From contig JAGXRK010000045.1 in the NCBI GenBank assembly GCA_018335755.1, positions 372,001-436,000 of the forward strand: DNA of 64,000 nt. The letters run 5' to 3'. A model generated the notes under the pieces. That model ran no database searches. It was not told the origin of the DNA and was given only the letters and a program-made list of their open reading frames with translations. This document shows, in pieces, positions 1-64,000 of this stretch. How positions within the stretch are numbered: the stretch's first letter is position 1; each line of letters starts with the position of its first letter. This DNA comes from Ignavibacterium sp. (GTDB lineage Bacteria > Bacteroidota > Ignavibacteria > Ignavibacteriales > Ignavibacteriaceae). Both the position numbers and the translations under genes were made by a program.

Positions 1-2
1 AA

Positions 3-830
3 GGCGGAACTGGAAAAACAACAGTTGCGTGTGGACTTGCTTCGGTTATTCCAAACAGCGCTTATATTGATTGTGACGTTGAAGAACCAAATGGTTATAT
101 TCTTTTAAAGCCTGAAATTAAAAAAGAAGAGACGGCTTATAAACTAATTCCAAAAATCAACCATGATAAATGCGATTTTTGTAATAAGTGTTCTGAGGTT
201 TGTGAATTTAATGCGCTTCTTAATCTGAAAACAGAAATTTACTTTCTAAATGAACTTTGTCATAGCTGTGGAGCGTGTGCTTACTTTTGTCCTCATCAAG
301 CAATTACAGAAGTAAAAAGAGAAACTGGTAAATTAAGAATTGGTGAAACATATAATAACGCTTTATTCTTCGATGCATTTCTGCGAATTGGTGAATCATC
401 AGCAGCTCAGCTTATAAAACAAATAAAAAACTCATATAAAGGAAATAGAACGGTTATTCTTGATTCCCCTCCAGGCACTTCCTGTTCAATGTTTGAAGCT
501 GTTAAAGATTCGGATTACTGTGTTCTTGTTACAGAATCAACACCGTTTGGTCTTAATGATCTTAAACTTGCAATAATTGTTTTAAGACAGATAAAAATAC
601 CATTCGGAATAGTTATAAATAAGTATGATGAACAATTCAAAAAGCTTGATGAATACATCCACGATAGCAAACTTACTCTTTTATTAAAAATTCCGTTCAG
701 AATGGATGTTGCTGAGAGCTATTCCACGGGGGATTTACCAACATTAATTATTGAAGATTATAAGAGTATGATATTAGATCTTTTTGATAAAGTACAAAAC
801 GAAATTCTTGAAAATGAATTTGCCTTATAA
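3..830 (+). CDS. MinD/Mrp-type P-loop ATPase with inserted 2x[4Fe-4S] ferredoxin domain (5' truncated by window edge)
   Basis: Open frame runs from the window edge: GGTGKTTVACGLASVIPNSAYIDCDVEEPNG, CDFCNKCSEVC, CHSCGACAYFCP, VILDSPPGTSCS. The listed ORF 489..830 is only its C-terminal part. Confidence 0.9.
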   Translation, partial: GGTGKTTVACGLASVIPNSAYIDCDVEEPNGYILLKPEIKKEETAYKLIPKINHDKCDFCNKCSEVCEFNALLNLKTEIYFLNELCHSCGACAYFCPHQAITEVKRETGKLRIGETYNNALFFDAFLRIGESSAAQLIKQIKNSYKGNRTVILDSPPGTSCSMFEAVKDSDYCVLVTESTPFGLNDLKLAIIVLRQIKIPFGIVINKYDEQFKKLDEYIHDSKLTLLLKIPFRMDVAESYSTGDLPTLIIEDYKSMILDLFDKVQNEILENEFAL

Positions 831-1692
831 AAATAATTTACAAATTGCGGTGCTCAGCGGTAAAGGTGGCACAGGTAAAACAACTATCTCCACAGCTTTA
901 TCTGAAATAGCCGAAAACAAAATTATTATAGACGCGGATGTTGATGCCGCCAATATGCATTTGGTTTTCAATTATTACATCAATTCTGAGTATGATTATT
1001 ACGGAGGAAAGAAAGCGGAAATAAATCAGGATAAATGTTCAAAATGTGGATTATGTAAAACAGTTTGCAGATTTGATGCTATTAAAGATTTTAAAGTAAA
1101 CAGGGCAAGTTGTGAAGGTTGTGGATTTTGTTTTCGTGTTTGTCCGGATCATGCAATTTCATTTTATGAATCAAAATCAGGAGTCTATTCAGAATGTGAA
1201 ATGGAAGATCAAACTAAATTTTACTTTGCTAAGCTTTTAGCCGGAGAAGGAAATTCCGGCAAGCTTGTTAGCGAAATTAAAAAGAAAGCTTATGAACAGG
1301 CAAAAGAAAATGTTAAATGGATAATTATTGATGGACCACCCGGAATTGGCTGTCCCGTTAATGCCAGTCTATCAGGAGTTGATTTTGTTGTAATAGTAAC
1401 TGAACCAACTCAGTCTGGTCTTCATGATTTAAAGAGATTAATCGAATTATTAAATTTATTCAAGGTTCCAAGCGGAGTAATAATAAATAAGCACAGCATC
1501 AACGATGAAGTTAGTAAAAGCATAGAAGAGTTTATTGATTCAGCAGGAATTAAACTTCTTGCAAAAATTCCTTTTGACAAAAACTTTATAAAAGCAGTTC
1601 AAAGCTCCAGATCAATAATTAATTATAATCCTTTGTACTTTGAAAAATTCAAATCGATCTGGAATGATATTCAACTAATGGTTTTAAACTAA
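814..1692 (+). CDS. MinD/Mrp-type P-loop ATPase with inserted ferredoxin domain
   Basis: LSGKGGTGKTTISTAL, CSKCGLCKTVC, CEGCGFCFRVCP, IIIDGPPGIGCP. ATG at 814 (MNLPYKNN) is preferred to the TTG at 784; it overlaps the upstream stop. Confidence 0.9.
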   Translation: MNLPYKNNLQIAVLSGKGGTGKTTISTALSEIAENKIIIDADVDAANMHLVFNYYINSEYDYYGGKKAEINQDKCSKCGLCKTVCRFDAIKDFKVNRASCEGCGFCFRVCPDHAISFYESKSGVYSECEMEDQTKFYFAKLLAGEGNSGKLVSEIKKKAYEQAKENVKWIIIDGPPGIGCPVNASLSGVDFVVIVTEPTQSGLHDLKRLIELLNLFKVPSGVIINKHSINDEVSKSIEEFIDSAGIKLLAKIPFDKNFIKAVQSSRSIINYNPLYFEKFKSIWNDIQLMVLN

Positions 1693-1703
1693 AAGGTTAC
1701 TTT

Positions 1704-2039
1704 ATGATAATAGCTATAACATCAACAGGCAACACACTTGATTCTAAAATAAGTGAAAAATTTGGCAGATGCAGATACTTCATAATAATAGATCCGGATA
1801 CAATGAATTTTGCGGCTTTTCAAAATCCTGCAGAACATATGCAAGGAGGAGCTGGTCCAAAGGCAGCGGAAATTATTATTAATAAACGAGCATCCGTTTT
1901 ATTAACAGGTCATGTTGGCGATAAGGCTGAAGAAGCCCTTAAAAAAGGTAATATAAAAATTTATGATCAGTTAACAGAAAATTTAAATGTGAAAGAAGCA
2001 CTTAACATTTATTTATCAAAACAAAAGCAAAAGATGTAA
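1704..2039 (+). CDS. NifB/NifX-like dinitrogenase iron-molybdenum cofactor biosynthesis family protein
   Basis: MIIAITSTGNTLDSKISEKFGRCRYFIIID...NPAEHMQGGAGPKAAEIIINKRASVLLTGHVG is typical of the COG1433 family; directly downstream of the two Mrp-like ATPases. Confidence 0.85.
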   Translation: MIIAITSTGNTLDSKISEKFGRCRYFIIIDPDTMNFAAFQNPAEHMQGGAGPKAAEIIINKRASVLLTGHVGDKAEEALKKGNIKIYDQLTENLNVKEALNIYLSKQKQKM

Positions 2040-2153
2040 AATGAAATCTGGATGATTAAAGCTAGTATTGGATGATAAATTATTTAACAGCCAGCTCATC
2101 AAACGATCGGCTTTAATTATTAATACTTTCATGCTAATTAAGAGGAAAATAAA

Positions 2154-2699
2154 TTGTACATACCATCAAGGATTTTTTTGACAAAAGGAGTTGGAAGACA
2201 TAAAGATTACCTCAGCTCTTTTGAACTCGCTCTTAGAAGCGCTGGAATAGAAATATGTAATCTAGTTGCTGTAAGCAGCATATTCCCACCGTCCTGCAAA
2301 CGGGTAAGCAGAGAAGAAGGTTTGAAGGAGTTAAAACCCGGACAAATAACATTCGCAGTAATGGCAAGAAATTCAACTAGTGAACCGAACAGATTAATTG
2401 CAGCATCGATTGGAGGAGCAATCCCTGCCGATAATACTCAGTATGGTTACCTTTCTGAATATCATCCATATGGAGTTACAGAAAAAAATGCAGGGGATTA
2501 TGCCGAAGATCTTGCAGCTCAAATGCTAGCTACTACTTTGGGAGTCGAATTTAACTCGGATGTAGATTGGAATGAACGAGAACAGGTTTTTAAAATGTCG
2601 GGTAAAATTGTTAAAACTTTTAACATCACTCAATCCGCTGAAGGTGATAAAACAGGAATTTGGACTACTGTTATCGCTGCGGCAATACTACTTCCTTGA
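2154..2699 (+). CDS. pyruvoyl-dependent arginine decarboxylase
   Basis: [61 protein letters not shown] resembles the PvlArgDC self-cleavage region. TTG start. Confidence 0.9.
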
Positions 2700-2787
2700 A
2701 TTGATAAATAATGAATTCCTTAATTAATCGTGAGCAACTAAATTTGTAGAAAATAATTTAAATTTTAATTAGAAGGAATCTAATATT

Positions 2788-3249
2788 ATGGAAATTAAAG
2801 CTGTTCAGGATTTTTATCCCGATGATGTAGCACATTGTTACGGCTGTGGCAAATTAAATCAGTATGGTCATCAAATAAAAAGTTATTGGGATGGCAATGA
2901 AACTGCCGCAAGATTTACGCCCAAAGATTATCACACAGCAATTCCCGGATATGTATATGGGGGATTGATCGCATCGCTGATTGATTGTCATGGAACTGGG
3001 ACAGCTGCACTAGCAGCTTATCGTTCTGAAAACAAGGACTTTGACTCTCTTCCTGCGTTCAGATTTGTGACAGCATCACTCCAGATTGATTACTTAAAAC
3101 CAACTCCGATTGGTGTTGAACTTGAACTAAGAGGGAAAGTGATTGAGCTGAAAGGGAAAAAAGTTATTTCAGAAATTACGTTATCAGCAAACGGAAAGGT
3201 AACAGCAAAAGGAAAAGTTGTTGCGGTACAAATGCCTGAAAATATTTAG
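2788..3249 (+). CDS. PaaI-like hotdog-fold thioesterase
   Basis: HCYGCGKLNQYGHQIKSYWDG...VYGGLIASLIDCHGTGTAA...LQIDYLKPTP. Confidence 0.8.
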   Translation: MEIKAVQDFYPDDVAHCYGCGKLNQYGHQIKSYWDGNETAARFTPKDYHTAIPGYVYGGLIASLIDCHGTGTAALAAYRSENKDFDSLPAFRFVTASLQIDYLKPTPIGVELELRGKVIELKGKKVISEITLSANGKVTAKGKVVAVQMPENI

Positions 3250-3267
3250 AAAGAAGATGCGGTTAAA

Positions 3268-3888
3268 TTATTTACTTAAAACAACAAGATGACTTGTTGA
3301 GGGATTGTTCTTTATTTCTTGAAAAATTTTTAATCCGGTTTTTTCAGATAATCCCTTTAAACCATTTTGGGCAATATAAGTTTTAAAATTTGAGTAATGC
3401 TCTTTTCCGGCAGCATATTCAACTATTTCATTGAGCAGGCTCCACATTCCTTTTGTTCTTGGAGTAAGGTAGTCAATTAGAATAATATTTTTAGAAAACT
3501 TAGAAAGTTCCGATAATATTTGTTCTCTTAAACTTTCATCAATTTCGTGTATAACAAAAGAGAGAACGGCATAATCATATTTAATATAGTTTTCATTTAA
3601 ATGATTTAACACATCTGCGTGTATAAATTTAATATTTTTTTTAGGGCTCTTATTGAGTTTTTTATTAGCAAGTTCGATATTTCTTTGAGAAAGGTCAATG
3701 GCATCAACTTGACTGCATTTATCAGCAATTTGAAATGCAAGTCTGCCAGTGCCGCAGCCAACATCCAGTAAGGTGGAATTTTGTTTAATTATTTCTTTTA
3801 CAAGACCGAAAGACTTATCCTGGTTTGGTGCAATTACAATATCGTAAAACAAACCGTCATACCAGTGATTTTTATTTTTTGGGTGCAT
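3268..3888 (-). CDS. class I SAM-dependent methyltransferase
   Basis: LLDVGCGTGRLAFQIADKCSQVDAIDLSQRNIELA motif I. Confidence 0.85.
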   Translation of the reverse strand: MHPKNKNHWYDGLFYDIVIAPNQDKSFGLVKEIIKQNSTLLDVGCGTGRLAFQIADKCSQVDAIDLSQRNIELANKKLNKSPKKNIKFIHADVLNHLNENYIKYDYAVLSFVIHEIDESLREQILSELSKFSKNIILIDYLTPRTKGMWSLLNEIVEYAAGKEHYSNFKTYIAQNGLKGLSEKTGLKIFQEIKNNPSTSHLVVLSK

Positions 3889-3989
3889 GGTTATTTCAAA
3901 ATTTTAACTTGTTGTATGATTCAATAAGTTTAAATGTGATTCATAATTAATTTTCCTCTTAAGGAAAGAAATAAATAAGGATTCTTATT

Positions 3990-5351
3990 ATGAAAATACT
4001 TCTTACCCTTCTCGTGCTTTTTCTAATTAATTTTAACGTCAAATCACAGGATCATAGCGAATTTATTTCAGATGCTTTTAATTCGCCTCAGAAGGTTACA
4101 CAAACATGTCTTATGTGTCACGATGAAGCCGCACAGCAAATAATGAAATCCAATCACTGGACCTGGCTGAATGAAGAATTCACAACTGAAAAAAATGAGA
4201 CTGTACGGATCGGTAAACAGAATATTATAAATAATTTTTGTATTGCAGTTCCTTCTAATTATCCCAGATGTACAAGCTGCCATGCCGGATACGGCTGGAA
4301 CGATGCAGAATTCGATTTTAGCAATGAAGATAATGTTGACTGTCTTGTTTGTCACGATAACAGCGGAACATATAAAAAAATCCCTACAGGCGCGGGAATG
4401 CCCGATGAAAGTGTAGACCTTCTTTTGGTTGCACAAAGTGTAGGCAAAACTTCTCGCAATAACTGCGGGATTTGTCATTTTGATGGCGGTGGCGGAACAG
4501 GAGTTAAGCACGGTGATCTGGATGACAGCTTATACGATCCTGAATCTGAAACAGATTATCATATGGGAGTCTTAGGATTTGTTTGTACTGATTGCCACAC
4601 AACTAATGAACATAAAATAATGGGGGCGAGTCATGGTTCAATGGCCGCTAACCAAAATCATATTTATTGCACAGATTGTCATGATGAAGAAGTGCATAAA
4701 AGTGCAAATCTTAATAAACATGTTCAGGCAGTTGCCTGCGAAACATGTCATATTCCGGAATTTGCAAGAGTTATTCCAACCAAAACCTTTTGGGACTGGT
4801 CTTTGGCCGGTGAGGATAGACTGGAGGCAAAAGATGAATATGGAAGGGAAACTTATAGTAAGTTGAAAGGTGAATTTGTTTGGGCAAAAAATGTAATGCC
4901 AACATATAAATGGTATAATGGACAGGCCAACTATTATCGTTTCGGAGATAAAATTGAGCCATCAAAACCTGTTTTGTTAAATGAATTAACAGGCAGTATA
5001 AAAGATCCTAATTCAAAAATAGCACCATTCAAGGTTATGCGCGGCAAACAAATTTATGATTCAAAAAATAGTTATTTGATTGTTCCTAAACTTTTTGGTG
5101 AAAACGGTTATTGGAAAACATTTGACTGGAATCTTGCATCTGAAAATGGAATGAAAGAAATTGATCTTGATTACTCCGGTGAATACGGATTTGTTGAGAC
5201 AGAAATGTACTGGCCCATTAACCACATGGTTGTGTCAAAGGATAAAGCTCTTAAATGCACAAATTGTCATGGCCGAAGTGCGGATCGAATGGATTGGGAG
5301 GCTCTTGGTTATAGAGGTGACGCAATGGTTAAAAAAGGCAGAAAATTTTAG
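3990..5351 (+). CDS. octaheme c-type cytochrome, tetrathionate-reductase (OTR)-like family
   Basis: Signal peptide plus eight CXXCH motifs counted: CLMCH, CTSCH, CLVCH, CGICH, CTDCH, CTDCH, CETCH, CTNCH. Confidence 0.85.
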   Translation: MKILLTLLVLFLINFNVKSQDHSEFISDAFNSPQKVTQTCLMCHDEAAQQIMKSNHWTWLNEEFTTEKNETVRIGKQNIINNFCIAVPSNYPRCTSCHAGYGWNDAEFDFSNEDNVDCLVCHDNSGTYKKIPTGAGMPDESVDLLLVAQSVGKTSRNNCGICHFDGGGGTGVKHGDLDDSLYDPESETDYHMGVLGFVCTDCHTTNEHKIMGASHGSMAANQNHIYCTDCHDEEVHKSANLNKHVQAVACETCHIPEFARVIPTKTFWDWSLAGEDRLEAKDEYGRETYSKLKGEFVWAKNVMPTYKWYNGQANYYRFGDKIEPSKPVLLNELTGSIKDPNSKIAPFKVMRGKQIYDSKNSYLIVPKLFGENGYWKTFDWNLASENGMKEIDLDYSGEYGFVETEMYWPINHMVVSKDKALKCTNCHGRSADRMDWEALGYRGDAMVKKGRKF

Positions 5352-5361
5352 GGTAAAAACT

Positions 5362-6048
5362 TTATTTTATTTTTTCTTTATTCTGAACTGATCTTAAAGT
5401 TTTGGATTTCAGTTCAATTATCTCCTGCTGCTCTTCTTTAGATAATTGAACCTGTCTGAAGTTTAAATTCTGCTGCATCTCGTTGGATGGAGCAGGGGCA
5501 ACTATCCCTTCACTAATAGCTGTTTCATCTGTTGTCGATGAAACAGCTATTGGCAGTTCGTGGGTTATAGAATCAGGTGATTCTTCATCCATATCTAATT
5601 CATTCCTGCCTGTAATTTGAGTTTCAAGAGATAATGCCTTTGGAGCTTCGACTTCTTTTTTTCTGAATCTTACAGAACTTTTCTCCTCTGTTTGCACTTG
5701 CGGTTCTTCTGTTATTGCAGATGGTTCGGATTCAAGTAGTTGTATGTCATCTGTGGAGAATGAAATCAGATCGGTTCTTTCTTCAGGCTCAATCATAAAC
5801 GGATCCTGGTACTCGTTAGCGCTATTCTCAATTACAACAAAAAGAATAACAGCAGTTGCAGCAACTGCAAATGCAGGAACAAGTCTTACAGATAACTTTT
5901 TCCATAACGATTGTTTTTCCTGAGTATCTGATGAATTTATTTTGTTCCAAACTTTTTGTTCTAAACCAACAGGTGCATCTATTCTTTTCAGATTCTTTAA
6001 ATCATCAATCAAATTCTTGTGCTTATTTTCATCATTTTCGGAATACAT
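5362..6048 (-). CDS. single-pass membrane protein, putative anti-sigma factor
   Basis: One TM segment (LVPAFAVAATAVILFVVI), extracytoplasmic acidic region; immediately downstream of an ECF sigma gene on the same strand. Confidence 0.6.
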   Translation of the reverse strand: MYSENDENKHKNLIDDLKNLKRIDAPVGLEQKVWNKINSSDTQEKQSLWKKLSVRLVPAFAVAATAVILFVVIENSANEYQDPFMIEPEERTDLISFSTDDIQLLESEPSAITEEPQVQTEEKSSVRFRKKEVEAPKALSLETQITGRNELDMDEESPDSITHELPIAVSSTTDETAISEGIVAPAPSNEMQQNLNFRQVQLSKEEQQEIIELKSKTLRSVQNKEKIK

Positions 6049-6056
6049 TTTTCAAC

Positions 6057-6755
6057 CTAATCTTTATATATATGTTTTAGCAATTTCTGAAGCTGTGCTC
6101 TTCCTCTGTTTATTCTTGATTTTACTGTGCCGACTTCAATGCCGAGAATCTCTGAAATTTCTTCGTAAGATAATTCCTGAATATCTCTTAAAATAACCGC
6201 TACACGGTAAACTTCTTTCACTTTGAGCAGCGCCTTCTGAATTATCTCATCTTTAATTCCACTATCAGTCACATCATCCGGTCTATAATTATTATCCGGT
6301 ATATCGAAAGTCTGATGGTCTTCGCCGTAATCATTTATTGAAAAAAAATTTCTTCGTTTTCTTCGTCTGTATTCGCTTCGTGCAAGGTTACCGGCTATTG
6401 TATAAATCCAGGTATTAAACTTAGCTAACGAGCTGTATGAATCTTTGTACCTAAAAACTTTAATAAATGTTTCCTGAACAACATCTGTACATGACTCATA
6501 ATCACCTAGAAAACGATAAACAAAATTCATTAATGGATTTTTAAATCGTTCAATGAGAATTTCAAAAGCTTCTTCATTTCCGTTTTGCTGGAATTCAAGA
6601 ATCAGTTCTTCATCACTAAACTGGTGTAAATCTTTTTCCACTAAGCCGTGTTTATACTTTCCGAAAGTGAATAATGTTTCAAATCTTTTTGAAAAAATAA
6701 CTAAATATTGGGAATTTGAGAAGTGTTGGGAATTTAATGGTTTTAAGCAAACCAT
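6057..6755 (-). CDS. ECF-type RNA polymerase sigma factor
   Basis: FVYRFLGDYESCTDVVQETFIKVFRYKDSY..FNTWIYTIAGNLARSEYRRRKRR...LRDIQELSYEEISEILGIEVGTVKSRINRGRAQLQKLL. The true start may be GTG at 6641 (VEKDLHQFSDEEL). Confidence 0.92.
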   Translation of the reverse strand: MVCLKPLNSQHFSNSQYLVIFSKRFETLFTFGKYKHGLVEKDLHQFSDEELILEFQQNGNEEAFEILIERFKNPLMNFVYRFLGDYESCTDVVQETFIKVFRYKDSYSSLAKFNTWIYTIAGNLARSEYRRRKRRNFFSINDYGEDHQTFDIPDNNYRPDDVTDSGIKDEIIQKALLKVKEVYRVAVILRDIQELSYEEISEILGIEVGTVKSRINRGRAQLQKLLKHIYKD

Positions 6756-6835
6756 GAATTTGTCATAAATTATTCCGCCTCATTTTTAATAAAACTGGTA
6801 AAAAGCTTAACTTTACCCGCAAAATCAGGAGATAT

Positions 6836-7186
6836 ATGTCAAAAATCACTATTTACGAAAAACCCACCTGTACAACCTGCAGAAAAGTTGCAAAAGCATT
6901 AGAAGAAAACGGGGTGGATTTTAATAAAGTTAATTACTTTATCGACCCGTTCACTAAGACAAAACTAAAATCTCTTTTAAGGAAAATGGGAATGAAGCCT
7001 TCGGAACTTCTCAGAACAAACGAAAAAGAGTACAAGGAGCTTGATCTGAAAAACAGAAATTACTCCGAAGAAGAAGTACTTAACCTGATGATTGAAAATC
7101 CAAACCTTGTTCAAAGACCCATTGTTGAAAAAGAAGATAAAGCTATTCTTGCCCGTCCGCCGGAAAGGATCAACGAACTTTTTTAG
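6836..7186 (+). CDS. ArsC/Spx-family thioredoxin-fold protein (arsenate reductase-like)
   Basis: ITIYEKPTCTTCRKVAKALEENGVDF...RPIVEKEDKAILARPPERI. Confidence 0.85.
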   Translation: MSKITIYEKPTCTTCRKVAKALEENGVDFNKVNYFIDPFTKTKLKSLLRKMGMKPSELLRTNEKEYKELDLKNRNYSEEEVLNLMIENPNLVQRPIVEKEDKAILARPPERINELF

Positions 7187-7264
7187 TTTCATTTAAGAAG
7201 ATTGGCATCGTTTTTAAAACTTTAAATGACCTGCCATTTGTTAAACAGATTAATTGATTTAATG

Positions 7265-7288
7265 ACCTGCCTGCTGGCAAAGGCAGGT
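7265..7288. repeat. small hairpin repeat acctgcct-N8-aggcaggt
   Basis: 8-bp perfect inverted repeat with 8-nt loop in intergenic DNA. Confidence 0.6.
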
Positions 7289-7415
7289 TGGATGATTGAT
7301 TTTTCAATACAATCTAATGACTAATAATGATAACCGATGACTATCAAATAATATGATTTAGCTTTAATTCATTGCAACAAACTCTGTAATATTACATCTG
7401 GTCTATAGTAGCGTC

Positions 7416-8279
7416 CTACCCTTCCTTCAACAATTCTTCCTTAGCTTTTTTCAATTGCTCTATTTGTTCCTTGGAAAGCTTTGGATATTCAGATTTAAGT
7501 TTTTTCATTGCATCCACAATTATTTCCGAGACAACTAACCTCATAAACCACTTTTTATCAGCAGGAATAACAAACCAGGGGGTATGTCTTTTACTGGTTG
7601 CCGAGATTGCCTCTTCATATGCTTTCTGATAATCATTCCAAAAACCCCTTTCTTTAAGATCAGCAGAGGAAAACTTCCAGTTCTTTGCAGGATCATCAAT
7701 TCTTGAAAGAAATCTTTTCTTCTGTTCTTCTTTAGATAAGTGAAGGTAAAATTTGAGAATAATTATTCCGCTTTCATAACAATACTTTTCAAAATCATTT
7801 ATTTGACGATATCGCTGTTCCCATATATTGTCATTTACAAATTGTTCTGGCAGTTTTTGAAATTTAATAAGATTATGTACACGAACAACAAGAACCTCTT
7901 CATAATGCGATCGGTTAAAAATTCCTATTCTGCCTCGTTCAGGTAGTGCTTTATTAATTCTCCATAAATATCCGTGATCAAGTTCTTCTGCAGAGGGCTG
8001 CTTGAAGCTGTAAACCTGTGTTCCCTGTGGATTAACTCCGGACATCACATGTTTAATTGTACCATCTTTTCCGGCAGCATCCATAGCCTGAAAAACAAGC
8101 AGAAGTGAATACCGGTCCTGTGCATATAGTTGACTTTGAAGTTCCCTCATTTTTTTTATGTTTTCCAGAAGTAGTTTTTTTCCTTCACCCTTGGATTTAA
8201 GATTTGCTGTATAAGCAGTATCAATTTTAGAGAGGTCTAATTTGGAATTTGGTTTGACTAAAAATCGGTTGAGATTCAT
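7416..8279 (-). CDS. polyphosphate kinase 2 family protein (PPK2)
   Basis: LLLVFQAMDAAGKDGTIKHVMSGVNPQGTQVYSFKQPS...WRINKALPERGRIGIFNRSHYEEVLVVRVH. Confidence 0.92.
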   Translation of the reverse strand: MNLNRFLVKPNSKLDLSKIDTAYTANLKSKGEGKKLLLENIKKMRELQSQLYAQDRYSLLLVFQAMDAAGKDGTIKHVMSGVNPQGTQVYSFKQPSAEELDHGYLWRINKALPERGRIGIFNRSHYEEVLVVRVHNLIKFQKLPEQFVNDNIWEQRYRQINDFEKYCYESGIIILKFYLHLSKEEQKKRFLSRIDDPAKNWKFSSADLKERGFWNDYQKAYEEAISATSKRHTPWFVIPADKKWFMRLVVSEIIVDAMKKLKSEYPKLSKEQIEQLKKAKEELLKEG

Positions 8280-8450
8280 TTTTATCCTAATTTGAAATTC
8301 GACTTAGGGAAACTTAATAATTTTTTTGAAGAGATGCGGGAGGAAGGAATTTAATTTTTTTAAATTTAATTATAAGTAACGTCTGCAATATTACTTTAAT
8401 ACTTACTTCGTTAATAAACTTCGGCCAAACTCTGCTTAGTTCAGCATTTG

Positions 8451-9095
8451 TTAATATTTCTGCACGAGTCTTTCCTTCAATGCCTTGGCAACAGCCTGTG
8501 ACTTTGAATGTACATGCAGCTTGTCATAAATATTGCGTATATGTGCCCTGATAGTATAGGTACTTAAAAAAAGTTTCTCTGCTATTGCTTTATTATCAAA
8601 ACCCTGAATCAGAAAATCGAGTACTTCTATCTCCCTTTGTGTCAGGTTATAATCTGATTTAGGAGGCGGAATATACTGTTTAAACATTTCCAAAACTCTT
8701 CGTGCAATATGCGGTGACATTGGAGAAGAACCGCCGAATGCCTGTTCTACAACATCGTGAAGACGATCGGGTAACACCGGTTTTGTTATATATCCGCATG
8801 CACCGGCACAAATTGCCTGGAAAACATTTTCATCATCTTCAAATACAGAAAGTATAACTATTTGAACACTTGGATGTGTAATTTTAATTTGACGTGTTGC
8901 CTCTATTCCATTCATACCGGGAAGTTCAATATCCATTATTATAACGTCCGGCTGAATATCATCATAGGATTCAATCAGTTCTTCTGCGGTTTCATACGCT
9001 CCAACAACTTCAAATTGTTGTGCAGACCCTAGTACATAAGTTGTACCTATTCTCAAATCCTTGTTATCTTCAACTAAAGCCACTGAAATGGGCAT
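8451..9095 (-). CDS. NarL/LuxR-family response regulator
   Basis: Receiver domain (ALVEDNKDLR..VIIMDIELPGMNGIEATRQIK) plus LuxR HTH (LTQREIEVLDFLIQGFDNKAIAEKLFLSTYTIRAHIRNIYDKLHV). Confidence 0.93.
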   Translation of the reverse strand: MPISVALVEDNKDLRIGTTYVLGSAQQFEVVGAYETAEELIESYDDIQPDVIIMDIELPGMNGIEATRQIKITHPSVQIVILSVFEDDENVFQAICAGACGYITKPVLPDRLHDVVEQAFGGSSPMSPHIARRVLEMFKQYIPPPKSDYNLTQREIEVLDFLIQGFDNKAIAEKLFLSTYTIRAHIRNIYDKLHVHSKSQAVAKALKERLVQKY

Positions 9096-9164
9096 AAATT
9101 TTTCCTTAGTTTTATCAAATCTCAGTCAAAAAAACAGAAACTTCCATAGAACATTTGTTCTATT

Positions 9165-12100
9165 TCAGATATCTGTTTTTATAACGTATTTAGTGCCCTC
9201 GCCTTCACCCGATTCAACCTTCACATCCGCATTGAGTTGTTTCGCTCTTCTGTTAATGTTGGTTAAACCATGACCATCGTAATTGCCATTCACGTCAAAA
9301 CCCTTTCCGTCATCCCTGATTTCTATCTTTAACATTTTATGTGTGTATGAAGCCGTGAAATGAATATTCTTCGCGTCCGAATGTTTTACAGAATTCATAA
9401 ATATTTCTTTCAGTAGAAGCCACAAATTTCTTCTAAGTTCCGGTGAAAGATTTGCCACCGGAAGATCTTCTTTGGAAGGAATGCTGATAACAGGGTTTAT
9501 CTTTTTTGCTCGTGCATTGTTAACAATGAAGTCACGGACTTTTAATAACAGATCATACAATGTTCCTGTCTTCGGATCCAACGCCCAGATAATTTCTCTG
9601 ATTGAATTAACCGAATGCTGGGAAAGAGTAATAATTCTATCCAACATATCGCCTGCTATATTACCTTTATCATCACTGGCCGGTGTATCCTGAATAATCC
9701 TTCCGAACATAGCAATGCTACTCAGATTTGAAGCAAGTTCATCATGAAGATCCTGTGCAATTCTGACTCTTAACCTTTCCATCTTCAGCAATTGATTTAC
9801 ACGATAACGATAGGCAAGTAATATTATCCCAACAAGAAAAACAAATACAGATAATATAAACCACCATCTTTGCCAGAAAGGAGGAATGATGGTTATGACT
9901 AAAGGCTTATCAATATAAAACCAGTTATAATTATCGGAAGAAGCCATTACTTTAAAGTGATAGATTCCCGGATTAAGATTTGTATAATAAGCTGTTCTGC
10001 GATTTTTAGAGTGAATCCAATCATTATCAAATCCATCAAGCATATATGCATAAGATATTTTATCCGGACGGGCATAACCTAATGCTACAAAGTCAATTGA
10101 AAAAACATTGTCGCTGTATTTAATTTCAATTGTATCAATATCAGTAATATCTTCCGGTAACTTTAGGGGCTGGTTGAATACACTAAAGTTTACGATTGAT
10201 AAATTTGGTTTAACCAGCGGCTGAACAACATGAGTAGGATAAAAATAAGTTACTCCGTTTTTACCCCCGAACAATAACTTACCATCTTTACCTCTGGCTG
10301 ATGCTGAGATAAACTCTTTGTTCCCTAAACCATCCTTATAATCATAATTTGTGAATTGCTTAGAGGTAGGATTGAAGCGGGAAATGCCCTTAACAAGACT
10401 AATCCATAAGTAACCATCAAAATCAATTTGAATGGACATAACAGCATCCTCCGGTAAACCGTTTGCTACTGTATAATGAATGAACTCCTTCGTTTGAGGA
10501 TTGAACATATTGAGTCCACCATTGAGCGTACCGATCCATACATAACCGTCTTTATCTTCCACAATACAGGAAACATTATTGCTGCTTATTGATGTCTTAT
10601 CAACAGCATCAAACTGAATGCTTTGAAACCTGTCATCTTCACGCGAATATATATTCAATCCTCCCGCTGCAGTACCGAAATAAAGATTCCGTTTACTGTC
10701 CTCAAAAATATATGTCACTATCATATCTGTAAGTCCGTTAGATTTATGTACGTCATAATAATATCTTTTGAACTTGCCGGTTTTCAAATCCATTCTCTGC
10801 ACACCGCCGCCCCAGGTTCCAACCCAAAGGTATCCATAACTGTCTTCACATATTGCCGAGATATTATTATATCCTATTGATTCCTCATCATCAGGATCCT
10901 GTCTGAATACTTTAAATTTTTCAGTTTTCCTGTCGAACCTGGCAAGACCATTATATGTACCGATCCACAAATTGTTAAGGCTGTCCTCCATTATTACAAG
11001 AACAATATCATTTGGAAGCGAAGAATTATCCTTAGGATCATTAAAGAATTTTTTTATCTGCTTTTTTACAGGATCGTATCTGTTAAGTCCGCCTCTCCAT
11101 GTACCGACCCAGATCATCCCTTCAGAATCTTCATATACTGCATGAACATCATTTGACGAAAGACTGTTTGGCTCTTTATCGATATGTTTAAGGTTTTTGA
11201 ATACAAGTTTATCGGGCATAAACTTGTCAACGCCTCTGTCTGAACCGATCCAGATAGTGCCGCCCCTGTCTTCGCATAATGCCGGAACCCAGTCATTGCT
11301 TAAACTGTATGGATCATTAACATCATTCTGGTAGCTGTAAAATTTTTCGTCTTTCCTGTTGAACCTGTTTAATCCTCCGTTGTGAGTTCCAATCCAGAGG
11401 TTACCTTTTTTATCTTCAATGATGGAAAGGATTGAATTAAAACTGAGTGAGTTAGGATCAGAAGGATTGTTAACAAAATATTTATAGCTATCGTCTTTTT
11501 TATCAAACCTTATTAATCCGTCCTGGTTAGTACCAAGCCAGAGAATTTCATCCTTATCTTCATAAATAACTTTTATTTTGTTTGATGCTTTAATGTTTTT
11601 ATCGGGATGATCATCAAACAGATAATTGGCAATTATTTCACCATCTGAATTTAATTTGAATAATCCTGAACCCCAGGTCGCTACCCACACAATGCCGTTC
11701 TTATCAAAGTAAATGGAATTAACCGCATTATTAAGTCTTGAAATAATTTCGCCGCTCAGATAATGAGTTATTTCACCGGTTTCAGGATTTAGTTTATCCA
11801 GTCCTGAAGAAGTACCCATCCAGATAAAGCCGTATTTATCTTCACGGATTGACCACACCCTGTTATTCACGAGAGAGTTAGTATCTTCCGGATCATTTAC
11901 ATAATTTATGAAATGACCAAGACTGCGGTCATACATATTTACTCCGCCGCTGTGAGTGCCAACCCAGATGTTGCCTTTAGAGTCTTCAAGCAGTGTAAGT
12001 ACCCAGTTATCAGTTAATGATGTTGAATCGAAAGGAATATTTTTAAAAACTGTAAAGTTATAACCGTCATACTTATTCAATCCGTTTTGTGTACCGAACC

Positions 12101-12266
12101 ACATAAACCCTTTTTTATCCTGGATAATTGAATAAACTGTTGAGTTTGAAAGTCCATCTTCAATACCGACATTAGTGAACTGAATATCAAGGGATTGAGG
12201 GATACTTTCAAAACAATTCAGGATTAGAAAAAGGAGAACTAGATTGTTAATAATTTTTAAATTCAT
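9165..12266 (-). CDS. two-component regulator propeller histidine kinase (Reg_prop repeats, Y_Y_Y, TM, HisKA_3, HATPase)
   Basis: Repeated LxEDxxGxxWxGTxxGGLNRYD units, TM WWFILSVFVFLVGIILLAY, RIAQDLHDELASNLSSIAMFG, DDGKGFDVNGNYDGHGLTNINRRAKQL. Confidence 0.93.
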   Translation of the reverse strand: MNLKIINNLVLLFLILNCFESIPQSLDIQFTNVGIEDGLSNSTVYSIIQDKKGFMWFGTQNGLNKYDGYNFTVFKNIPFDSTSLTDNWVLTLLEDSKGNIWVGTHSGGVNMYDRSLGHFINYVNDPEDTNSLVNNRVWSIREDKYGFIWMGTSSGLDKLNPETGEITHYLSGEIISRLNNAVNSIYFDKNGIVWVATWGSGLFKLNSDGEIIANYLFDDHPDKNIKASNKIKVIYEDKDEILWLGTNQDGLIRFDKKDDSYKYFVNNPSDPNSLSFNSILSIIEDKKGNLWIGTHNGGLNRFNRKDEKFYSYQNDVNDPYSLSNDWVPALCEDRGGTIWIGSDRGVDKFMPDKLVFKNLKHIDKEPNSLSSNDVHAVYEDSEGMIWVGTWRGGLNRYDPVKKQIKKFFNDPKDNSSLPNDIVLVIMEDSLNNLWIGTYNGLARFDRKTEKFKVFRQDPDDEESIGYNNISAICEDSYGYLWVGTWGGGVQRMDLKTGKFKRYYYDVHKSNGLTDMIVTYIFEDSKRNLYFGTAAGGLNIYSREDDRFQSIQFDAVDKTSISSNNVSCIVEDKDGYVWIGTLNGGLNMFNPQTKEFIHYTVANGLPEDAVMSIQIDFDGYLWISLVKGISRFNPTSKQFTNYDYKDGLGNKEFISASARGKDGKLLFGGKNGVTYFYPTHVVQPLVKPNLSIVNFSVFNQPLKLPEDITDIDTIEIKYSDNVFSIDFVALGYARPDKISYAYMLDGFDNDWIHSKNRRTAYYTNLNPGIYHFKVMASSDNYNWFYIDKPLVITIIPPFWQRWWFILSVFVFLVGIILLAYRYRVNQLLKMERLRVRIAQDLHDELASNLSSIAMFGRIIQDTPASDDKGNIAGDMLDRIITLSQHSVNSIREIIWALDPKTGTLYDLLLKVRDFIVNNARAKKINPVISIPSKEDLPVANLSPELRRNLWLLLKEIFMNSVKHSDAKNIHFTASYTHKMLKIEIRDDGKGFDVNGNYDGHGLTNINRRAKQLNADVKVESGEGEGTKYVIKTDI

Positions 12267-12426
12267 CTAAAACGGTAATTATTCATTTTTGATTAATGCT
12301 GAATGATTGATGAACAAATCTATTATTGAAATTCATCTGAATCAAATATTTAAAAATTGATATTCATCAGTCAGTTTAATTCAATAGAATGTTTCATTAT
12401 CTTCTACTCGAAAATATGGAAACTTT

Positions 12427-13932
12427 ATGAAAAGAATTATTCTTGCTTTTATCTTTTCCTTAACATCATCGATTCCTGCCCAAAGTCAGTTTCAGCAGTT
12501 TATCAACTATGTAAATTCATTATCAGACTCTTCTGAAAAAGCTGCTGCTGTAGATAGCTTTATGAATTACGCCGTAACTCAGGGAATTCCGTTTATTGAG
12601 GATTCAACAGCAAATTTTATTTACAGAGGCAATATAAATACATTAACTGTTGCCGGTGACTTCAATGGATGGAGTGCAACAAGCAGACCCTTATTAAAAT
12701 TAAGCGGAACCAACTTCTGGTACCGTTCTGAATTATTTGAAATGGATGCAAGACTTGACTACAAATTTGTGTTAAACGACAGTACCTGGATTCTTGATCC
12801 GCGAAATCTAAATACCTGTGCAGGAGGTTTTGGACCGAATTCCGAACTGTCAATGCCCGATTATGTTCAGCCATGGGAAATAGAATTTTATCCAAACATC
12901 CAGCATGGGACAATATTAACAAGGAATATATTCAGCATTAATGTAAACACAAATTACCAGTTAAATATTTACCTGCCTCCGGGTTATGATTCTTTATCTT
13001 CTATGACTTACCCGACAGTATATTTTCAGGATGGAATTGAATACATAAGCCTTGGCAGAGCAGTTAATGTTCTCGACAATCTTATTGACAGCGGTAAAAT
13101 AAAAACAGTTATCGGAGTATTTGTAAGACCAAATAATCGTAATGATGAATATGCCGGTTCAAAAAGAAATCAGTATAGAATGTTTTTCGTTGATGAGCTT
13201 GTTCCCTACATTGATTCATTATTTAAAACTAAAAGAGACGCTAATCAAAGATTAGTTCTTGGTGATTCGTTCGGGGGAAATATTTCCGCACTAATTAGTT
13301 ATAATCATCCGGAAGTGTTTGGATTGTGCGGGCTTCATTCAGCAGCTTTCTGGCCGAACAATTATGAAGCATATAACTTAATTACAACCGGTCCGGTAAA
13401 AGAGATTAAATGGAGTTCAATATGGGGAACATATGAAAGTTTATTTACTAACATGCGATTATTCAGAGATTTTTTAATTGCTAATAATTATAAAATTGAC
13501 TGGCTTGAACAGCCTGAAGGGCACAGCTGGGGTTTGTGGCGGGCTACTTTAGATAATATGCTGGAGTACTTCTTCCCTGCCCAGCCATCTTTTGTTGAAG
13601 ACGATCAAAATATATTTGTCAGTGACTTTGAGCTGTATCAGAATTATCCGAATCCGTTTAACCCTTCTACTATGATACAATTTGTCATCCCGAATGAAGT
13701 GAGGAATCTTAGAGATTTCTCGTCGCAGGCTCCTCGAAATAACAACACTTTTGCAACCTTAAAGGTTTATGATTTACTTGGAAGAGAGGTTGCGACACTC
13801 ATAAACGAAGAAAAATCAGCCGGCGGTTATAAGGTTAATTTTGATGCCTCACAACTTCCAAGCGGTGTTTATTATTATAGATTGCAAGCGGGAGATTTAA
13901 GTCAAACGAAAAAGATGGTGCTTTTAAAATAA
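12427..13932 (+). CDS. secreted esterase-like alpha/beta hydrolase with CBM48-like N-terminus and T9SS C-terminal sorting domain
   Basis: FIYRGNINTLTVAGDFNGWS; VLGDSFGGNISALISYNHPEVFG; QNYPNPFNPST...LKVYDLLGREVATLINEEKSAGGYKVNFDASQLPSGVYYYRLQAG. Confidence 0.88.
   Translation: MKRIILAFIFSLTSSIPAQSQFQQFINYVNSLSDSSEKAAAVDSFMNYAVTQGIPFIEDSTANFIYRGNINTLTVAGDFNGWSATSRPLLKLSGTNFWYRSELFEMDARLDYKFVLNDSTWILDPRNLNTCAGGFGPNSELSMPDYVQPWEIEFYPNIQHGTILTRNIFSINVNTNYQLNIYLPPGYDSLSSMTYPTVYFQDGIEYISLGRAVNVLDNLIDSGKIKTVIGVFVRPNNRNDEYAGSKRNQYRMFFVDELVPYIDSLFKTKRDANQRLVLGDSFGGNISALISYNHPEVFGLCGLHSAAFWPNNYEAYNLITTGPVKEIKWSSIWGTYESLFTNMRLFRDFLIANNYKIDWLEQPEGHSWGLWRATLDNMLEYFFPAQPSFVEDDQNIFVSDFELYQNYPNPFNPSTMIQFVIPNEVRNLRDFSSQAPRNNNTFATLKVYDLLGREVATLINEEKSAGGYKVNFDASQLPSGVYYYRLQAGDLSQTKKMVLLK
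13681..13745. repeat. palindromic repeat of the TGTCATTTCGA family lying inside a CDS
   Basis: tttgtcatcccgaatgaagtgaggaatcttagagatttctcgtcgcaggctcctcgaaataacaa; the ends form an imperfect inverted repeat and resemble the intergenic copies at 18166-18413. Confidence 0.75.
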
Positions 13933-14580
13933 TTTTTCATTACTAATCACTTCTGTCAATTCAGTAATTGAATGAATGATATAATCAGGATTATTTAATT
14001 CAAGCTGCTTTATTGTTCTGTAGCCGTAACTAACGCCGCAGGTCCTGGTTCCAGCATTTTTACCGCACTGAATATCAAGCTCGGTATCACCAACCATAAT
14101 TGTTTCGATCGGTAACACTTTAAGTTTTTCACAAATCATCAGCAGTGGTTCGGGTGCAGGTTTGTGCGGAATACTATTTACTCTTCCCATTACAAAATCA
14201 AAATATGGACGAAGAGAAAAATGATCTATTATCAAATCAGCCTGATCCTGTGCCTTTGTGGTCAGCAGTGAAATTGTATTACCGTTTTTTTTGAGATGCT
14301 CAATCGTATCAAGGACTCCCGGGTAAAGAATTGAATCATCTATGAAATTAAAGTAAAGTGATTTATAAATTTTAATAAAATACTCGAAATCTGTAACCTG
14401 AACATTGAACTCATTAAAGATATCAACAAAGTGCTGACCTATTCTTCTATCCAGGTCTTCTTTAGTGAAGCCAAATTTAATATTTAATTTTTCCAGTGTT
14501 GCAACTGTAGACTTATAAATCGTTTCGCTTGAATCGACAAGAGTGCCATCAAGATCGAAGCATAAATGTTTGAGTTTCAA
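13924..14580 (-). CDS. HAD-family hydrolase (phosphoglycolate phosphatase-like)
   Basis: LCFDLDGTLVDSSETI...LLTTKAQDQADLI...PHKPAPEPLLMICEKL...MVGDTELDIQCGKNAGTRTCGVSYGY. Confidence 0.9.
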   Translation of the reverse strand: MKLKHLCFDLDGTLVDSSETIYKSTVATLEKLNIKFGFTKEDLDRRIGQHFVDIFNEFNVQVTDFEYFIKIYKSLYFNFIDDSILYPGVLDTIEHLKKNGNTISLLTTKAQDQADLIIDHFSLRPYFDFVMGRVNSIPHKPAPEPLLMICEKLKVLPIETIMVGDTELDIQCGKNAGTRTCGVSYGYRTIKQLELNNPDYIIHSITELTEVISNEKLF

Positions 14581-14768
14581 TTATTATCCTCTTCGGTAAT
14601 TTCCTTTGATTTTAGGTTTTCGCAGGATTCACCTCTGCAGCATTCATCAATACTATATCCGCAATTTGAACACTGGCCATGTCCATGAACCCAGATAACC
14701 TGTGTAATTTGTCCGCACCAGGAACAAATATCACTATTTTCTTTATTATTCGTGAGCGAGTTTTCCAT
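14577..14768 (-). CDS. small zinc-ribbon-like protein
   Basis: 63 aa with CSWCGQ..HGHGQCSNCG; 4-bp overlap with the downstream HAD gene. Confidence 0.6.
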   Translation of the reverse strand: MENSLTNNKENSDICSWCGQITQVIWVHGHGQCSNCGYSIDECCRGESCENLKSKEITEEDNN

Positions 14769-15025
14769 TTAATACTGTTCAAAAATGAAGATGCAAGATA
14801 AAAATATTACAACTTTACCGGTAATATTTTTTTATCAGCTATTGATTTATATATATAAATTACCGCAATTTTTCGGGGGTTAAAAGATTGAGCACTTATA
14901 ACCGACTTTTTCCGATTAGTTTAATAGAAAATATACTGTAAGTTTGTTAACCATAGAAATTTTTCTGGCACAATTTTTCGAATCAATTAATTAACAATTA
15001 TCATTAATTAACAAGGAGTTCATTT

Positions 15026-15448
15026 ATGAGCAAAACTAAAATAATGTTTGCCTTTTTACTTTTGAGCGTTTTTTTTCTATTAAGTTCTTCGGTTTTGGCT
15101 CAGGCAGAGCCAGTCCTTTATTTCTGTGAGAAATATGGAAGAAACGGTGAAGTAGGTGTAAGCGACAGATTTACCACCGGATATCTAACGGTTATGGTAA
15201 AATGCGATTATGCACTAGAACTTGACGATGTTTCAATACAGTTCGACAAATACAACGAAAGAAATGGAAAATTTGAGTATTACAAAAAATTTGATTACAC
15301 GGTTGAGCCTGATATGGCTTATGTTTTCTTCGCTAAGAATGATGACAGCGATCTTAAATTTGAGGAACCCGGTTTCTATCGTGTATTTCTTCTCGACGAC
15401 AGAGACAGAACTGTCGCAAGTGCATTGATTGAAATTATCCGAAAGTAA
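15026..15448 (+). CDS. small secreted protein of unknown function
   Basis: Signal peptide MSKTKIMFAFLLLSVFFLLSSSVLAQA; Shine-Dalgarno-like aaggag upstream; own terminator downstream. Confidence 0.7.
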   Translation: MSKTKIMFAFLLLSVFFLLSSSVLAQAEPVLYFCEKYGRNGEVGVSDRFTTGYLTVMVKCDYALELDDVSIQFDKYNERNGKFEYYKKFDYTVEPDMAYVFFAKNDDSDLKFEEPGFYRVFLLDDRDRTVASALIEIIRK

Positions 15449-15470
15449 TTTAAAATAAAATTTTACTAAG

Positions 15471-15498
15471 AGCGGCATATTATTGTGCCGCTTTTTTA
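15471..15498 (+). terminator. Rho-independent terminator
   Basis: agcggca-tattattg-tgccgct followed by ttttt. Confidence 0.85.
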
Positions 15499-15596
15499 TT
15501 GATTCAGGTTTTACTGAATAATGTGTACTATAATTTTATCAGTTCTGGTTTCTCCTTCTTTTCTTAAATTTACATACACAATCAAAACAAATCTTT

Positions 15597-16550
15597 ATGA
15601 ATAACTTTGATGTATTAATAGTTGGTGCTGGTCCTATTGGATTAACCTGCGGAATTGAATCTGTTAAACGAAATATATCTCATTTAATAATTGAGAAAGG
15701 CTGTCTTGTTAATTCTCTATTCCACTATCCGACTAATATGACTTTCTTTTCAACATCAGATCGTTTGGAGATCGGAAACATTCCTTTCGTATCACACGGA
15801 GATAAACCAACACGAAGAGAAGCACTTGAATATTATCGAAGGGTTGCAGACTCCTGGAATCTGAATATTCATACTCATGAAGCAGTAACAGATATTACCA
15901 GTAATCAAGGAATCTTTACTGTTCACACATCCAAAAGTAAATACAGTACAAAGAATGTAATTGTATCAACCGGATTTTACGATTACCCGAATAACCTGAA
16001 TATATCCGGAGAAGATTTACCAAAGGTAATGCACTACTTTTCTGAAGCTCATCCCTATGCTTATCTGAATATTGCAGTTATTGGCGGAGGAAATTCTGCA
16101 GTTGATGTGGCACTTGAAACCTTCAGGAGACGAAGCAAGGTTACGATGGTTGTCCGTGAACCATCTCTTAAGGAAAGTGTTAAGTACTGGGTTAAACCTG
16201 ATATAGAAAACAGAATAAAAGAAGGTTCAATTAAAGCATTGTTTAATTCTGAAGTGAAAGAAATAAGAGAAACCGAAATTGATATTCAAACACCATTTGG
16301 GATGATGACAATCAAAAACGATTTTGTTTTTGCGATGACAGGATATCAGCCGGATTACCAATTTCTTTCAAAAATCGGAATCGATGTTTCAGGAGATGAG
16401 AGCCGGGTTCCAAAGTTTAATCCGGATACTTATGAAACGAATTTAGAAGGATTATACCTTGCCGGAGTAGTATGCGGCGGCATGGAAACGAATAAGTGGT
16501 TTATTGAAAATTCGAGGGATCATGCTGCGAAGATATTTAACCATATTTAA
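15597..16550 (+). CDS. ypdA: YpdA-family putative bacillithiol disulfide reductase (FAD/NAD(P)-binding)
   Basis: VLIVGAGPIGLTCGIESVKRN..NMTFFSTSDRLEIGNIPF..KPTRREALEYYRRVA; second Rossmann motif IAVIGGGNSAVDVALE. Confidence 0.88.
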   Translation: MNNFDVLIVGAGPIGLTCGIESVKRNISHLIIEKGCLVNSLFHYPTNMTFFSTSDRLEIGNIPFVSHGDKPTRREALEYYRRVADSWNLNIHTHEAVTDITSNQGIFTVHTSKSKYSTKNVIVSTGFYDYPNNLNISGEDLPKVMHYFSEAHPYAYLNIAVIGGGNSAVDVALETFRRRSKVTMVVREPSLKESVKYWVKPDIENRIKEGSIKALFNSEVKEIRETEIDIQTPFGMMTIKNDFVFAMTGYQPDYQFLSKIGIDVSGDESRVPKFNPDTYETNLEGLYLAGVVCGGMETNKWFIENSRDHAAKIFNHI

Positions 16551-16564
16551 ATAAAGTGATTGTT

Positions 16565-16800
16565 TCGATTTTGCCAAAAATTTTGTGAGAAAAGCGTGTC
16601 GGCTCATCAAAAGAATTGCGTTAAAAAAATTTACCGGAGCGAAACGACTACAACAAAATCTGTTTGAGTCCCGCTCGCTGCTATCAGAACTTTGGCGGGA
16701 CGAGTTATTTTGTTGTAGTGCAGCGGAGGGAAATTTTAGCAATTATTTTAGAGTGCATGTTCTTTTGGTTCTTTTCTTGCGCCAAGAAAAGAACATGAGT
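16565..16800. repeat. structured intergenic element (long-range inverted repeat plus 3' hairpin); candidate ncRNA or MITE-like repeat
   Basis: actacaacaaaat (16647-16659) pairs with attttgttgtagt (16707-16719), inner stem gtcccgc/gcgggac (16668-16674/16695-16701), 3' hairpin gttcttttcttg-cgc-caagaaaagaac (16768-16794). Confidence 0.7.
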
Positions 16801-17045
16801 TATTTCCATATGTATTATTTTTCACCCGCCTCTAGTTGTTTCAAATATTTCATTTATCTAATTGAATTCTCAAGATGAAATTTTAAGTCGATATATATAT
16901 ATACAATGATTAAATATATTCTAGCATTGAATAGCAGTTCTGCTTAAAGTATCTTTGAAAGTCTGATTTTAGTGTTTTAGAACTTCTAAATACCTGCTAA
17001 ACCCGGAATACAAAAACTATAATAACTTAAAACAATGGAGTAACA

Positions 17046-18095
17046 ATGATTAATAAAATTAAAGAGCTGTTAGGCAGCGAAGCCGATGAACTGCTTAACT
17101 ACAAAGCAAAATTTCCTAAAGACCAATTGCATCTGCCGGGATCTGATTTTATCGACAGGATTTTTATGCAGACCGACAGGAACAACCGTGTGCTTGGAAA
17201 TCTTCAGTGGATGTTCCAGCATGGAAGATTAGCCGGAACAGGTTACGTATCAATCCTTCCTGTTGATCAGGGAATTGAACACAGTGCAGGTGCATCATTT
17301 TCGCCAAATCCAATTTACTTTGATCCCGAAAAAATTGTTGAACTTGCGATTGAAGGCGGCTGTAATGCAGTTGCTTCTACACTCGGAGTACTTGGAATAG
17401 TTTCCAGAAAATATGCGCACAAAATTCCTTTTATTGTTAAGATAAATCACAATGAACTTCTTACATATCCGAATAAATTCGATCAGATAATGTTTGCCGG
17501 AATTGAACAAGCTTATGATATGGGAGCGGCAGCAGTTGGTGCTACAATTTATTTCGGTTCTGAAGAAAGCAGCAGGCAGATTGTTGAAGTTAGTGAAGCC
17601 TTTCAGTATGCTCACGAAATGGGACTTGCAACTATCCTCTGGTGCTACACACGTAACAGCGCTTTCAAATCAGATAAAGACTATCACGTTTCTGCTGATT
17701 TAACCGGACAGGCAAATCACCTTGGTGTCACCATTGAAGCAGACATTATAAAACAAAAGCTTCCCGAAAATAACGGCGGTTACAATGCACTTAAAGGATT
17801 CGGCAAAACTCATAAAAAAGTATATACCGATTTAACTACCGACCATCCAATTGATCTTACACGTTACCAGGTAATTAATAATTATATGGGTCGTGCAGGA
17901 CTTATCAACAGCGGCGGCGCTTCCGGTGAAAATGATTTTGCTGAAGCTGCTAAAACTGCTGTAATAAATAAACGTGCAGGCGGTATGGGACTTATCTCAG
18001 GCCGCAAAGCTTTCCAGCGCCCTATGGCTGATGGCGTTAAACTCCTGAATACTATTCAAGATGTATATCTTGCTAAGGAAATTACGGTAGCGTAA
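17046..18095 (+). CDS. fbaB: class I fructose-bisphosphate aldolase (FbaB/DhnA type)
   Basis: [73 protein letters not shown]. Confidence 0.9.
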
Positions 18096-18120
18096 ATATT
18101 TTTTACAATTAGCAAAACAA

Positions 18121-18145
18121 AAGGCGAGTCGAATTGATTCGCCTT
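18121..18145. terminator. hairpin downstream of the aldolase gene (terminator-like but lacking a clear T-run)
   Basis: aaggcgagtc-gaatt-gattcgcctt, about 10-bp stem including one G:T pair. Confidence 0.5.
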
Positions 18146-18165
18146 AAACTTTCATAAGTGTTCCT

Positions 18166-18413
18166 TGTCAATTCGAACGAAGAGAGAAATCTCGTGTACA
18201 AACAAGATCTCTCCTCATTCCAATCGTCGAGATGACAAAAAATAATCTTTGTCATTTCCACCAGAGGGAGAAATCCAAAAGTAGCCTCCACCAGAATTCT
18301 CGTCGTAAAATCCTCGAAATGACACGTGAGTCCTGTCATTTCGACCGGAGGGAGAAATCTAAAGGTTGTCCCAAAGATTTCTCACCCGACTAAAGTCGGG
18401 ATTTGAAATGACA
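18166..18413. repeat. three tandem copies of the TGTCATTTCGACC..GGGAGAAATCT..TCGAAATGACA inverted-repeat family
   Basis: Copies at about 18166-18237, 18250-18324 and 18334-18413, each starting tgtca(a/t)tt and ending (a/g)atgaca. Confidence 0.85.
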
Positions 18414-18423
18414 AGTATCCTTT

Positions 18424-18927
18424 TTATCTCTCCACCAGCCTTACATCATCAACCCAAACAGTGCCGGTGCCGGCAATAACAATATTCAGTCTTATGTTAT
18501 CAGGATTTTCACCTGATTTAAGAAAGAAATCCGTTTCAAGTGAAGTCCAGTCATTAGAACCTGCAATTGATCTGTCCAGTCCGCGTGAAAAATATTCACC
18601 TGACTCACCGAACACACACCACATTTCAAGGTAAACCTGTCCCTGTACATTTTCTGTTTTTACTTTCGCAGAAAAATTAATTGTTGCATCTTCAACATCA
18701 AGATTACCTGTTTTGTAAAGTTGTACAATAGTTGGAGCTTCAGTAGTTATTTTAAGGGATCCATTTCCATCTGATGAAATTACGCTATCGAGCTCAACTC
18801 CTGATAGAGTAATTACACCGTCAATGTTATTGAGAGGAAAATGCTTTAACTCTGTTCCATCATTTGATTTTTTTGAACAGGATATCATGATGAGAATAAG
18901 CAGCGGGATAAGTTTCAGGAATTTCAT
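18424..18927 (-). CDS. predicted lipoprotein with carbohydrate-binding-like domain
   Basis: Lipobox LILIMISCSKK; VYLEMWCVFGESGEYFSRGLDRSIAGSNDWTSLETDFFLKSGENPDNIRLNIVIAGTGTVWVDDVRL. Confidence 0.7.
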   Translation of the reverse strand: MKFLKLIPLLILIMISCSKKSNDGTELKHFPLNNIDGVITLSGVELDSVISSDGNGSLKITTEAPTIVQLYKTGNLDVEDATINFSAKVKTENVQGQVYLEMWCVFGESGEYFSRGLDRSIAGSNDWTSLETDFFLKSGENPDNIRLNIVIAGTGTVWVDDVRLVER

Positions 18928-18959
18928 ATACTCTCCTGATTTAGTTTAAAATATTCAAA

Positions 18960-19048
18960 CTCTGCGGTACTCCGTGACTCTTCGTGTTTCTTCGTGAAAG
19001 AATTTAATTACACAGAGTTCCACAGAGAAGTCACGAAGAGCCACAGAG
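18960..19048. repeat. imperfect inverted repeat of the CTCTGTGG/CTCTTCGTG family
   Basis: ctctgcggtactccgtgactcttcgtg ... cacagagttccacagagaagtcacgaagagccacagag. Confidence 0.7.
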
Positions 19049-19055
19049 CAAAAAG

Positions 19056-19475
19056 TTATAACTCTAACAAATAATCAACTATCTTTCCAAGATCTTTAAC
19101 ATCTTTATTGCCGTAAGCAGGCATAATCATATTGGGATATTTTTTCTTATACTCTTTAAATCTGTCTGAGTTCATAAAAGAACCGGGGTTGCGTAAATAA
19201 TTAATTAGCCGATCCCTGTTCCAGAATTCTGCAAGTCCGGTTAACTTTGGTCCCATCGAAGATCCTTCAAGCTGACTGCCGTGGCAATTAAGACAGCCAA
19301 AATTACTCAATAACTGCATACCGGATAATTCACCTAACGGTTCTTCTGTTACAGGCATATTACCCATCATTGAAGAATCTGAATGAACCTGTTCTTCCTT
19401 TGTTAAACGGGCGAGCATAAACAAACCGATAAATAAAACTAAAACTATAGTTACCCAAATCTGAGGTTTTGTCAT
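19056..19475 (-). CDS. membrane-anchored monoheme cytochrome c
   Basis: N-terminal TM, LLSNFGCLNCHGSQLEGSSMGPKLTG, NMIMPAYGNKDVKDLGKIVDYL. Confidence 0.88.
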   Translation of the reverse strand: MTKPQIWVTIVLVLFIGLFMLARLTKEEQVHSDSSMMGNMPVTEEPLGELSGMQLLSNFGCLNCHGSQLEGSSMGPKLTGLAEFWNRDRLINYLRNPGSFMNSDRFKEYKKKYPNMIMPAYGNKDVKDLGKIVDYLLEL

Positions 19476-19499
19476 TTCATTTCTCTGTAATATTATAAA

Positions 19500-20231
19500 T
19501 TATTCTATTTCAAATGAGGCGTTTACTACACCGATAATTTCTTTTTCAATTGAACTCAAATCGTTAATTCCGTAATCAGAAATTACATTTGAGAACTTTG
19601 GAGTTATCTGCAATACTCCCATTCTTGCAGTACGCATTGGACCAAGATCCCGTCCTGTTGCTTCAGCAATTTTCTGTGCTCTTACCATTGCATCCTTAGC
19701 TGCTTCTGCCTGAATTTCAATTTTAAGTTCTGCAAGCTTTGTATAGTGATATTCAGGCATTTCAACATTAAAATTAATTCCCTGCTCAACGAGTGATGCA
19801 ATATCTAATGAAATTTCTTTTATCTTATTAACATCTTCCGAACTGATCTGCATTCGCTGGTTATAAACATAAGCAATGATTCTTCCTGTGCTATAACCCT
19901 GACTGCCTATTTCATAAACAGGATAATTATTCATTGTGAAGAATTCAACCTTATCCGATGGAAATCCTTTGTTTTTCAGATAATTTAATAAAACAGGTTT
20001 TTGCCTGTTCAATTCGCGGAAGGCATATTCCGGTGATGCTGCCTGAACCATCAAAGTACCGCGAAGGAATCCGAGATCTGAAACAATTTCCTTTTTAGCT
20101 GATCCAGTTACAGTAATTGTCTGGTTGGCGCTCTGGTTGGATTTCCAGGCACTGACAAAAATAAAAACTCCGATAATAATGCTTAATCCGAGTATTAAAA
20201 ATGGAACTATTAGGTTATTTTTATTATTCAT
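19500..20231 (-). CDS. SIMPL (DUF541) domain-containing protein
   Basis: N-terminal TM; TITVTGSAKKEIVSDLGFLRGTLMVQA...AAKDAMVRAQKIAEATGRDLGPM. Confidence 0.85.
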   Translation of the reverse strand: MNNKNNLIVPFLILGLSIIIGVFIFVSAWKSNQSANQTITVTGSAKKEIVSDLGFLRGTLMVQAASPEYAFRELNRQKPVLLNYLKNKGFPSDKVEFFTMNNYPVYEIGSQGYSTGRIIAYVYNQRMQISSEDVNKIKEISLDIASLVEQGINFNVEMPEYHYTKLAELKIEIQAEAAKDAMVRAQKIAEATGRDLGPMRTARMGVLQITPKFSNVISDYGINDLSSIEKEIIGVVNASFEIE

Positions 20232-20381
20232 ATAGTTAAAATTTCCTTAACAAAATTGCGATGCAACATATCAAAAAAGTGAAATTTTAACAACTGAAAT
20301 TGATATCAGAATTTATTGAACTATAATCATAATGATCAGTGTACAATTCCTATATTATTTAATCAAAAAGACTCAGAATTA

Positions 20382-22463
20382 ATGCAAAATCCAAACAAAC
20401 TGATAAATGAAAAAAGTCCTTATTTACTTCAGCACGCATACAATCCGGTAGATTGGTATCCGTGGGGTGAGGAAGCATTTGAAAAAGCAAAAAAAGAAGA
20501 TAAGCCGATTTTCCTCTCAATCGGATACTCAACCTGCCATTGGTGCCATGTAATGGAAAAGGAATCATTTGAGGATGAAGAAGTAGCAGCTTTAATGAAT
20601 GATGCGTTCGTTTCTGTTAAGGTTGATAGAGAAGAAAGACCTGACATTGACGGGATTTATATGTCAGTCTGCCAGATGATGACAGGCGGAGGCGGCTGGC
20701 CTTTAACAATTATAATGACGCCTGACAAAAAACCTTTCTTTTCAGGAACTTACTTTCCTAAAAGGCAAAAATTTAATCGCATCGGAATGATGGAATTAGT
20801 TCCGAGAATAAAAGAAGTTTGGCTCAAAAGACGTGATGATATAAATAAATCTGCTGAAGAGATAACTAATTCGTTAAGAAAATCTTCTGCTCCCGAAGAT
20901 AAAACGCAATTAAATAAAGAATTATTTGATAGAGCATTTGAAAGTTATAAGCAAAGATTTGATTCGACTTTTGGAGGATTTGGAAATGCACCAAAATTTC
21001 CATCGCCGCATAACCTTATGTTTTTGTTGAGATATTATCACCGGACTAAGAATCAATTCGCATTGGAAATGGTTACACAAACTTTAACTCATATGAGATT
21101 AGGCGGAATCTACGATCATGTCGGATTTGGTTTTGCACGTTACTCAACCGATCGTGAGTGGCTCGTTCCCCATTTTGAAAAAATGCTGTATGATCAGGCG
21201 ATGCTTTGTATGGCTTATACTGAAGCTTTCCAGATCACACAAAATAAATTATTCAAACAAACTGCTCAGGAAATTCTTGACTATGTGTTGAGAGATATGA
21301 CTCATCCGGATGGAGGTTTCTATTCTGCTGAAGACGCCGACAGCGAAGGAGAGGAAGGTAAATTTTATCTTTGGACAATTGAAGAGATAAGTGAAATACT
21401 TAAAGATGATGCTGAACTATTTATCAAACTCTTCAATGTGGAAGATGGAGGAAACTGGATTGATGAATCAAAAGGAATGATGACGGGGACCAATATCCTT
21501 CACTTGAAAGATATTGTTAACAGCTTACAAAAGTCAGATTTATTCACAGAAGTCAATTTAGATGATTTTATAAAGAGAACCAGAAAAAAATTATTTGAGG
21601 TAAGAGAAAAAAGAATTCATCCGCATAAAGATGATAAGGTACTTACTGACTGGAACGGTTTGATGATATCTGCATTTGCAAAAGCTGCTGGAGTTTTTGA
21701 TGATGACACTTACCAAAATGCTGCAGAAACATCTATGAATTTTATTTTAACAAAGCTTAGAAATTCTGACGGGAAGCTTATTCATCGTTACAGAGATGGT
21801 GAAGCCGGTTTACCAGCGCATCTTGATGATTATTCATTCGTTATTCAGGCTTTGCTTGATCTTTTTGAATTAACTTTTAAACCGCAGTATCTGAAAATTG
21901 CAATTGAGCTTCAGGAAGTTTTATTCAATCATTTTATGGATAAATATAACGGCGGATTTTTCTTTACATCCGATGATTCTGAGGAATTAATAACAAGACA
22001 AAAGGACCTTTATGACGGAGCGTACCCCTCCGGTAATTCTGTTATGCTTTCTAATTTAATCCGGCTGAGCAAGTTCACAGCTAATTCAATTTATGATTCA
22101 GCTTCGGAAAAAATGATTGAGTGTTTTTCTGGACAGGTTAATAATTACCCATCTATTTTTTCACAATTTTTAATTGGTCTGGATTTTATTCTTAATAAGT
22201 CTTATGAAATAGTAGCTGCCGGAGATGAAAAGTCTGAACAAACAATGAATGCAGTAAAAAGAATCAGAAAGATTTTCCTGCCGAATAAGATTTTCATATA
22301 TAATAATGATGAATCAGAGTTATACAATATTATTCCTTACTTATCAGGTAATAAGGCTATAAAAGGAAAATTGACAATTTATATTTGTGAAAATTTTACC
22401 TGTAATATGCCGGTCTATAATATCGATGATGCTTTAATGTTAATTAATAAAGGTGATGAGTAG
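20382..22463 (+). CDS. thioredoxin-domain protein of the YyaL/DUF255 (SPATA20-like) family
   Basis: [72 protein letters not shown] at 20382 is preferred because the ORF-track start (20316) lies in a repeat fragment. Confidence 0.93.
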
Positions 22464-22524
22464 TTTTTTTTTAGGACTAATGTTAATTTTAGGTACTTTT
22501 TAATAACTATTAATTGGAGTTTAC

Positions 22525-23259
22525 TTGAATCAGGACAATAAGTTCATCCGGTCACTCATTCAAAGTTCTCTGAGGGGAAATAATTCAGCTTTAGAGCAGC
22601 TATTTAGTATGAACCTTAACAAGGTTTATACTCTAACTCTCAGACTTACATCTAATTTCAGTTCTGCAGAAAAACTTACTGAAGAAGTTCTTGTTGAAGC
22701 CTGGAAACAAATAAAATATCTCAGAGAAGATGCAACATTTTCATCCTGGATAACCGGAATTACTGTTTACCAGTGCCTGAAGTATTTAAGAGAAAATGAT
22801 AACCCCAAACCTCAGCAGGCCTCTCAGCTACCTTCTAAAGATCACCTGGAAAAAGTAATTCTTGATCTACCGAAGAATGAAAGAATTGTAATGGTGCTTC
22901 ATTATTTTGAAAAATATACTATAGATGAAATTTCTGATCTTCTTGCGGTTTCGGGCTCAGATGCAAAGATGTACCTGGAAGAAGGAGAAAAAAAAGTAAT
23001 AACCAGATCACCTGATCTCTCTGACGCTAAAAATATTTCTGAAGAGATAAATAGAATTAGAGTTGATATGAAACCGGAAAATGATCTTATAAATCAGGCT
23101 TTTGTTACTATCTATAAAACAAAATCCGAGGATGAAGTAAAGGATCAGTTTCTTAAGGAAAAACAATCCTCAGAAGATTCAACCACTGAAGAACAGGAAA
23201 AAAGTAAAAAAGGTATAGGAGGGTTATTTAAAAAGATCCTGCCAAAATCTAAAAAGTAA
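22525..23259 (+). CDS. divergent ECF-like sigma factor with basic C-terminal extension
   Basis: sigma-2-like FSSAEKLTEEVLVEAWKQIKYLREDATFSSWITGITVYQCLKYLRE and sigma-4-like LDLPKNERIVMVLHYFEKYTIDEISDLLAVSGSDAKMYLEEGEKKV; tail KSKKGIGGLFKKILPKSKK. Confidence 0.75.
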   Translation: MNQDNKFIRSLIQSSLRGNNSALEQLFSMNLNKVYTLTLRLTSNFSSAEKLTEEVLVEAWKQIKYLREDATFSSWITGITVYQCLKYLRENDNPKPQQASQLPSKDHLEKVILDLPKNERIVMVLHYFEKYTIDEISDLLAVSGSDAKMYLEEGEKKVITRSPDLSDAKNISEEINRIRVDMKPENDLINQAFVTIYKTKSEDEVKDQFLKEKQSSEDSTTEEQEKSKKGIGGLFKKILPKSKK

Positions 23260-23264
23260 AAATT

Positions 23265-23538
23265 AGAGGTTGTCTCAAAAGTCTTAAATACAAAGTAGCC
23301 GTAACTTTCAAGTTATGTATTTGTTATATTTTCGCAAGCTGAAGGATCTGTTGCATAACTCTGAAAGTGACATTTCGAAGGAGTCTTCTGCCATAGGCAT
23401 CCCTTCGGGAGACTGAGAAATCCTTCAATATGTCACGAAAAAGATTTCTCCCGTTGGTCGAAATGACAATTATGTGACTTCTGCAACAGACTCTTAAGCT
23501 TGCGGCTACAATAAAAAAAGAGTTATAAGACAGCCTCT
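23265..23538. repeat. nested composite inverted-repeat element
   Basis: Outer arms agaggttgtctc/aagacagcctct; next gtagccg/cggctac; next gcaagctgaaggatctgttgca/tgcaacagactcttaagcttgc; inner tgacatttcgaagg...tcgaaatgaca. Confidence 0.85.
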
Positions 23539-23541
23539 TTT

Positions 23542-24957
23542 TTATTTCTTTGGCTTGTAGTAATGTGAGCTCTGACCAAAGAAGACTTCCGCTGCATCCA
23601 TTATAGTTTCGGATAAAGTCGGATGAGGATGAATAGTTAATTTCAGATCTGTAACATTAGCACCCATTTCAATCGCAAGCACACCTTCAGAAATTAAATC
23701 ACCCGCATTTGGTCCGCAGATTCCAATTCCAATTAATCTTTGAGTATCTGGATCAATAATTAATTTTGTAACACCATCATTTCTATCTAAGGTAATTGCT
23801 CTTCCGCTTGCCGCCCAGGGAAATTTTGCTACTTCGTATTTAATTCCTTCTTTCTTTGCCTGCTCTTCTGTTAATCCCGCCCAGGCAACTTCCGGATCAG
23901 TAAAAACAACTGCAGGGATAGCAAGTGGTTCAAATGCAACTTTATGACCGGCAATGGCTTCAACGGCTGTTCTTCCTTCGTGTGAAGCTTTGTGCGCAAG
24001 CATTGGTTCGCCGGCTATATCGCCAATAGCATAAATATTTGGATCAGTTGTCTGAAGCTGTTTATTAACTTTAATCCATCCGCGATCAGTTGTAGAAACT
24101 TTTGTGTTTTCTAATCCCAGCCCTCGTGTTTCAGGTTTTCTACCAATTGACATCAATACATAATCATAAGTTTTTTCGGATGTATTACCTTTTTCATCCT
24201 GAATCTTAACACTGATCCCATTCTTTACTTCCTTCATGTCGACTACTTTACTGTTTGTCATTACATGTTCATAAGTATCTTTTATTTTTCTAACAAGAAA
24301 ATTGACAATGTCACGATCAGCACCGGGCAGTAAACCTGGGAGCATTTCAACAACAGATACTTTTGTTCCAAGCGCCTTATAGACTGAACCAAGTTCCAAT
24401 CCTATGTATCCGCCACCAACAACCAATAATGACTTGGGAATTTCTGGAAGATCGAGTGCAGAGGTAGAATTAAGCAATCTTTTAGACTGAATATTAATGG
24501 AGGGTATAGTTGCAATAACCGAACCTGTTGCAATAATAGCTTTTTCAAAATTATGTTCAATTGATTCACCATCAGTCTTTTCAATCTTCAATTTTGAAGA
24601 ATTTATAAAACTTGCACGACCCTGGATATAATTGATCTTTCGCTGTTTGGCAATCATACCCATTCCGCCGGTAAGTTTATCAACAACTTTATTCTTAAAA
24701 CTTCTAAGTCTGTCGATATCAATTTTAGGTTTGCCGAATTCAATTCCCCATTCTTTTGCATGTTCAGCTTCGTTAATAAGATTTGCAACATGAAGCAATG
24801 CTTTCGACGGAATACATCCGCGGTAAAGACAAACGCCTCCCGGATTTTTTTCCAGATCAACTAATGTTACATCCATTCCAAGATCAGCGGCAAGAAATGC
24901 CGCAGCATATCCGCCGGGTCCGCCGCCGATTACTGTTAATTTTATTTTATCACTCAT
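23542..24957 (-). CDS. lpdA: dihydrolipoyl dehydrogenase (E3)
   Basis: VIGGGPGGYAAAFLAADLGMDVTLVDLEKNPGGVCLYRGCIPSKALLH; AIGDIAGEPMLAHKASHEG; HPHPTLSE. Confidence 0.97.
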   Translation of the reverse strand: MSDKIKLTVIGGGPGGYAAAFLAADLGMDVTLVDLEKNPGGVCLYRGCIPSKALLHVANLINEAEHAKEWGIEFGKPKIDIDRLRSFKNKVVDKLTGGMGMIAKQRKINYIQGRASFINSSKLKIEKTDGESIEHNFEKAIIATGSVIATIPSINIQSKRLLNSTSALDLPEIPKSLLVVGGGYIGLELGSVYKALGTKVSVVEMLPGLLPGADRDIVNFLVRKIKDTYEHVMTNSKVVDMKEVKNGISVKIQDEKGNTSEKTYDYVLMSIGRKPETRGLGLENTKVSTTDRGWIKVNKQLQTTDPNIYAIGDIAGEPMLAHKASHEGRTAVEAIAGHKVAFEPLAIPAVVFTDPEVAWAGLTEEQAKKEGIKYEVAKFPWAASGRAITLDRNDGVTKLIIDPDTQRLIGIGICGPNAGDLISEGVLAIEMGANVTDLKLTIHPHPTLSETIMDAAEVFFGQSSHYYKPKK

Positions 24958-24972
24958 AAAATTTCCTTAAAA

Positions 24973-25054
24973 CAATGGGACACTGATTATTATGATTCTT
25001 TATGATTTATTAAGATCATAACTAATCTTAATCATCATAACAATCAGTGTACTA
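24973..25054. repeat. inverted repeat GACACTGATTATTATGAT...ATCATAACAATCAGTGTAC between aceF and lpdA
   Basis: aatgggacactgattattatgat pairs imperfectly with atcataacaatcagtgtactatt; a half-copy (ataatcataatgatcagtgtacaattcc) lies at about 20322-20350. Confidence 0.75.
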
Positions 25055-25057
25055 TTT

Positions 25058-26746
25058 CTACATTAATAATTTTATTGGTTGCTCTAATGCTTCAACCACA
25101 AATTTCAAAAATCTAAGCGCATCTGCGCCATCAATAATTCTGTGATCATAAGACAATGATAAAGGCAGCATTAACCTTGGTTCAAAAACTCCGTGACCGT
25201 TCCAAACAGGTTCATAAGCACCACGTGATACGCCGAGTATAGCAACTTCCGGTGTGTTTACAATCGGGGTGAAATATGTACCACCAATACCACCAAGATT
25301 AGTAACGGTCATGCTTCCGCCCTGCATATCTTCAAGTCCGATTTTTTTATTACGTGCTTTTTCAGCGAGGGCATTCATTTCAACAGAAATTTCCGTAAAA
25401 GATTTCTGATCTGCATTCTTAATGACCGGGACAATCAATCCGTGTTCAGTATCAACCGCGATTCCAATGTTAAAATATTTTTTGTAAATGATCTCCTTCT
25501 TTTCCATATCAATACTAGAATTGAACTGAGGAAATTTCTTCAGAGCTTCAATAAGAACTTTAACAAGAATACCGGTAACGGTTAATTTGGTTCCCTCTTT
25601 CTCCATTACTTTAGACAATTCTTTTCTAGTCTTTTCAAGATTGGTTATATCAGCTTTATCAAACTGAGTAACGTGCGGAATGGTTGCCCAGGCATAACTC
25701 AGATGTTCCGCAGTTTTTTTGCGGATGTTTGTCATATCAGCTTTTTCAATTTTACCGAACTTGGAAAAATCAGGAAGAGCCTGTGCTTTAATTCCGATTC
25801 CAACTCCTTCTGAACGTGACTCGTGAAGTTTCTTTGAATATGCTTTCACATCATCCATAGAAATTCTTCCGTTCGGACCTGTACCCGGAACTTTATTAAT
25901 ATCAACTCCGATCTCACGTGAAATTCTTCTGACTGATGGAGCAGCAGGAGCAGCACCGCGACTTATTGGAGGCTGTTCATCGAGTTCCATGGGATGAACC
26001 GCACTTCTCTCACCTTTTTGCTTTGTGTCTTCAGTCTTAGTCTCTTTCTTCTCCTCAGCCTTTTCTTTAACATCATCTTTGGTTGACGCCGGTTTTTCTA
26101 ATTCAACCTCAACATCACCGGTTTCAACTTTTAGTATAACCTGTCCGACTTTGGCCTTATCACCCGCTTTTATTAAAACCTCAATTACTTTTCCTGAAAT
26201 GTTAGAAGGAACTTCAATTGTAGCTTTATCAGTTTCAATTTCAAGTATGCCCTGATCTTTTTCAATTGCATCACCTTTACTGATAAGTACATTAAGTACA
26301 TCTGCAGATTCTATATTCTCTCCAAGATCGGGAAGTTTAACTTCAACAATTTCATTTTTTCCGGAAGGCTTTGATTCCTTTTTCTCTACTTTCTCTTTTT
26401 TCTGTTCTTCTTTCTTTTCAATTTTAGCTTCTGGTTTTTCTTCTTTGCCTTTTTCTTCCGGCTTCTTTGCTTCAGCCTTAGCCTCAGCCTTTTTCTCCCC
26501 TACTTTTCCGCCCTCTTCAACAACCATTATCGTTGCACCAACTTTAACATTGTCTCCGGCTTTCACAAGCATCTTTGTGATCTTTCCTTCAACCGAAGAA
26601 GGTACTTCTATTGTTGCTTTATCAGTTTCAATTTCTATGATACCTTGTTCCTTTTCAACCGTATCGCCTTCGCTGACAAGTACATTTACAATTTCAGCGC
26701 TTTCAATGTTTTCACCCAGATCGGGTAATTTAAATTCTGTTGCCAT
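25058..26746 (-). CDS. aceF: pyruvate dehydrogenase dihydrolipoyllysine acetyltransferase (E2), two lipoyl domains
   Basis: Two copies of LPDLGENIESA...IEIETDKATIEVPS, E3-binding domain VRRISREIGVDINKVPGTGPNGRISMDDV, catalytic SLSYDHRIIDGADALRFL. Confidence 0.96.
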   Translation of the reverse strand: MATEFKLPDLGENIESAEIVNVLVSEGDTVEKEQGIIEIETDKATIEVPSSVEGKITKMLVKAGDNVKVGATIMVVEEGGKVGEKKAEAKAEAKKPEEKGKEEKPEAKIEKKEEQKKEKVEKKESKPSGKNEIVEVKLPDLGENIESADVLNVLISKGDAIEKDQGILEIETDKATIEVPSNISGKVIEVLIKAGDKAKVGQVILKVETGDVEVELEKPASTKDDVKEKAEEKKETKTEDTKQKGERSAVHPMELDEQPPISRGAAPAAPSVRRISREIGVDINKVPGTGPNGRISMDDVKAYSKKLHESRSEGVGIGIKAQALPDFSKFGKIEKADMTNIRKKTAEHLSYAWATIPHVTQFDKADITNLEKTRKELSKVMEKEGTKLTVTGILVKVLIEALKKFPQFNSSIDMEKKEIIYKKYFNIGIAVDTEHGLIVPVIKNADQKSFTEISVEMNALAEKARNKKIGLEDMQGGSMTVTNLGGIGGTYFTPIVNTPEVAILGVSRGAYEPVWNGHGVFEPRLMLPLSLSYDHRIIDGADALRFLKFVVEALEQPIKLLM

Positions 26747-26776
26747 TATTTAACCTTAAATCAAATTTCAGTTTTC

Positions 26777-26903
26777 AATTGCCACGACCTTTAGGTCGTG
26801 GAGAATAATAGTTTTTAATGAATTGGCTTTAGCCAAATACTGTGTCGGGCTAAAGCCCATTATTTTTTTGATCTTGTCCCCCGACTTAAAAGTCGGGGCA
26901 ATT
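26777..26903. repeat. REPIN-like cluster of palindromes between aceE and aceF
   Basis: ccacgacctttaggtcgtgg (26782-26801), ttggctttagccaa (26823-26836), gggctaaagccc (26847-26858), ccccgact-taaa-agtcgggg (26879-26898), outer aattgcc/ggcaatt. Confidence 0.85.
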
Positions 26904-26913
26904 TAAATTTAAA

Positions 26914-29586
26914 CTATGAAATCACCGGATTAAGTTTATCGGGATTTATACCGAGTTCCTTTGCTGCTTTCTCAACAGCTTTATCCTGAATCTTACCTTC
27001 CTTGAACAATGCAACAAGAGTTGCAAAGACAATATGTTTAGCATCAACCTCGAAGAAGTCACGTAATGCTTCACGAGTTTCACTTCTTCCAAAACCATCT
27101 GTACCAAGCGAGTATAACCTTCCCGGAAACCATTTAGAAACTGAGTCCGGTAAATCTTTAACATAGTCGGATGCAGCTACATATACACCATTCTCTTTCT
27201 CAAGAGATTTTTCAATATAACATTTCTTGGGTTTCTTTGTCGGGTTGAGAAGATTCCATCTCTCATAATCAAGTGCGTCGCGTCGTAGTTCTTTATAGCT
27301 GGTAACACTCCAAACATCGCAGCTAACACGATAATCGTCTTCAAGGATGTGTGCTGCTTTTATAACCTCATTCAGAATAGTTCCGCTTCCGAATAATTGG
27401 GCTTTTAACTTTAAATTCTTTTTATCTGATGCTTTGAATTTATACATACCTTTAAGAATACCTTCTTCCACACCTTTGGGCATTTCAGGCATTGGATAGT
27501 TTTCATTCATCAGAGTGATATAGTAAAAAATATTTTCCTGGTCTTCATACATTCTCTTAATACCATCACGAATAATAACTGCAAGTTCATAAGCAAATGC
27601 AGGATCGTAAGTAACAAGATTAGGAACCGGATAAGCAAGTAAATGGCTGTGTCCGTCCTGATGCTGTAATCCTTCACCGTTAAGAGTTGTTCTTCCTGCT
27701 GTACCGCCAAGCATAAATCCTTTTGCACCGATATCACCTGCCGCCCAGACAAGATCACCGACTCTTTGCATTCCAAACATTGAATAGTATATGAAGAAGG
27801 GAATCATATTTATTCCGTGAGTAAGATAAGCTGTTCCTGCAGCAATGAAAGAAGACATTGATCCCGCTTCAGTAATACCTTCCTCAAGTATCTGTCCGTC
27901 CTTTGCTTCCTTGTAATAAAGTAATGAATCTTTATCTACCGGTTCATAAAGCTGACCGGCGTGTGAATAAATTCCTACCTGTCTGAACAACGCTTCCATA
28001 CCAAACGTTCTTGCTTCATCAGGAACAATGGGAACAATATACTTTCCTAACTCTTTATCCTTAAGAAGTTTCGCAAGTATTCTTACGAACACCATAGTAG
28101 AAGAAACTTCTCTTCCTTCGGTTCCTTTAAAAAATTCTTCGAAGATTGATTCCGGTGGAGCTTTAATCGGACGAACATCTGTTCTGCGTGAAGGAACTGA
28201 TCCGCCAAGTTCTGCCCTTTTCTTTTTAAGATATTTTATTTCATCACTGTTTTCATCCGGTTTGAAGAAAGGATCATTAGCAATCTGATCATCGGAAATA
28301 GGAATACCAAATCTGCTTCTGAATTCTCTCATTTCCTCTTCATTTAGTTTTTTCTGCTGATGGGTAATATTTTTTCCTTCTCCGGCTTCACCAAGTCCAT
28401 AACCTTTAATTGTTTTTGCAAGGATAACTGTTGGTTTACCTTTATACTCAACAGCTTCTTTATAAGCTGCAAAAACTTTTTCAGGATCGTGACCGCCTCG
28501 TTTCATTTTTCTTAACTGGTCATCACTCATTTTTTCAACCATCTTAAGCAAATCATCTTCTTTACCGAAGAAATTATTCCTGATATATTCGCCGCCTTCA
28601 ACAGAATATTTCTGATACTCACCATCGACAACTTCACCCATACGTTTAACAAGTTTACCGTCTGAATCTTTATCAAGAAGCGGATCCCAGTCACTGCCCC
28701 AAATTACTTTTACAACATGCCATCCCGCACCACGGAAAATTGCTTCAAGCTCCTGAATGATTTTTGCATTTCCACGAACAGGTCCGTCTAATCTTTGCAG
28801 ATTACAGTTGATGACAAAAATTAAGTTGTCCAGCTTTTCTCTTGATGCAAGAGTAATAGCACCCAGAGCTTCGGGTTCATCAGTTTCACCATCACCAAGA
28901 AACGCCCATACTTTACCGCCGGGTTTTTTAAGTCCGCGATCTTCTAAATAACGATTAAATCTTGCCTGGTAAATTGCCATAAGCGGACCAAGACCCATTG
29001 ACACAGTAGGAAACTCCCAAAAGTCCGGCATAAGCCATGGGTGGGGATAAGAAGAAAGTCCGCCTTCGGGTCTGAGTTCCCTTCTGAAATTGACTAATTG
29101 TTCTTTAGTTATTCTTCCTTCAAGATAAGCACGCGCATAGACACCGGGAGAGGCGTGACCCTGAAAATATATCTGATCGCCTTCATATCCCTCACCTTTG
29201 CCGTGGAAGAAATGATTGAAACCGATTTCATACAAAGTAGCCGCAGAAGCATAAGTGGAAATATGTCCGCCCACACCGCCTTCAAGTTTGTTAGCTTTAA
29301 CCACCATTGCCATAGCATTCCAGCGGATAAGACTTTTAATACGTCTTTCAATTTCCCGGTCGCCGGGAAAAGGCGGCTGTTTTTCTCTTGGAATAGTGTT
29401 TATATACGGTGTGTTAGCACTGAATGGAACATGAACACCGGATTTATGTGCACGGATCTGCAACTGCTGAAGAAGTTCGATTACACGCTCCGGACCGCCG
29501 TGTTCTAAAACATAATCAAGTGAATAAAGCCACTCACGGGTTTCTGTTTCTTCTGTATTCTGATCCTTTTTTACCTGATCACTCAT
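26914..29586 (-). CDS. aceE: pyruvate dehydrogenase E1 component, homodimeric type
   Basis: 890 aa; GGHISTYASAATLYEIGFNHFFHG, VWAFLGDGETDEPEALGAITLASREKLDNLIFVINCNLQRLDGPVRGN. Confidence 0.97.
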   Translation of the reverse strand: MSDQVKKDQNTEETETREWLYSLDYVLEHGGPERVIELLQQLQIRAHKSGVHVPFSANTPYINTIPREKQPPFPGDREIERRIKSLIRWNAMAMVVKANKLEGGVGGHISTYASAATLYEIGFNHFFHGKGEGYEGDQIYFQGHASPGVYARAYLEGRITKEQLVNFRRELRPEGGLSSYPHPWLMPDFWEFPTVSMGLGPLMAIYQARFNRYLEDRGLKKPGGKVWAFLGDGETDEPEALGAITLASREKLDNLIFVINCNLQRLDGPVRGNAKIIQELEAIFRGAGWHVVKVIWGSDWDPLLDKDSDGKLVKRMGEVVDGEYQKYSVEGGEYIRNNFFGKEDDLLKMVEKMSDDQLRKMKRGGHDPEKVFAAYKEAVEYKGKPTVILAKTIKGYGLGEAGEGKNITHQQKKLNEEEMREFRSRFGIPISDDQIANDPFFKPDENSDEIKYLKKKRAELGGSVPSRRTDVRPIKAPPESIFEEFFKGTEGREVSSTMVFVRILAKLLKDKELGKYIVPIVPDEARTFGMEALFRQVGIYSHAGQLYEPVDKDSLLYYKEAKDGQILEEGITEAGSMSSFIAAGTAYLTHGINMIPFFIYYSMFGMQRVGDLVWAAGDIGAKGFMLGGTAGRTTLNGEGLQHQDGHSHLLAYPVPNLVTYDPAFAYELAVIIRDGIKRMYEDQENIFYYITLMNENYPMPEMPKGVEEGILKGMYKFKASDKKNLKLKAQLFGSGTILNEVIKAAHILEDDYRVSCDVWSVTSYKELRRDALDYERWNLLNPTKKPKKCYIEKSLEKENGVYVAASDYVKDLPDSVSKWFPGRLYSLGTDGFGRSETREALRDFFEVDAKHIVFATLVALFKEGKIQDKAVEKAAKELGINPDKLNPVIS

Positions 29587-29876
29587 AAAATATCCTTATC
29601 TGAAATAATTTCGATTTTTGACAAAAATAAGCATTTAACTGCTAACCAACTGCTATAATTTGGTTTCTTTGGCTTGTTTCTATGCTCAAAATTGGAGTGA
29701 AAAAATACAAGAATTGACGCTGAATAACAAGGATAGCCTTTGCTAGTGTGATTGAGATTGGTGGTATTCATTTTCTTACTCTTACTCATAATCTTAATCT
29801 CCAGTATTGACTTTGTGTAATTAATTACGCTATTTGGCAACAGTTATTTCATCATTATTTATTCGCAGGGGCTTTT

Positions 29877-32039
29877 ATGAAGAGAATAATACTTACTATC
29901 GCTTTCCTTATAACAACTTCCGTACAGGTATGTCCGCAACCTGTCTCGCCATTGACAAGTCAAGGCGGATGGTTTTGGCAGAATCCACTGCCACAGGGTA
30001 ATGATTTATTCTCAGAGTCATTTGTGGATTCTTCGGTGGGGTGGGTTGTGGGAAATGCTGGAACAATAATTAAGACTACGGATGGAGGCAACACTTTTGT
30101 CAGACAAGAGAGTGGGGTTTCAAGCGATCTTACGAGTGTATCTTTTATGGATGCTAACATTGGGATGGCTGCAGGGGCTGGTGGGACAATAATTAAGACT
30201 ACAAATGGTGGCTATGACTGGTTCAGCATTTCAAGTGGATCTACAACAACGACAGACTTAAATGGTATTTCACTTACAGACAGTAATAATGCTACCGTTA
30301 TTGGAAATTTTGGTTTGATATTGAGAACTACTGACGGCGGGGAGAATTGGTCTTCTCAAAACAGCGTAACAACAGAAAGGCTACTCGGAGTCTCTTTCAT
30401 ATCCCCGACCATTGGTTATGTGGTTGGTCAGTCAACAACTTTATTGAAAACCACTAACGGCGGTAGTAATTGGATAGACATACCTATTTCGTCAGAAGGC
30501 TATACGTTTTATTCGGTACATTTTGTTAATGAAAATTTTGGATTCATTGTTGGAAACAATGGCCTGATCTATAAAACCACTACTGGAGGAACTAATTGGT
30601 CATTACAATATTTAGATCCAATTAATAATATTTTCCGATCAGTATTTTTCGTGGATGCAGACAATGGAGTAATTGTAGGTTATCCTGGGAAAATTTTCAA
30701 AACCACAAACGGAGGAAATAACTGGATAAGTCAAACTAGTGGTACAAATATGTCCCTATTTTCAGTTCAGATGATAGATCTAAACAATAGTATTATTGTA
30801 GGGAATGATGGCAGGATTCTCAAAACAACTAATGGTGGGGATAATTGGATATTTAAATCAAGTGGTAACCTTACAACTTTAGAATCTGTTTATTTTACTA
30901 ATTATACTACTGGATTTGTTGTAGGTAATTACGGCACTGTTCTTAAAACATTAAATGGGGGAAATGACTGGACAGAAGTTTCCAGCGGCACTACAGAGAT
31001 ATTATCCTCAATATATTTTACAAGTCCTAACACCGCTTATGCTGTTGGAGGTAACGGTGTAATTATCAAATCAACTGATGGCGGAGATAACTGGCATACA
31101 CTTGCAAGTGGAACATCCGTTCACTTGTTCTCAACAAAATTTATAAATAATAATATTGGTTTCGTTACAGGAATCGGTGGAACAATCTTAAAAACAACAA
31201 ACGGCGGACTGGACTGGGTACAAAAAAACACCGGCACTACACTGACGATCAGGGATATATATTTTACAAATTCGAACACAGGTTATTGTGCCGGTGGGAT
31301 AGTTAACCATGGAGGTGGAAATGGTAGTAAGTTAATACTTAAAACTACTGATGCAGGCGATAGCTGGGTAATAAAATTACTTGACAGCAGTACAAATTCA
31401 GAATTAAGCTCTATTTTTTTCACCGATGCCAACACAGGGTATGCAGTTGGTGATCAGAGCTCATTATGGGGAGTGATATTAAAGACCATAGATGCTGGGA
31501 ACACTTGGCAATTAAATAACGTGCCCTACTATTTAGAATCAGTTTACTTTACGAATGCAAATACAGGATATGCAGTTGGTAGTGGTGTAATTCTTAAAAC
31601 AACTAATGCAGGAGATGACTGGTATGTTCAATCTTCAATTGCAAGTCGTCAGCTCCATTCAATCCAATTCATTGGATCAGATACAGGATATGTTGTGGGA
31701 TATAATGGTACAATTCTTAAAACCACCAACGGCGGCGTAACCTTTATTGAAGATGAAAATAACTTCACTCGACCCAATACTTTTTTATTAGAACAAAACT
31801 ATCCAAACCCATTCAACCCAACCACAAAAATAAGATGGCAGTCGCCAGTAGGCAGTTGGCAAACACTAAAGGTTTACGATATTCTTGGAAATGAAGTTGC
31901 TACTTTAGTTAATGAGTATAAGGATGCAGGTTATCACGAAGTTGAATTCAATTCTGCCGGATTGTCAAGCGGTGTTTATTTCTATCGCATCCAGGCAGGA
32001 GATTATGTTGAAACTAAGAAGATGGTAATTTTAAAATAA
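29877..32039 (+). CDS. secreted YCF48/BNR-like beta-propeller repeat protein with T9SS C-terminal sorting domain
   Basis: Over ten repeats of G(T/V)I(L/I)KTTNGGxNW...SGT...S(V/I)xFxxxNxGxxVG; C-terminal LEQNYPNPFNPTTKIRW...LKVYDILGNEVATLVNEYKDAG. Confidence 0.9.
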   Translation: MKRIILTIAFLITTSVQVCPQPVSPLTSQGGWFWQNPLPQGNDLFSESFVDSSVGWVVGNAGTIIKTTDGGNTFVRQESGVSSDLTSVSFMDANIGMAAGAGGTIIKTTNGGYDWFSISSGSTTTTDLNGISLTDSNNATVIGNFGLILRTTDGGENWSSQNSVTTERLLGVSFISPTIGYVVGQSTTLLKTTNGGSNWIDIPISSEGYTFYSVHFVNENFGFIVGNNGLIYKTTTGGTNWSLQYLDPINNIFRSVFFVDADNGVIVGYPGKIFKTTNGGNNWISQTSGTNMSLFSVQMIDLNNSIIVGNDGRILKTTNGGDNWIFKSSGNLTTLESVYFTNYTTGFVVGNYGTVLKTLNGGNDWTEVSSGTTEILSSIYFTSPNTAYAVGGNGVIIKSTDGGDNWHTLASGTSVHLFSTKFINNNIGFVTGIGGTILKTTNGGLDWVQKNTGTTLTIRDIYFTNSNTGYCAGGIVNHGGGNGSKLILKTTDAGDSWVIKLLDSSTNSELSSIFFTDANTGYAVGDQSSLWGVILKTIDAGNTWQLNNVPYYLESVYFTNANTGYAVGSGVILKTTNAGDDWYVQSSIASRQLHSIQFIGSDTGYVVGYNGTILKTTNGGVTFIEDENNFTRPNTFLLEQNYPNPFNPTTKIRWQSPVGSWQTLKVYDILGNEVATLVNEYKDAGYHEVEFNSAGLSSGVYFYRIQAGDYVETKKMVILK
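31839..31863. repeat. heptameric repeat CAGTCGC-CAGTAGG-CAGTTGG within CDS
   Basis: cagtcgc cagtagg cagttgg caaac; encodes QSPVGSWQ inside the sorting domain. Confidence 0.65.
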
Positions 32040-32040
32040 A

Positions 32041-32097
32041 CTCTGTGTCTTTGCGCCTCTGCGGTTAAAATTCCTTCACCGCTGAGTCGCAGAGAAA
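32041..32097. repeat. imperfect inverted repeat tctttgcgcctctgcggt...accgctgagtcgcagaga
   Basis: 15/18 matching positions between the arms; family resemblance to 18960-19048. Confidence 0.65.
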
Positions 32098-32197
32098 GGA
32101 AAAACATTCTAACTTCTAATCTTAATCTTTTTTACTTGAAATTTTATAAATATTTCTCATCTTTAAACAGAGCTTTTCACTCATTTAGGAGAATCCG

Positions 32198-33949
32198 ATG
32201 AAAAATATGTTACTACTACTTGCCACAACACTTTTCTTTACTTCAACCATTTTTGCACAAATCCCTTTCCCGCAGGATACAATTGCACGAAATGACAGGT
32301 TCAATAACCGTATGTTTGCCGCATATAATTCAGAAGGTTTGCTCCGGTTAACTTATACCAGCGGACTCGGAACAGTTAGCAGCAATAATGAAATTTATTA
32401 TGTTGAAGAAGATGCTATGGGAAATTTTTCCACAGTTAACTTAACAAGCAATGCTGTGGATGATAACTATGCAACGTTATCAATTGATCAGAATGATAAA
32501 GTGCATATTTCATATGAAGCACGCGACCCTTCAATTTTTCAAATTAGATATATGCACAATGTATTTGGCAGCTTCAGTGCTCCGATAGAAATAACGCAGG
32601 GAGGCTTAAACAAGGCTACTCCTTTTGGCAAGATTGGTCCCGACAGTGTTATACATTTTGTTTATTACACTTATACAGAAGGATCTGATAACTATTATTA
32701 CAGAAATTATGATCTGAGAACCAGTACATTAGGTCCTGAAGTTTTTCTGTCAAACGGTGAAGCGGGCGGCGACTTTGAAGCTACACTTGATATTGACTCA
32801 AACGGAAAAGTTCATATTGCCGGAAGAAGCGGAACAACTTTATTTTCCGGACCTTTGAAATATTTCAATAATACTTCCGGATCATTTCAGGAAGTACCAA
32901 CAGGTGTTGCAGCAAGTGTAAGCTACCCGAGAATAAGAGTTGATTCTAATAATAATGTTCACATCGTATACAGAACCAGTTCAAGACTTAATTACATCAA
33001 TAATGTCGGAGGTACATTCTCAACTCCGGTAGAAATCAGTCCGTTGAATCAGCTGCCTGCCGGAATACAATCGATGGAAATAGATGATCAAAACAGACTT
33101 TATATTACCTATCAATCAAGTCAATCCGCATCAGGAAGAGGGTTTTATCTGTTGTACTCTGATAACGAAGTGTTTAGTGATACAATAAAGATTGCTGATA
33201 TTACATCAGAGTATGTAACACGAAACTCTTCCCAGGTTATTACTAACGGAGAAGATATTGCAATCTTTTATGCACCCGGCGGTGTAAGAAACTCTGTGGT
33301 TATCTGTGATATATTTATGAAGCGCGGTGACCTTTTTCAGATTGTACCTGTAGAACTTGCATCCTTTATAGCTTCTGTTAACGGAAATGATGTTTCACTT
33401 AACTGGATGACTGCATCCGAAATAAATAACAGAGGGTTTGAAGTTGAAAGGCAAGACCTCAGTACACTGTCTTCAGTCAGCAATTCTAAATATGAAGTTA
33501 TTGGATTCATTGAAGGACAGGGGACAACAACAGAAGTAAATCGTTATTCATTTACTGATAAAGGATTAACACCTGGAACATATCAATACAGAATTAAGCA
33601 GATAGATTTTGATGGCACATTTAAATTTTACAATCTTGCCGAAACTATTGAGATTGGAGTGCCGGATAGATTTGTGTTGGAGCAGAATTATCCGAATCCG
33701 TTTAATCCCTCAACAAAAATCAGGTATCATATTCCATCTGTCATTTCGACCGAAGGGAAAAATCTTAATGTACAATTAAAAGTCTATGATGTACTTGGAA
33801 ATGAAGTTACAACTCTTGTTAATGAGTATCATAAGGTTGGAAGTTATGAAGTTATTTTCGATGCTTCGAACCTTCCAAGTGGAACTTATTTCTACCGATT
33901 GCAGGCAGGTGAAACTACAGACACTAAAAAATTAATTTTAATCAAATGA
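32198..33949 (+). CDS. secreted protein of unknown function with T9SS C-terminal sorting domain
   Basis: Signal peptide; VPVELASFIASVNGNDVSLNWMTASEINNRGFEVER; LEQNYPNPFNPSTKIRY...LKVYDVLGNEVTTLVNEYHKVG. Confidence 0.88.
   Translation: MKNMLLLLATTLFFTSTIFAQIPFPQDTIARNDRFNNRMFAAYNSEGLLRLTYTSGLGTVSSNNEIYYVEEDAMGNFSTVNLTSNAVDDNYATLSIDQNDKVHISYEARDPSIFQIRYMHNVFGSFSAPIEITQGGLNKATPFGKIGPDSVIHFVYYTYTEGSDNYYYRNYDLRTSTLGPEVFLSNGEAGGDFEATLDIDSNGKVHIAGRSGTTLFSGPLKYFNNTSGSFQEVPTGVAASVSYPRIRVDSNNNVHIVYRTSSRLNYINNVGGTFSTPVEISPLNQLPAGIQSMEIDDQNRLYITYQSSQSASGRGFYLLYSDNEVFSDTIKIADITSEYVTRNSSQVITNGEDIAIFYAPGGVRNSVVICDIFMKRGDLFQIVPVELASFIASVNGNDVSLNWMTASEINNRGFEVERQDLSTLSSVSNSKYEVIGFIEGQGTTTEVNRYSFTDKGLTPGTYQYRIKQIDFDGTFKFYNLAETIEIGVPDRFVLEQNYPNPFNPSTKIRYHIPSVISTEGKNLNVQLKVYDVLGNEVTTLVNEYHKVGSYEVIFDASNLPSGTYFYRLQAGETTDTKKLILIK
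33738..33768. repeat. partial TGTCATTTCGACCGAAGGG repeat within CDS
   Basis: ctgtcatttcgaccgaagggaaaaatcttaa, nearly identical to the 18334 copy (ctgtcatttcgaccggagggagaaatctaaa). Confidence 0.8.
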
Positions 33950-33960
33950 TTAATTACACC

Positions 33961-34000
33961 AAAGCCCTCCCCTTAGGGGAGGGTTGGGTGGGGCTTCTTT
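33961..34000. repeat. palindromic repeat ccctcccc-tta-ggggaggg between convergent genes
   Basis: 8-bp perfect stem, 33965-33972 / 33976-33983, flanked by aagcc/ggctt. Confidence 0.8.
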
Positions 34001-34842
34001 AATTTTTTTTCAAACCAGTTTTTTCTCATATAATCAACTTCCTTACGATGCTTTTTCATAAAATGATCACCGCCTTCCAGCATTACTAATCTGAAGGGAA
34101 TCTTTAAGTCGAGAAGTTTATATGAAAGATCTATTGAATCGTGCGGTAGAACTCTGTCGTCTTCATTGCCGTGAATAATTAATAGCGGAGTGGTTTTAGA
34201 AAGTTTTTCCGGAAAGTTAACGATTGATCTGGATTCACATTTAGCATTAAAATCTTTTTCTCCGTACTTACCCATTGTCTGCTCGTAAAGCTTCCGCATA
34301 AATCTGCTTTCCTCGGAGTTGCAGCGTAGATTGGCAATTCCTCCCAACACTACTGCAGCTTTGAAAATATCAGATCTGGTTAACGTAAGGTAAGTCATCA
34401 TTCCGCCGCGGCTCCAACCCTCAATTCCCCAAATATTTTTATTTGCCTGAGGAATTTCTTCAGCTAATGGAATAAGATTAAGAATATCATTCAGATCACC
34501 ACCGCCAAATTCATCTTTACCTTCACCTCCATCATTACCGCGATACTGCGAAGCAAATACACAATATCCCCAGCTTGCGAGCTGTCCGTATATTCCTCGT
34601 GCAGTGAATTTGTCAATTACACCGGCATTACCAATTCCTCCTCTGCACCAGATTATGGAGGGATATTTTTTGCTATCGTCATTTGGATAAGAAATATAAC
34701 CTTTAACTTTCAATCCGTCTGATTCATAAGTTATTTTTTCAAGGGTCGTGTTCTGAATGACCTCATCACCCCACCCGCTGATTATCATTTTCTGCTGCGG
34801 TTTATTTAACTGAACAATTTCTCTTTCAATTATTCTGCTCAT
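33973..34842 (-). CDS. prolyl-oligopeptidase-family alpha/beta hydrolase
   Basis: YPSIIWCRGGIGNAG...WGIEGWSRGGMMTYLTL...TPLLIIHGNEDDRVLPHDSIDLSYKL...LEGGDHFMKKHRKEV. Confidence 0.88.
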   Translation of the reverse strand: MSRIIEREIVQLNKPQQKMIISGWGDEVIQNTTLEKITYESDGLKVKGYISYPNDDSKKYPSIIWCRGGIGNAGVIDKFTARGIYGQLASWGYCVFASQYRGNDGGEGKDEFGGGDLNDILNLIPLAEEIPQANKNIWGIEGWSRGGMMTYLTLTRSDIFKAAVVLGGIANLRCNSEESRFMRKLYEQTMGKYGEKDFNAKCESRSIVNFPEKLSKTTPLLIIHGNEDDRVLPHDSIDLSYKLLDLKIPFRLVMLEGGDHFMKKHRKEVDYMRKNWFEKKLKKPHPTLP

Positions 34843-34896
34843 TTACTTCTTTGATTTATTTATATTTGTGCCGCACAAATATCCGGAAAATAAAAA

Positions 34897-35442
34897 ATGG
34901 CTCAAAAGAAAAAGATACAAAGTAAACCAAAAGATCAAAAAGCAGCTGCAAAGAAATTTGGAATAATAATTTTAATTCTTGCATTGGCTGCATTTTTTAT
35001 TATCAATAATTTTTTAATTAATAATAGCGAACCTGAAGTGAAATATTACACATTCACAAAAGACGGAGTGCTGGTTTTTTCGGATAGTCTGGGTGCAGAA
35101 AAGATCAAAATTGATATTGAAATAGCAGATACAGAGTACAAACGTCAACTGGGCTTAATGAACAGAAAAAGTATGGAAGAAAACCAGGGAATGCTCTTTA
35201 TATTTAATGAAGAGAGACTACAGTCTTTTTGGATGCTGAACACACTTATTTCACTGGATATAATGTTTGTTAATAAAGAAAATAAAATTGTTACCATTCA
35301 TAAAAATACAACTCCCCTTTCCCATCAAAGTTATCCCTCTTCTGAACCAGCTATTTACGTAGTGGAAGTGGTAGGCGGATTTTGTGACAAATACAACATT
35401 TTACCGGGTGATAAAATAAACTGGATGGGAACGAGACTGTAA
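34897..35442 (+). CDS. DUF192 family protein
   Basis: IEIADTEYKRQLGLMNRKSMEENQGMLFIFNEERLQSFWMLNTLISLDIMFVNKENKIV. Confidence 0.9.
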   Translation: MAQKKKIQSKPKDQKAAAKKFGIIILILALAAFFIINNFLINNSEPEVKYYTFTKDGVLVFSDSLGAEKIKIDIEIADTEYKRQLGLMNRKSMEENQGMLFIFNEERLQSFWMLNTLISLDIMFVNKENKIVTIHKNTTPLSHQSYPSSEPAIYVVEVVGGFCDKYNILPGDKINWMGTRL

Positions 35443-35502
35443 AAAGTCAAAAATCACTTTTTCGAAAGTAATCTAATTGATAAAAACATATAAAGAATAG
35501 TT

Positions 35503-36318
35503 ATGATATCAAATAAAAATATAGCAATACTTGGCGGAGGAAATATTGGAATTTCAATAGCAAAAGGTTTGGAAAACTCAGATCTTTTTGAGAACAAAAA
35601 TATTTATGTGACAAGAAGACGAATCGAACTGTTAGAGAATCTTAGCATTGCCGGATTTAAAGTAACATCTGATAATAAAGAAGCTGTTAGTAAATCTGAT
35701 ATAATAATTATTGCTTTACAGCCGCAGCAATTAAACGAATTGCTTGCAGAAATAAAACCCGTTCTAAAATCTGATAAACATTTAATTATTTCTGTAGTTT
35801 CTGGTGCAAGCATTAAAGCTATTAAAGATCATCTTGGAAATAAAGTTGAAGTTATCCGCGCAATGCCGAATACTGCTATAGCAATAAAGGAATCTATGAC
35901 CTGCATTTGTGCAGACACTAAAACGAACGGATCATTAAAAGTTGCCGAAGAAATTTTTAATCAGGTTGGTAAAACTCTTATAATTGATGAAGAACTTATG
36001 ATACCTGCAACTGCTTTGTGTGCTTGCGGCATAGCGTTTTTCTTAAGAGCTGTCAGGGCTGCATCTCAGGGAGGGATAGAAATAGGATTTCACTCGGAAG
36101 AAGCACTGATAATGGCTGCACAAACAGCTAAAGGCGCCGCCGCATTGTTATTAAGTGCTGAATCGCATCCTGAGGGCGAGGTTGATAAGGTAACCACTCC
36201 CCGCGGTTGTACTATATCAGGATTAAACCAGATGGAGCATCATGGATTTAGCTCTTCTATGATAAAGGGAATTGTTACTTCCGCTGAGAAAGCGGCATTG
36301 TTGTACAAAGTTGAATAG
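35503..36318 (+). CDS. proC: pyrroline-5-carboxylate reductase
   Basis: IAILGGGNIGISIAKGL; VEVIRAMPNTAIAIKESMT; VTTPRGCTISGLNQMEHHGFSSSMIKGI. Confidence 0.93.
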   Translation: MISNKNIAILGGGNIGISIAKGLENSDLFENKNIYVTRRRIELLENLSIAGFKVTSDNKEAVSKSDIIIIALQPQQLNELLAEIKPVLKSDKHLIISVVSGASIKAIKDHLGNKVEVIRAMPNTAIAIKESMTCICADTKTNGSLKVAEEIFNQVGKTLIIDEELMIPATALCACGIAFFLRAVRAASQGGIEIGFHSEEALIMAAQTAKGAAALLLSAESHPEGEVDKVTTPRGCTISGLNQMEHHGFSSSMIKGIVTSAEKAALLYKVE

Positions 36319-36324
36319 TTTAGA

Positions 36325-36906
36325 TTATCCGTATAACTTATCTTCAACCAGCTCACAAACAATATGAGCAACTGTAATATGCCCTTCCTGTATTCGCTGT
36401 GTATTGGAGGAAGGAATAACTAACGGAAGATCAACAAGTGATTTTAATTTACCGCCGCTTCCCCCAAGAAATCCAATTACTTTCATCCCTTTTTGATGAG
36501 CCATTTCAACTGCTTTAATTACATTATTAGAGTTACCGCTGGTAGAAATTGCTATTAGAACATCGCCTTTGTTTCCGAGTCCTTCCACACTCCGTGCGAA
36601 TACATTTTCAAAACCTATATCATTACCTCCGGCAGTAAGATTTGAAGTATCAGTGGTAAGTGCAATTGCAGGTAAAGCCGGACGGTTTATATGATGACTC
36701 AATCTTATCATCAATTCAGTTGCAATATGCTGGCAATCAGCAGCACTTCCGCCATTACCGCATAACAACAATTTATTTCCCGTCTTAAAACATTCAACTA
36801 AAAGATCAATTGCTTTTACTATGTCATCAAAACAATACTCTTTTATTTTAAGTTTTGTCTCAGAACTTTCATTCAGAGAGTCGGTTATGAATTTATTTAC
36901 ATCCAT
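36325..36906 (-). CDS. gmhA: SIS-domain phosphoheptose isomerase-like protein
   Basis: KLLLCGNGGSAADCQHIATELMIRLSHHINRPALPAIALTTDTSNLTAGGNDIGFENVFARSVEGLGNKGDVLIAISTSGNS. Confidence 0.92.
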   Translation of the reverse strand: MDVNKFITDSLNESSETKLKIKEYCFDDIVKAIDLLVECFKTGNKLLLCGNGGSAADCQHIATELMIRLSHHINRPALPAIALTTDTSNLTAGGNDIGFENVFARSVEGLGNKGDVLIAISTSGNSNNVIKAVEMAHQKGMKVIGFLGGSGGKLKSLVDLPLVIPSSNTQRIQEGHITVAHIVCELVEDKLYG

Positions 36907-36911
36907 TATTA

Positions 36912-37670
36912 CTAAACCAAAAGACCTTGTTTAATATGAATTGCAGAAGCAAATTCTTTTATCATATCCCAGTTATCTTCATTCTCAAAAAAATTACCTG
37001 TTACAATAATTGAAGCACCGTTTTCAACCTTTTCTCTTGCTGTGTTAGGATTTCGTAATCCGCCTCCTACAATAACGGGAATTGAAACCAGTTGGCTGAC
37101 AGCTTTTACCATTTCATTAGGCACAGGATTATCTGCACCACTGCCGGCCTCAAGATAAATTAATTTCATACCAAGATATTCTGCAGCAAGAGCCGTTGAT
37201 GCGGCAATTTCCGGTTTATTTCTCGGAATTGGTAAACTCCCGCTCATATAAACTGCCGTGGTTGTTGAACCGGATTCGACGAGAATATATCCAGTTGAAA
37301 TCGGCTCTATTCCAGTTTTTTTTATTATCGGTGCAGCTAAAACATGTTTACCAATCAGGTGTTCGGCATTTCTTCCACTTACAACTGAAAGAAATAGAAT
37401 TGCATCAGCAAAGGATGAGACCTGGTTAACACTTCCGGGAAAAATAATTGCAGGCAGCGAGGAAGAGGTTTTAACCATTTCAATAAAGCTGTCCATATTA
37501 TTGTTAACCATCAGGCTGCCGCCGATTAGAAATCCGTCAACACCGGAATTTTCGCAATGCTTAACAAATGGGATAAGTTTTTCTTCGGAAAGTTTATCTG
37601 GATCCAGCAATATCAGATATGCTGCACCCTTTTCCTGTATTGTATTTTGTAAATATTTATAAATCTTCAT
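36912..37670 (-). CDS. geranylgeranylglyceryl/heptaprenylglyceryl phosphate synthase family protein
   Basis: YLILLDPDKLSEEKL..GVDGFLIGGSLM..IIFPGSVNQVSSFADAILFLSVVSGRN..GYILVESGSTTTAVYMS..IYLEAGSGADNPVP..PVIVGGGLRNPNTA. Confidence 0.93.
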   Translation of the reverse strand: MKIYKYLQNTIQEKGAAYLILLDPDKLSEEKLIPFVKHCENSGVDGFLIGGSLMVNNNMDSFIEMVKTSSSLPAIIFPGSVNQVSSFADAILFLSVVSGRNAEHLIGKHVLAAPIIKKTGIEPISTGYILVESGSTTTAVYMSGSLPIPRNKPEIAASTALAAEYLGMKLIYLEAGSGADNPVPNEMVKAVSQLVSIPVIVGGGLRNPNTAREKVENGASIIVTGNFFENEDNWDMIKEFASAIHIKQGLLV

Positions 37671-37757
37671 AAAGAATGCTTAAATGATGATTCAATATAG
37701 GAATTTTGATTTAGAGAATAAAGAAATGAAATACTCTAAAATCCCATTTAATTAGAA

Positions 37758-40496
37758 TTAACCTGTATTTCTGATCCCGGCAGCAATTCCATTAACACTT
37801 GATCTTAATATTTTCAGCAACTCATTTTTATAGGCAGATTCTTCCGATGCTCTGTATTTTCTGATCAATTCTACCTGCATAAAACTGATAGGGTCCAGAT
37901 AAGGATTTCTGAGAGAGAGTGTCCGTTGGAGTAATTTGTCATGGTCTAATAACTTCTTTTCACCTGTAATTTTTAACACAGCTTCAACTGATCTATTGTA
38001 TTCATTCCGTATTAAATTAAAAATCTCTTTTGAATATTTATTTTTATTTAATAAAGTATATTCATTTCCAATCAGCATATCAGTTTTGAATAATACCATT
38101 TCAATATTCTGCACCAATGAGTTAAAGAATCTCCAGTTCTTATAAAGCTTGCGTAATTCTGGAATAGATATATCTTTGTTCTTAATTGAATCGAATATTG
38201 CAGTACCGAATCCAAACCAGCCGGATATTGTTTGGCGGTTTTGTGTCCAGCTAAATACCCAGGGAATTGCTCTGAGTGATCTGATATCATTAGTCTTTTT
38301 TCTGGATGCTGGCCTGGAGCCAATTTCAAGTTTTTCAATTATGTCGACTGGAGTTACCGATCTGAAATATGAGATAAAATCTTTATTCTGAAGCAAAGAA
38401 TTATATGCCTGATATGCCTTCTCAGAGATTTTTTCAAACTTCAATATGTGGTCATTAATTTCGGATCTGTGAAGATTTGAGAATGATTGCGCGGTTTTCA
38501 GCAATACTGCTGATGAAACAGTTTCCAGACTTTGCTTTGTAATCTGTGGAAGCAGGAACTTAGATGAGATCATTTCCCCCTGTTCAGTAATTTTTATTTT
38601 ACCCTTAATTGTATTCGGCGGTTGCGCCAGAATAGAGCGATTTACAGGTCCTCCACCTCTTGAGATACTTCCTCCCCTTCCATGAAACAGGATCAAATGA
38701 AATTTTTTTCTGCTGAGTTTTTCCAGTTCAATTTGAGTTTTATAAAGTTCAAAATTAGAAGTAACAATACCACCGTCTTTGTTACTATCTGAATAACCAA
38801 GCATAATTTTTTGAGAATTATTTCTTGACTTCAAATGTTTTTTATATAAATCGATCTTCAAAAGATCATTGATAATTGAAGCTGAGTTACGAAGATCTTC
38901 TATAGTTTCAAAGAGTGGAAGTATATCAATATCGGAACCAATCACCTTGCCGTTTTTGAACTTCACAAGACCAACTAGTTTTGCTACATATAAAACACCA
39001 AGAATATCAGACACTGAAGAACAATTACTTATTATATAATCATCAGCTGATTCGGGTGATATATTATCTTTAGCCCATCTGATGAGTGCAACTTCATTTA
39101 CAACCTTAATTGTTTTATCGTTCAAACCAGATTTGATTTTATGGAAGTCATAAGATTTTCTTATCTCACCGGTGATCAGACCAATTTTGCTATTTTCAGG
39201 AAGCTCTAAATAGTTATCAATATTTAAATTTGTTTTAAATATCTCTGACATAGCATTTATTATTTGTTCTGAATTCTGCCTTATATCAAGTTTAACGAAA
39301 TGAAAACCAAATGTTTTTATTTTAATGATTAAAGGTTTCAGTAGCTCATTATAGACAATTTCAGATTGATTCTTAAGAACACTTTTCGCAATTAATTCAA
39401 TATCAGAAAGAAATTCATCCGTATTCCTGTAATAAAGATTTTTTCTATCTATTGTGTTTTCAAGCTTTTTATAAATCAGGTACAACCAGGTTCTGTAAAC
39501 TTCGGAAGGTTCTCTTAATTTATTATCCGTTAGTGATACATTTAACCTTTTTCTATCGGTTTCGATTGATTTTCTTAATTGAGGGAGTACATTTTTGATT
39601 TTATCAGAAATACTTAAATGTTCATAAATTCTATTAAGGTCATCAAGATATAATTTTATTATTTCCTTTCTGTGAAGATTAAATGTGTCCATTGTAGTTT
39701 GTTCAGTAACAAAAGGGTGTCCATCACGGTCGCTGCCAATCCATGAGCCAAATTTTATAATCGGTATATCAAATTTTAATTTACTGTTGTAATGTTTAGA
39801 ATATGATATATTCAATGACTCATAAAAATACGGCAATATTCTGTAAATGCTCTCCTTAAAAAAGAACTGACCTCTTATAATTTCATCTGTAATGGTTATT
39901 TTACTAAATCTAATCTCATTCGACTGCCAGAGTAAAGTTATTTCTGTTTTGATTTTTCTCTTTAATCCCGGATCTTCAGAGCCAATTATCAACCCAAGTT
40001 CTTTTTCTATAATAAGATTGCTGATTCTGAGAATTTTCTTAAGTATTGTTTGACGTGTTGCTTCGGTAGGATGTGCTGTAAACACCAAAAATATTTCAAG
40101 ATTTGAAAATATTTTTTCTATAAACGCTTTATCAGAATTAATATTTTTTATTTCATAAAATGATTCATCCAGAAAAGAATTGGTTGTATCGCGGCTTTTA
40201 CTCGATGTTCTGTTTAATAGGATCTTATTAACTTCATCAGCAGCATTTACAAGAATAAAATAAATTGAAAAAGCTTTAATAATCTGGTGAATTTCTGTTA
40301 AGGTAAGTTTAGAAATTAATTTTTTTATTTTTTTTACTGATGATAAATCGTTTTTTTGTCTTAGACTTTTTGTTAAAGCCCGCAGTTTTTCAACAGTATC
40401 AAACAGCTGTTCACCTTCCTGTTCAATAAGAACTTCACCAAGCAGATAACCAAGTTCTTTTATACTGGAACGTAATTTTTTATCGTCAAAAATCAT
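37758..40496 (-). CDS. ppc: phosphoenolpyruvate carboxylase
   Basis: LVFTAHPTEATRQTILKKI; GSWIGSDRDGHPFVT; MLGYSDSNKDGGIVTSNFELY; LFHGRGGSISRGGGP; C-terminal GIAAGIRNTG. Confidence 0.97.
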   Translation of the reverse strand: MIFDDKKLRSSIKELGYLLGEVLIEQEGEQLFDTVEKLRALTKSLRQKNDLSSVKKIKKLISKLTLTEIHQIIKAFSIYFILVNAADEVNKILLNRTSSKSRDTTNSFLDESFYEIKNINSDKAFIEKIFSNLEIFLVFTAHPTEATRQTILKKILRISNLIIEKELGLIIGSEDPGLKRKIKTEITLLWQSNEIRFSKITITDEIIRGQFFFKESIYRILPYFYESLNISYSKHYNSKLKFDIPIIKFGSWIGSDRDGHPFVTEQTTMDTFNLHRKEIIKLYLDDLNRIYEHLSISDKIKNVLPQLRKSIETDRKRLNVSLTDNKLREPSEVYRTWLYLIYKKLENTIDRKNLYYRNTDEFLSDIELIAKSVLKNQSEIVYNELLKPLIIKIKTFGFHFVKLDIRQNSEQIINAMSEIFKTNLNIDNYLELPENSKIGLITGEIRKSYDFHKIKSGLNDKTIKVVNEVALIRWAKDNISPESADDYIISNCSSVSDILGVLYVAKLVGLVKFKNGKVIGSDIDILPLFETIEDLRNSASIINDLLKIDLYKKHLKSRNNSQKIMLGYSDSNKDGGIVTSNFELYKTQIELEKLSRKKFHLILFHGRGGSISRGGGPVNRSILAQPPNTIKGKIKITEQGEMISSKFLLPQITKQSLETVSSAVLLKTAQSFSNLHRSEINDHILKFEKISEKAYQAYNSLLQNKDFISYFRSVTPVDIIEKLEIGSRPASRKKTNDIRSLRAIPWVFSWTQNRQTISGWFGFGTAIFDSIKNKDISIPELRKLYKNWRFFNSLVQNIEMVLFKTDMLIGNEYTLLNKNKYSKEIFNLIRNEYNRSVEAVLKITGEKKLLDHDKLLQRTLSLRNPYLDPISFMQVELIRKYRASEESAYKNELLKILRSSVNGIAAGIRNTG

Positions 40497-40567
40497 GTTT
40501 TAATAATTATTCCGGATTTGAATTATTAATTGCAGCAAAAAACTAAAATTAATAAGTTTGTTTAATC

Positions 40568-41095
40568 TTACTTTCTTTGCAGGTAAAACATACCCGCTAT
40601 TGTCTTTGCGTCGGTTATCTCACCATTTAAAATCATTTTATTAATTTCATCAATAGAATACTCAAAAATTTCCATTCCAATTTCACCTTCTTCACGGTTG
40701 TGATTGCCGGGTACTAATCCTGTAGCCATATAAATATGCAGAATCTCTGTGCAGTATCCGGGTGCTGTTAATATCTCACCGAGTTTTGTGATTTCCCCGG
40801 CTTTATAGCCGGTTTCTTCCTCCAATTCACGTGTTGCACAGATTAAAGGATTCTCATTTGCATCAAGTTTGCCGGCAGGAAATTCTATGAGCCAGTCTTG
40901 TATTGGATATCTAAACTGCTTAACCAGAATGATTTTACCGTCTTCCTTTACAGGAATAACAACTGCTCCACCGGGATGGACGGCAACTTCTCTTATTCCG
41001 CTATTACCTGATACATTATAGTTTATCTCATCAACCTTGAGATCAAACACTTTACCACGGAATAATATTTCACTTTTCTTTACTTTAAAATTCAT
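40568..41095 (-). CDS. NUDIX hydrolase (ADP-ribose pyrophosphatase-like)
   Basis: Nudix box: GKLDANENPLICATRELEEETGYKAGE. Confidence 0.92.
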   Translation of the reverse strand: MNFKVKKSEILFRGKVFDLKVDEINYNVSGNSGIREVAVHPGGAVVIPVKEDGKIILVKQFRYPIQDWLIEFPAGKLDANENPLICATRELEEETGYKAGEITKLGEILTAPGYCTEILHIYMATGLVPGNHNREEGEIGMEIFEYSIDEINKMILNGEITDAKTIAGMFYLQRK

Positions 41096-41129
41096 AAAAA
41101 TCTTTTTGTATATGCAGAATTGTAAATTA

Positions 41130-41157
41130 AAAAAGATGCCGGAACAAGTCCGGCATT
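41130..41157 (-). terminator. Rho-independent terminator of the YkvA-family gene
   Basis: Minus strand atgccgga-cttgt-tccggcat followed by cttttttaa. Confidence 0.8.
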
Positions 41158-41169
41158 CTGTAATAAGAA

Positions 41170-41586
41170 TTATCTTCGATAGCCTTTATCGTAATAAGGA
41201 ATCAATTCACTTCCGAGAAATTTCAACAGAGCAGTTACAACTCCAAGATCATCCATGTAACCGATAAGCGGAGCGATATCCGGTATTGCATCAATCGGGG
41301 AAATAAAATAAATAAGACCCATAACCACAATTGCTTTACGATGCCATGATACAAGCGGGTCTGTCATATAATTGAAGAGAGCAATAATATCTTTAGCAAA
41401 AGATATTTTCTTGCCGACCCTTTCGAGCTTTACCCAAAGATTATCCTCAACATAGTCTGCTTTTTCTCTATAATCTTCCTCAATTTTCTTTTCACTTCTT
41501 CCACCGAAATTAAATGCACCAAGATCTCCCATATTTTCAAATATTTCGTCATCGGGAGATACAATATCAAAACTTCTTTCCTTCAT
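41170..41586 (-). CDS. YkvA/DUF1232 family protein
   Basis: PLVSWHRKAIVVMGLIYFISPIDAIPDIAPLIGYMDDLGVVTALLKFL. Confidence 0.9.
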   Translation of the reverse strand: MKERSFDIVSPDDEIFENMGDLGAFNFGGRSEKKIEEDYREKADYVEDNLWVKLERVGKKISFAKDIIALFNYMTDPLVSWHRKAIVVMGLIYFISPIDAIPDIAPLIGYMDDLGVVTALLKFLGSELIPYYDKGYRR

Positions 41587-41595
41587 TTTTATCTC

Positions 41596-43611
41596 CTACT
41601 TTAAAAACTTATTAAACCAGCCATAGACTGTTTCCCACCACAGTCTTGAGTTTTGAGGTTTTGCTACAAAATGTGTTTCATCAGGAAAATATAAAAACTT
41701 ACTTTCTACACCTAACCTTTGCAAAGATGTAAATAACTGAAACGCCTGTTCTTCAGAAACTCTGAAATCATAAGCGCCGTGAACAACAAGTACCGGAGTT
41801 TTGGCATTATGAATATATCTGTGCGGCGACCATTTTTCATAAATTTTTCGTTTATCCCATGGTGTACCGCCGTATTCCCACTCGGGGAACCAGAGTTCTT
41901 CAGTTGTGCCGTACATGCTTTCCAGGTTAAACACTCCTGCATGCGATACTAATGCATTGAATCTGTCTGTATGGCCGGCAATCCAGTTAATCATATATCC
42001 GCCATAAGATGCACCGGCAGCGAAGGTATTATCTCCATCAATGAACGAAAAATTCTCAACAGCATAATCATAGGCATTCATAAGATCGATATATACTTTA
42101 CCTGCCCAGTCACCGGAAATTTCATCTGTAAATTTTTGTCCATATCCTGTTGAACCTCTTGGATTGGGTGCAACAACCACGTAACCTTGAGATGCAAACA
42201 TCTGGTAATTCCATCTGTAATGGAAGTTGTCGCTCCACGAACCCTGAGGACCTCCGTGGATTAAAAATATCATCGGATATTTTTTATCAGGATTGAAGAA
42301 TGGAGGTTTAACCAATATTGATTGAACTTTTACATCTTCAGCACCATCACTCCAAAAGGTTTCAATAGAATTAGTTTCAAGGTTAGCAAGAACATCTTTG
42401 TTCACAGAGGTGACCTGTCTTAAAGTATTTTTTCCATCGGTACTGATTGAGTATATCTCAGCTGGCATATTTGATCTTTGTTTCAGAAAATATAAAGTGC
42501 TGCCGTCTTGTGATATTGAAAGACTTGTATTGTAATTTTCTTTATGAAATAAATCAACGTTACCGGATTCGACATCAAGTTTGTAAATTGATTTATATAT
42601 TTCATTATCAGCGTTAAAATAAATGAATTGTGAATTTGGAGACCAGACAAAATCATCAACAGATAAATCTGCATCTTCAGTAAGATTTTTCATCTTGCCG
42701 GATTTTCTCTCATATATAAGAATATCCTTCTTATCTGCCTCAAAACCTTCCCGCTTCATTGATGTCCATGCAAGATACTTCCCATCCGGGGAGTAAACGG
42801 GCTGGCAGTCAACACCTTTACTTACCGATATAAGTTTTGGTGATGATGGTGCTTTTAAACTTACTAAATAGATCTCATTATTTGTGCTGATTGCAGAGCT
42901 AAATTCAGGATTCATTGTAAAAGCAACTTCATTTCCGTCGGGGGAAAAATTATAATCATTTGCTGATCCTAAAGAAAGCGGGGGCACATCTTCTTTATAT
43001 CCCTCAGTCAGATCTGTGTATTTTCCGGTTTCTGCATCAAGTAAAAATAAATGACTGCGTTTATCTCCCCGCCAGTCATTCCAGTGCCTGTACATAAGCT
43101 GATCGAAAACTTTAGCTTTAACCTTACTTTCTTCTCTTGCTTTATCTATTTCTTCATTGCACTGTTGGGTAGTACAATCCGGATAAACAGAAGAAACGAA
43201 CAAAATCTTCTTTCCATCGGATGACCACTTAAATCCCGATGCTCCTGTATAAATATTTGTTAATTGTCTTTCACCTTTTCCGTCAAGACCGGCAATATAA
43301 ATCTGTCTGCCCATCGTGTAAGCAATCTGTTTTCCATTAGTGGAGAATTTTGGTTCACTTTCATTTTTATCTGAATATTTGAAAGGTCTAAGATTACTTC
43401 CGTCAGAATTAATAAGATAAATGTCCGTGTTTCCTTTATTTGCTTCAAATGTGAAACTGGTTAATGAAAATGTTATTGTTTTCCCGTCGGGCGATACATC
43501 ATAAGAGCCAATCCTTTTCATTGCCCAAAGGTCATCCACACTAATTGCTCGTTTGGATTGAGGAAAAACAGTTACGGAGAAAAAGAAAAGTAATAAGAAG
43601 ATTTTTTTCAT
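41596..43611 (-). CDS. S9 family peptidase (prolyl oligopeptidase / dipeptidyl aminopeptidase-like), secreted
   Basis: WD40-like N-terminus; PMIFLIHGGPQGSWSDNFHYRWNYQMFASQGYVVVAPNPRGSTGYGQKF; AAGASYGGYMINWIAGHTDRFNA; HFVAKPQNSRLWWE. Confidence 0.93.
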   Translation of the reverse strand: MKKIFLLLFFFSVTVFPQSKRAISVDDLWAMKRIGSYDVSPDGKTITFSLTSFTFEANKGNTDIYLINSDGSNLRPFKYSDKNESEPKFSTNGKQIAYTMGRQIYIAGLDGKGERQLTNIYTGASGFKWSSDGKKILFVSSVYPDCTTQQCNEEIDKAREESKVKAKVFDQLMYRHWNDWRGDKRSHLFLLDAETGKYTDLTEGYKEDVPPLSLGSANDYNFSPDGNEVAFTMNPEFSSAISTNNEIYLVSLKAPSSPKLISVSKGVDCQPVYSPDGKYLAWTSMKREGFEADKKDILIYERKSGKMKNLTEDADLSVDDFVWSPNSQFIYFNADNEIYKSIYKLDVESGNVDLFHKENYNTSLSISQDGSTLYFLKQRSNMPAEIYSISTDGKNTLRQVTSVNKDVLANLETNSIETFWSDGAEDVKVQSILVKPPFFNPDKKYPMIFLIHGGPQGSWSDNFHYRWNYQMFASQGYVVVAPNPRGSTGYGQKFTDEISGDWAGKVYIDLMNAYDYAVENFSFIDGDNTFAAGASYGGYMINWIAGHTDRFNALVSHAGVFNLESMYGTTEELWFPEWEYGGTPWDKRKIYEKWSPHRYIHNAKTPVLVVHGAYDFRVSEEQAFQLFTSLQRLGVESKFLYFPDETHFVAKPQNSRLWWETVYGWFNKFLK

Positions 43612-43753
43612 CGGTGCCTCTAAAGAATTATTAATTTATGATCTAAAAAATACGGTTTACCCAATCGAAAGGCAAAGTAAAGCGTTATGCTGTGCATAAA
43701 ATTTAAACTTAATATCATTATTGCTAACTTTGTTACAAAATTTTTACAAAAAG

Positions 43754-44467
43754 ATGGCAGATACGCAAAATATTTTTCTCCCCGGTGGATTTAAGCAGTT
43801 CAGAATCCTAAAATCAAAGTATGTAATTGCCGATAAATCCGTTTTAGTCATTGGCTCAGGCAGTGAAAAAATTGCATTTAAAATGCTGGAAGCTGGTGCC
43901 GCTCGTGTCAGCTTTATAGTTAACGAGTATGAGTCATTAATAAACGCACGGTTTGTTTTGTCAGTCCAGAATAAAGTTTCTGCAAAGATGATGGATTATG
44001 ATAACACTGATTTTAATGATAATGAATTCGATCTTGTTTATGCACAGGCATCTATAAGCACTACAAACAGAAATAAAATAGTTAAAGAGGTTAAACGAAT
44101 TCTTAAAACGGGTGGAACTCTTTGCACAGGTGAAATTACAGCTAAAGAAAAAGATTATCCAACATTTGTAAGAGACATATTTGAATCCTCTGATGTTTCA
44201 CCTTTACTTCACGAAAGCTGTGAAAAATATTTTATAGAAAGAAAATTTGAAATGATGTATAGTGAAGATTTATCTTCCTCCTTGAAAAACTTTTATGAAA
44301 CAGCCAAACAGTCTTTGAAGGATGTGATTAATGAACTTTCTGATAAAGAAAAAAGTCACTACAAGAAATTACTAAATAAAATAAGTCACGAATCGAATGC
44401 ATACCTTGAACTTGGTGCAGATAGATATATTGGGTTTAAGATGATGATACTGAAAAAATCAGAATAA
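43754..44467 (+). CDS. class I SAM-dependent methyltransferase
   Basis: KSVLVIGSGSEKIAFKMLEAGAARVSFIV...FDLVYAQASISTTNRNKIVKEVKRILKTGGTLCTGEI. ATG at 43754 preferred to the upstream alternative start. Confidence 0.75.
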   Translation: MADTQNIFLPGGFKQFRILKSKYVIADKSVLVIGSGSEKIAFKMLEAGAARVSFIVNEYESLINARFVLSVQNKVSAKMMDYDNTDFNDNEFDLVYAQASISTTNRNKIVKEVKRILKTGGTLCTGEITAKEKDYPTFVRDIFESSDVSPLLHESCEKYFIERKFEMMYSEDLSSSLKNFYETAKQSLKDVINELSDKEKSHYKKLLNKISHESNAYLELGADRYIGFKMMILKKSE

Positions 44468-44589
44468 TAAGACTGCTTTTAAAACATTTTTAATTTATTT
44501 GTTACAAATCACTTATGACTTTTCATAGTTCATCGACTTATCTATTTTTGTACGGTCAAATTCAAAACAATATTTACCAGGAGAAATAA

Positions 44590-45336
44590 ATGTATAAAGT
44601 TGTATTATTAAGACATGGTGAAAGCACCTGGAATAAAGAAAATCGATTTACCGGATGGACAGATGTTGATCTTTCTGAAAAAGGAATTCAAGAAGCAAAA
44701 AAAGCTGGTCAAACTCTAAAAGCTGAAGGCTTTAAATTTGATTTAGCGTACACCTCCGTTTTAAAGAGAGCTATTAGAACTCTCTGGCTTGCAATGGATG
44801 AAATGGATCTAATGTGGATTCCGGTAATCCGACACTGGAGATTAAACGAGCGCCATTACGGAGCATTACAAGGATTGAACAAAGCTGAGACGGCAACAAA
44901 TTACGGGGATGAACAGGTTAAAATCTGGAGACGCAGTTATGATATACAGCCGCCGGCATTGGATAAAACTGATGAGCGTTATCCCGGTTTTGATCTCCGC
45001 TATAAAGATTTAAGTGATGATGAACTTCCATTAACTGAATGTTTGAAAGATACTGTAACGAGGTTTGTCCCCTATTGGGAAAAGACTATTGCACCAACAG
45101 TTCAATCAGGCAAAAAAGTTCTTATTACTGCACACGGCAATAGTTTAAGAGCGCTGGTAAAATATCTTGACAATATACCTGATAATGAAATTGTTGAGCT
45201 TAATATCCCGACAGGAATTCCTCTCGTGTATGAGCTCGATAAAAATTTAAAACCTATAAAAAACTACTATCTGGGTGACCAGGAAGAAATTGCTAAAGCA
45301 GCCGCTGCGGTTGCAAATCAGGGTAAAGCCACATAA
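44590..45336 (+). CDS. gpmA: 2,3-bisphosphoglycerate-dependent phosphoglycerate mutase
   Basis: [66 protein letters not shown]. Confidence 0.96.
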
Positions 45337-45560
45337 AAATTTTAAGGGCGTACTGCGCGCCCTCATTCATTATATTTACACTTACAGTCACAATTTCTTA
45401 ATTTGAAATTGATAATCTAATTTCTCATTTTTGCATTAGAATCAATTAATAGTATTATTCACATTTTGAACAAACCACAAATACATTTCTACGGGTTCTT
45501 TCAGGCAAATGCCTTTCTGTTTTTATTAAATAAAAATTCATAAATAATCTAGAAGCAAAT

Positions 45561-46922
45561 ATGGCGGTTAAAAAATCGGTTTCATCTAAAAAAGCTCCTA
45601 AAACATTCATACTTGATACAAACGTTATCCTTCACGATGCATCTTCCATTAATATGTTTCAGGAAAATGATGTAATTGTCCCTCTAACTGTGATTGAAGA
45701 ACTCGATCATTTTAAAAGAGGCAGCCAGGTAATAAATCTTAATGCGCGTGAGTTTGCCAGAACATTGGATTCAATGACCGGATCGGCATTATTCAATGGC
45801 GGGATTTCAATGGGTAAAAACCGGGGAAAGCTTCGTATTGCAATCGCTAAAGGTTTAAACCCCTCAATAAAAAACGTCTTCAAAGATGATACTCCTGATC
45901 ATCGTGTTTTAAGTGTTGCTTTTGATTGGAAGGAAAAGCTAAAAGAAAAATCTCAGGTTATTCTTGTTACAAAGGATGTTAACCTGCGAATGAAAGCAAA
46001 AGCACTCGGCATACTTGCGGAAGATTATACAACTGATCGCGTAAAAAGCATTGAAGAACTTTACAGCGGTAAAGGAATTATTGAAAATTTTGATGATGAT
46101 GTTCTAATTAAGCTCTTTAAGCCTCCATATGAAGTGTCTACCGCAAAACTTTTAAAGAGACTTAATGGTGAAGCACTTCCTAATAAATATTACATACTGC
46201 GTAATCAAAGCAGATCAGTGCTGGCAAACCTTGATCAGAATAAAGAACTGCTTCGCAAAGTTGATAAGACCACTGTTTATGGAATCACCCCCCGCAATGC
46301 CGAACAATCATTTGCCGTTGATTCACTTATCAATCCACGAATTCAACTTGTATCAATGACCGGCAAAGCGGGAACGGGAAAAACGCTGCTTGCACTTGCT
46401 GGTGCATTGCACGTTAAAAAATCATATCGGCAAATTTTTATAGCCAGACCGATAGTTCCTCTAAGCAATAAAGATATTGGTTATCTGCCAGGTGATGTAG
46501 AAAGTAAGCTTGCACCATACATGCAGCCCCTCTGGGATAATCTAAAAGTCATTCAGGATCAGTTCCCTGAAAATGATAAATATCATCAGGCAATTGATAC
46601 AATGATAAAAGAAGAAAAACTTGTTATAGAGCCTCTTTCATACATAAGAGGAAGGAGCCTGCAGAGAATTTTCTTTATAGTTGATGAGGCACAGAATCTT
46701 ACTCCTCACGAAGTTAAGACAATCATAACCCGTGCAGGTGAAGGTGCAAAAGTTGTATTCACTGGTGATATTTATCAGATTGATCACCCTTATCTTGATG
46801 GGCAGTCAAACGGCCTTTCATACCTTATTGATAGATTCAAAGGTCAAAGACTTTATGCTCATATTAATCTTGAAAAAGGCGAACGCTCGGAACTGGCAGA
46901 GCTGGCAAGTAATCTGCTTTAA
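45561..46922 (+). CDS. PIN-PhoH fusion ATPase
   Basis: N-terminal PIN TFILDTNVILHDASSI..IEELDHFKRG; PhoH SMTGKAGTGKTLLALAGAL...FFIVDEAQNLTPHEVKTIITRAGEGAKVVFTGDIYQID. Confidence 0.95.
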   Translation: MAVKKSVSSKKAPKTFILDTNVILHDASSINMFQENDVIVPLTVIEELDHFKRGSQVINLNAREFARTLDSMTGSALFNGGISMGKNRGKLRIAIAKGLNPSIKNVFKDDTPDHRVLSVAFDWKEKLKEKSQVILVTKDVNLRMKAKALGILAEDYTTDRVKSIEELYSGKGIIENFDDDVLIKLFKPPYEVSTAKLLKRLNGEALPNKYYILRNQSRSVLANLDQNKELLRKVDKTTVYGITPRNAEQSFAVDSLINPRIQLVSMTGKAGTGKTLLALAGALHVKKSYRQIFIARPIVPLSNKDIGYLPGDVESKLAPYMQPLWDNLKVIQDQFPENDKYHQAIDTMIKEEKLVIEPLSYIRGRSLQRIFFIVDEAQNLTPHEVKTIITRAGEGAKVVFTGDIYQIDHPYLDGQSNGLSYLIDRFKGQRLYAHINLEKGERSELAELASNLL

Positions 46923-47062
46923 TGTTTTGATAGCTTGAAGATTTTGATAATATTACAATCGCGCTTTACAATATTATCATTCTAAAACGTATATTATTCA
47001 GCAATTAAGATTTGCTGCCTTTTCATTTGAGTTTAATTTAATAAACAACATTAACATTTTTT

Positions 47063-47887
47063 TTGAGGGAAGTTATGAGAAATATCAAAATACTCTTTAG
47101 TTCGCTGTTATTAATAATAACTTTTACAGGCTGCCTTCGGGTAAACACTACAATAAATCTTAATCCTGATGGTTCGGGTACTATTGAAGAAACTGTGTTT
47201 ATGAAGGAAGCTGTTTTAGATATGATAAGACAATTTACTTCTGCTTTTGATGAAAACGGTGAAGCAGAAGAATTCACTTTTTACAAAGAAGATGAACAGC
47301 GTAATAAGGCAGGCGACTACGGAGAAGGTGTGGTCTTTAAAAGCGGACAGATATTATCTGAACCGGATTGGGAAGGTTACAAAGTAATTTACTCTTTTAG
47401 TGATATAAATAAATTAAAAATTGATCCTAGTCCCGACAATAAAGTTAATATTGGAGATGAAGTTCAGGAGGAATCTGAACCAGTACGTGAATTTGTAACT
47501 TTTAATTTTAATAAAGGAAATCCCTCTGAGCTGAAAATAAATTTCCCAAAACCAGACTTTGAGAATAATGAAACAACCGAAACGGTTGAAGCAGATACAA
47601 CAGATGCCGGAATGAATGATATGTTTAAGAATATGTTCGAAGGGATGAAGATTTCTGTTAATCTAAAAGTAAATGGTAAAATTGAAGAAACGAATGCATC
47701 TTTTGTTAAAGATAATAACATTACTATGATGGAAATTGATTTTGCAAATATTCTTCTGGATGATGATCTTGTAAAAGCACTCGATTCACAAAAACCGCAA
47801 TCACTTGATGAATTCAGAGAATTAACTAAAGATGTTGAAGGTATTAAAATTGAGTTTAATGAACAGGTAAATGTTAAATTCCGTTAA
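47063..47887 (+). CDS. predicted lipoprotein of unknown function
   Basis: Lipobox LIITFTGCLRVNTTINLNPDGSGTIEETVFM. Confidence 0.7.
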   Translation: MREVMRNIKILFSSLLLIITFTGCLRVNTTINLNPDGSGTIEETVFMKEAVLDMIRQFTSAFDENGEAEEFTFYKEDEQRNKAGDYGEGVVFKSGQILSEPDWEGYKVIYSFSDINKLKIDPSPDNKVNIGDEVQEESEPVREFVTFNFNKGNPSELKINFPKPDFENNETTETVEADTTDAGMNDMFKNMFEGMKISVNLKVNGKIEETNASFVKDNNITMMEIDFANILLDDDLVKALDSQKPQSLDEFRELTKDVEGIKIEFNEQVNVKFR

Positions 47888-47960
47888 AAATGAATTGATT
47901 ATTTAAACAAATAAATTATATTTTTGCCCGTAAATTTTTTAACATAAATAAGGAGTCAAA

Positions 47961-48419
47961 ATGCAAAAAACATTAATCTATCTGCTTGGTTTTTTTCTTC
48001 TTTCTGGTCTCAGTTTTGCACAAAGTGAAAAATACGGAAAAGATATTGAGCTAACAGAAAAAACTCTAATATCGGAGATACTCGCCAATCCGGTTGATTT
48101 TGTAGGAAAAACTGTGCTCGTTGAAGGTGAAGTTGGCGACGTATGCACTATGGCCGGCTGTTGGATGAAATTAAAGAGTGATAAAGAAGGTGAAATACGT
48201 ATTAAAGTTAAGGATGGTGAAATAGTTTTTCCTGTTGAAGCAACCGGCAGCACTGCCCTGGTAGAGGGAACTGTTTATACTATTGAGTTTACTCAGGAGG
48301 AAGCTGTTGAATATCTTAAACATATGGCTGAGGATGCAGGAAAGGAATTTGATGAATCAACTGTTACGGGTCCTATGACCATTTACCAGATAAGAGGATT
48401 AGGGGCTGAGATTTATTAA
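47961..48419 (+). CDS. secreted DUF4920-like (OB-fold) protein
   Basis: Signal peptide; KTVLVEGEVGDVCTMAGCWMKLKSDKEGEIRIKVKDGEIVFPVEATGSTALVEGTV. Confidence 0.75.
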   Translation: MQKTLIYLLGFFLLSGLSFAQSEKYGKDIELTEKTLISEILANPVDFVGKTVLVEGEVGDVCTMAGCWMKLKSDKEGEIRIKVKDGEIVFPVEATGSTALVEGTVYTIEFTQEEAVEYLKHMAEDAGKEFDESTVTGPMTIYQIRGLGAEIY

Positions 48420-48439
48420 TTCTTAAGTTAATTTTACTA

Positions 48440-49471
48440 TTAATGAGGAGTCTGAATAGACTCCTTTTTTATTGTCATATCGTTATCTAAAGCGTCAGAT
48501 TTTGACCTGCTTATCATCATAATTATCATCAGTAAAATAAATACCGGCACAAACAGTCTGATTTCAAACATTATTCCCGTTAAAAGAATAAGTAAAAAAT
48601 AAGGAGATGAGAGAGTAAGAAATATTAAGGCTGGTCTTTTGGTCTGTTCATTAAACAAAAAAATCAATAAGGTGCAAATCATAAAAAGAAACCCGATCAG
48701 ATTTTGCGGACTGATTATATTATCGGGGAATGAAATCCTTCCGCTAAAAGACGATTCGAATCCATAAATAATTCTTAAACCAAGATAAATGGCAGAAAAT
48801 ATTATTATAAACAAAAAAAGTTCACTCTTATTAACATTAAATTCCCATTCATCTTTCCTTAAGAGAATCACGATATAGAGCGGGAAAATTAGTGCGATTG
48901 TTTCTCTTGTTAATGCACCTAAAACCAATACTGCTGTAAGGAGCATAGTTGTAAAAATACTTTTCTTAACGAGTAGTAATAAAACAGCAAGTGATATTAA
49001 GAAATAAGATAAAACATCGTATGGCAATATTACAAATTGTGATATGCTGATAATAGCTGTAATGGTAAGTACAGATAGTATCTTTTCCATTTCAGAAAGT
49101 CTTACCCACCTCAGATTATAAATGAAGTATAATACAAATGCCGTGCAACAAAGGAATAAAGTATTAAGAATAAAAAAGCTGTGATACAGCGAAAGTGAGT
49201 CAACATCAAGAAATTCCCGGATCTTGTTAAATGTATTTATGTTTTGGGGAAAATTGATCGATGCAACTATTTCATTTAAATACATTAGAAGAGCTTTGCC
49301 TAAAACTCTGTGCTGATAAACTCCATACCCAAGGTTTTCATTAAAAGATTCTACATCAAAAGTTTTCGCTGGATATGTTGAAACATATCCATAGTAGCTT
49401 ATAAAGTTAAGTGCTGCTGGTATTACAAGACAGATAGCTGCAGCAAGTATAATATTTTTAAATTTTCTCAT
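48440..49471 (-). CDS. polytopic membrane protein of unknown function
   Basis: Multiple hydrophobic segments; LTRETIALIFPLYIVIL; no definite family recognised. Confidence 0.65.
   Translation of the reverse strand: MRKFKNIILAAAICLVIPAALNFISYYGYVSTYPAKTFDVESFNENLGYGVYQHRVLGKALLMYLNEIVASINFPQNINTFNKIREFLDVDSLSLYHSFFILNTLFLCCTAFVLYFIYNLRWVRLSEMEKILSVLTITAIISISQFVILPYDVLSYFLISLAVLLLLVKKSIFTTMLLTAVLVLGALTRETIALIFPLYIVILLRKDEWEFNVNKSELFLFIIIFSAIYLGLRIIYGFESSFSGRISFPDNIISPQNLIGFLFMICTLLIFLFNEQTKRPALIFLTLSSPYFLLILLTGIMFEIRLFVPVFILLMIIMMISRSKSDALDNDMTIKKESIQTPH
48446..48470 (+). terminator. Rho-independent terminator of the DUF4920-like gene
   Basis: aggagtct-gaat-agactcct followed by tttttatt. Confidence 0.85.
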
Positions 49472-49514
49472 CTGGTGGAAAACAAACTAATTTTATTTAC
49501 TTTTTAGCAATAAT

Positions 49515-49539
49515 AAAAAGGCGGTTTAAATAACCGCCT
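49515..49539 (-). terminator. Rho-independent terminator of the M14 peptidase gene
   Basis: Minus strand aggcggtt-atttaaa-ccgcct followed by ttttatta. Confidence 0.8.
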
Positions 49540-49563
49540 AATTAAACTGTAATTAAAAAAATA

Positions 49564-52269
49564 TTACTTCAAAAATAACATCTTGCGCGTTTGAGTAAAC
49601 TCATCGGCTTTAATTGTGTAAAAGTAAATACCGGAACTTAAATCATGAGCATTGAACTCAACCTTGTACTTTCCTGCAGTTTGAAGTCCATTCACCAGAG
49701 AAGCTACTTCAACACCAAGAACGTTGTAAACTTTTATTGTAACAATAGAACTTCTGGATAATTGATAGTTTATTGTAGTTGTCGGATTAAAAGGATTAGG
49801 ATAATTCTGGTCAAGAGAGTATTCTTTTACGCCATGATAATCTACCTCAATTTCATTTATGTAACTGAAAGTTCCATCAAAATCTATTTGTTTTAACCTG
49901 TAATAACTTTTTCCGGTTAGCGGTTCACTATCAACAAACAAATAATTATTTATACTGGTGGTGGTTCCATTACCTTCAATAAAACCCATTGTTCGCCATT
50001 CTCTGTTATCAGCAGTCTTTTCATTGAATACAGAACGCTGAACTTCAAAACCATGATTATTAAGCTCGCTTGCTGTAATCCATTTCAATAAAACTTTATC
50101 ATCAGAATAGGAAGCAGTGAAGGATGAAAGTTCCACAGGAATAATACCGTAATAAATTATACCAATATCGTCCAAGAACCAGCCATCCCTAGTGACTGAT
50201 CCGTCTGTTCGCAGCTGATACTGAACTTTAACCTGAGAAGTTGTATAACCGGTTAACAGAATATCTTCTCTAACCCAGTTGGATTGAACTCCATCATAAA
50301 CAGGCTGACCATTTGGCTGAAATGACCCTGTGCCGGGTTCTGTGTACTGACCTGCTAAAGGCACCCATGTAGAACCGTTGTTTGTTGAAATTCTAACCTG
50401 TCCGTAATCCCAGTCGCCTTCAATATCAAATTTGGTCCAGAAAGTTAATCGTGGATTATTTAATCCTGATAAATCAATTGGATCTGTTAATGTCATTGTT
50501 ACAGCAGCGTTGTTCACATAACTACCATCTTTACTATCTGTGTAGGAAACAGGTGAGGAGTAAAAATTTTGTGTGGTGGCTTCCCACTTTGGTGAACTTG
50601 ATGGAGTGAAAGTTACAGTCCAGTAATTCAAAGGGTTATTTGTTGTATCTGCAAAAACAAAAATCGGTGTTCCTAAATAAAGTTTTAATGTGTCGCTGTT
50701 CATAACAACATTATCAGAGGAAATAGTAACTAACAAACTTGCTTCAACATCAACAGGCGCAGATGAAGATACGGTAAATGAAAATGGTGTTGAAACAGCC
50801 ACAGTACCGCGTGCAGGAATGGATGCAAATGAAGCTGTTCCATTATTAACGTTTAGATATGGACTCAACGATGTTAATTGAACTTCAATATTTTCACCAT
50901 CAGACAATCCTTTATTTCTGAATGTGCTATTCATTGTTACAACATCACCGGGATTAAAGTATTGCTGACTAAAGCCCGCATTCAATAATCCGACATAAGC
51001 ACCAGCAACCCAGGTGTAGTATATATTCGGCCACAGGTTCTCCTGTGCTAATGGAAAAATTCTGGATTGAGGAGGCCAAAATCCGTCAGATGAACTTCCA
51101 ACTTCAGGAGTTAAACTTAATATTTTCGGTTTGGTAACTTGTTCACCATACATCCAGTCATCGGTTGCACCATTTACATCATACAATATTGTGGGCGGCT
51201 GACCAATTGTGTAATTATTAAACCTGGTCATATCTGTAGCATATTCAACAAAAATATCATTATCCGGAGTTGGTTGGTTAATGTAACCCCAGGGATATAA
51301 TAGCAGGTTACTGTATGTATGATAATTCAAGGCTGTTTTAAAGTTCTTTGTATTACAAAAATCTCTGAATGACTGTGTTTCCGGTTCTGAGAATGGCGCA
51401 GTTCCTCTGTAAGTTTCACTGCTCGGATTACTGCTCGAACCGGTATTATTATAACCCCATTGGAATCCGAAATTTCTATTAAGATCAACACCGAATGAAG
51501 TTCCATTATTTCTTCGGTTTTTTCTCCACATTCCCCCGCCATTTGGATTGGTTGAACGGTTGTGTTCATATCCATCCGGATTAACAGCCGGGACAAAATA
51601 TATTTCCCTGTTATTAACCAGGTATGTTGCTTCCGGATCAGTTCCATAATTTTCAAGAAGGTAATACATATAGTAAATCACTGCCATCATTGCAGCAGGT
51701 TCACGGGCATGAATAAGCGAGTTATAAAACACCTGAGGTTCATTTTCTGCAATATTTGGATTATCAGATAATTTTACTGCATAAATAGGCCTGTTTTCAA
51801 TTGTTGTGCCTATCTGAAATTTCTGAGTAATTATATTCGGATAGAGTAAATGCATTGAATCCAACTTCTCATAAATTTCTGAGAGAGTGTAATAGCCGCC
51901 CATTGAGCCAAATCCAAATCCTTCTACATTAAAATTCTGTTTGCTTTGATATATAAAATCGGATCTTTCCTGAGAAGAAAGAACAGGAAGTTTTTCATAA
52001 TAATCGAACCAGTCATCAATTAATACATCATACTTCAGTGAGGTAGAACGCAGCTTTAAAAAATCGCTGTCACTTATATATGTTATTATTGAATTTTCTT
52101 TCTCCATTTCAAAATGGTCAAATTCAAGTTCTGCCTGCTGAAGCAGATAAGCATCCTCAGGATTATTAAAATAAATTCTAACTTGCTTGTAGTTTTGTGA
52201 GAATACATTGGAAGTTATAATTAGTACGAAAAGAAGAGTGAAAAAGTGTTTCATCAGAAATTCCTGCAA
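49564..52269 (-). CDS. secreted M14-family zinc carboxypeptidase with T9SS C-terminal sorting domain
   Basis: IYEKLDSMHLLYPNIITQKFQIGTTIENRPIYAVKLS; SLIHAREPAAMMAVIYYMYYLLENYG; FVPAVNPDGYEHNR; LDQNYPNPFNPTTTINYQLSRSSIVTIKVYNVLGVEVASLV. Confidence 0.93.
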   Translation of the reverse strand: MQEFLMKHFFTLLFVLIITSNVFSQNYKQVRIYFNNPEDAYLLQQAELEFDHFEMEKENSIITYISDSDFLKLRSTSLKYDVLIDDWFDYYEKLPVLSSQERSDFIYQSKQNFNVEGFGFGSMGGYYTLSEIYEKLDSMHLLYPNIITQKFQIGTTIENRPIYAVKLSDNPNIAENEPQVFYNSLIHAREPAAMMAVIYYMYYLLENYGTDPEATYLVNNREIYFVPAVNPDGYEHNRSTNPNGGGMWRKNRRNNGTSFGVDLNRNFGFQWGYNNTGSSSNPSSETYRGTAPFSEPETQSFRDFCNTKNFKTALNYHTYSNLLLYPWGYINQPTPDNDIFVEYATDMTRFNNYTIGQPPTILYDVNGATDDWMYGEQVTKPKILSLTPEVGSSSDGFWPPQSRIFPLAQENLWPNIYYTWVAGAYVGLLNAGFSQQYFNPGDVVTMNSTFRNKGLSDGENIEVQLTSLSPYLNVNNGTASFASIPARGTVAVSTPFSFTVSSSAPVDVEASLLVTISSDNVVMNSDTLKLYLGTPIFVFADTTNNPLNYWTVTFTPSSSPKWEATTQNFYSSPVSYTDSKDGSYVNNAAVTMTLTDPIDLSGLNNPRLTFWTKFDIEGDWDYGQVRISTNNGSTWVPLAGQYTEPGTGSFQPNGQPVYDGVQSNWVREDILLTGYTTSQVKVQYQLRTDGSVTRDGWFLDDIGIIYYGIIPVELSSFTASYSDDKVLLKWITASELNNHGFEVQRSVFNEKTADNREWRTMGFIEGNGTTTSINNYLFVDSEPLTGKSYYRLKQIDFDGTFSYINEIEVDYHGVKEYSLDQNYPNPFNPTTTINYQLSRSSIVTIKVYNVLGVEVASLVNGLQTAGKYKVEFNAHDLSSGIYFYTIKADEFTQTRKMLFLK

Positions 52270-52377
52270 AATGTTATTAAGAATCGCTTGTCAAACTAAA
52301 AATAATTTTAGTTATTCTGAAATTATATTTGAACATAATAAATGTTTATTAGCATTATAATTAAACTTGCAATATTT

Positions 52378-53391
52378 TTAAACTATAATTTCTGCAATAA
52401 GAAGTGTAATTATGGTTCTCTGGTCAGTTTGTGTTGTTTTATTAGCTAAGTCTGCGTTTAGCAATGCACGAAAAACTTCCACTATATCTTTATCTGAATA
52501 TCGTCTTCTTGCTTCAATGTATTCTTTATAATAATACGGATGAGTACCTACAATTCTTGCTGCCTGGAACTCATTAACATTGGTAGAAATCAGTTCAGAA
52601 ACTCTTGCAAGTCCGGTAAAATATTTTGTTAGCATTCCAAGAATCATAACAAGATCATTTCCTTTTTCAAGGAGATTATAAGCATACTTCAGCGCAAGTT
52701 CTTTATTCTTTTTACCGATTGCATTTTGTAAGTCAAAAACAGAATACTCTTTAAGTTTCGTTGAAAGAGAAATAATTGATTCCAGAGTTATTTCATCTTT
52801 TTCACCCAGAAATAAAAATATTTTATCCAGTTGAAGCTCAAGAAATAGTTTGTTCTCACCCACCATATCCATCATTAAAGCGGCATTTTCACTGGTGATT
52901 TTCTTATTCCGTCTCTCAACTTCTGCCATCAACCAATCTATCAGATGCTTCCCTTTGAGTTCCTTTGCTTCAAAAAGATACCCTTTTTTTAACAATGTGT
53001 TATAAGGTTCAGATTCCGGATTTAAGATGGTACCATCGTGAACACAAACAAGAATTGTAAAATCAGCAGGCGATTCAGAATAACGGATCAGCTCTTTTTT
53101 GTCCTTAGGTTTTTCTGCCTGCTTAAAGATAATCAGTTTCTTCTCCGACCCGAAAGGAAACGCCTGTGCGTAATCTATTACTTCCAGATAAGTTTTATTT
53201 TCACCATAAATGGTTTCCTTATCAAAATCGGATGCAATAAATGGTGAGGCTTTTTTCAGAATACTAGCCAGTGCAACATCAATGTTATAAGAATCTTCGC
53301 CGCATAAATAATAAATCGGAAGAATCATATTTTTTTTTAATTCTTTATTCACTTCGAGTATCGAAGGAATGTTAACTTTCTTCTTTGCCAT
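52378..53391 (-). CDS. holA: DNA polymerase III subunit delta
   Basis: PIYYLCGEDSYNIDVALASIL; LKEYSVFDLQNAIGKKNKELALKYAYNLLEKGNDLVMILGMLTKYFTGLARV. Confidence 0.85.
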   Translation of the reverse strand: MAKKKVNIPSILEVNKELKKNMILPIYYLCGEDSYNIDVALASILKKASPFIASDFDKETIYGENKTYLEVIDYAQAFPFGSEKKLIIFKQAEKPKDKKELIRYSESPADFTILVCVHDGTILNPESEPYNTLLKKGYLFEAKELKGKHLIDWLMAEVERRNKKITSENAALMMDMVGENKLFLELQLDKIFLFLGEKDEITLESIISLSTKLKEYSVFDLQNAIGKKNKELALKYAYNLLEKGNDLVMILGMLTKYFTGLARVSELISTNVNEFQAARIVGTHPYYYKEYIEARRRYSDKDIVEVFRALLNADLANKTTQTDQRTIITLLIAEIIV

Positions 53392-53500
53392 TTTCGATTT
53401 TTAATTTTTCATATTTAACGGCGCGTATAATAAAAAACGATAATCCGCCCCAAACAATGCCAAGAACAATTAGTGCAGTAATTATAGTTATTATTTCCAT
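53372..53500 (-). CDS. small single-pass membrane protein resembling the MetS family NSS-transporter small subunit (not in the ORF track)
   Basis: Translation by eye: MEIITIITALIVLGIVWGGLSFFIIRAVKYEKLKIENGKEES*; one TM with WGG; directly downstream of the NSS transporter; overlaps holA by 20 nt in another frame. Confidence 0.75.
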   Translation of the reverse strand: MEIITIITALIVLGIVWGGLSFFIIRAVKYEKLKIENGKEES

Positions 53501-53505
53501 AACAA

Positions 53506-54999
53506 TTATTTGGATTCCGATAATTTGGATTCAGATTTTTCATTAAATATGTGTTTTACCATTATCTTATTCAAGAGAAAAAAGATACCAATAACAATTC
53601 CCCATTGAAATAAAACCGTACCTAAATTCTCTGCATGAAAAGGATTCCACCATTCGGGGTCCCACGAAACAGATGAAATCAGCCACCAGGAAATGAGTAC
53701 TATAACCTGCACAGGAACAAGAATTCCGATTACAAAATTATACCATCTTCCGATCTTAACATCAGATCCGAATCCGTTAATAACCTCTGTTCTGAATTTA
53801 TCAACACCATAACGAATAATTGAAAATGAGATAAATGCGCCGCTAAGAAGTAACCCTACTCCCCAAACCCAATCCTGATTTGAAAGTACTTTTAAATCAA
53901 TTGCGGAAGGAATGCCGAGCAGCATTCCAACAGACGCAACTAAAATTAATGCTCTTTTCCTTTTCATACCAAAGTCGATCATAGTCCTGGTCGCCATTTC
54001 AACCATTGAAATCAAAGATGTAACGGCAGCAAAGAACAGAGCAAGAAAGAACATTGCGGCAAAAACAGTGTTTAGCAAACCGCTTGATGATATATTGGAA
54101 AAAAGTAATGGCAGATATATAAAGGTTAACCCTGTATTTGCCGGACCTGATTGTGAAACCTGAATCATTGCATCTGTGGAGCTGAGAGCAAACACTGTTG
54201 AGAATATTGTTATGCCGGCAATTATAGATATGGTGTTATTTCCAAAACCAATAAGTGCAGCATTTAATGAAATATCTTCTTTTTTTCTCATATAAATAGC
54301 ATAAGTCATTATCAATCCCCAACCAGCACCAGTGTCCCATGCATTTTGAGTGAGAGCATTTAACCACACTTTATAATTTAGCATCACATCAAGATCAGGT
54401 GTGAAAAAATATTTAATGCCCTCAAATGCACCGGGAAGTGTTACTGCCCTAATAAATAAAATTAACAGAATGATTAATAAAGACGGTACTAATAGCTTCG
54501 TAACTTTTTCTATACCTTTTGTAACACCTCTAAGAACAACAAAAGCAACCAGAAACATTGCAATGAAATGGAATATCAGGGGTCCTGAACCCGATGAGAA
54601 TTCATTCCAGTAAATGAGATGATCAGAAGTACTGAACAAATCTCCGGAGACAGCGGAAAAGAAGTAGCGTAAGCACCAGCCGGTAACAACAGAATAATAA
54701 AACATTATGGCAGTTGAAACGAAAACAATAAAGGCTCCCATCCATCCGAATTGTTTACCTGCCGTTTTGCTTATTGCACCTATCGGTCCATATCTGGCTG
54801 ATTTGCCGATTGCAAACTCAGCTATGATAAGAGGAACTGACCAGATCAGAAGAAAAATTACCCATGGAATCAGGAATGATCCGCCGCCATTCTGTGCAAC
54901 AATTCTGGAGAACCGCCAGATATTTCCGGTTCCAATTGCAATGCCTATTGTTGCAATAATAAGAGCCCAACGGGATGAGAAAAATTCCTGCTGTTTCAA
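53506..54999 (-). CDS. neurotransmitter:sodium symporter (NSS/SNF) family transporter
   Basis: RWALIIATIGIAIGTGNIWRFSRIVAQNGGGSFLIPWVIFLLIWSVPLIIAEFAIGK. Confidence 0.95.
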   Translation of the reverse strand: MKQQEFFSSRWALIIATIGIAIGTGNIWRFSRIVAQNGGGSFLIPWVIFLLIWSVPLIIAEFAIGKSARYGPIGAISKTAGKQFGWMGAFIVFVSTAIMFYYSVVTGWCLRYFFSAVSGDLFSTSDHLIYWNEFSSGSGPLIFHFIAMFLVAFVVLRGVTKGIEKVTKLLVPSLLIILLILFIRAVTLPGAFEGIKYFFTPDLDVMLNYKVWLNALTQNAWDTGAGWGLIMTYAIYMRKKEDISLNAALIGFGNNTISIIAGITIFSTVFALSSTDAMIQVSQSGPANTGLTFIYLPLLFSNISSSGLLNTVFAAMFFLALFFAAVTSLISMVEMATRTMIDFGMKRKRALILVASVGMLLGIPSAIDLKVLSNQDWVWGVGLLLSGAFISFSIIRYGVDKFRTEVINGFGSDVKIGRWYNFVIGILVPVQVIVLISWWLISSVSWDPEWWNPFHAENLGTVLFQWGIVIGIFFLLNKIMVKHIFNEKSESKLSESK

Positions 55000-55103
55000 G
55001 AGCCTGCCCCAATCAACCCCTTCCCTAAGATGAGGGCTTTCAAAGGATTTATACGAATTGTTTTATTCATATAGGTTTTAAAAAAAATTATACTATTTTA
55101 AAA

Positions 55104-55127
55104 CTGCCCCCTCCTAGGAGGGGGCAG
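55104..55127. repeat. 24-bp perfect palindrome ctgccccctcctaggagggggcag; terminator-like on the minus strand
   Basis: 11-bp stem either side of a central TA; on the minus strand followed by ttttaaaa downstream of the peptidylprolyl isomerase gene. Confidence 0.8.
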
Positions 55128-55148
55128 AGGGAGGCTTCTTTACTTCTT

Positions 55149-55742
55149 TTATCTTTTTTCTATTGTTACACTTTCCATTACAACATCCTGCAATGGTTTG
55201 TCGCCTGGTTTGCTAGTCTGTACTTTGCCAATTGCACTGACAACGTCCATTCCTGTAATGACTTTTCCAAATACAGTATGTTTACCATCCAGCCAGGGAG
55301 TTGCAACAAGTGTAATAAAAAACTGGCTTCCATTTGTATTTGGTCCAGCATTAGCCATTGAAAGAATGCCCGGCACATCATGTTTTAAAGAAGGCACAAT
55401 TTCATCTTCGAATTTTGCACCGTAAATGCTTTCGCCGCCTCTGCCGGTTCCAGTAGGATCGCCGCCCTGAATCATAAAGTTGTCAATAACTCTGTGAAAG
55501 ATTACTCCATTGTAATAACCTTTCTCTGCTAATCCGACAAAGTTCCCAACTGTTCTGGGTGTTTGTTTTTCAAACATCTCGATTTCAATTGTGCCCATAT
55601 TAGTTTTAATTACTGCAACTACTGTTGAATCATTCATAACTGGTTTTTCCTGTTCTTGTTGTGGTGTTTGATTATTAGAATTTCCATTCATACAACTGAT
55701 AAATAAAATCAGTACAAAAAAAAGAGACATAAGGTTTTTCAT
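55149..55742 (-). CDS. cyclophilin-type peptidylprolyl isomerase, lipoprotein
   Basis: FISCMNG lipobox; [50 protein letters not shown]...[17 protein letters not shown]. Confidence 0.96.
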
Positions 55743-55751
55743 TTTTACCTC

Positions 55752-56600
55752 CTAAGGTTTGATGATATTAGTTATTAAAAAAATAATTATCAGGATTCCA
55801 AGTCCTATCCGGTAATAAATAAATAAAAAAGTAGAATTTTTTTTAAGATATTTTAATAAAAAATCTATTGCAAGATAACCGCTTACTGCAGATACAATAG
55901 TAGATACAATAAGATTAACAACCATAGACTGATCAACGAATTTCAGAGCTTCAAATAGTTGTAAAACTCCGCTTGCAAAAATAGCGGGAATGCTTAATAA
56001 AAATGAAAACCTTGCAGCGGTCTCCCGTTTTAACCCAACAAATAAACCTGCGGTAATAGTTGTTCCGGCTCTTGATGATCCGGGTATTAAAGAAACTGCC
56101 TGTGCGGTTCCAATAATAAGTGAATCAATAATTGAAATATCCTTTAAGTCTTTTTTAAACTTCGCAACTTTTTCAGCCAGAGCCAGAATAATGGCCAGAC
56201 CAATCAAACTGGAAGCTATTATGTATAAATTTTTAGTTAGTGCACCTTCAATAATATCCTTAAAACCTAATCCGATAATTACAACCGGTATTGTTCCAAT
56301 AATTATAAGCCAGCCAAGCTTTGAATTAATATTTTGTTCTGAATACTTAACATGCTTAATCAGGTTATCCCTAAAAAAATCTTTAAGGATGTTTAATATA
56401 TCATTCCAGAAATAAACAAATACTGCAAGTAAAGTTCCTAATTGAATAATCGCTATGAATGCCGTCCATTGCTCCGGATGTTCTTCGGACACCAGGTTCA
56501 GCAGTTTACCTGCCACTGTTAAGTGTCCGGTACTGCTGATCGGAAGAAATTCTGTTATCCCCTGAATGACTCCTAAAAAAATAGCTTCTATAACACTCAA
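55752..56600 (-). CDS. uppP: undecaprenyl-diphosphate phosphatase
   Basis: IFLGVIQGITEFLPISSTGHLTV; SLIPGSSRAGTTITAGLFVGLKRETAARFSFLLSIPAI. Confidence 0.96.
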   Translation of the reverse strand: MSVIEAIFLGVIQGITEFLPISSTGHLTVAGKLLNLVSEEHPEQWTAFIAIIQLGTLLAVFVYFWNDILNILKDFFRDNLIKHVKYSEQNINSKLGWLIIIGTIPVVIIGLGFKDIIEGALTKNLYIIASSLIGLAIILALAEKVAKFKKDLKDISIIDSLIIGTAQAVSLIPGSSRAGTTITAGLFVGLKRETAARFSFLLSIPAIFASGVLQLFEALKFVDQSMVVNLIVSTIVSAVSGYLAIDFLLKYLKKNSTFLFIYYRIGLGILIIIFLITNIIKP

Positions 56601-56609
56601 ATGGTTCTC

Positions 56610-57251
56610 CTAAAAATAATATGAAAGCCCTAGTCTGACTCCCACAATCAAAGAATTAAACTCTACTTGTTCAAATGTTTTGTTTACTGAAAGATTATTG
56701 TTACTGCTTTTCGGTTTGCCACCCAGATCATATCTTATATCCGCGCCAATATGAGCATGCAAGTTCCCGTCAATTCTGGTTGTACCTTCACCTCTTAATA
56801 AAAATCCTAACCCTGTTGAAACATAATCGGTTGAATTGGCATCACCAGGAAGTTTTTCAGTAATGTAAAGCAATCTAAGTCCGGTACCACCGCCTAATTT
56901 AAAGTTATAACCTTCTCCGCTAACAACATAGTATGCAAGTATGTTAGACATAATATTATTTGTTGAGATGTCATACTGACCCAGATTAAAAAAATTATTG
57001 TAAGAATATATTTGATATCCTATCTCACCGGCAAGCATAAATTCAGGATTGATCATCCTTCCATACTTAATGGTAAACTGAACTGCAGAATTAAAATCAC
57101 TCATTTCTTCGCCAGCAGCATAGTTCTGGTTTATATAATCTCTAAAAGATGGCGTGCTCATAAAATCAATACCCATGGTAGCACTCAGTTCATTATTCTG
57201 TGCAAATATGGTGATTGGAATAAAGAGCATTATTGCAATGAATATTTTCAT
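56610..57251 (-). CDS. predicted outer-membrane beta-barrel protein
   Basis: Signal peptide; alternating amphipathic strands, C-terminal VGVRLGLSYYF. Confidence 0.6.
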   Translation of the reverse strand: MKIFIAIMLFIPITIFAQNNELSATMGIDFMSTPSFRDYINQNYAAGEEMSDFNSAVQFTIKYGRMINPEFMLAGEIGYQIYSYNNFFNLGQYDISTNNIMSNILAYYVVSGEGYNFKLGGGTGLRLLYITEKLPGDANSTDYVSTGLGFLLRGEGTTRIDGNLHAHIGADIRYDLGGKPKSSNNNLSVNKTFEQVEFNSLIVGVRLGLSYYF

Positions 57252-58291
57252 TTTTCAGACTCCGTTTGATTATTACTAAGCGGCTTCGTTTTTTGTTTAT
57301 TCAGAATAAAAAAGCATATTATTGAACCGACTATCGCTATTGAGTATGATATAATATGAGTAAGAAATGCATATGCAAGTGCTATCACTTCAGTAAATCC
57401 GTAAACTAATACTAAAGTTGACTTAGCAAGTGTGTGATAAGATCCGGTTGCACCCGGAGTTGGTATAACTACGCCAATAGCGCTTATACTCATAATGACC
57501 CATCCCATTCCGAAATTAACCTCTGTGATACCAAGCATTAAAAACCCGATATAGGAAGTGAATGCATAAACGGACATAATAAGGACAGTTAATACTATTG
57601 TGAAGAAATAATTCCGGGTGCCTTTAAGACTATTAAATCCTTCTGTAAGCATATTAAAGATGTGTGCAACACTTAATGCAACTGAACCTGATATTTTTCC
57701 GAATAATTTTATTATCACAGTATAGAACTTTTCCTGGAACCTCACAGCAAGATAGATGAGCATCAGAACTGAGATAATTATAGCTGCTGATGTATAAAGA
57801 GTTGTTTTAAGCCAGGGAAATTGCTCATACAAACTAATTGATGAAATTAATACAGCAATAAGAATTGCAAATGCCAGTGATATGATATCAATTACTCTCT
57901 CTAATATAACTGTGCCAAACATTGATGAACGCGAAATCCCCTCCCATCTTCCCATTAGCACTGCTCTTGTTAATTCCCCGAGTTTAGGAGTAACTGAATT
58001 TACTCCGTAACCTACCATGAGTGAGCCGAAAAGATTTTTCAGTTTTGCATCAGGTTTAACAGAATGTAGAATATATTTCCATCTTAATGCCCGAAGAAAA
58101 TGTCCGAATAATACAAGTATTGCAAATACTATAACCCAGAATAAATTGGCCTTTGCAACGTGAAACCATACATCTGAAAAGTTAACATTATAAAAGGCAA
58201 CATATAAAAAGACTGCCGCTAAGGCTACAGAAAGGATAAAATTTATAATGCTTCTGAAAGTGATTATTTTATTTGCTTTACCTGAGGTCAA
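57248..58291 (-). CDS. lysylphosphatidylglycerol synthase TM region / UPF0104-like membrane protein
   Basis: LRALRWKYILHSVKPDAKLKNLFGSLMVGYGVNSVTPKLGELTRAVLMGRWEGIS; PTPGATGSYHTLAKSTLVLVYGF. Start probably the TTG at 58291; the longer ORF overlaps lolA. Confidence 0.85.
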   Translation of the reverse strand: MTSGKANKIITFRSIINFILSVALAAVFLYVAFYNVNFSDVWFHVAKANLFWVIVFAILVLFGHFLRALRWKYILHSVKPDAKLKNLFGSLMVGYGVNSVTPKLGELTRAVLMGRWEGISRSSMFGTVILERVIDIISLAFAILIAVLISSISLYEQFPWLKTTLYTSAAIIISVLMLIYLAVRFQEKFYTVIIKLFGKISGSVALSVAHIFNMLTEGFNSLKGTRNYFFTIVLTVLIMSVYAFTSYIGFLMLGITEVNFGMGWVIMSISAIGVVIPTPGATGSYHTLAKSTLVLVYGFTEVIALAYAFLTHIISYSIAIVGSIICFFILNKQKTKPLSNNQTESEK

Positions 58292-58889
58292 TAATCCTGC
58301 TTCCTTGTGGGGGTGTAAATTGGAATTTAGAGATAGGTAAGTTTTGATTGAGTTCAATATTTAAAAAATTCAACTCCATCAATCCTGATGTAGGGTCGTT
58401 CGTCTGTAATTTTTCAATCAGATCATCTTTATTTATCCATAAATTTACTTCACCCAGATTACTCGTACGGGCTTTAGGGGTTAAAGTTAATTTCCTCAGA
58501 TGACCATCAGGTTCACCAGCAAGTGTGCATTGAGATGGAAACTGGTAAACTAAAAAGTTAATAGAAAAAAGAGACCCGTCTTCTTCATAGTCTGTTATTA
58601 TAACTTTGTTTTCCTTTTTATTGAAGTTCCAGGAAGTAATACCATCCGAAACAATAGTTAAATTGCCGAATTCTATTCTGAAATTATTTTCTTTTTTAAA
58701 GAATATTTTTCCTGAAAGCACAGACTTTCCATCAATTGATTGGTTTACATTTGCGGTAAAATCCTGAATGGTATTAAATTTATACTGAAGAGATTTCAGA
58801 TAGGCTTCAGCATTGTTCTGTGCATTTAAGGATGTAGTTATAAGTAATATAGATATTATTAAAATAATTTTTTTATTAAACTTTTTCAT
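58278..58889 (-). CDS. lolA: outer-membrane lipoprotein carrier protein LolA-like
   Basis: Signal peptide; YLKSLQYKFNTIQDFTANVNQSIDGKSVLSGKIFFKKENNFRIEFGNLTIVSDGITSWNFNKKENKVII. Confidence 0.85.
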   Translation of the reverse strand: MKKFNKKIILIISILLITTSLNAQNNAEAYLKSLQYKFNTIQDFTANVNQSIDGKSVLSGKIFFKKENNFRIEFGNLTIVSDGITSWNFNKKENKVIITDYEEDGSLFSINFLVYQFPSQCTLAGEPDGHLRKLTLTPKARTSNLGEVNLWINKDDLIEKLQTNDPTSGLMELNFLNIELNQNLPISKFQFTPPQGSRIIDLR

Positions 58890-59135
58890 ACCAAAATGTT
58901 AAGTATTTTTTTTTAATTCTGATAAATATTGAGTTCTTTTAAGCATTTAGACTTATTCAATTATTAAAAGTTTCTAAGCTGATATTAAAATAAAACATCA
59001 AATAATTGAATTCGAATAATTATAACTCCAATATATGATGAATACCATCTTTTTCAAGGGCATCAATTCCTTCCCGGAAATTTTCAAATATATTTTGTGA
59101 GTTTGTAATTTTTTGCTTTTGAATACAAACGGGAA

Positions 59136-61598
59136 TTATAAATTTCTTAAAATAGTTTCAAGCTGTTCTTCATTTTCAACGAGAACTGTGCGTGCTTTAC
59201 TACCGTCATTAGGACCAACAACACCAGCCTCTTCAAGCTGATCAACAATTCTGGCTGCACGTGAGTAACCGAGCTTTAATCTTCTCTGCAACAATGATAC
59301 GGATCCCTGCTGATGATTAACAATTACTCTGGCTGCGTCTTCAAACATAGGATCAAGATCGCCTAAATAACCTTTAGCTGAGTCTTTTTTCTTATCATAT
59401 AAAGAAGGCAGAAAATAAGGTTTTGAATATGCCGGCTGGGAATTAATATAATTTGTAAGCCGTTCAACTTCATCGGTTGAAATAAAAGCATTTTGAATTC
59501 TATTTGGCTTTGGCGACCCTGTTGGTAAAAACAGCATATCTCCGCTTCCAAGAAGCTGCTCAGCACCATTCATATCCAGAATAGTTCTCGAATCTATTTT
59601 AGTTGCAACCTGATATGCAATTCTTGAACTGAAATTAGCCTTTATAACTCCGGTAATAACATTAACGGAAGGACGCTGAGTGGCAAGGACTAAATGAATA
59701 CCAACTGCTCTTGCAAGCTGTGCTAGTCTTGTTATTGGCTCTTCAACCTCTTTACCAGCTGTGATCATAAGATCAGCAAGCTCATCAACAATAACAATTA
59801 TATAAGGTACCGGATGATGTTTTATTGTTTCTGTATCGTGCGGTTTGGTTTTAGGATCAGATACTTTTTTATTGTAATCGACAATATTTCTCACCCCGGC
59901 TTTTGCAAGTTTATCATAACGCTGCTCCATTTCATATTCAACAGATTTCAGCATCAACACTGCATTCTGCGGTGCAGTTATTATCTCTTCATCAAGATCC
60001 GGTGATACTGCTAGATAATGCTTTCTTAATTTATTATAAAATGATAGTTCGATCTTTTTAGGATCAACCATTATAAACTTAACTTCTGATGGATGCTTGG
60101 AATAAAGGAGTGAAGAAACAATCATATTTATACCGACACTCTTACCAGAACCGGTTGAACCAGCTATAAGCAGATGCGGCATTTTAGAGAGATCCGTTAC
60201 ATAAACGTCACCGCTAATTGTTTTTCCAAGTGATAGCGGCAGTTCGGCTTTTGATTCGGATATTTTACCAAGCACCGATCTGGCATTTACAATTGAAGCT
60301 TTGGCATTAGGAATTTCCACACCAATTGCACCTTTGCCTGGTATAGGAGCAATGATTCTGATTCCGCGAGCTGCCAGTGCAAGTGCGATGTCATTTTCAA
60401 GACCAACTATCCGGCTGATCTTAACTCCGGGAGCCGGAACAATTTCATACAATGTAACTACTGGACCTGGCGTTACAGAAATATCTTTTATTTCAATATC
60501 AAATAACTTTAATTTTTCTTTAAGTAGCTCCGCATTATGAGTCAGTTCTTCTTCTGCAACCTGATAAGATTCTTCAGGTATCGGATCAAGCAGATCAAAG
60601 CCCGGCATTTTATAATTTATCTTTTCATCCCACTGATCAGGCAGCTTTGCTTCTTTTTCTTTTTCAGTATCTCTAATTGCCACTTCACCCGTCTTTTCCA
60701 GGTCAACCTTTTTAACTTCATCCTTTAGAACAGGTGTTTCCGGTAGTTCTGCCGGGGTATCATCTTTTCGAATAATTCTTATCTGAGTTTGTTCTTGAAC
60801 TTCCTTTTCCATCAATTCTGCCGCAGAAACCTCTGACCCGGATTTTTTATCCTTGCGTTTCTTTTTCTTTTCTTCACCTAGTTTTTTAATCTTATCCAGA
60901 TTTTCATCTTTATCCTCTGATGATTTCTCCCACTCGTCTTTAACTTTATCAACAGAGCTTACGAACAACCCCTTAATGAAAGAAAAGATTTTTTCAAATT
61001 TTATGTCGAAAGAAATTATCATCAGCACAACAAAGGAAGCAATTAAAAGAAGTATACTTCCAATTCCACCAAGAATTCCGGCAAAGAAATTGCCGAGAAT
61101 ATCACCTATACCGCCAGCAAGCTCAAATGTAGAAGCCAATACCTCATAATTAGTCCTTAGCACTCCAAAGAATGCAGAAATTATCAGTGCTGCCAGTAAT
61201 GCAAAGTTTGAGATATGTACAAACGTCCTGAAGCTGATCTTTCTGAAGAAGAACAAACCAAAAAGAAAAAATATGAATGGCACTGCAATTGATAAATATC
61301 CCAGCACATCCTTTACTAAAAATTTTGAAATATGTGCTCCTGTTACTCCAAGCCAGTTGTAAGTATCTATCTTCGTGTTGAACGAAATACTTATATCATC
61401 AAAGTAATTAGTAAGAAGAGCCTCATCTCTTCGATCAAATGTAAGGATACTAACAAACAAGTAAACAGAAAAAAGGATGATAAGTATACCTGTTATCTTT
61501 TTTTTCTTATCTCCTGATAAGTTGAAGTAACTGCTTCCGTTGGGATTTTTGGTATCGGCACCATTACGTTTAGTATTTTTCTTTTTTCTTAGAGGCAT
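59136..61598 (-). CDS. ftsK: DNA translocase FtsK/SpoIIIE
   Basis: N-terminal TMs; HLLIAGSTGSGKSVGINMIVSSLLY; PYIIVIVDELADLMITAGKEVE; C-terminal gamma domain SVSLLQRRLKLGYSRAARIVDQLEEAGVVGPNDGSKARTVLV. Confidence 0.96.
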   Translation of the reverse strand: MPLRKKKNTKRNGADTKNPNGSSYFNLSGDKKKKITGILIILFSVYLFVSILTFDRRDEALLTNYFDDISISFNTKIDTYNWLGVTGAHISKFLVKDVLGYLSIAVPFIFFLFGLFFFRKISFRTFVHISNFALLAALIISAFFGVLRTNYEVLASTFELAGGIGDILGNFFAGILGGIGSILLLIASFVVLMIISFDIKFEKIFSFIKGLFVSSVDKVKDEWEKSSEDKDENLDKIKKLGEEKKKKRKDKKSGSEVSAAELMEKEVQEQTQIRIIRKDDTPAELPETPVLKDEVKKVDLEKTGEVAIRDTEKEKEAKLPDQWDEKINYKMPGFDLLDPIPEESYQVAEEELTHNAELLKEKLKLFDIEIKDISVTPGPVVTLYEIVPAPGVKISRIVGLENDIALALAARGIRIIAPIPGKGAIGVEIPNAKASIVNARSVLGKISESKAELPLSLGKTISGDVYVTDLSKMPHLLIAGSTGSGKSVGINMIVSSLLYSKHPSEVKFIMVDPKKIELSFYNKLRKHYLAVSPDLDEEIITAPQNAVLMLKSVEYEMEQRYDKLAKAGVRNIVDYNKKVSDPKTKPHDTETIKHHPVPYIIVIVDELADLMITAGKEVEEPITRLAQLARAVGIHLVLATQRPSVNVITGVIKANFSSRIAYQVATKIDSRTILDMNGAEQLLGSGDMLFLPTGSPKPNRIQNAFISTDEVERLTNYINSQPAYSKPYFLPSLYDKKKDSAKGYLGDLDPMFEDAARVIVNHQQGSVSLLQRRLKLGYSRAARIVDQLEEAGVVGPNDGSKARTVLVENEEQLETILRNL

Positions 61599-61630
61599 AG
61601 TTTCTAAAGTTCAGGTTCAAGTCATTTCTT

Positions 61631-62353
61631 TTATGACAAAGCTTTAACCGTTCCATTTTTAAATATTGGAATTATTTCCATTGAATTAAGCTGACCACAA
61701 AATTCAATATCTTTTTCAAATCCATTTTCGAGTAAAATTTTTCCATGTTCACATTGTTTCATCATTTCAACTAAATCAGAACCAAATTTATCATCAAGAG
61801 AAAATGCGGCAAGTGCAGAATCATTCAGGATAAGTTCCTTATTCAATATCATAATTTCTTTTGTAAGTCTACCGGCACAAACGGAGTCTTCAAGTGAAAA
61901 AAGATTATTTCTTCCCGCACATAAAATTTCGATATCTTTGCCTAATTCAACTAAATGCTTTGCAACTGTTGATAAATTTAGAAACGAACAAATGATAAGA
62001 TTTTCTGAAAATTTTGCTTTAACAATTGCTTTAGTTCCATTTGTAGTATAAAAAACTATAGACTTACCTTCAACAATTTTTTTTACATACTCAAAAGGTG
62101 AATTACCAAGAGCAAAACCTTCAATTTTTTTAGTATTTCTTTCACCACCGAGTAAAGTTTGCCCGCCAAACATTCCGCCCGATACTTTAACAGCAAATTC
62201 AATAGTACCAACGGGTATAACTTCTTTAGCTTTATTCTTAATAGCTTGAGTAATTACAGAAGTCGCCCTTAAAACATCTATAACAACAGTTGTTTTGTTA
62301 GTGAAGTATAACTCATCAGCATTGACTGGTGAAAAGAGAACGTTTACTTTCAT
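61631..62353 (-). CDS. 2-phosphosulfolactate phosphatase family protein (ComB)
   Basis: VVIDVLRATSVITQAI; GGERNTKKIEGFALGNSPFEY; VFYTTNGTKAI; CAGRNNLFSLEDSVCAGRL. Confidence 0.9.
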   Translation of the reverse strand: MKVNVLFSPVNADELYFTNKTTVVIDVLRATSVITQAIKNKAKEVIPVGTIEFAVKVSGGMFGGQTLLGGERNTKKIEGFALGNSPFEYVKKIVEGKSIVFYTTNGTKAIVKAKFSENLIICSFLNLSTVAKHLVELGKDIEILCAGRNNLFSLEDSVCAGRLTKEIMILNKELILNDSALAAFSLDDKFGSDLVEMMKQCEHGKILLENGFEKDIEFCGQLNSMEIIPIFKNGTVKALS

Positions 62354-62362
62354 AGATAATTT

Positions 62363-63445
62363 TTACTTCTTCACAAATGGAAGTTTAACAATCTCAGCAG
62401 GAACTTCTTTATCCCTGATAATAAAATTTATTTTAGTACCAATATCGGAAAACTCATTTTCAACATAACCGAGTGCAATGGGCTTTTCAGTTACCGGGCT
62501 TACAGTTCCACTAGTAATATGACCAATAGTTTTTCCGTTTTTAGAAATATCGTATCCGTGCCTTGGGAAAATTTTTTGTTCTGAAGTTATTGCAACTAAT
62601 TTTCTTTTTATACCATCTGTTTTGATTTTTAGCAATGCCTGCTGACCCACAAACTCCGATTTATTTAGCTTTGTAATCCATCCAAGTCCTGCTTCTAACG
62701 GATTAGTGGTTTGATCAATATCATTTCCGTATAAACAATAACCCATTTCCAGCCTTAAAGAATCTCTTGCCGCAAGTCCTGCGGGCTTAATATTAAATTC
62801 TTCTCCGGCATCAAATACTTTATTCCATAGATCTTCTGCTACTTTTTCATCACCCTTGAAGTAAAGCTCAAATCCTAGTTCGCCTGTATAACCGGTTCTT
62901 GAAACTATCATCTCGATTCCAGAAATATTCATCCGGGAAAAGTGATAGTATTCTAGGTTTATTTCTTTGTCAGTTAATTTCTGAAGAGTTTTAAGTGCGT
63001 TTGGACCCTGAATGGCAAATAGCGAATACTCATCACTTTGATTAGAAAGCTTAGCTTCAAACTGATTGTTTTCGTTCATCCATTTAAAGTCTTTATTGAT
63101 ATTGGATGCGTTGATAACAAGTAAAAAATGTTCATCAGATATTTTATAGACCAGAAGATCATCAACAATGCCGCCATCGGGATAGCACATTGCCGAGTAT
63201 TGAACCCTGCCGGTAAATAATTTTGAAACGTCATTTACAGTTATGTACTGAACAAATTTTTCTGCGTCTTTTCCCGAAACAAACACTTCTCCCATATGTG
63301 AAACATCAAAAACACCAACTGAATTTCTGACTGCTTTATGTTCTGCAATTATAGAAGAATATTGAATCGGCATTTCATATCCGGCAAATTCAACCATCTT
63401 TGCCCCGAGCTTTTTATGAATCTGATTGAACTTAGTGAGTTTCAT
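62363..63445 (-). CDS. gcvT: glycine cleavage system aminomethyltransferase T protein
   Basis: MVEFAGYEMPIQYSSIIAEHKAVRNSVGVFDVSHMGEV; RTGYTGELGFELYF; AARDSLRLEMGYCLYGNDID. Confidence 0.97.
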   Translation of the reverse strand: MKLTKFNQIHKKLGAKMVEFAGYEMPIQYSSIIAEHKAVRNSVGVFDVSHMGEVFVSGKDAEKFVQYITVNDVSKLFTGRVQYSAMCYPDGGIVDDLLVYKISDEHFLLVINASNINKDFKWMNENNQFEAKLSNQSDEYSLFAIQGPNALKTLQKLTDKEINLEYYHFSRMNISGIEMIVSRTGYTGELGFELYFKGDEKVAEDLWNKVFDAGEEFNIKPAGLAARDSLRLEMGYCLYGNDIDQTTNPLEAGLGWITKLNKSEFVGQQALLKIKTDGIKRKLVAITSEQKIFPRHGYDISKNGKTIGHITSGTVSPVTEKPIALGYVENEFSDIGTKINFIIRDKEVPAEIVKLPFVKK

Positions 63446-63486
63446 TACAATACCCGTATTATTAAATAAAAAAATCTTTCTTAAAA

Positions 63487-64000
63487 TTAAAGAAACTTAT
63501 CCGTTAAATCCGTTTCTGTTTTTTTAGAAATAAATTTAAATCTTCCCTGCGGAACAGTTTCATCTTCTTCTATATGAAGTCTTACAAAATACTTTAATTG
63601 AAATTTTAAGAGAGAACCCAGCTTACCAGCTTTGAGTTTTTCTGCAAGAAATGGATGACATTTAATTATCAATCCAATTTCACGGGAATTTCTTCGGAAC
63701 TTTTTAAGCCAGCTTTCAATATCATAGGTGAGATGGGATTCTTTCGTAAGAAATCCTGCACCCATACAAACAGGACATACATCTTTCATTGCCTGCATGA
63801 TATTCTGCCTTACACGCTGCCGGGTAATTTGAATCAACCCGAACTCAGACATTGGAAGCACAGATACTTTAGAGCGATCCTTACGGAATTCTTTTTTTAA
63901 TTCATCGTAAATCTTTTTACGGTTTTTTTCTTCTTCAAGATCAATAAAATCTACCACAATAATTCCGCCGATATCTCTAAGCTTTAACTGTCTGGCAATT
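63487..64000 (-). CDS. ribonuclease E/G family protein (5' part beyond window edge)
   Basis: Frame stays open to 64000 (IARQLKLRDIGGIIVVDFIDLEEEKNRKKIY); MSEFGLIQITRQRVRQ; CPVCMGAG zinc-link motif. Confidence 0.92.
   Translation of the reverse strand, partial: IARQLKLRDIGGIIVVDFIDLEEEKNRKKIYDELKKEFRKDRSKVSVLPMSEFGLIQITRQRVRQNIMQAMKDVCPVCMGAGFLTKESHLTYDIESWLKKFRRNSREIGLIIKCHPFLAEKLKAGKLGSLLKFQLKYFVRLHIEEDETVPQGRFKFISKKTETDLTDKFL

Follow-up and report, generated by a model that had tools for sequence, protein, structure and literature searches.

A Structured Intergenic Repeat Family with Covarying Stems, Dispersed among Genomes of the Bacteroidota

ERIC, BOX and RUP repeats and bacterial MITEs are recognisable by their conserved sequence. 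The element described here shares with them its size class, an intergenic position, a long imperfect palindrome and amplification within genomes, but its stems change freely while the pairing is kept. REP sequences are 20–40 bp long and are tagged at the foot with GTAG or CGTC (PMC3733652), and they typically exceed 100 copies per genome (PMC2817692). Y1 transposases are thought to serve them, and the Bacteroidetes subclass 2.6 of these enzymes is flanked by atypical structures (PMC6006769).

The element was noticed in a 64,000-nt stretch of Ignavibacterium sp. DNA (the window), where it sits between the genes for a YpdA-family reductase (15597–16550, plus strand) and a class I fructose-bisphosphate aldolase (17046–18095, plus strand). 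The original prediction, made from the letters alone, placed a structured element of about 240 bp at 16565–16800. A discrete structured unit is present, but it spans 16601–16794 and the stretch 16565–16600 lies outside it; beyond these bounds sequence information is absent across copies. Both the 7-bp inner stem (16668–16674 / 16695–16701) and the purine-rich flanks (16634–16641 and 16723–16730) can be read from the sequence as described, and the separate 3' hairpin has 12 bp (16768–16779 / 16783–16794). The 13-bp long-range stem also exists, but constitutes only the inner part (P4) of a longer bulged hairpin, the outer stems of which (P1, P2 and P3) had been overlooked (Table 1). The predicted stretch folds better than its dinucleotide shuffles on both strands (z of −3.0 for plus and −3.5 for minus). 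A covariance model, R1, comprises P1–P4 with 137 positions and 34 pairs, and matches the window copy at 16602–16755 with 113.6 bits and an E-value of 1e-20, that copy being one of the 16 from which the model was built. Copies were aligned by eye and with MAFFT.

Table 1. Parts of the element in the window copy (positions are those of the window).
Feature	Position	Strand	Evidence
Whole element, P1 to foot of hairpin P6	16601–16794	+	R1 match; P6 next in 163/175 copies
P1 5' arm, GCTC (elsewhere GCAC, GGC or GAC); partner 16753–16756 (GTGC), one mismatch here	16602–16605	+	Covaries, 117 copies
P2 5' arm; partner 16739–16749, one internal mismatch	16609–16619	+	Sequence, covariation
P3 5' arm; partner 16728–16737, one internal mismatch	16626–16635	+	Sequence, covariation
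Purine-rich internal-loop strand, consensus GNAGYGAARYG; opposite strand 16720–16727	16636–16646	+	Conserved in alignment A2
P4 5' arm, 13 bp; partner 16707–16719, sequence varies by copy	16647–16659	+	Stem search, covariation
Conserved CTGTTTGA, joins P4 to P5	16660–16667	+	Near-invariant in alignment A2
Variable apical hairpin P5, GTCCCGC / GCGGGAC, 20-nt loop; short copies GC-GNA-GC	16668–16701	+	Sequence, loop survey
Conserved GAGTT, joins P5 to P4	16702–16706	+	Invariant in alignment A2
P4 3' arm	16707–16719	+	Stem search
P3 3' arm	16728–16737	+	Covariation
P2 3' arm	16739–16749	+	Covariation
P1 3' arm	16753–16756	+	Covariation
T-rich linker; CTTGAY in many copies, complementary to P6 loop (pseudoknot-like); weak here (loop CGC)	16757–16767	+	Loop-linker pairing test
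3' hairpin P6, 12 bp, loop CGC	16768–16794	+	Stem search, boundary analysis

Along the plus strand the parts follow in the order P1, P2, P3, internal loop, P4, CTGTTTGA, P5, GAGTT, the mirror arms, the T-rich linker and P6, with a total length of 180 nt at the median (5–95% range, 163–218). The aligned copies have this layout in common, but not the sequences of their stems. P1 takes the paired forms GCAC/GTGC, GGC/GCC or GAC/GTC, the consensus strands of the internal loop are GNAGYGAARYG opposite AGYGNARYGNA, and P4 is variable, reaching up to 13 bp. P6-like hairpins occur in 163 of the 175 copies, compared with 48–50 in neighbouring control stretches. Many copies have a P6 loop that could pair with the linker directly downstream of P1 (CTTGAT/ATCAAG, CTTGAC/GTCAAG, GCGA/TCGC and others), and runs of at least 5 pairs are found in 61 of 148 copies, against 5.7 with shuffled loops and 34 when the loops were dealt to other copies; in the window copy, with its CGC loop, the complementarity is weak.

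Copies with the same layout and different stems had been proposed for other Bacteroidota, and this proved correct. The window's own genome holds two, the second of them diverged and found by BLASTn. BLASTn with the element gave matches in 14 of 60 relatives, with several per genome, while R1 located copies in 16 of the 60 and, in a phylum-wide sample of 397 genomes, in 47 (about one in eight), distributed over 27 of 173 genera. Up to 11–13 copies were found in a genome. Among named records, they occur in Flavobacterium, Tenacibaculum, Polaribacter, Flavicella, Mesonia, Galbibacter, Wenyingzhuangia, Bacteroides, Petrimonas, Saccharicrinis and Carboxylicivirga, and IMG/VR contigs with prophage-like genes also carry copies, as detected by pattern and model searches. 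BLASTn of plasmid and phage collections with the window copy returned zero matches. A pattern for the short form found only 9 places in the 397 genomes and is therefore a poor proxy for the family.

The stems covary between copies, as predicted. RNAalifold, run on 16 copies in an alignment not fitted to the model, gives 39 pairs, 29 of which show double compensatory changes. Among 117 distinct copies, pairing holds in 94.3% of stem cells, both sides have changed at 33 of the 34 pairs, and double-changed cells number 1092 against 326 after shuffling. The covariation score of these copies is 0.723, compared with 0.209 when shuffled and 0.07–0.14 for slid partners; their alignment was fitted to the model and the score therefore leans towards structure, but it exceeds the slid controls several-fold, and the alignment of 16 copies that was not fitted to the model gives the same picture. 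Compensatory change occurs in all helices tested, and the plus-strand fold is under selection. The compensatory changes are almost all Watson–Crick, which would also suit functionless arms kept alike by templated correction of quasi-palindromes during replication. Such correction, however, does not account for the conservation of the internal loops, CTGTTTGA, GAGTT and the type of loop, and interior-pair mismatches are strand-asymmetric (52 G-T against 16 A-C), unlike the prediction of symmetric correction; we consider this explanation very unlikely. The surplus of G-T over A-C mismatches, together with the folding energies, which are lower for the plus than for the minus strand in 91 of 100 copies with RNA parameters and in 92 of 100 with DNA parameters, identifies the plus strand (as written) as the folding strand.

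Reading frames do not explain the conservation. The plus frame is open through the element in only 12 of 175 copies; the minus frame is open in 49, yet in mixed registers, and core lengths fall in all three classes modulo 3. Codon-level conservation of the overlapping ORFs is absent across copies, in line with the view that the region is not coding, and the 97-aa plus-strand ORF (16585–16878) and the 96-aa minus-strand ORF of the window are taken, from these comparisons, to be accidental. The surplus of open minus frames may be the reason that repeats of this kind readily end up in annotations as small proteins. The three findings that were to decide the original prediction all came out in its favour, since other copies exist, the stems covary and codon conservation is lacking; the observation is confirmed and its interpretation supported. 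A small secreted-looking protein without an NCBIfam match is encoded nearby, at 15026–15448 of the window, and look-alikes lie near element copies in two same-genus genomes, G305 and G338 (L115 and L118).

Very strong covariation on one strand is what would be expected if the element were a family of structured non-coding RNA genes, or an RNA element located in 3' untranslated regions, that had spread through horizontal transfer and duplication and acted as RNA, for example by protein binding. The excess of G-U over A-C and the pseudoknot-like pairing between linker and P6 loop also fit such an RNA, as does placement. For 145 copies with genes on both sides, those in tandem contexts lie in line with the genes in 60 cases and against them in 30 (p = 0.002; 43 against 24 with one copy per locus), a 2:1 bias for following the upstream gene in the same orientation, while 34 copies are in convergent and 21 in divergent contexts. 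Placement after genes is thus a bias and not a rule, and no cis-regulatory role is indicated. Information in the flanks does not exceed 0.10 bit on the upstream side or 0.14 bit on the downstream side, so that no conserved promoter or terminator is present in the flanks of the copies, and no consistent gene neighbour was seen. A low fraction of G-U pairs, apical loops of DNA type, amplification within genomes and an apparent nested insertion, the latter two as in mobile repeats, also speak against the RNA explanation, which we hold to be unlikely, while giving it appreciable weight as the main rival.

Evidence for mobility comes from comparing copies with one another and with empty sites. Copies in genome G334 are alike over 145–194 bp and have unrelated flanks, and for 99 of 134 copies the nearest relative is in the same genome, against 3.7 expected by chance. 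Orthologous junctions with and without the element were found, two of them in prophage-like contigs (L309 filled, L350 empty), and L350 has one copy apparently inside another. At a further junction, in the same-genus pair G305 and G338, the former has 318 bp with the element and the latter 7 bp, although the G305 insert includes about 70 bp of other sequence, a point against mobility. The filled and empty junctions that were compared for target-site duplication have diverged too far or contain additional sequence. Tandem or longer repeats also occur (G200, G248 and Polaribacter); plain duplication accounts for these, which likewise counts against mobility. The copies show boundaries set by the structure, dispersal, within-genome amplification, and presence or absence at orthologous junctions.

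We consider it probable that the element is a mobile but non-autonomous intergenic repeat, spread across the Bacteroidota and about 180 nt long (163–218), the plus strand of which is selected to fold. The original prediction had left a choice between a non-coding RNA and a folded mobile element; both alternatives stand, and the evidence leans to the second. Recognition would take place when the folded plus strand is in single-stranded form, in the course of replication, conjugation, phage growth or transcription, and an enzyme supplied in trans may copy or move the element to new intergenic sites, by analogy with what is proposed for TnpA-REP and REP. Against this, no mobilising enzyme was found among the Y1 genes examined, and the excess of copies oriented like the gene they follow fits a transcribed element as well.

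In a few places the repeat adjoins or contains other elements. In L411, at about 6530–6990 (G338:C23, about 43430–43890), an element copy is cut after CTGTTT in its apical loop, and the interrupting stretch holds a TnpA-REP-like reading frame with palindromic repeats of its own, one repeat system lying within another. The end of a group II intron (Rfam RF00029) and its reverse transcriptase adjoin the element in L023 (1283–1412) and L083 (about 6083–7670), and the intron seems to be inserted in the P6-like hairpin of another element copy.

Whether the folded molecule is DNA or RNA can be approached through its loops and mismatches. Hairpins in which two G-C pairs close a GNA or GNNA loop are known as extraordinarily stable DNA mini-hairpins (PMC4686876). 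In short P5 hairpins, about 54 of 60 triloops are GNA, with all four bases occurring at N. When identical P5 sequences are collapsed, GNA accounts for 17 of 28 distinct triloops and GNNA for 11 of 17 tetraloops, 7 of these GNNA loops not being GNRA; TNCG loops are absent from the distinct P5 sequences. G-U makes up 1.9% of interior pairs, against 5.2% in 18 tRNAs of the same loci, which form a small yardstick. The apical loops favour single-stranded DNA, but GNA triloops are found in RNA as well, and the preponderance of G-U over A-C fits RNA too, so that they give a lean and not proof. If the element is a mobile repeat, we lean slightly towards single-stranded DNA as the folded molecule, and rate RNA at a little under an even chance. 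A more specific proposal is tentative: that these are phylum-wide mobile elements with a folded single-stranded DNA transposition intermediate of pseudoknotted architecture (a long bulged hairpin, an apex capped by GNA or GNNA, and a 3' hairpin with a loop that pairs upstream) and with an enzyme, acting in trans, that has yet to be linked to repeats.

Y1 transposases (PF01797) were the suspects tested as mobiliser. The element might be an atypical REP, the cognate repeat of a TnpA-REP from the Bacteroidota (subclass 2.6, for example), and be moved by that enzyme, and single-strand hairpins with bulges would fit this. However, no flanking match to the element was seen at the 20 best Y1 genes of element-bearing genomes, and at 20 weaker genes, searched with filters off, no signal rose above noise, giving 0 of 40. 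Nor does presence of the element track Y1 genes, which occur in 38 of 40 genomes without it and 37 of 43 with it, and six element-bearing genomes (G023, G030, G152, G163, G273 and G277) have none. For the genes examined this explanation is largely refuted, and we regard it overall as improbable. Several Y1 genes have different repeats of their own; those in L414, L419 and L421 are flanked by unrelated families of the GTCGTCCGACGA, AACCTTCAAGGTT and CAGATTGATTAGCG types.

Tandem arrays, nearly all in one orientation and with about 200–350 bp between copies, are seen in L245 (607–2193), L122 (5083–6743) and L123 (6886–10254). Five copies recur with a 682-bp period in a Polaribacter array and five with an 817-bp period in G248. 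A cluster of radical-SAM-like and membrane genes in G305 (L114 1–19901; G305:C1:595000–614900) has eight copies, one after nearly every gene, and several of its element sites differ in G338. Both genomes also contain, repeatedly and between genes, the short hairpin CCCAAACTGGAGTTTGGG (L114 18700–18725; L410), its outer arms differing compensatorily. Same-orientation clusters, and the copy after nearly every gene in G305, would suit an integron-like recombination site of the attC type. The conserved arms lack the RYYYAAC / GTTRRRY core pair, however, orientation is not strict in the gene contexts counted above, and many copies are single and lie in ordinary intergenic DNA, which makes an attC site very unlikely.

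A repeat with very clear covariation, carried by roughly one in eight of the Bacteroidota genomes sampled and by phage-like contigs, has been missing from Rfam, and parts of it resemble small minus-strand proteins. With a covariance model and with its ends and stems defined, the question of RNA versus single-stranded DNA becomes directly testable, and a search for the mobilising enzyme can begin.

No family of Rfam 15 matches anything in the whole window at the gathering score, none matches the element in 19 named element-bearing loci, and a search at permissive thresholds gave chance matches only. Like the Rfam families of Bacteroidota (e.g. Flavo-1, PMC2864571) the element is structured and belongs to that phylum, but it matches none of them. 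A literature search by core sequence and topic, covering open-licence papers, found no description, and novelty is accordingly unproven. The element resembles an integron attC site in its long, bulged, one-strand hairpin, its variable apical part and its same-orientation clusters after genes; it differs in being longer, in its extra 3' hairpin, in lacking a strict orientation and in having no pair of core sites, complementary RYYYAAC and GTTRRRY being absent from alignment A2, where the left arm reads CGTTAAR and the right arm TTTTAG. Unlike a MITE derived from a DDE transposon, it has no terminal inverted repeats, its 5' end being P1 and its 3' end the foot of P6, which are not complementary. 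With REP/REPIN sequences and TnpA-REP (RAYT) it shares the character of dispersed, intergenic, palindromic and non-autonomous repeats, largely outside genes, in which a single strand folds into bulged hairpins. It differs in its median length of 180 nt, in a foot of GGC, GAC or GCAC where REPs have GTAG/GTGG or CGTC, and in that no TnpA-REP gene examined is flanked by it. Its copies are dispersed and extragenic as those of REPs are, and up to 11–13 per genome is modest beside the more than 100 typical of REPs (PMC2817692). It also has the conserved secondary structure with covariation that is looked for in a non-coding RNA gene, and the family is real, widespread, structurally conserved and uncatalogued in Rfam.
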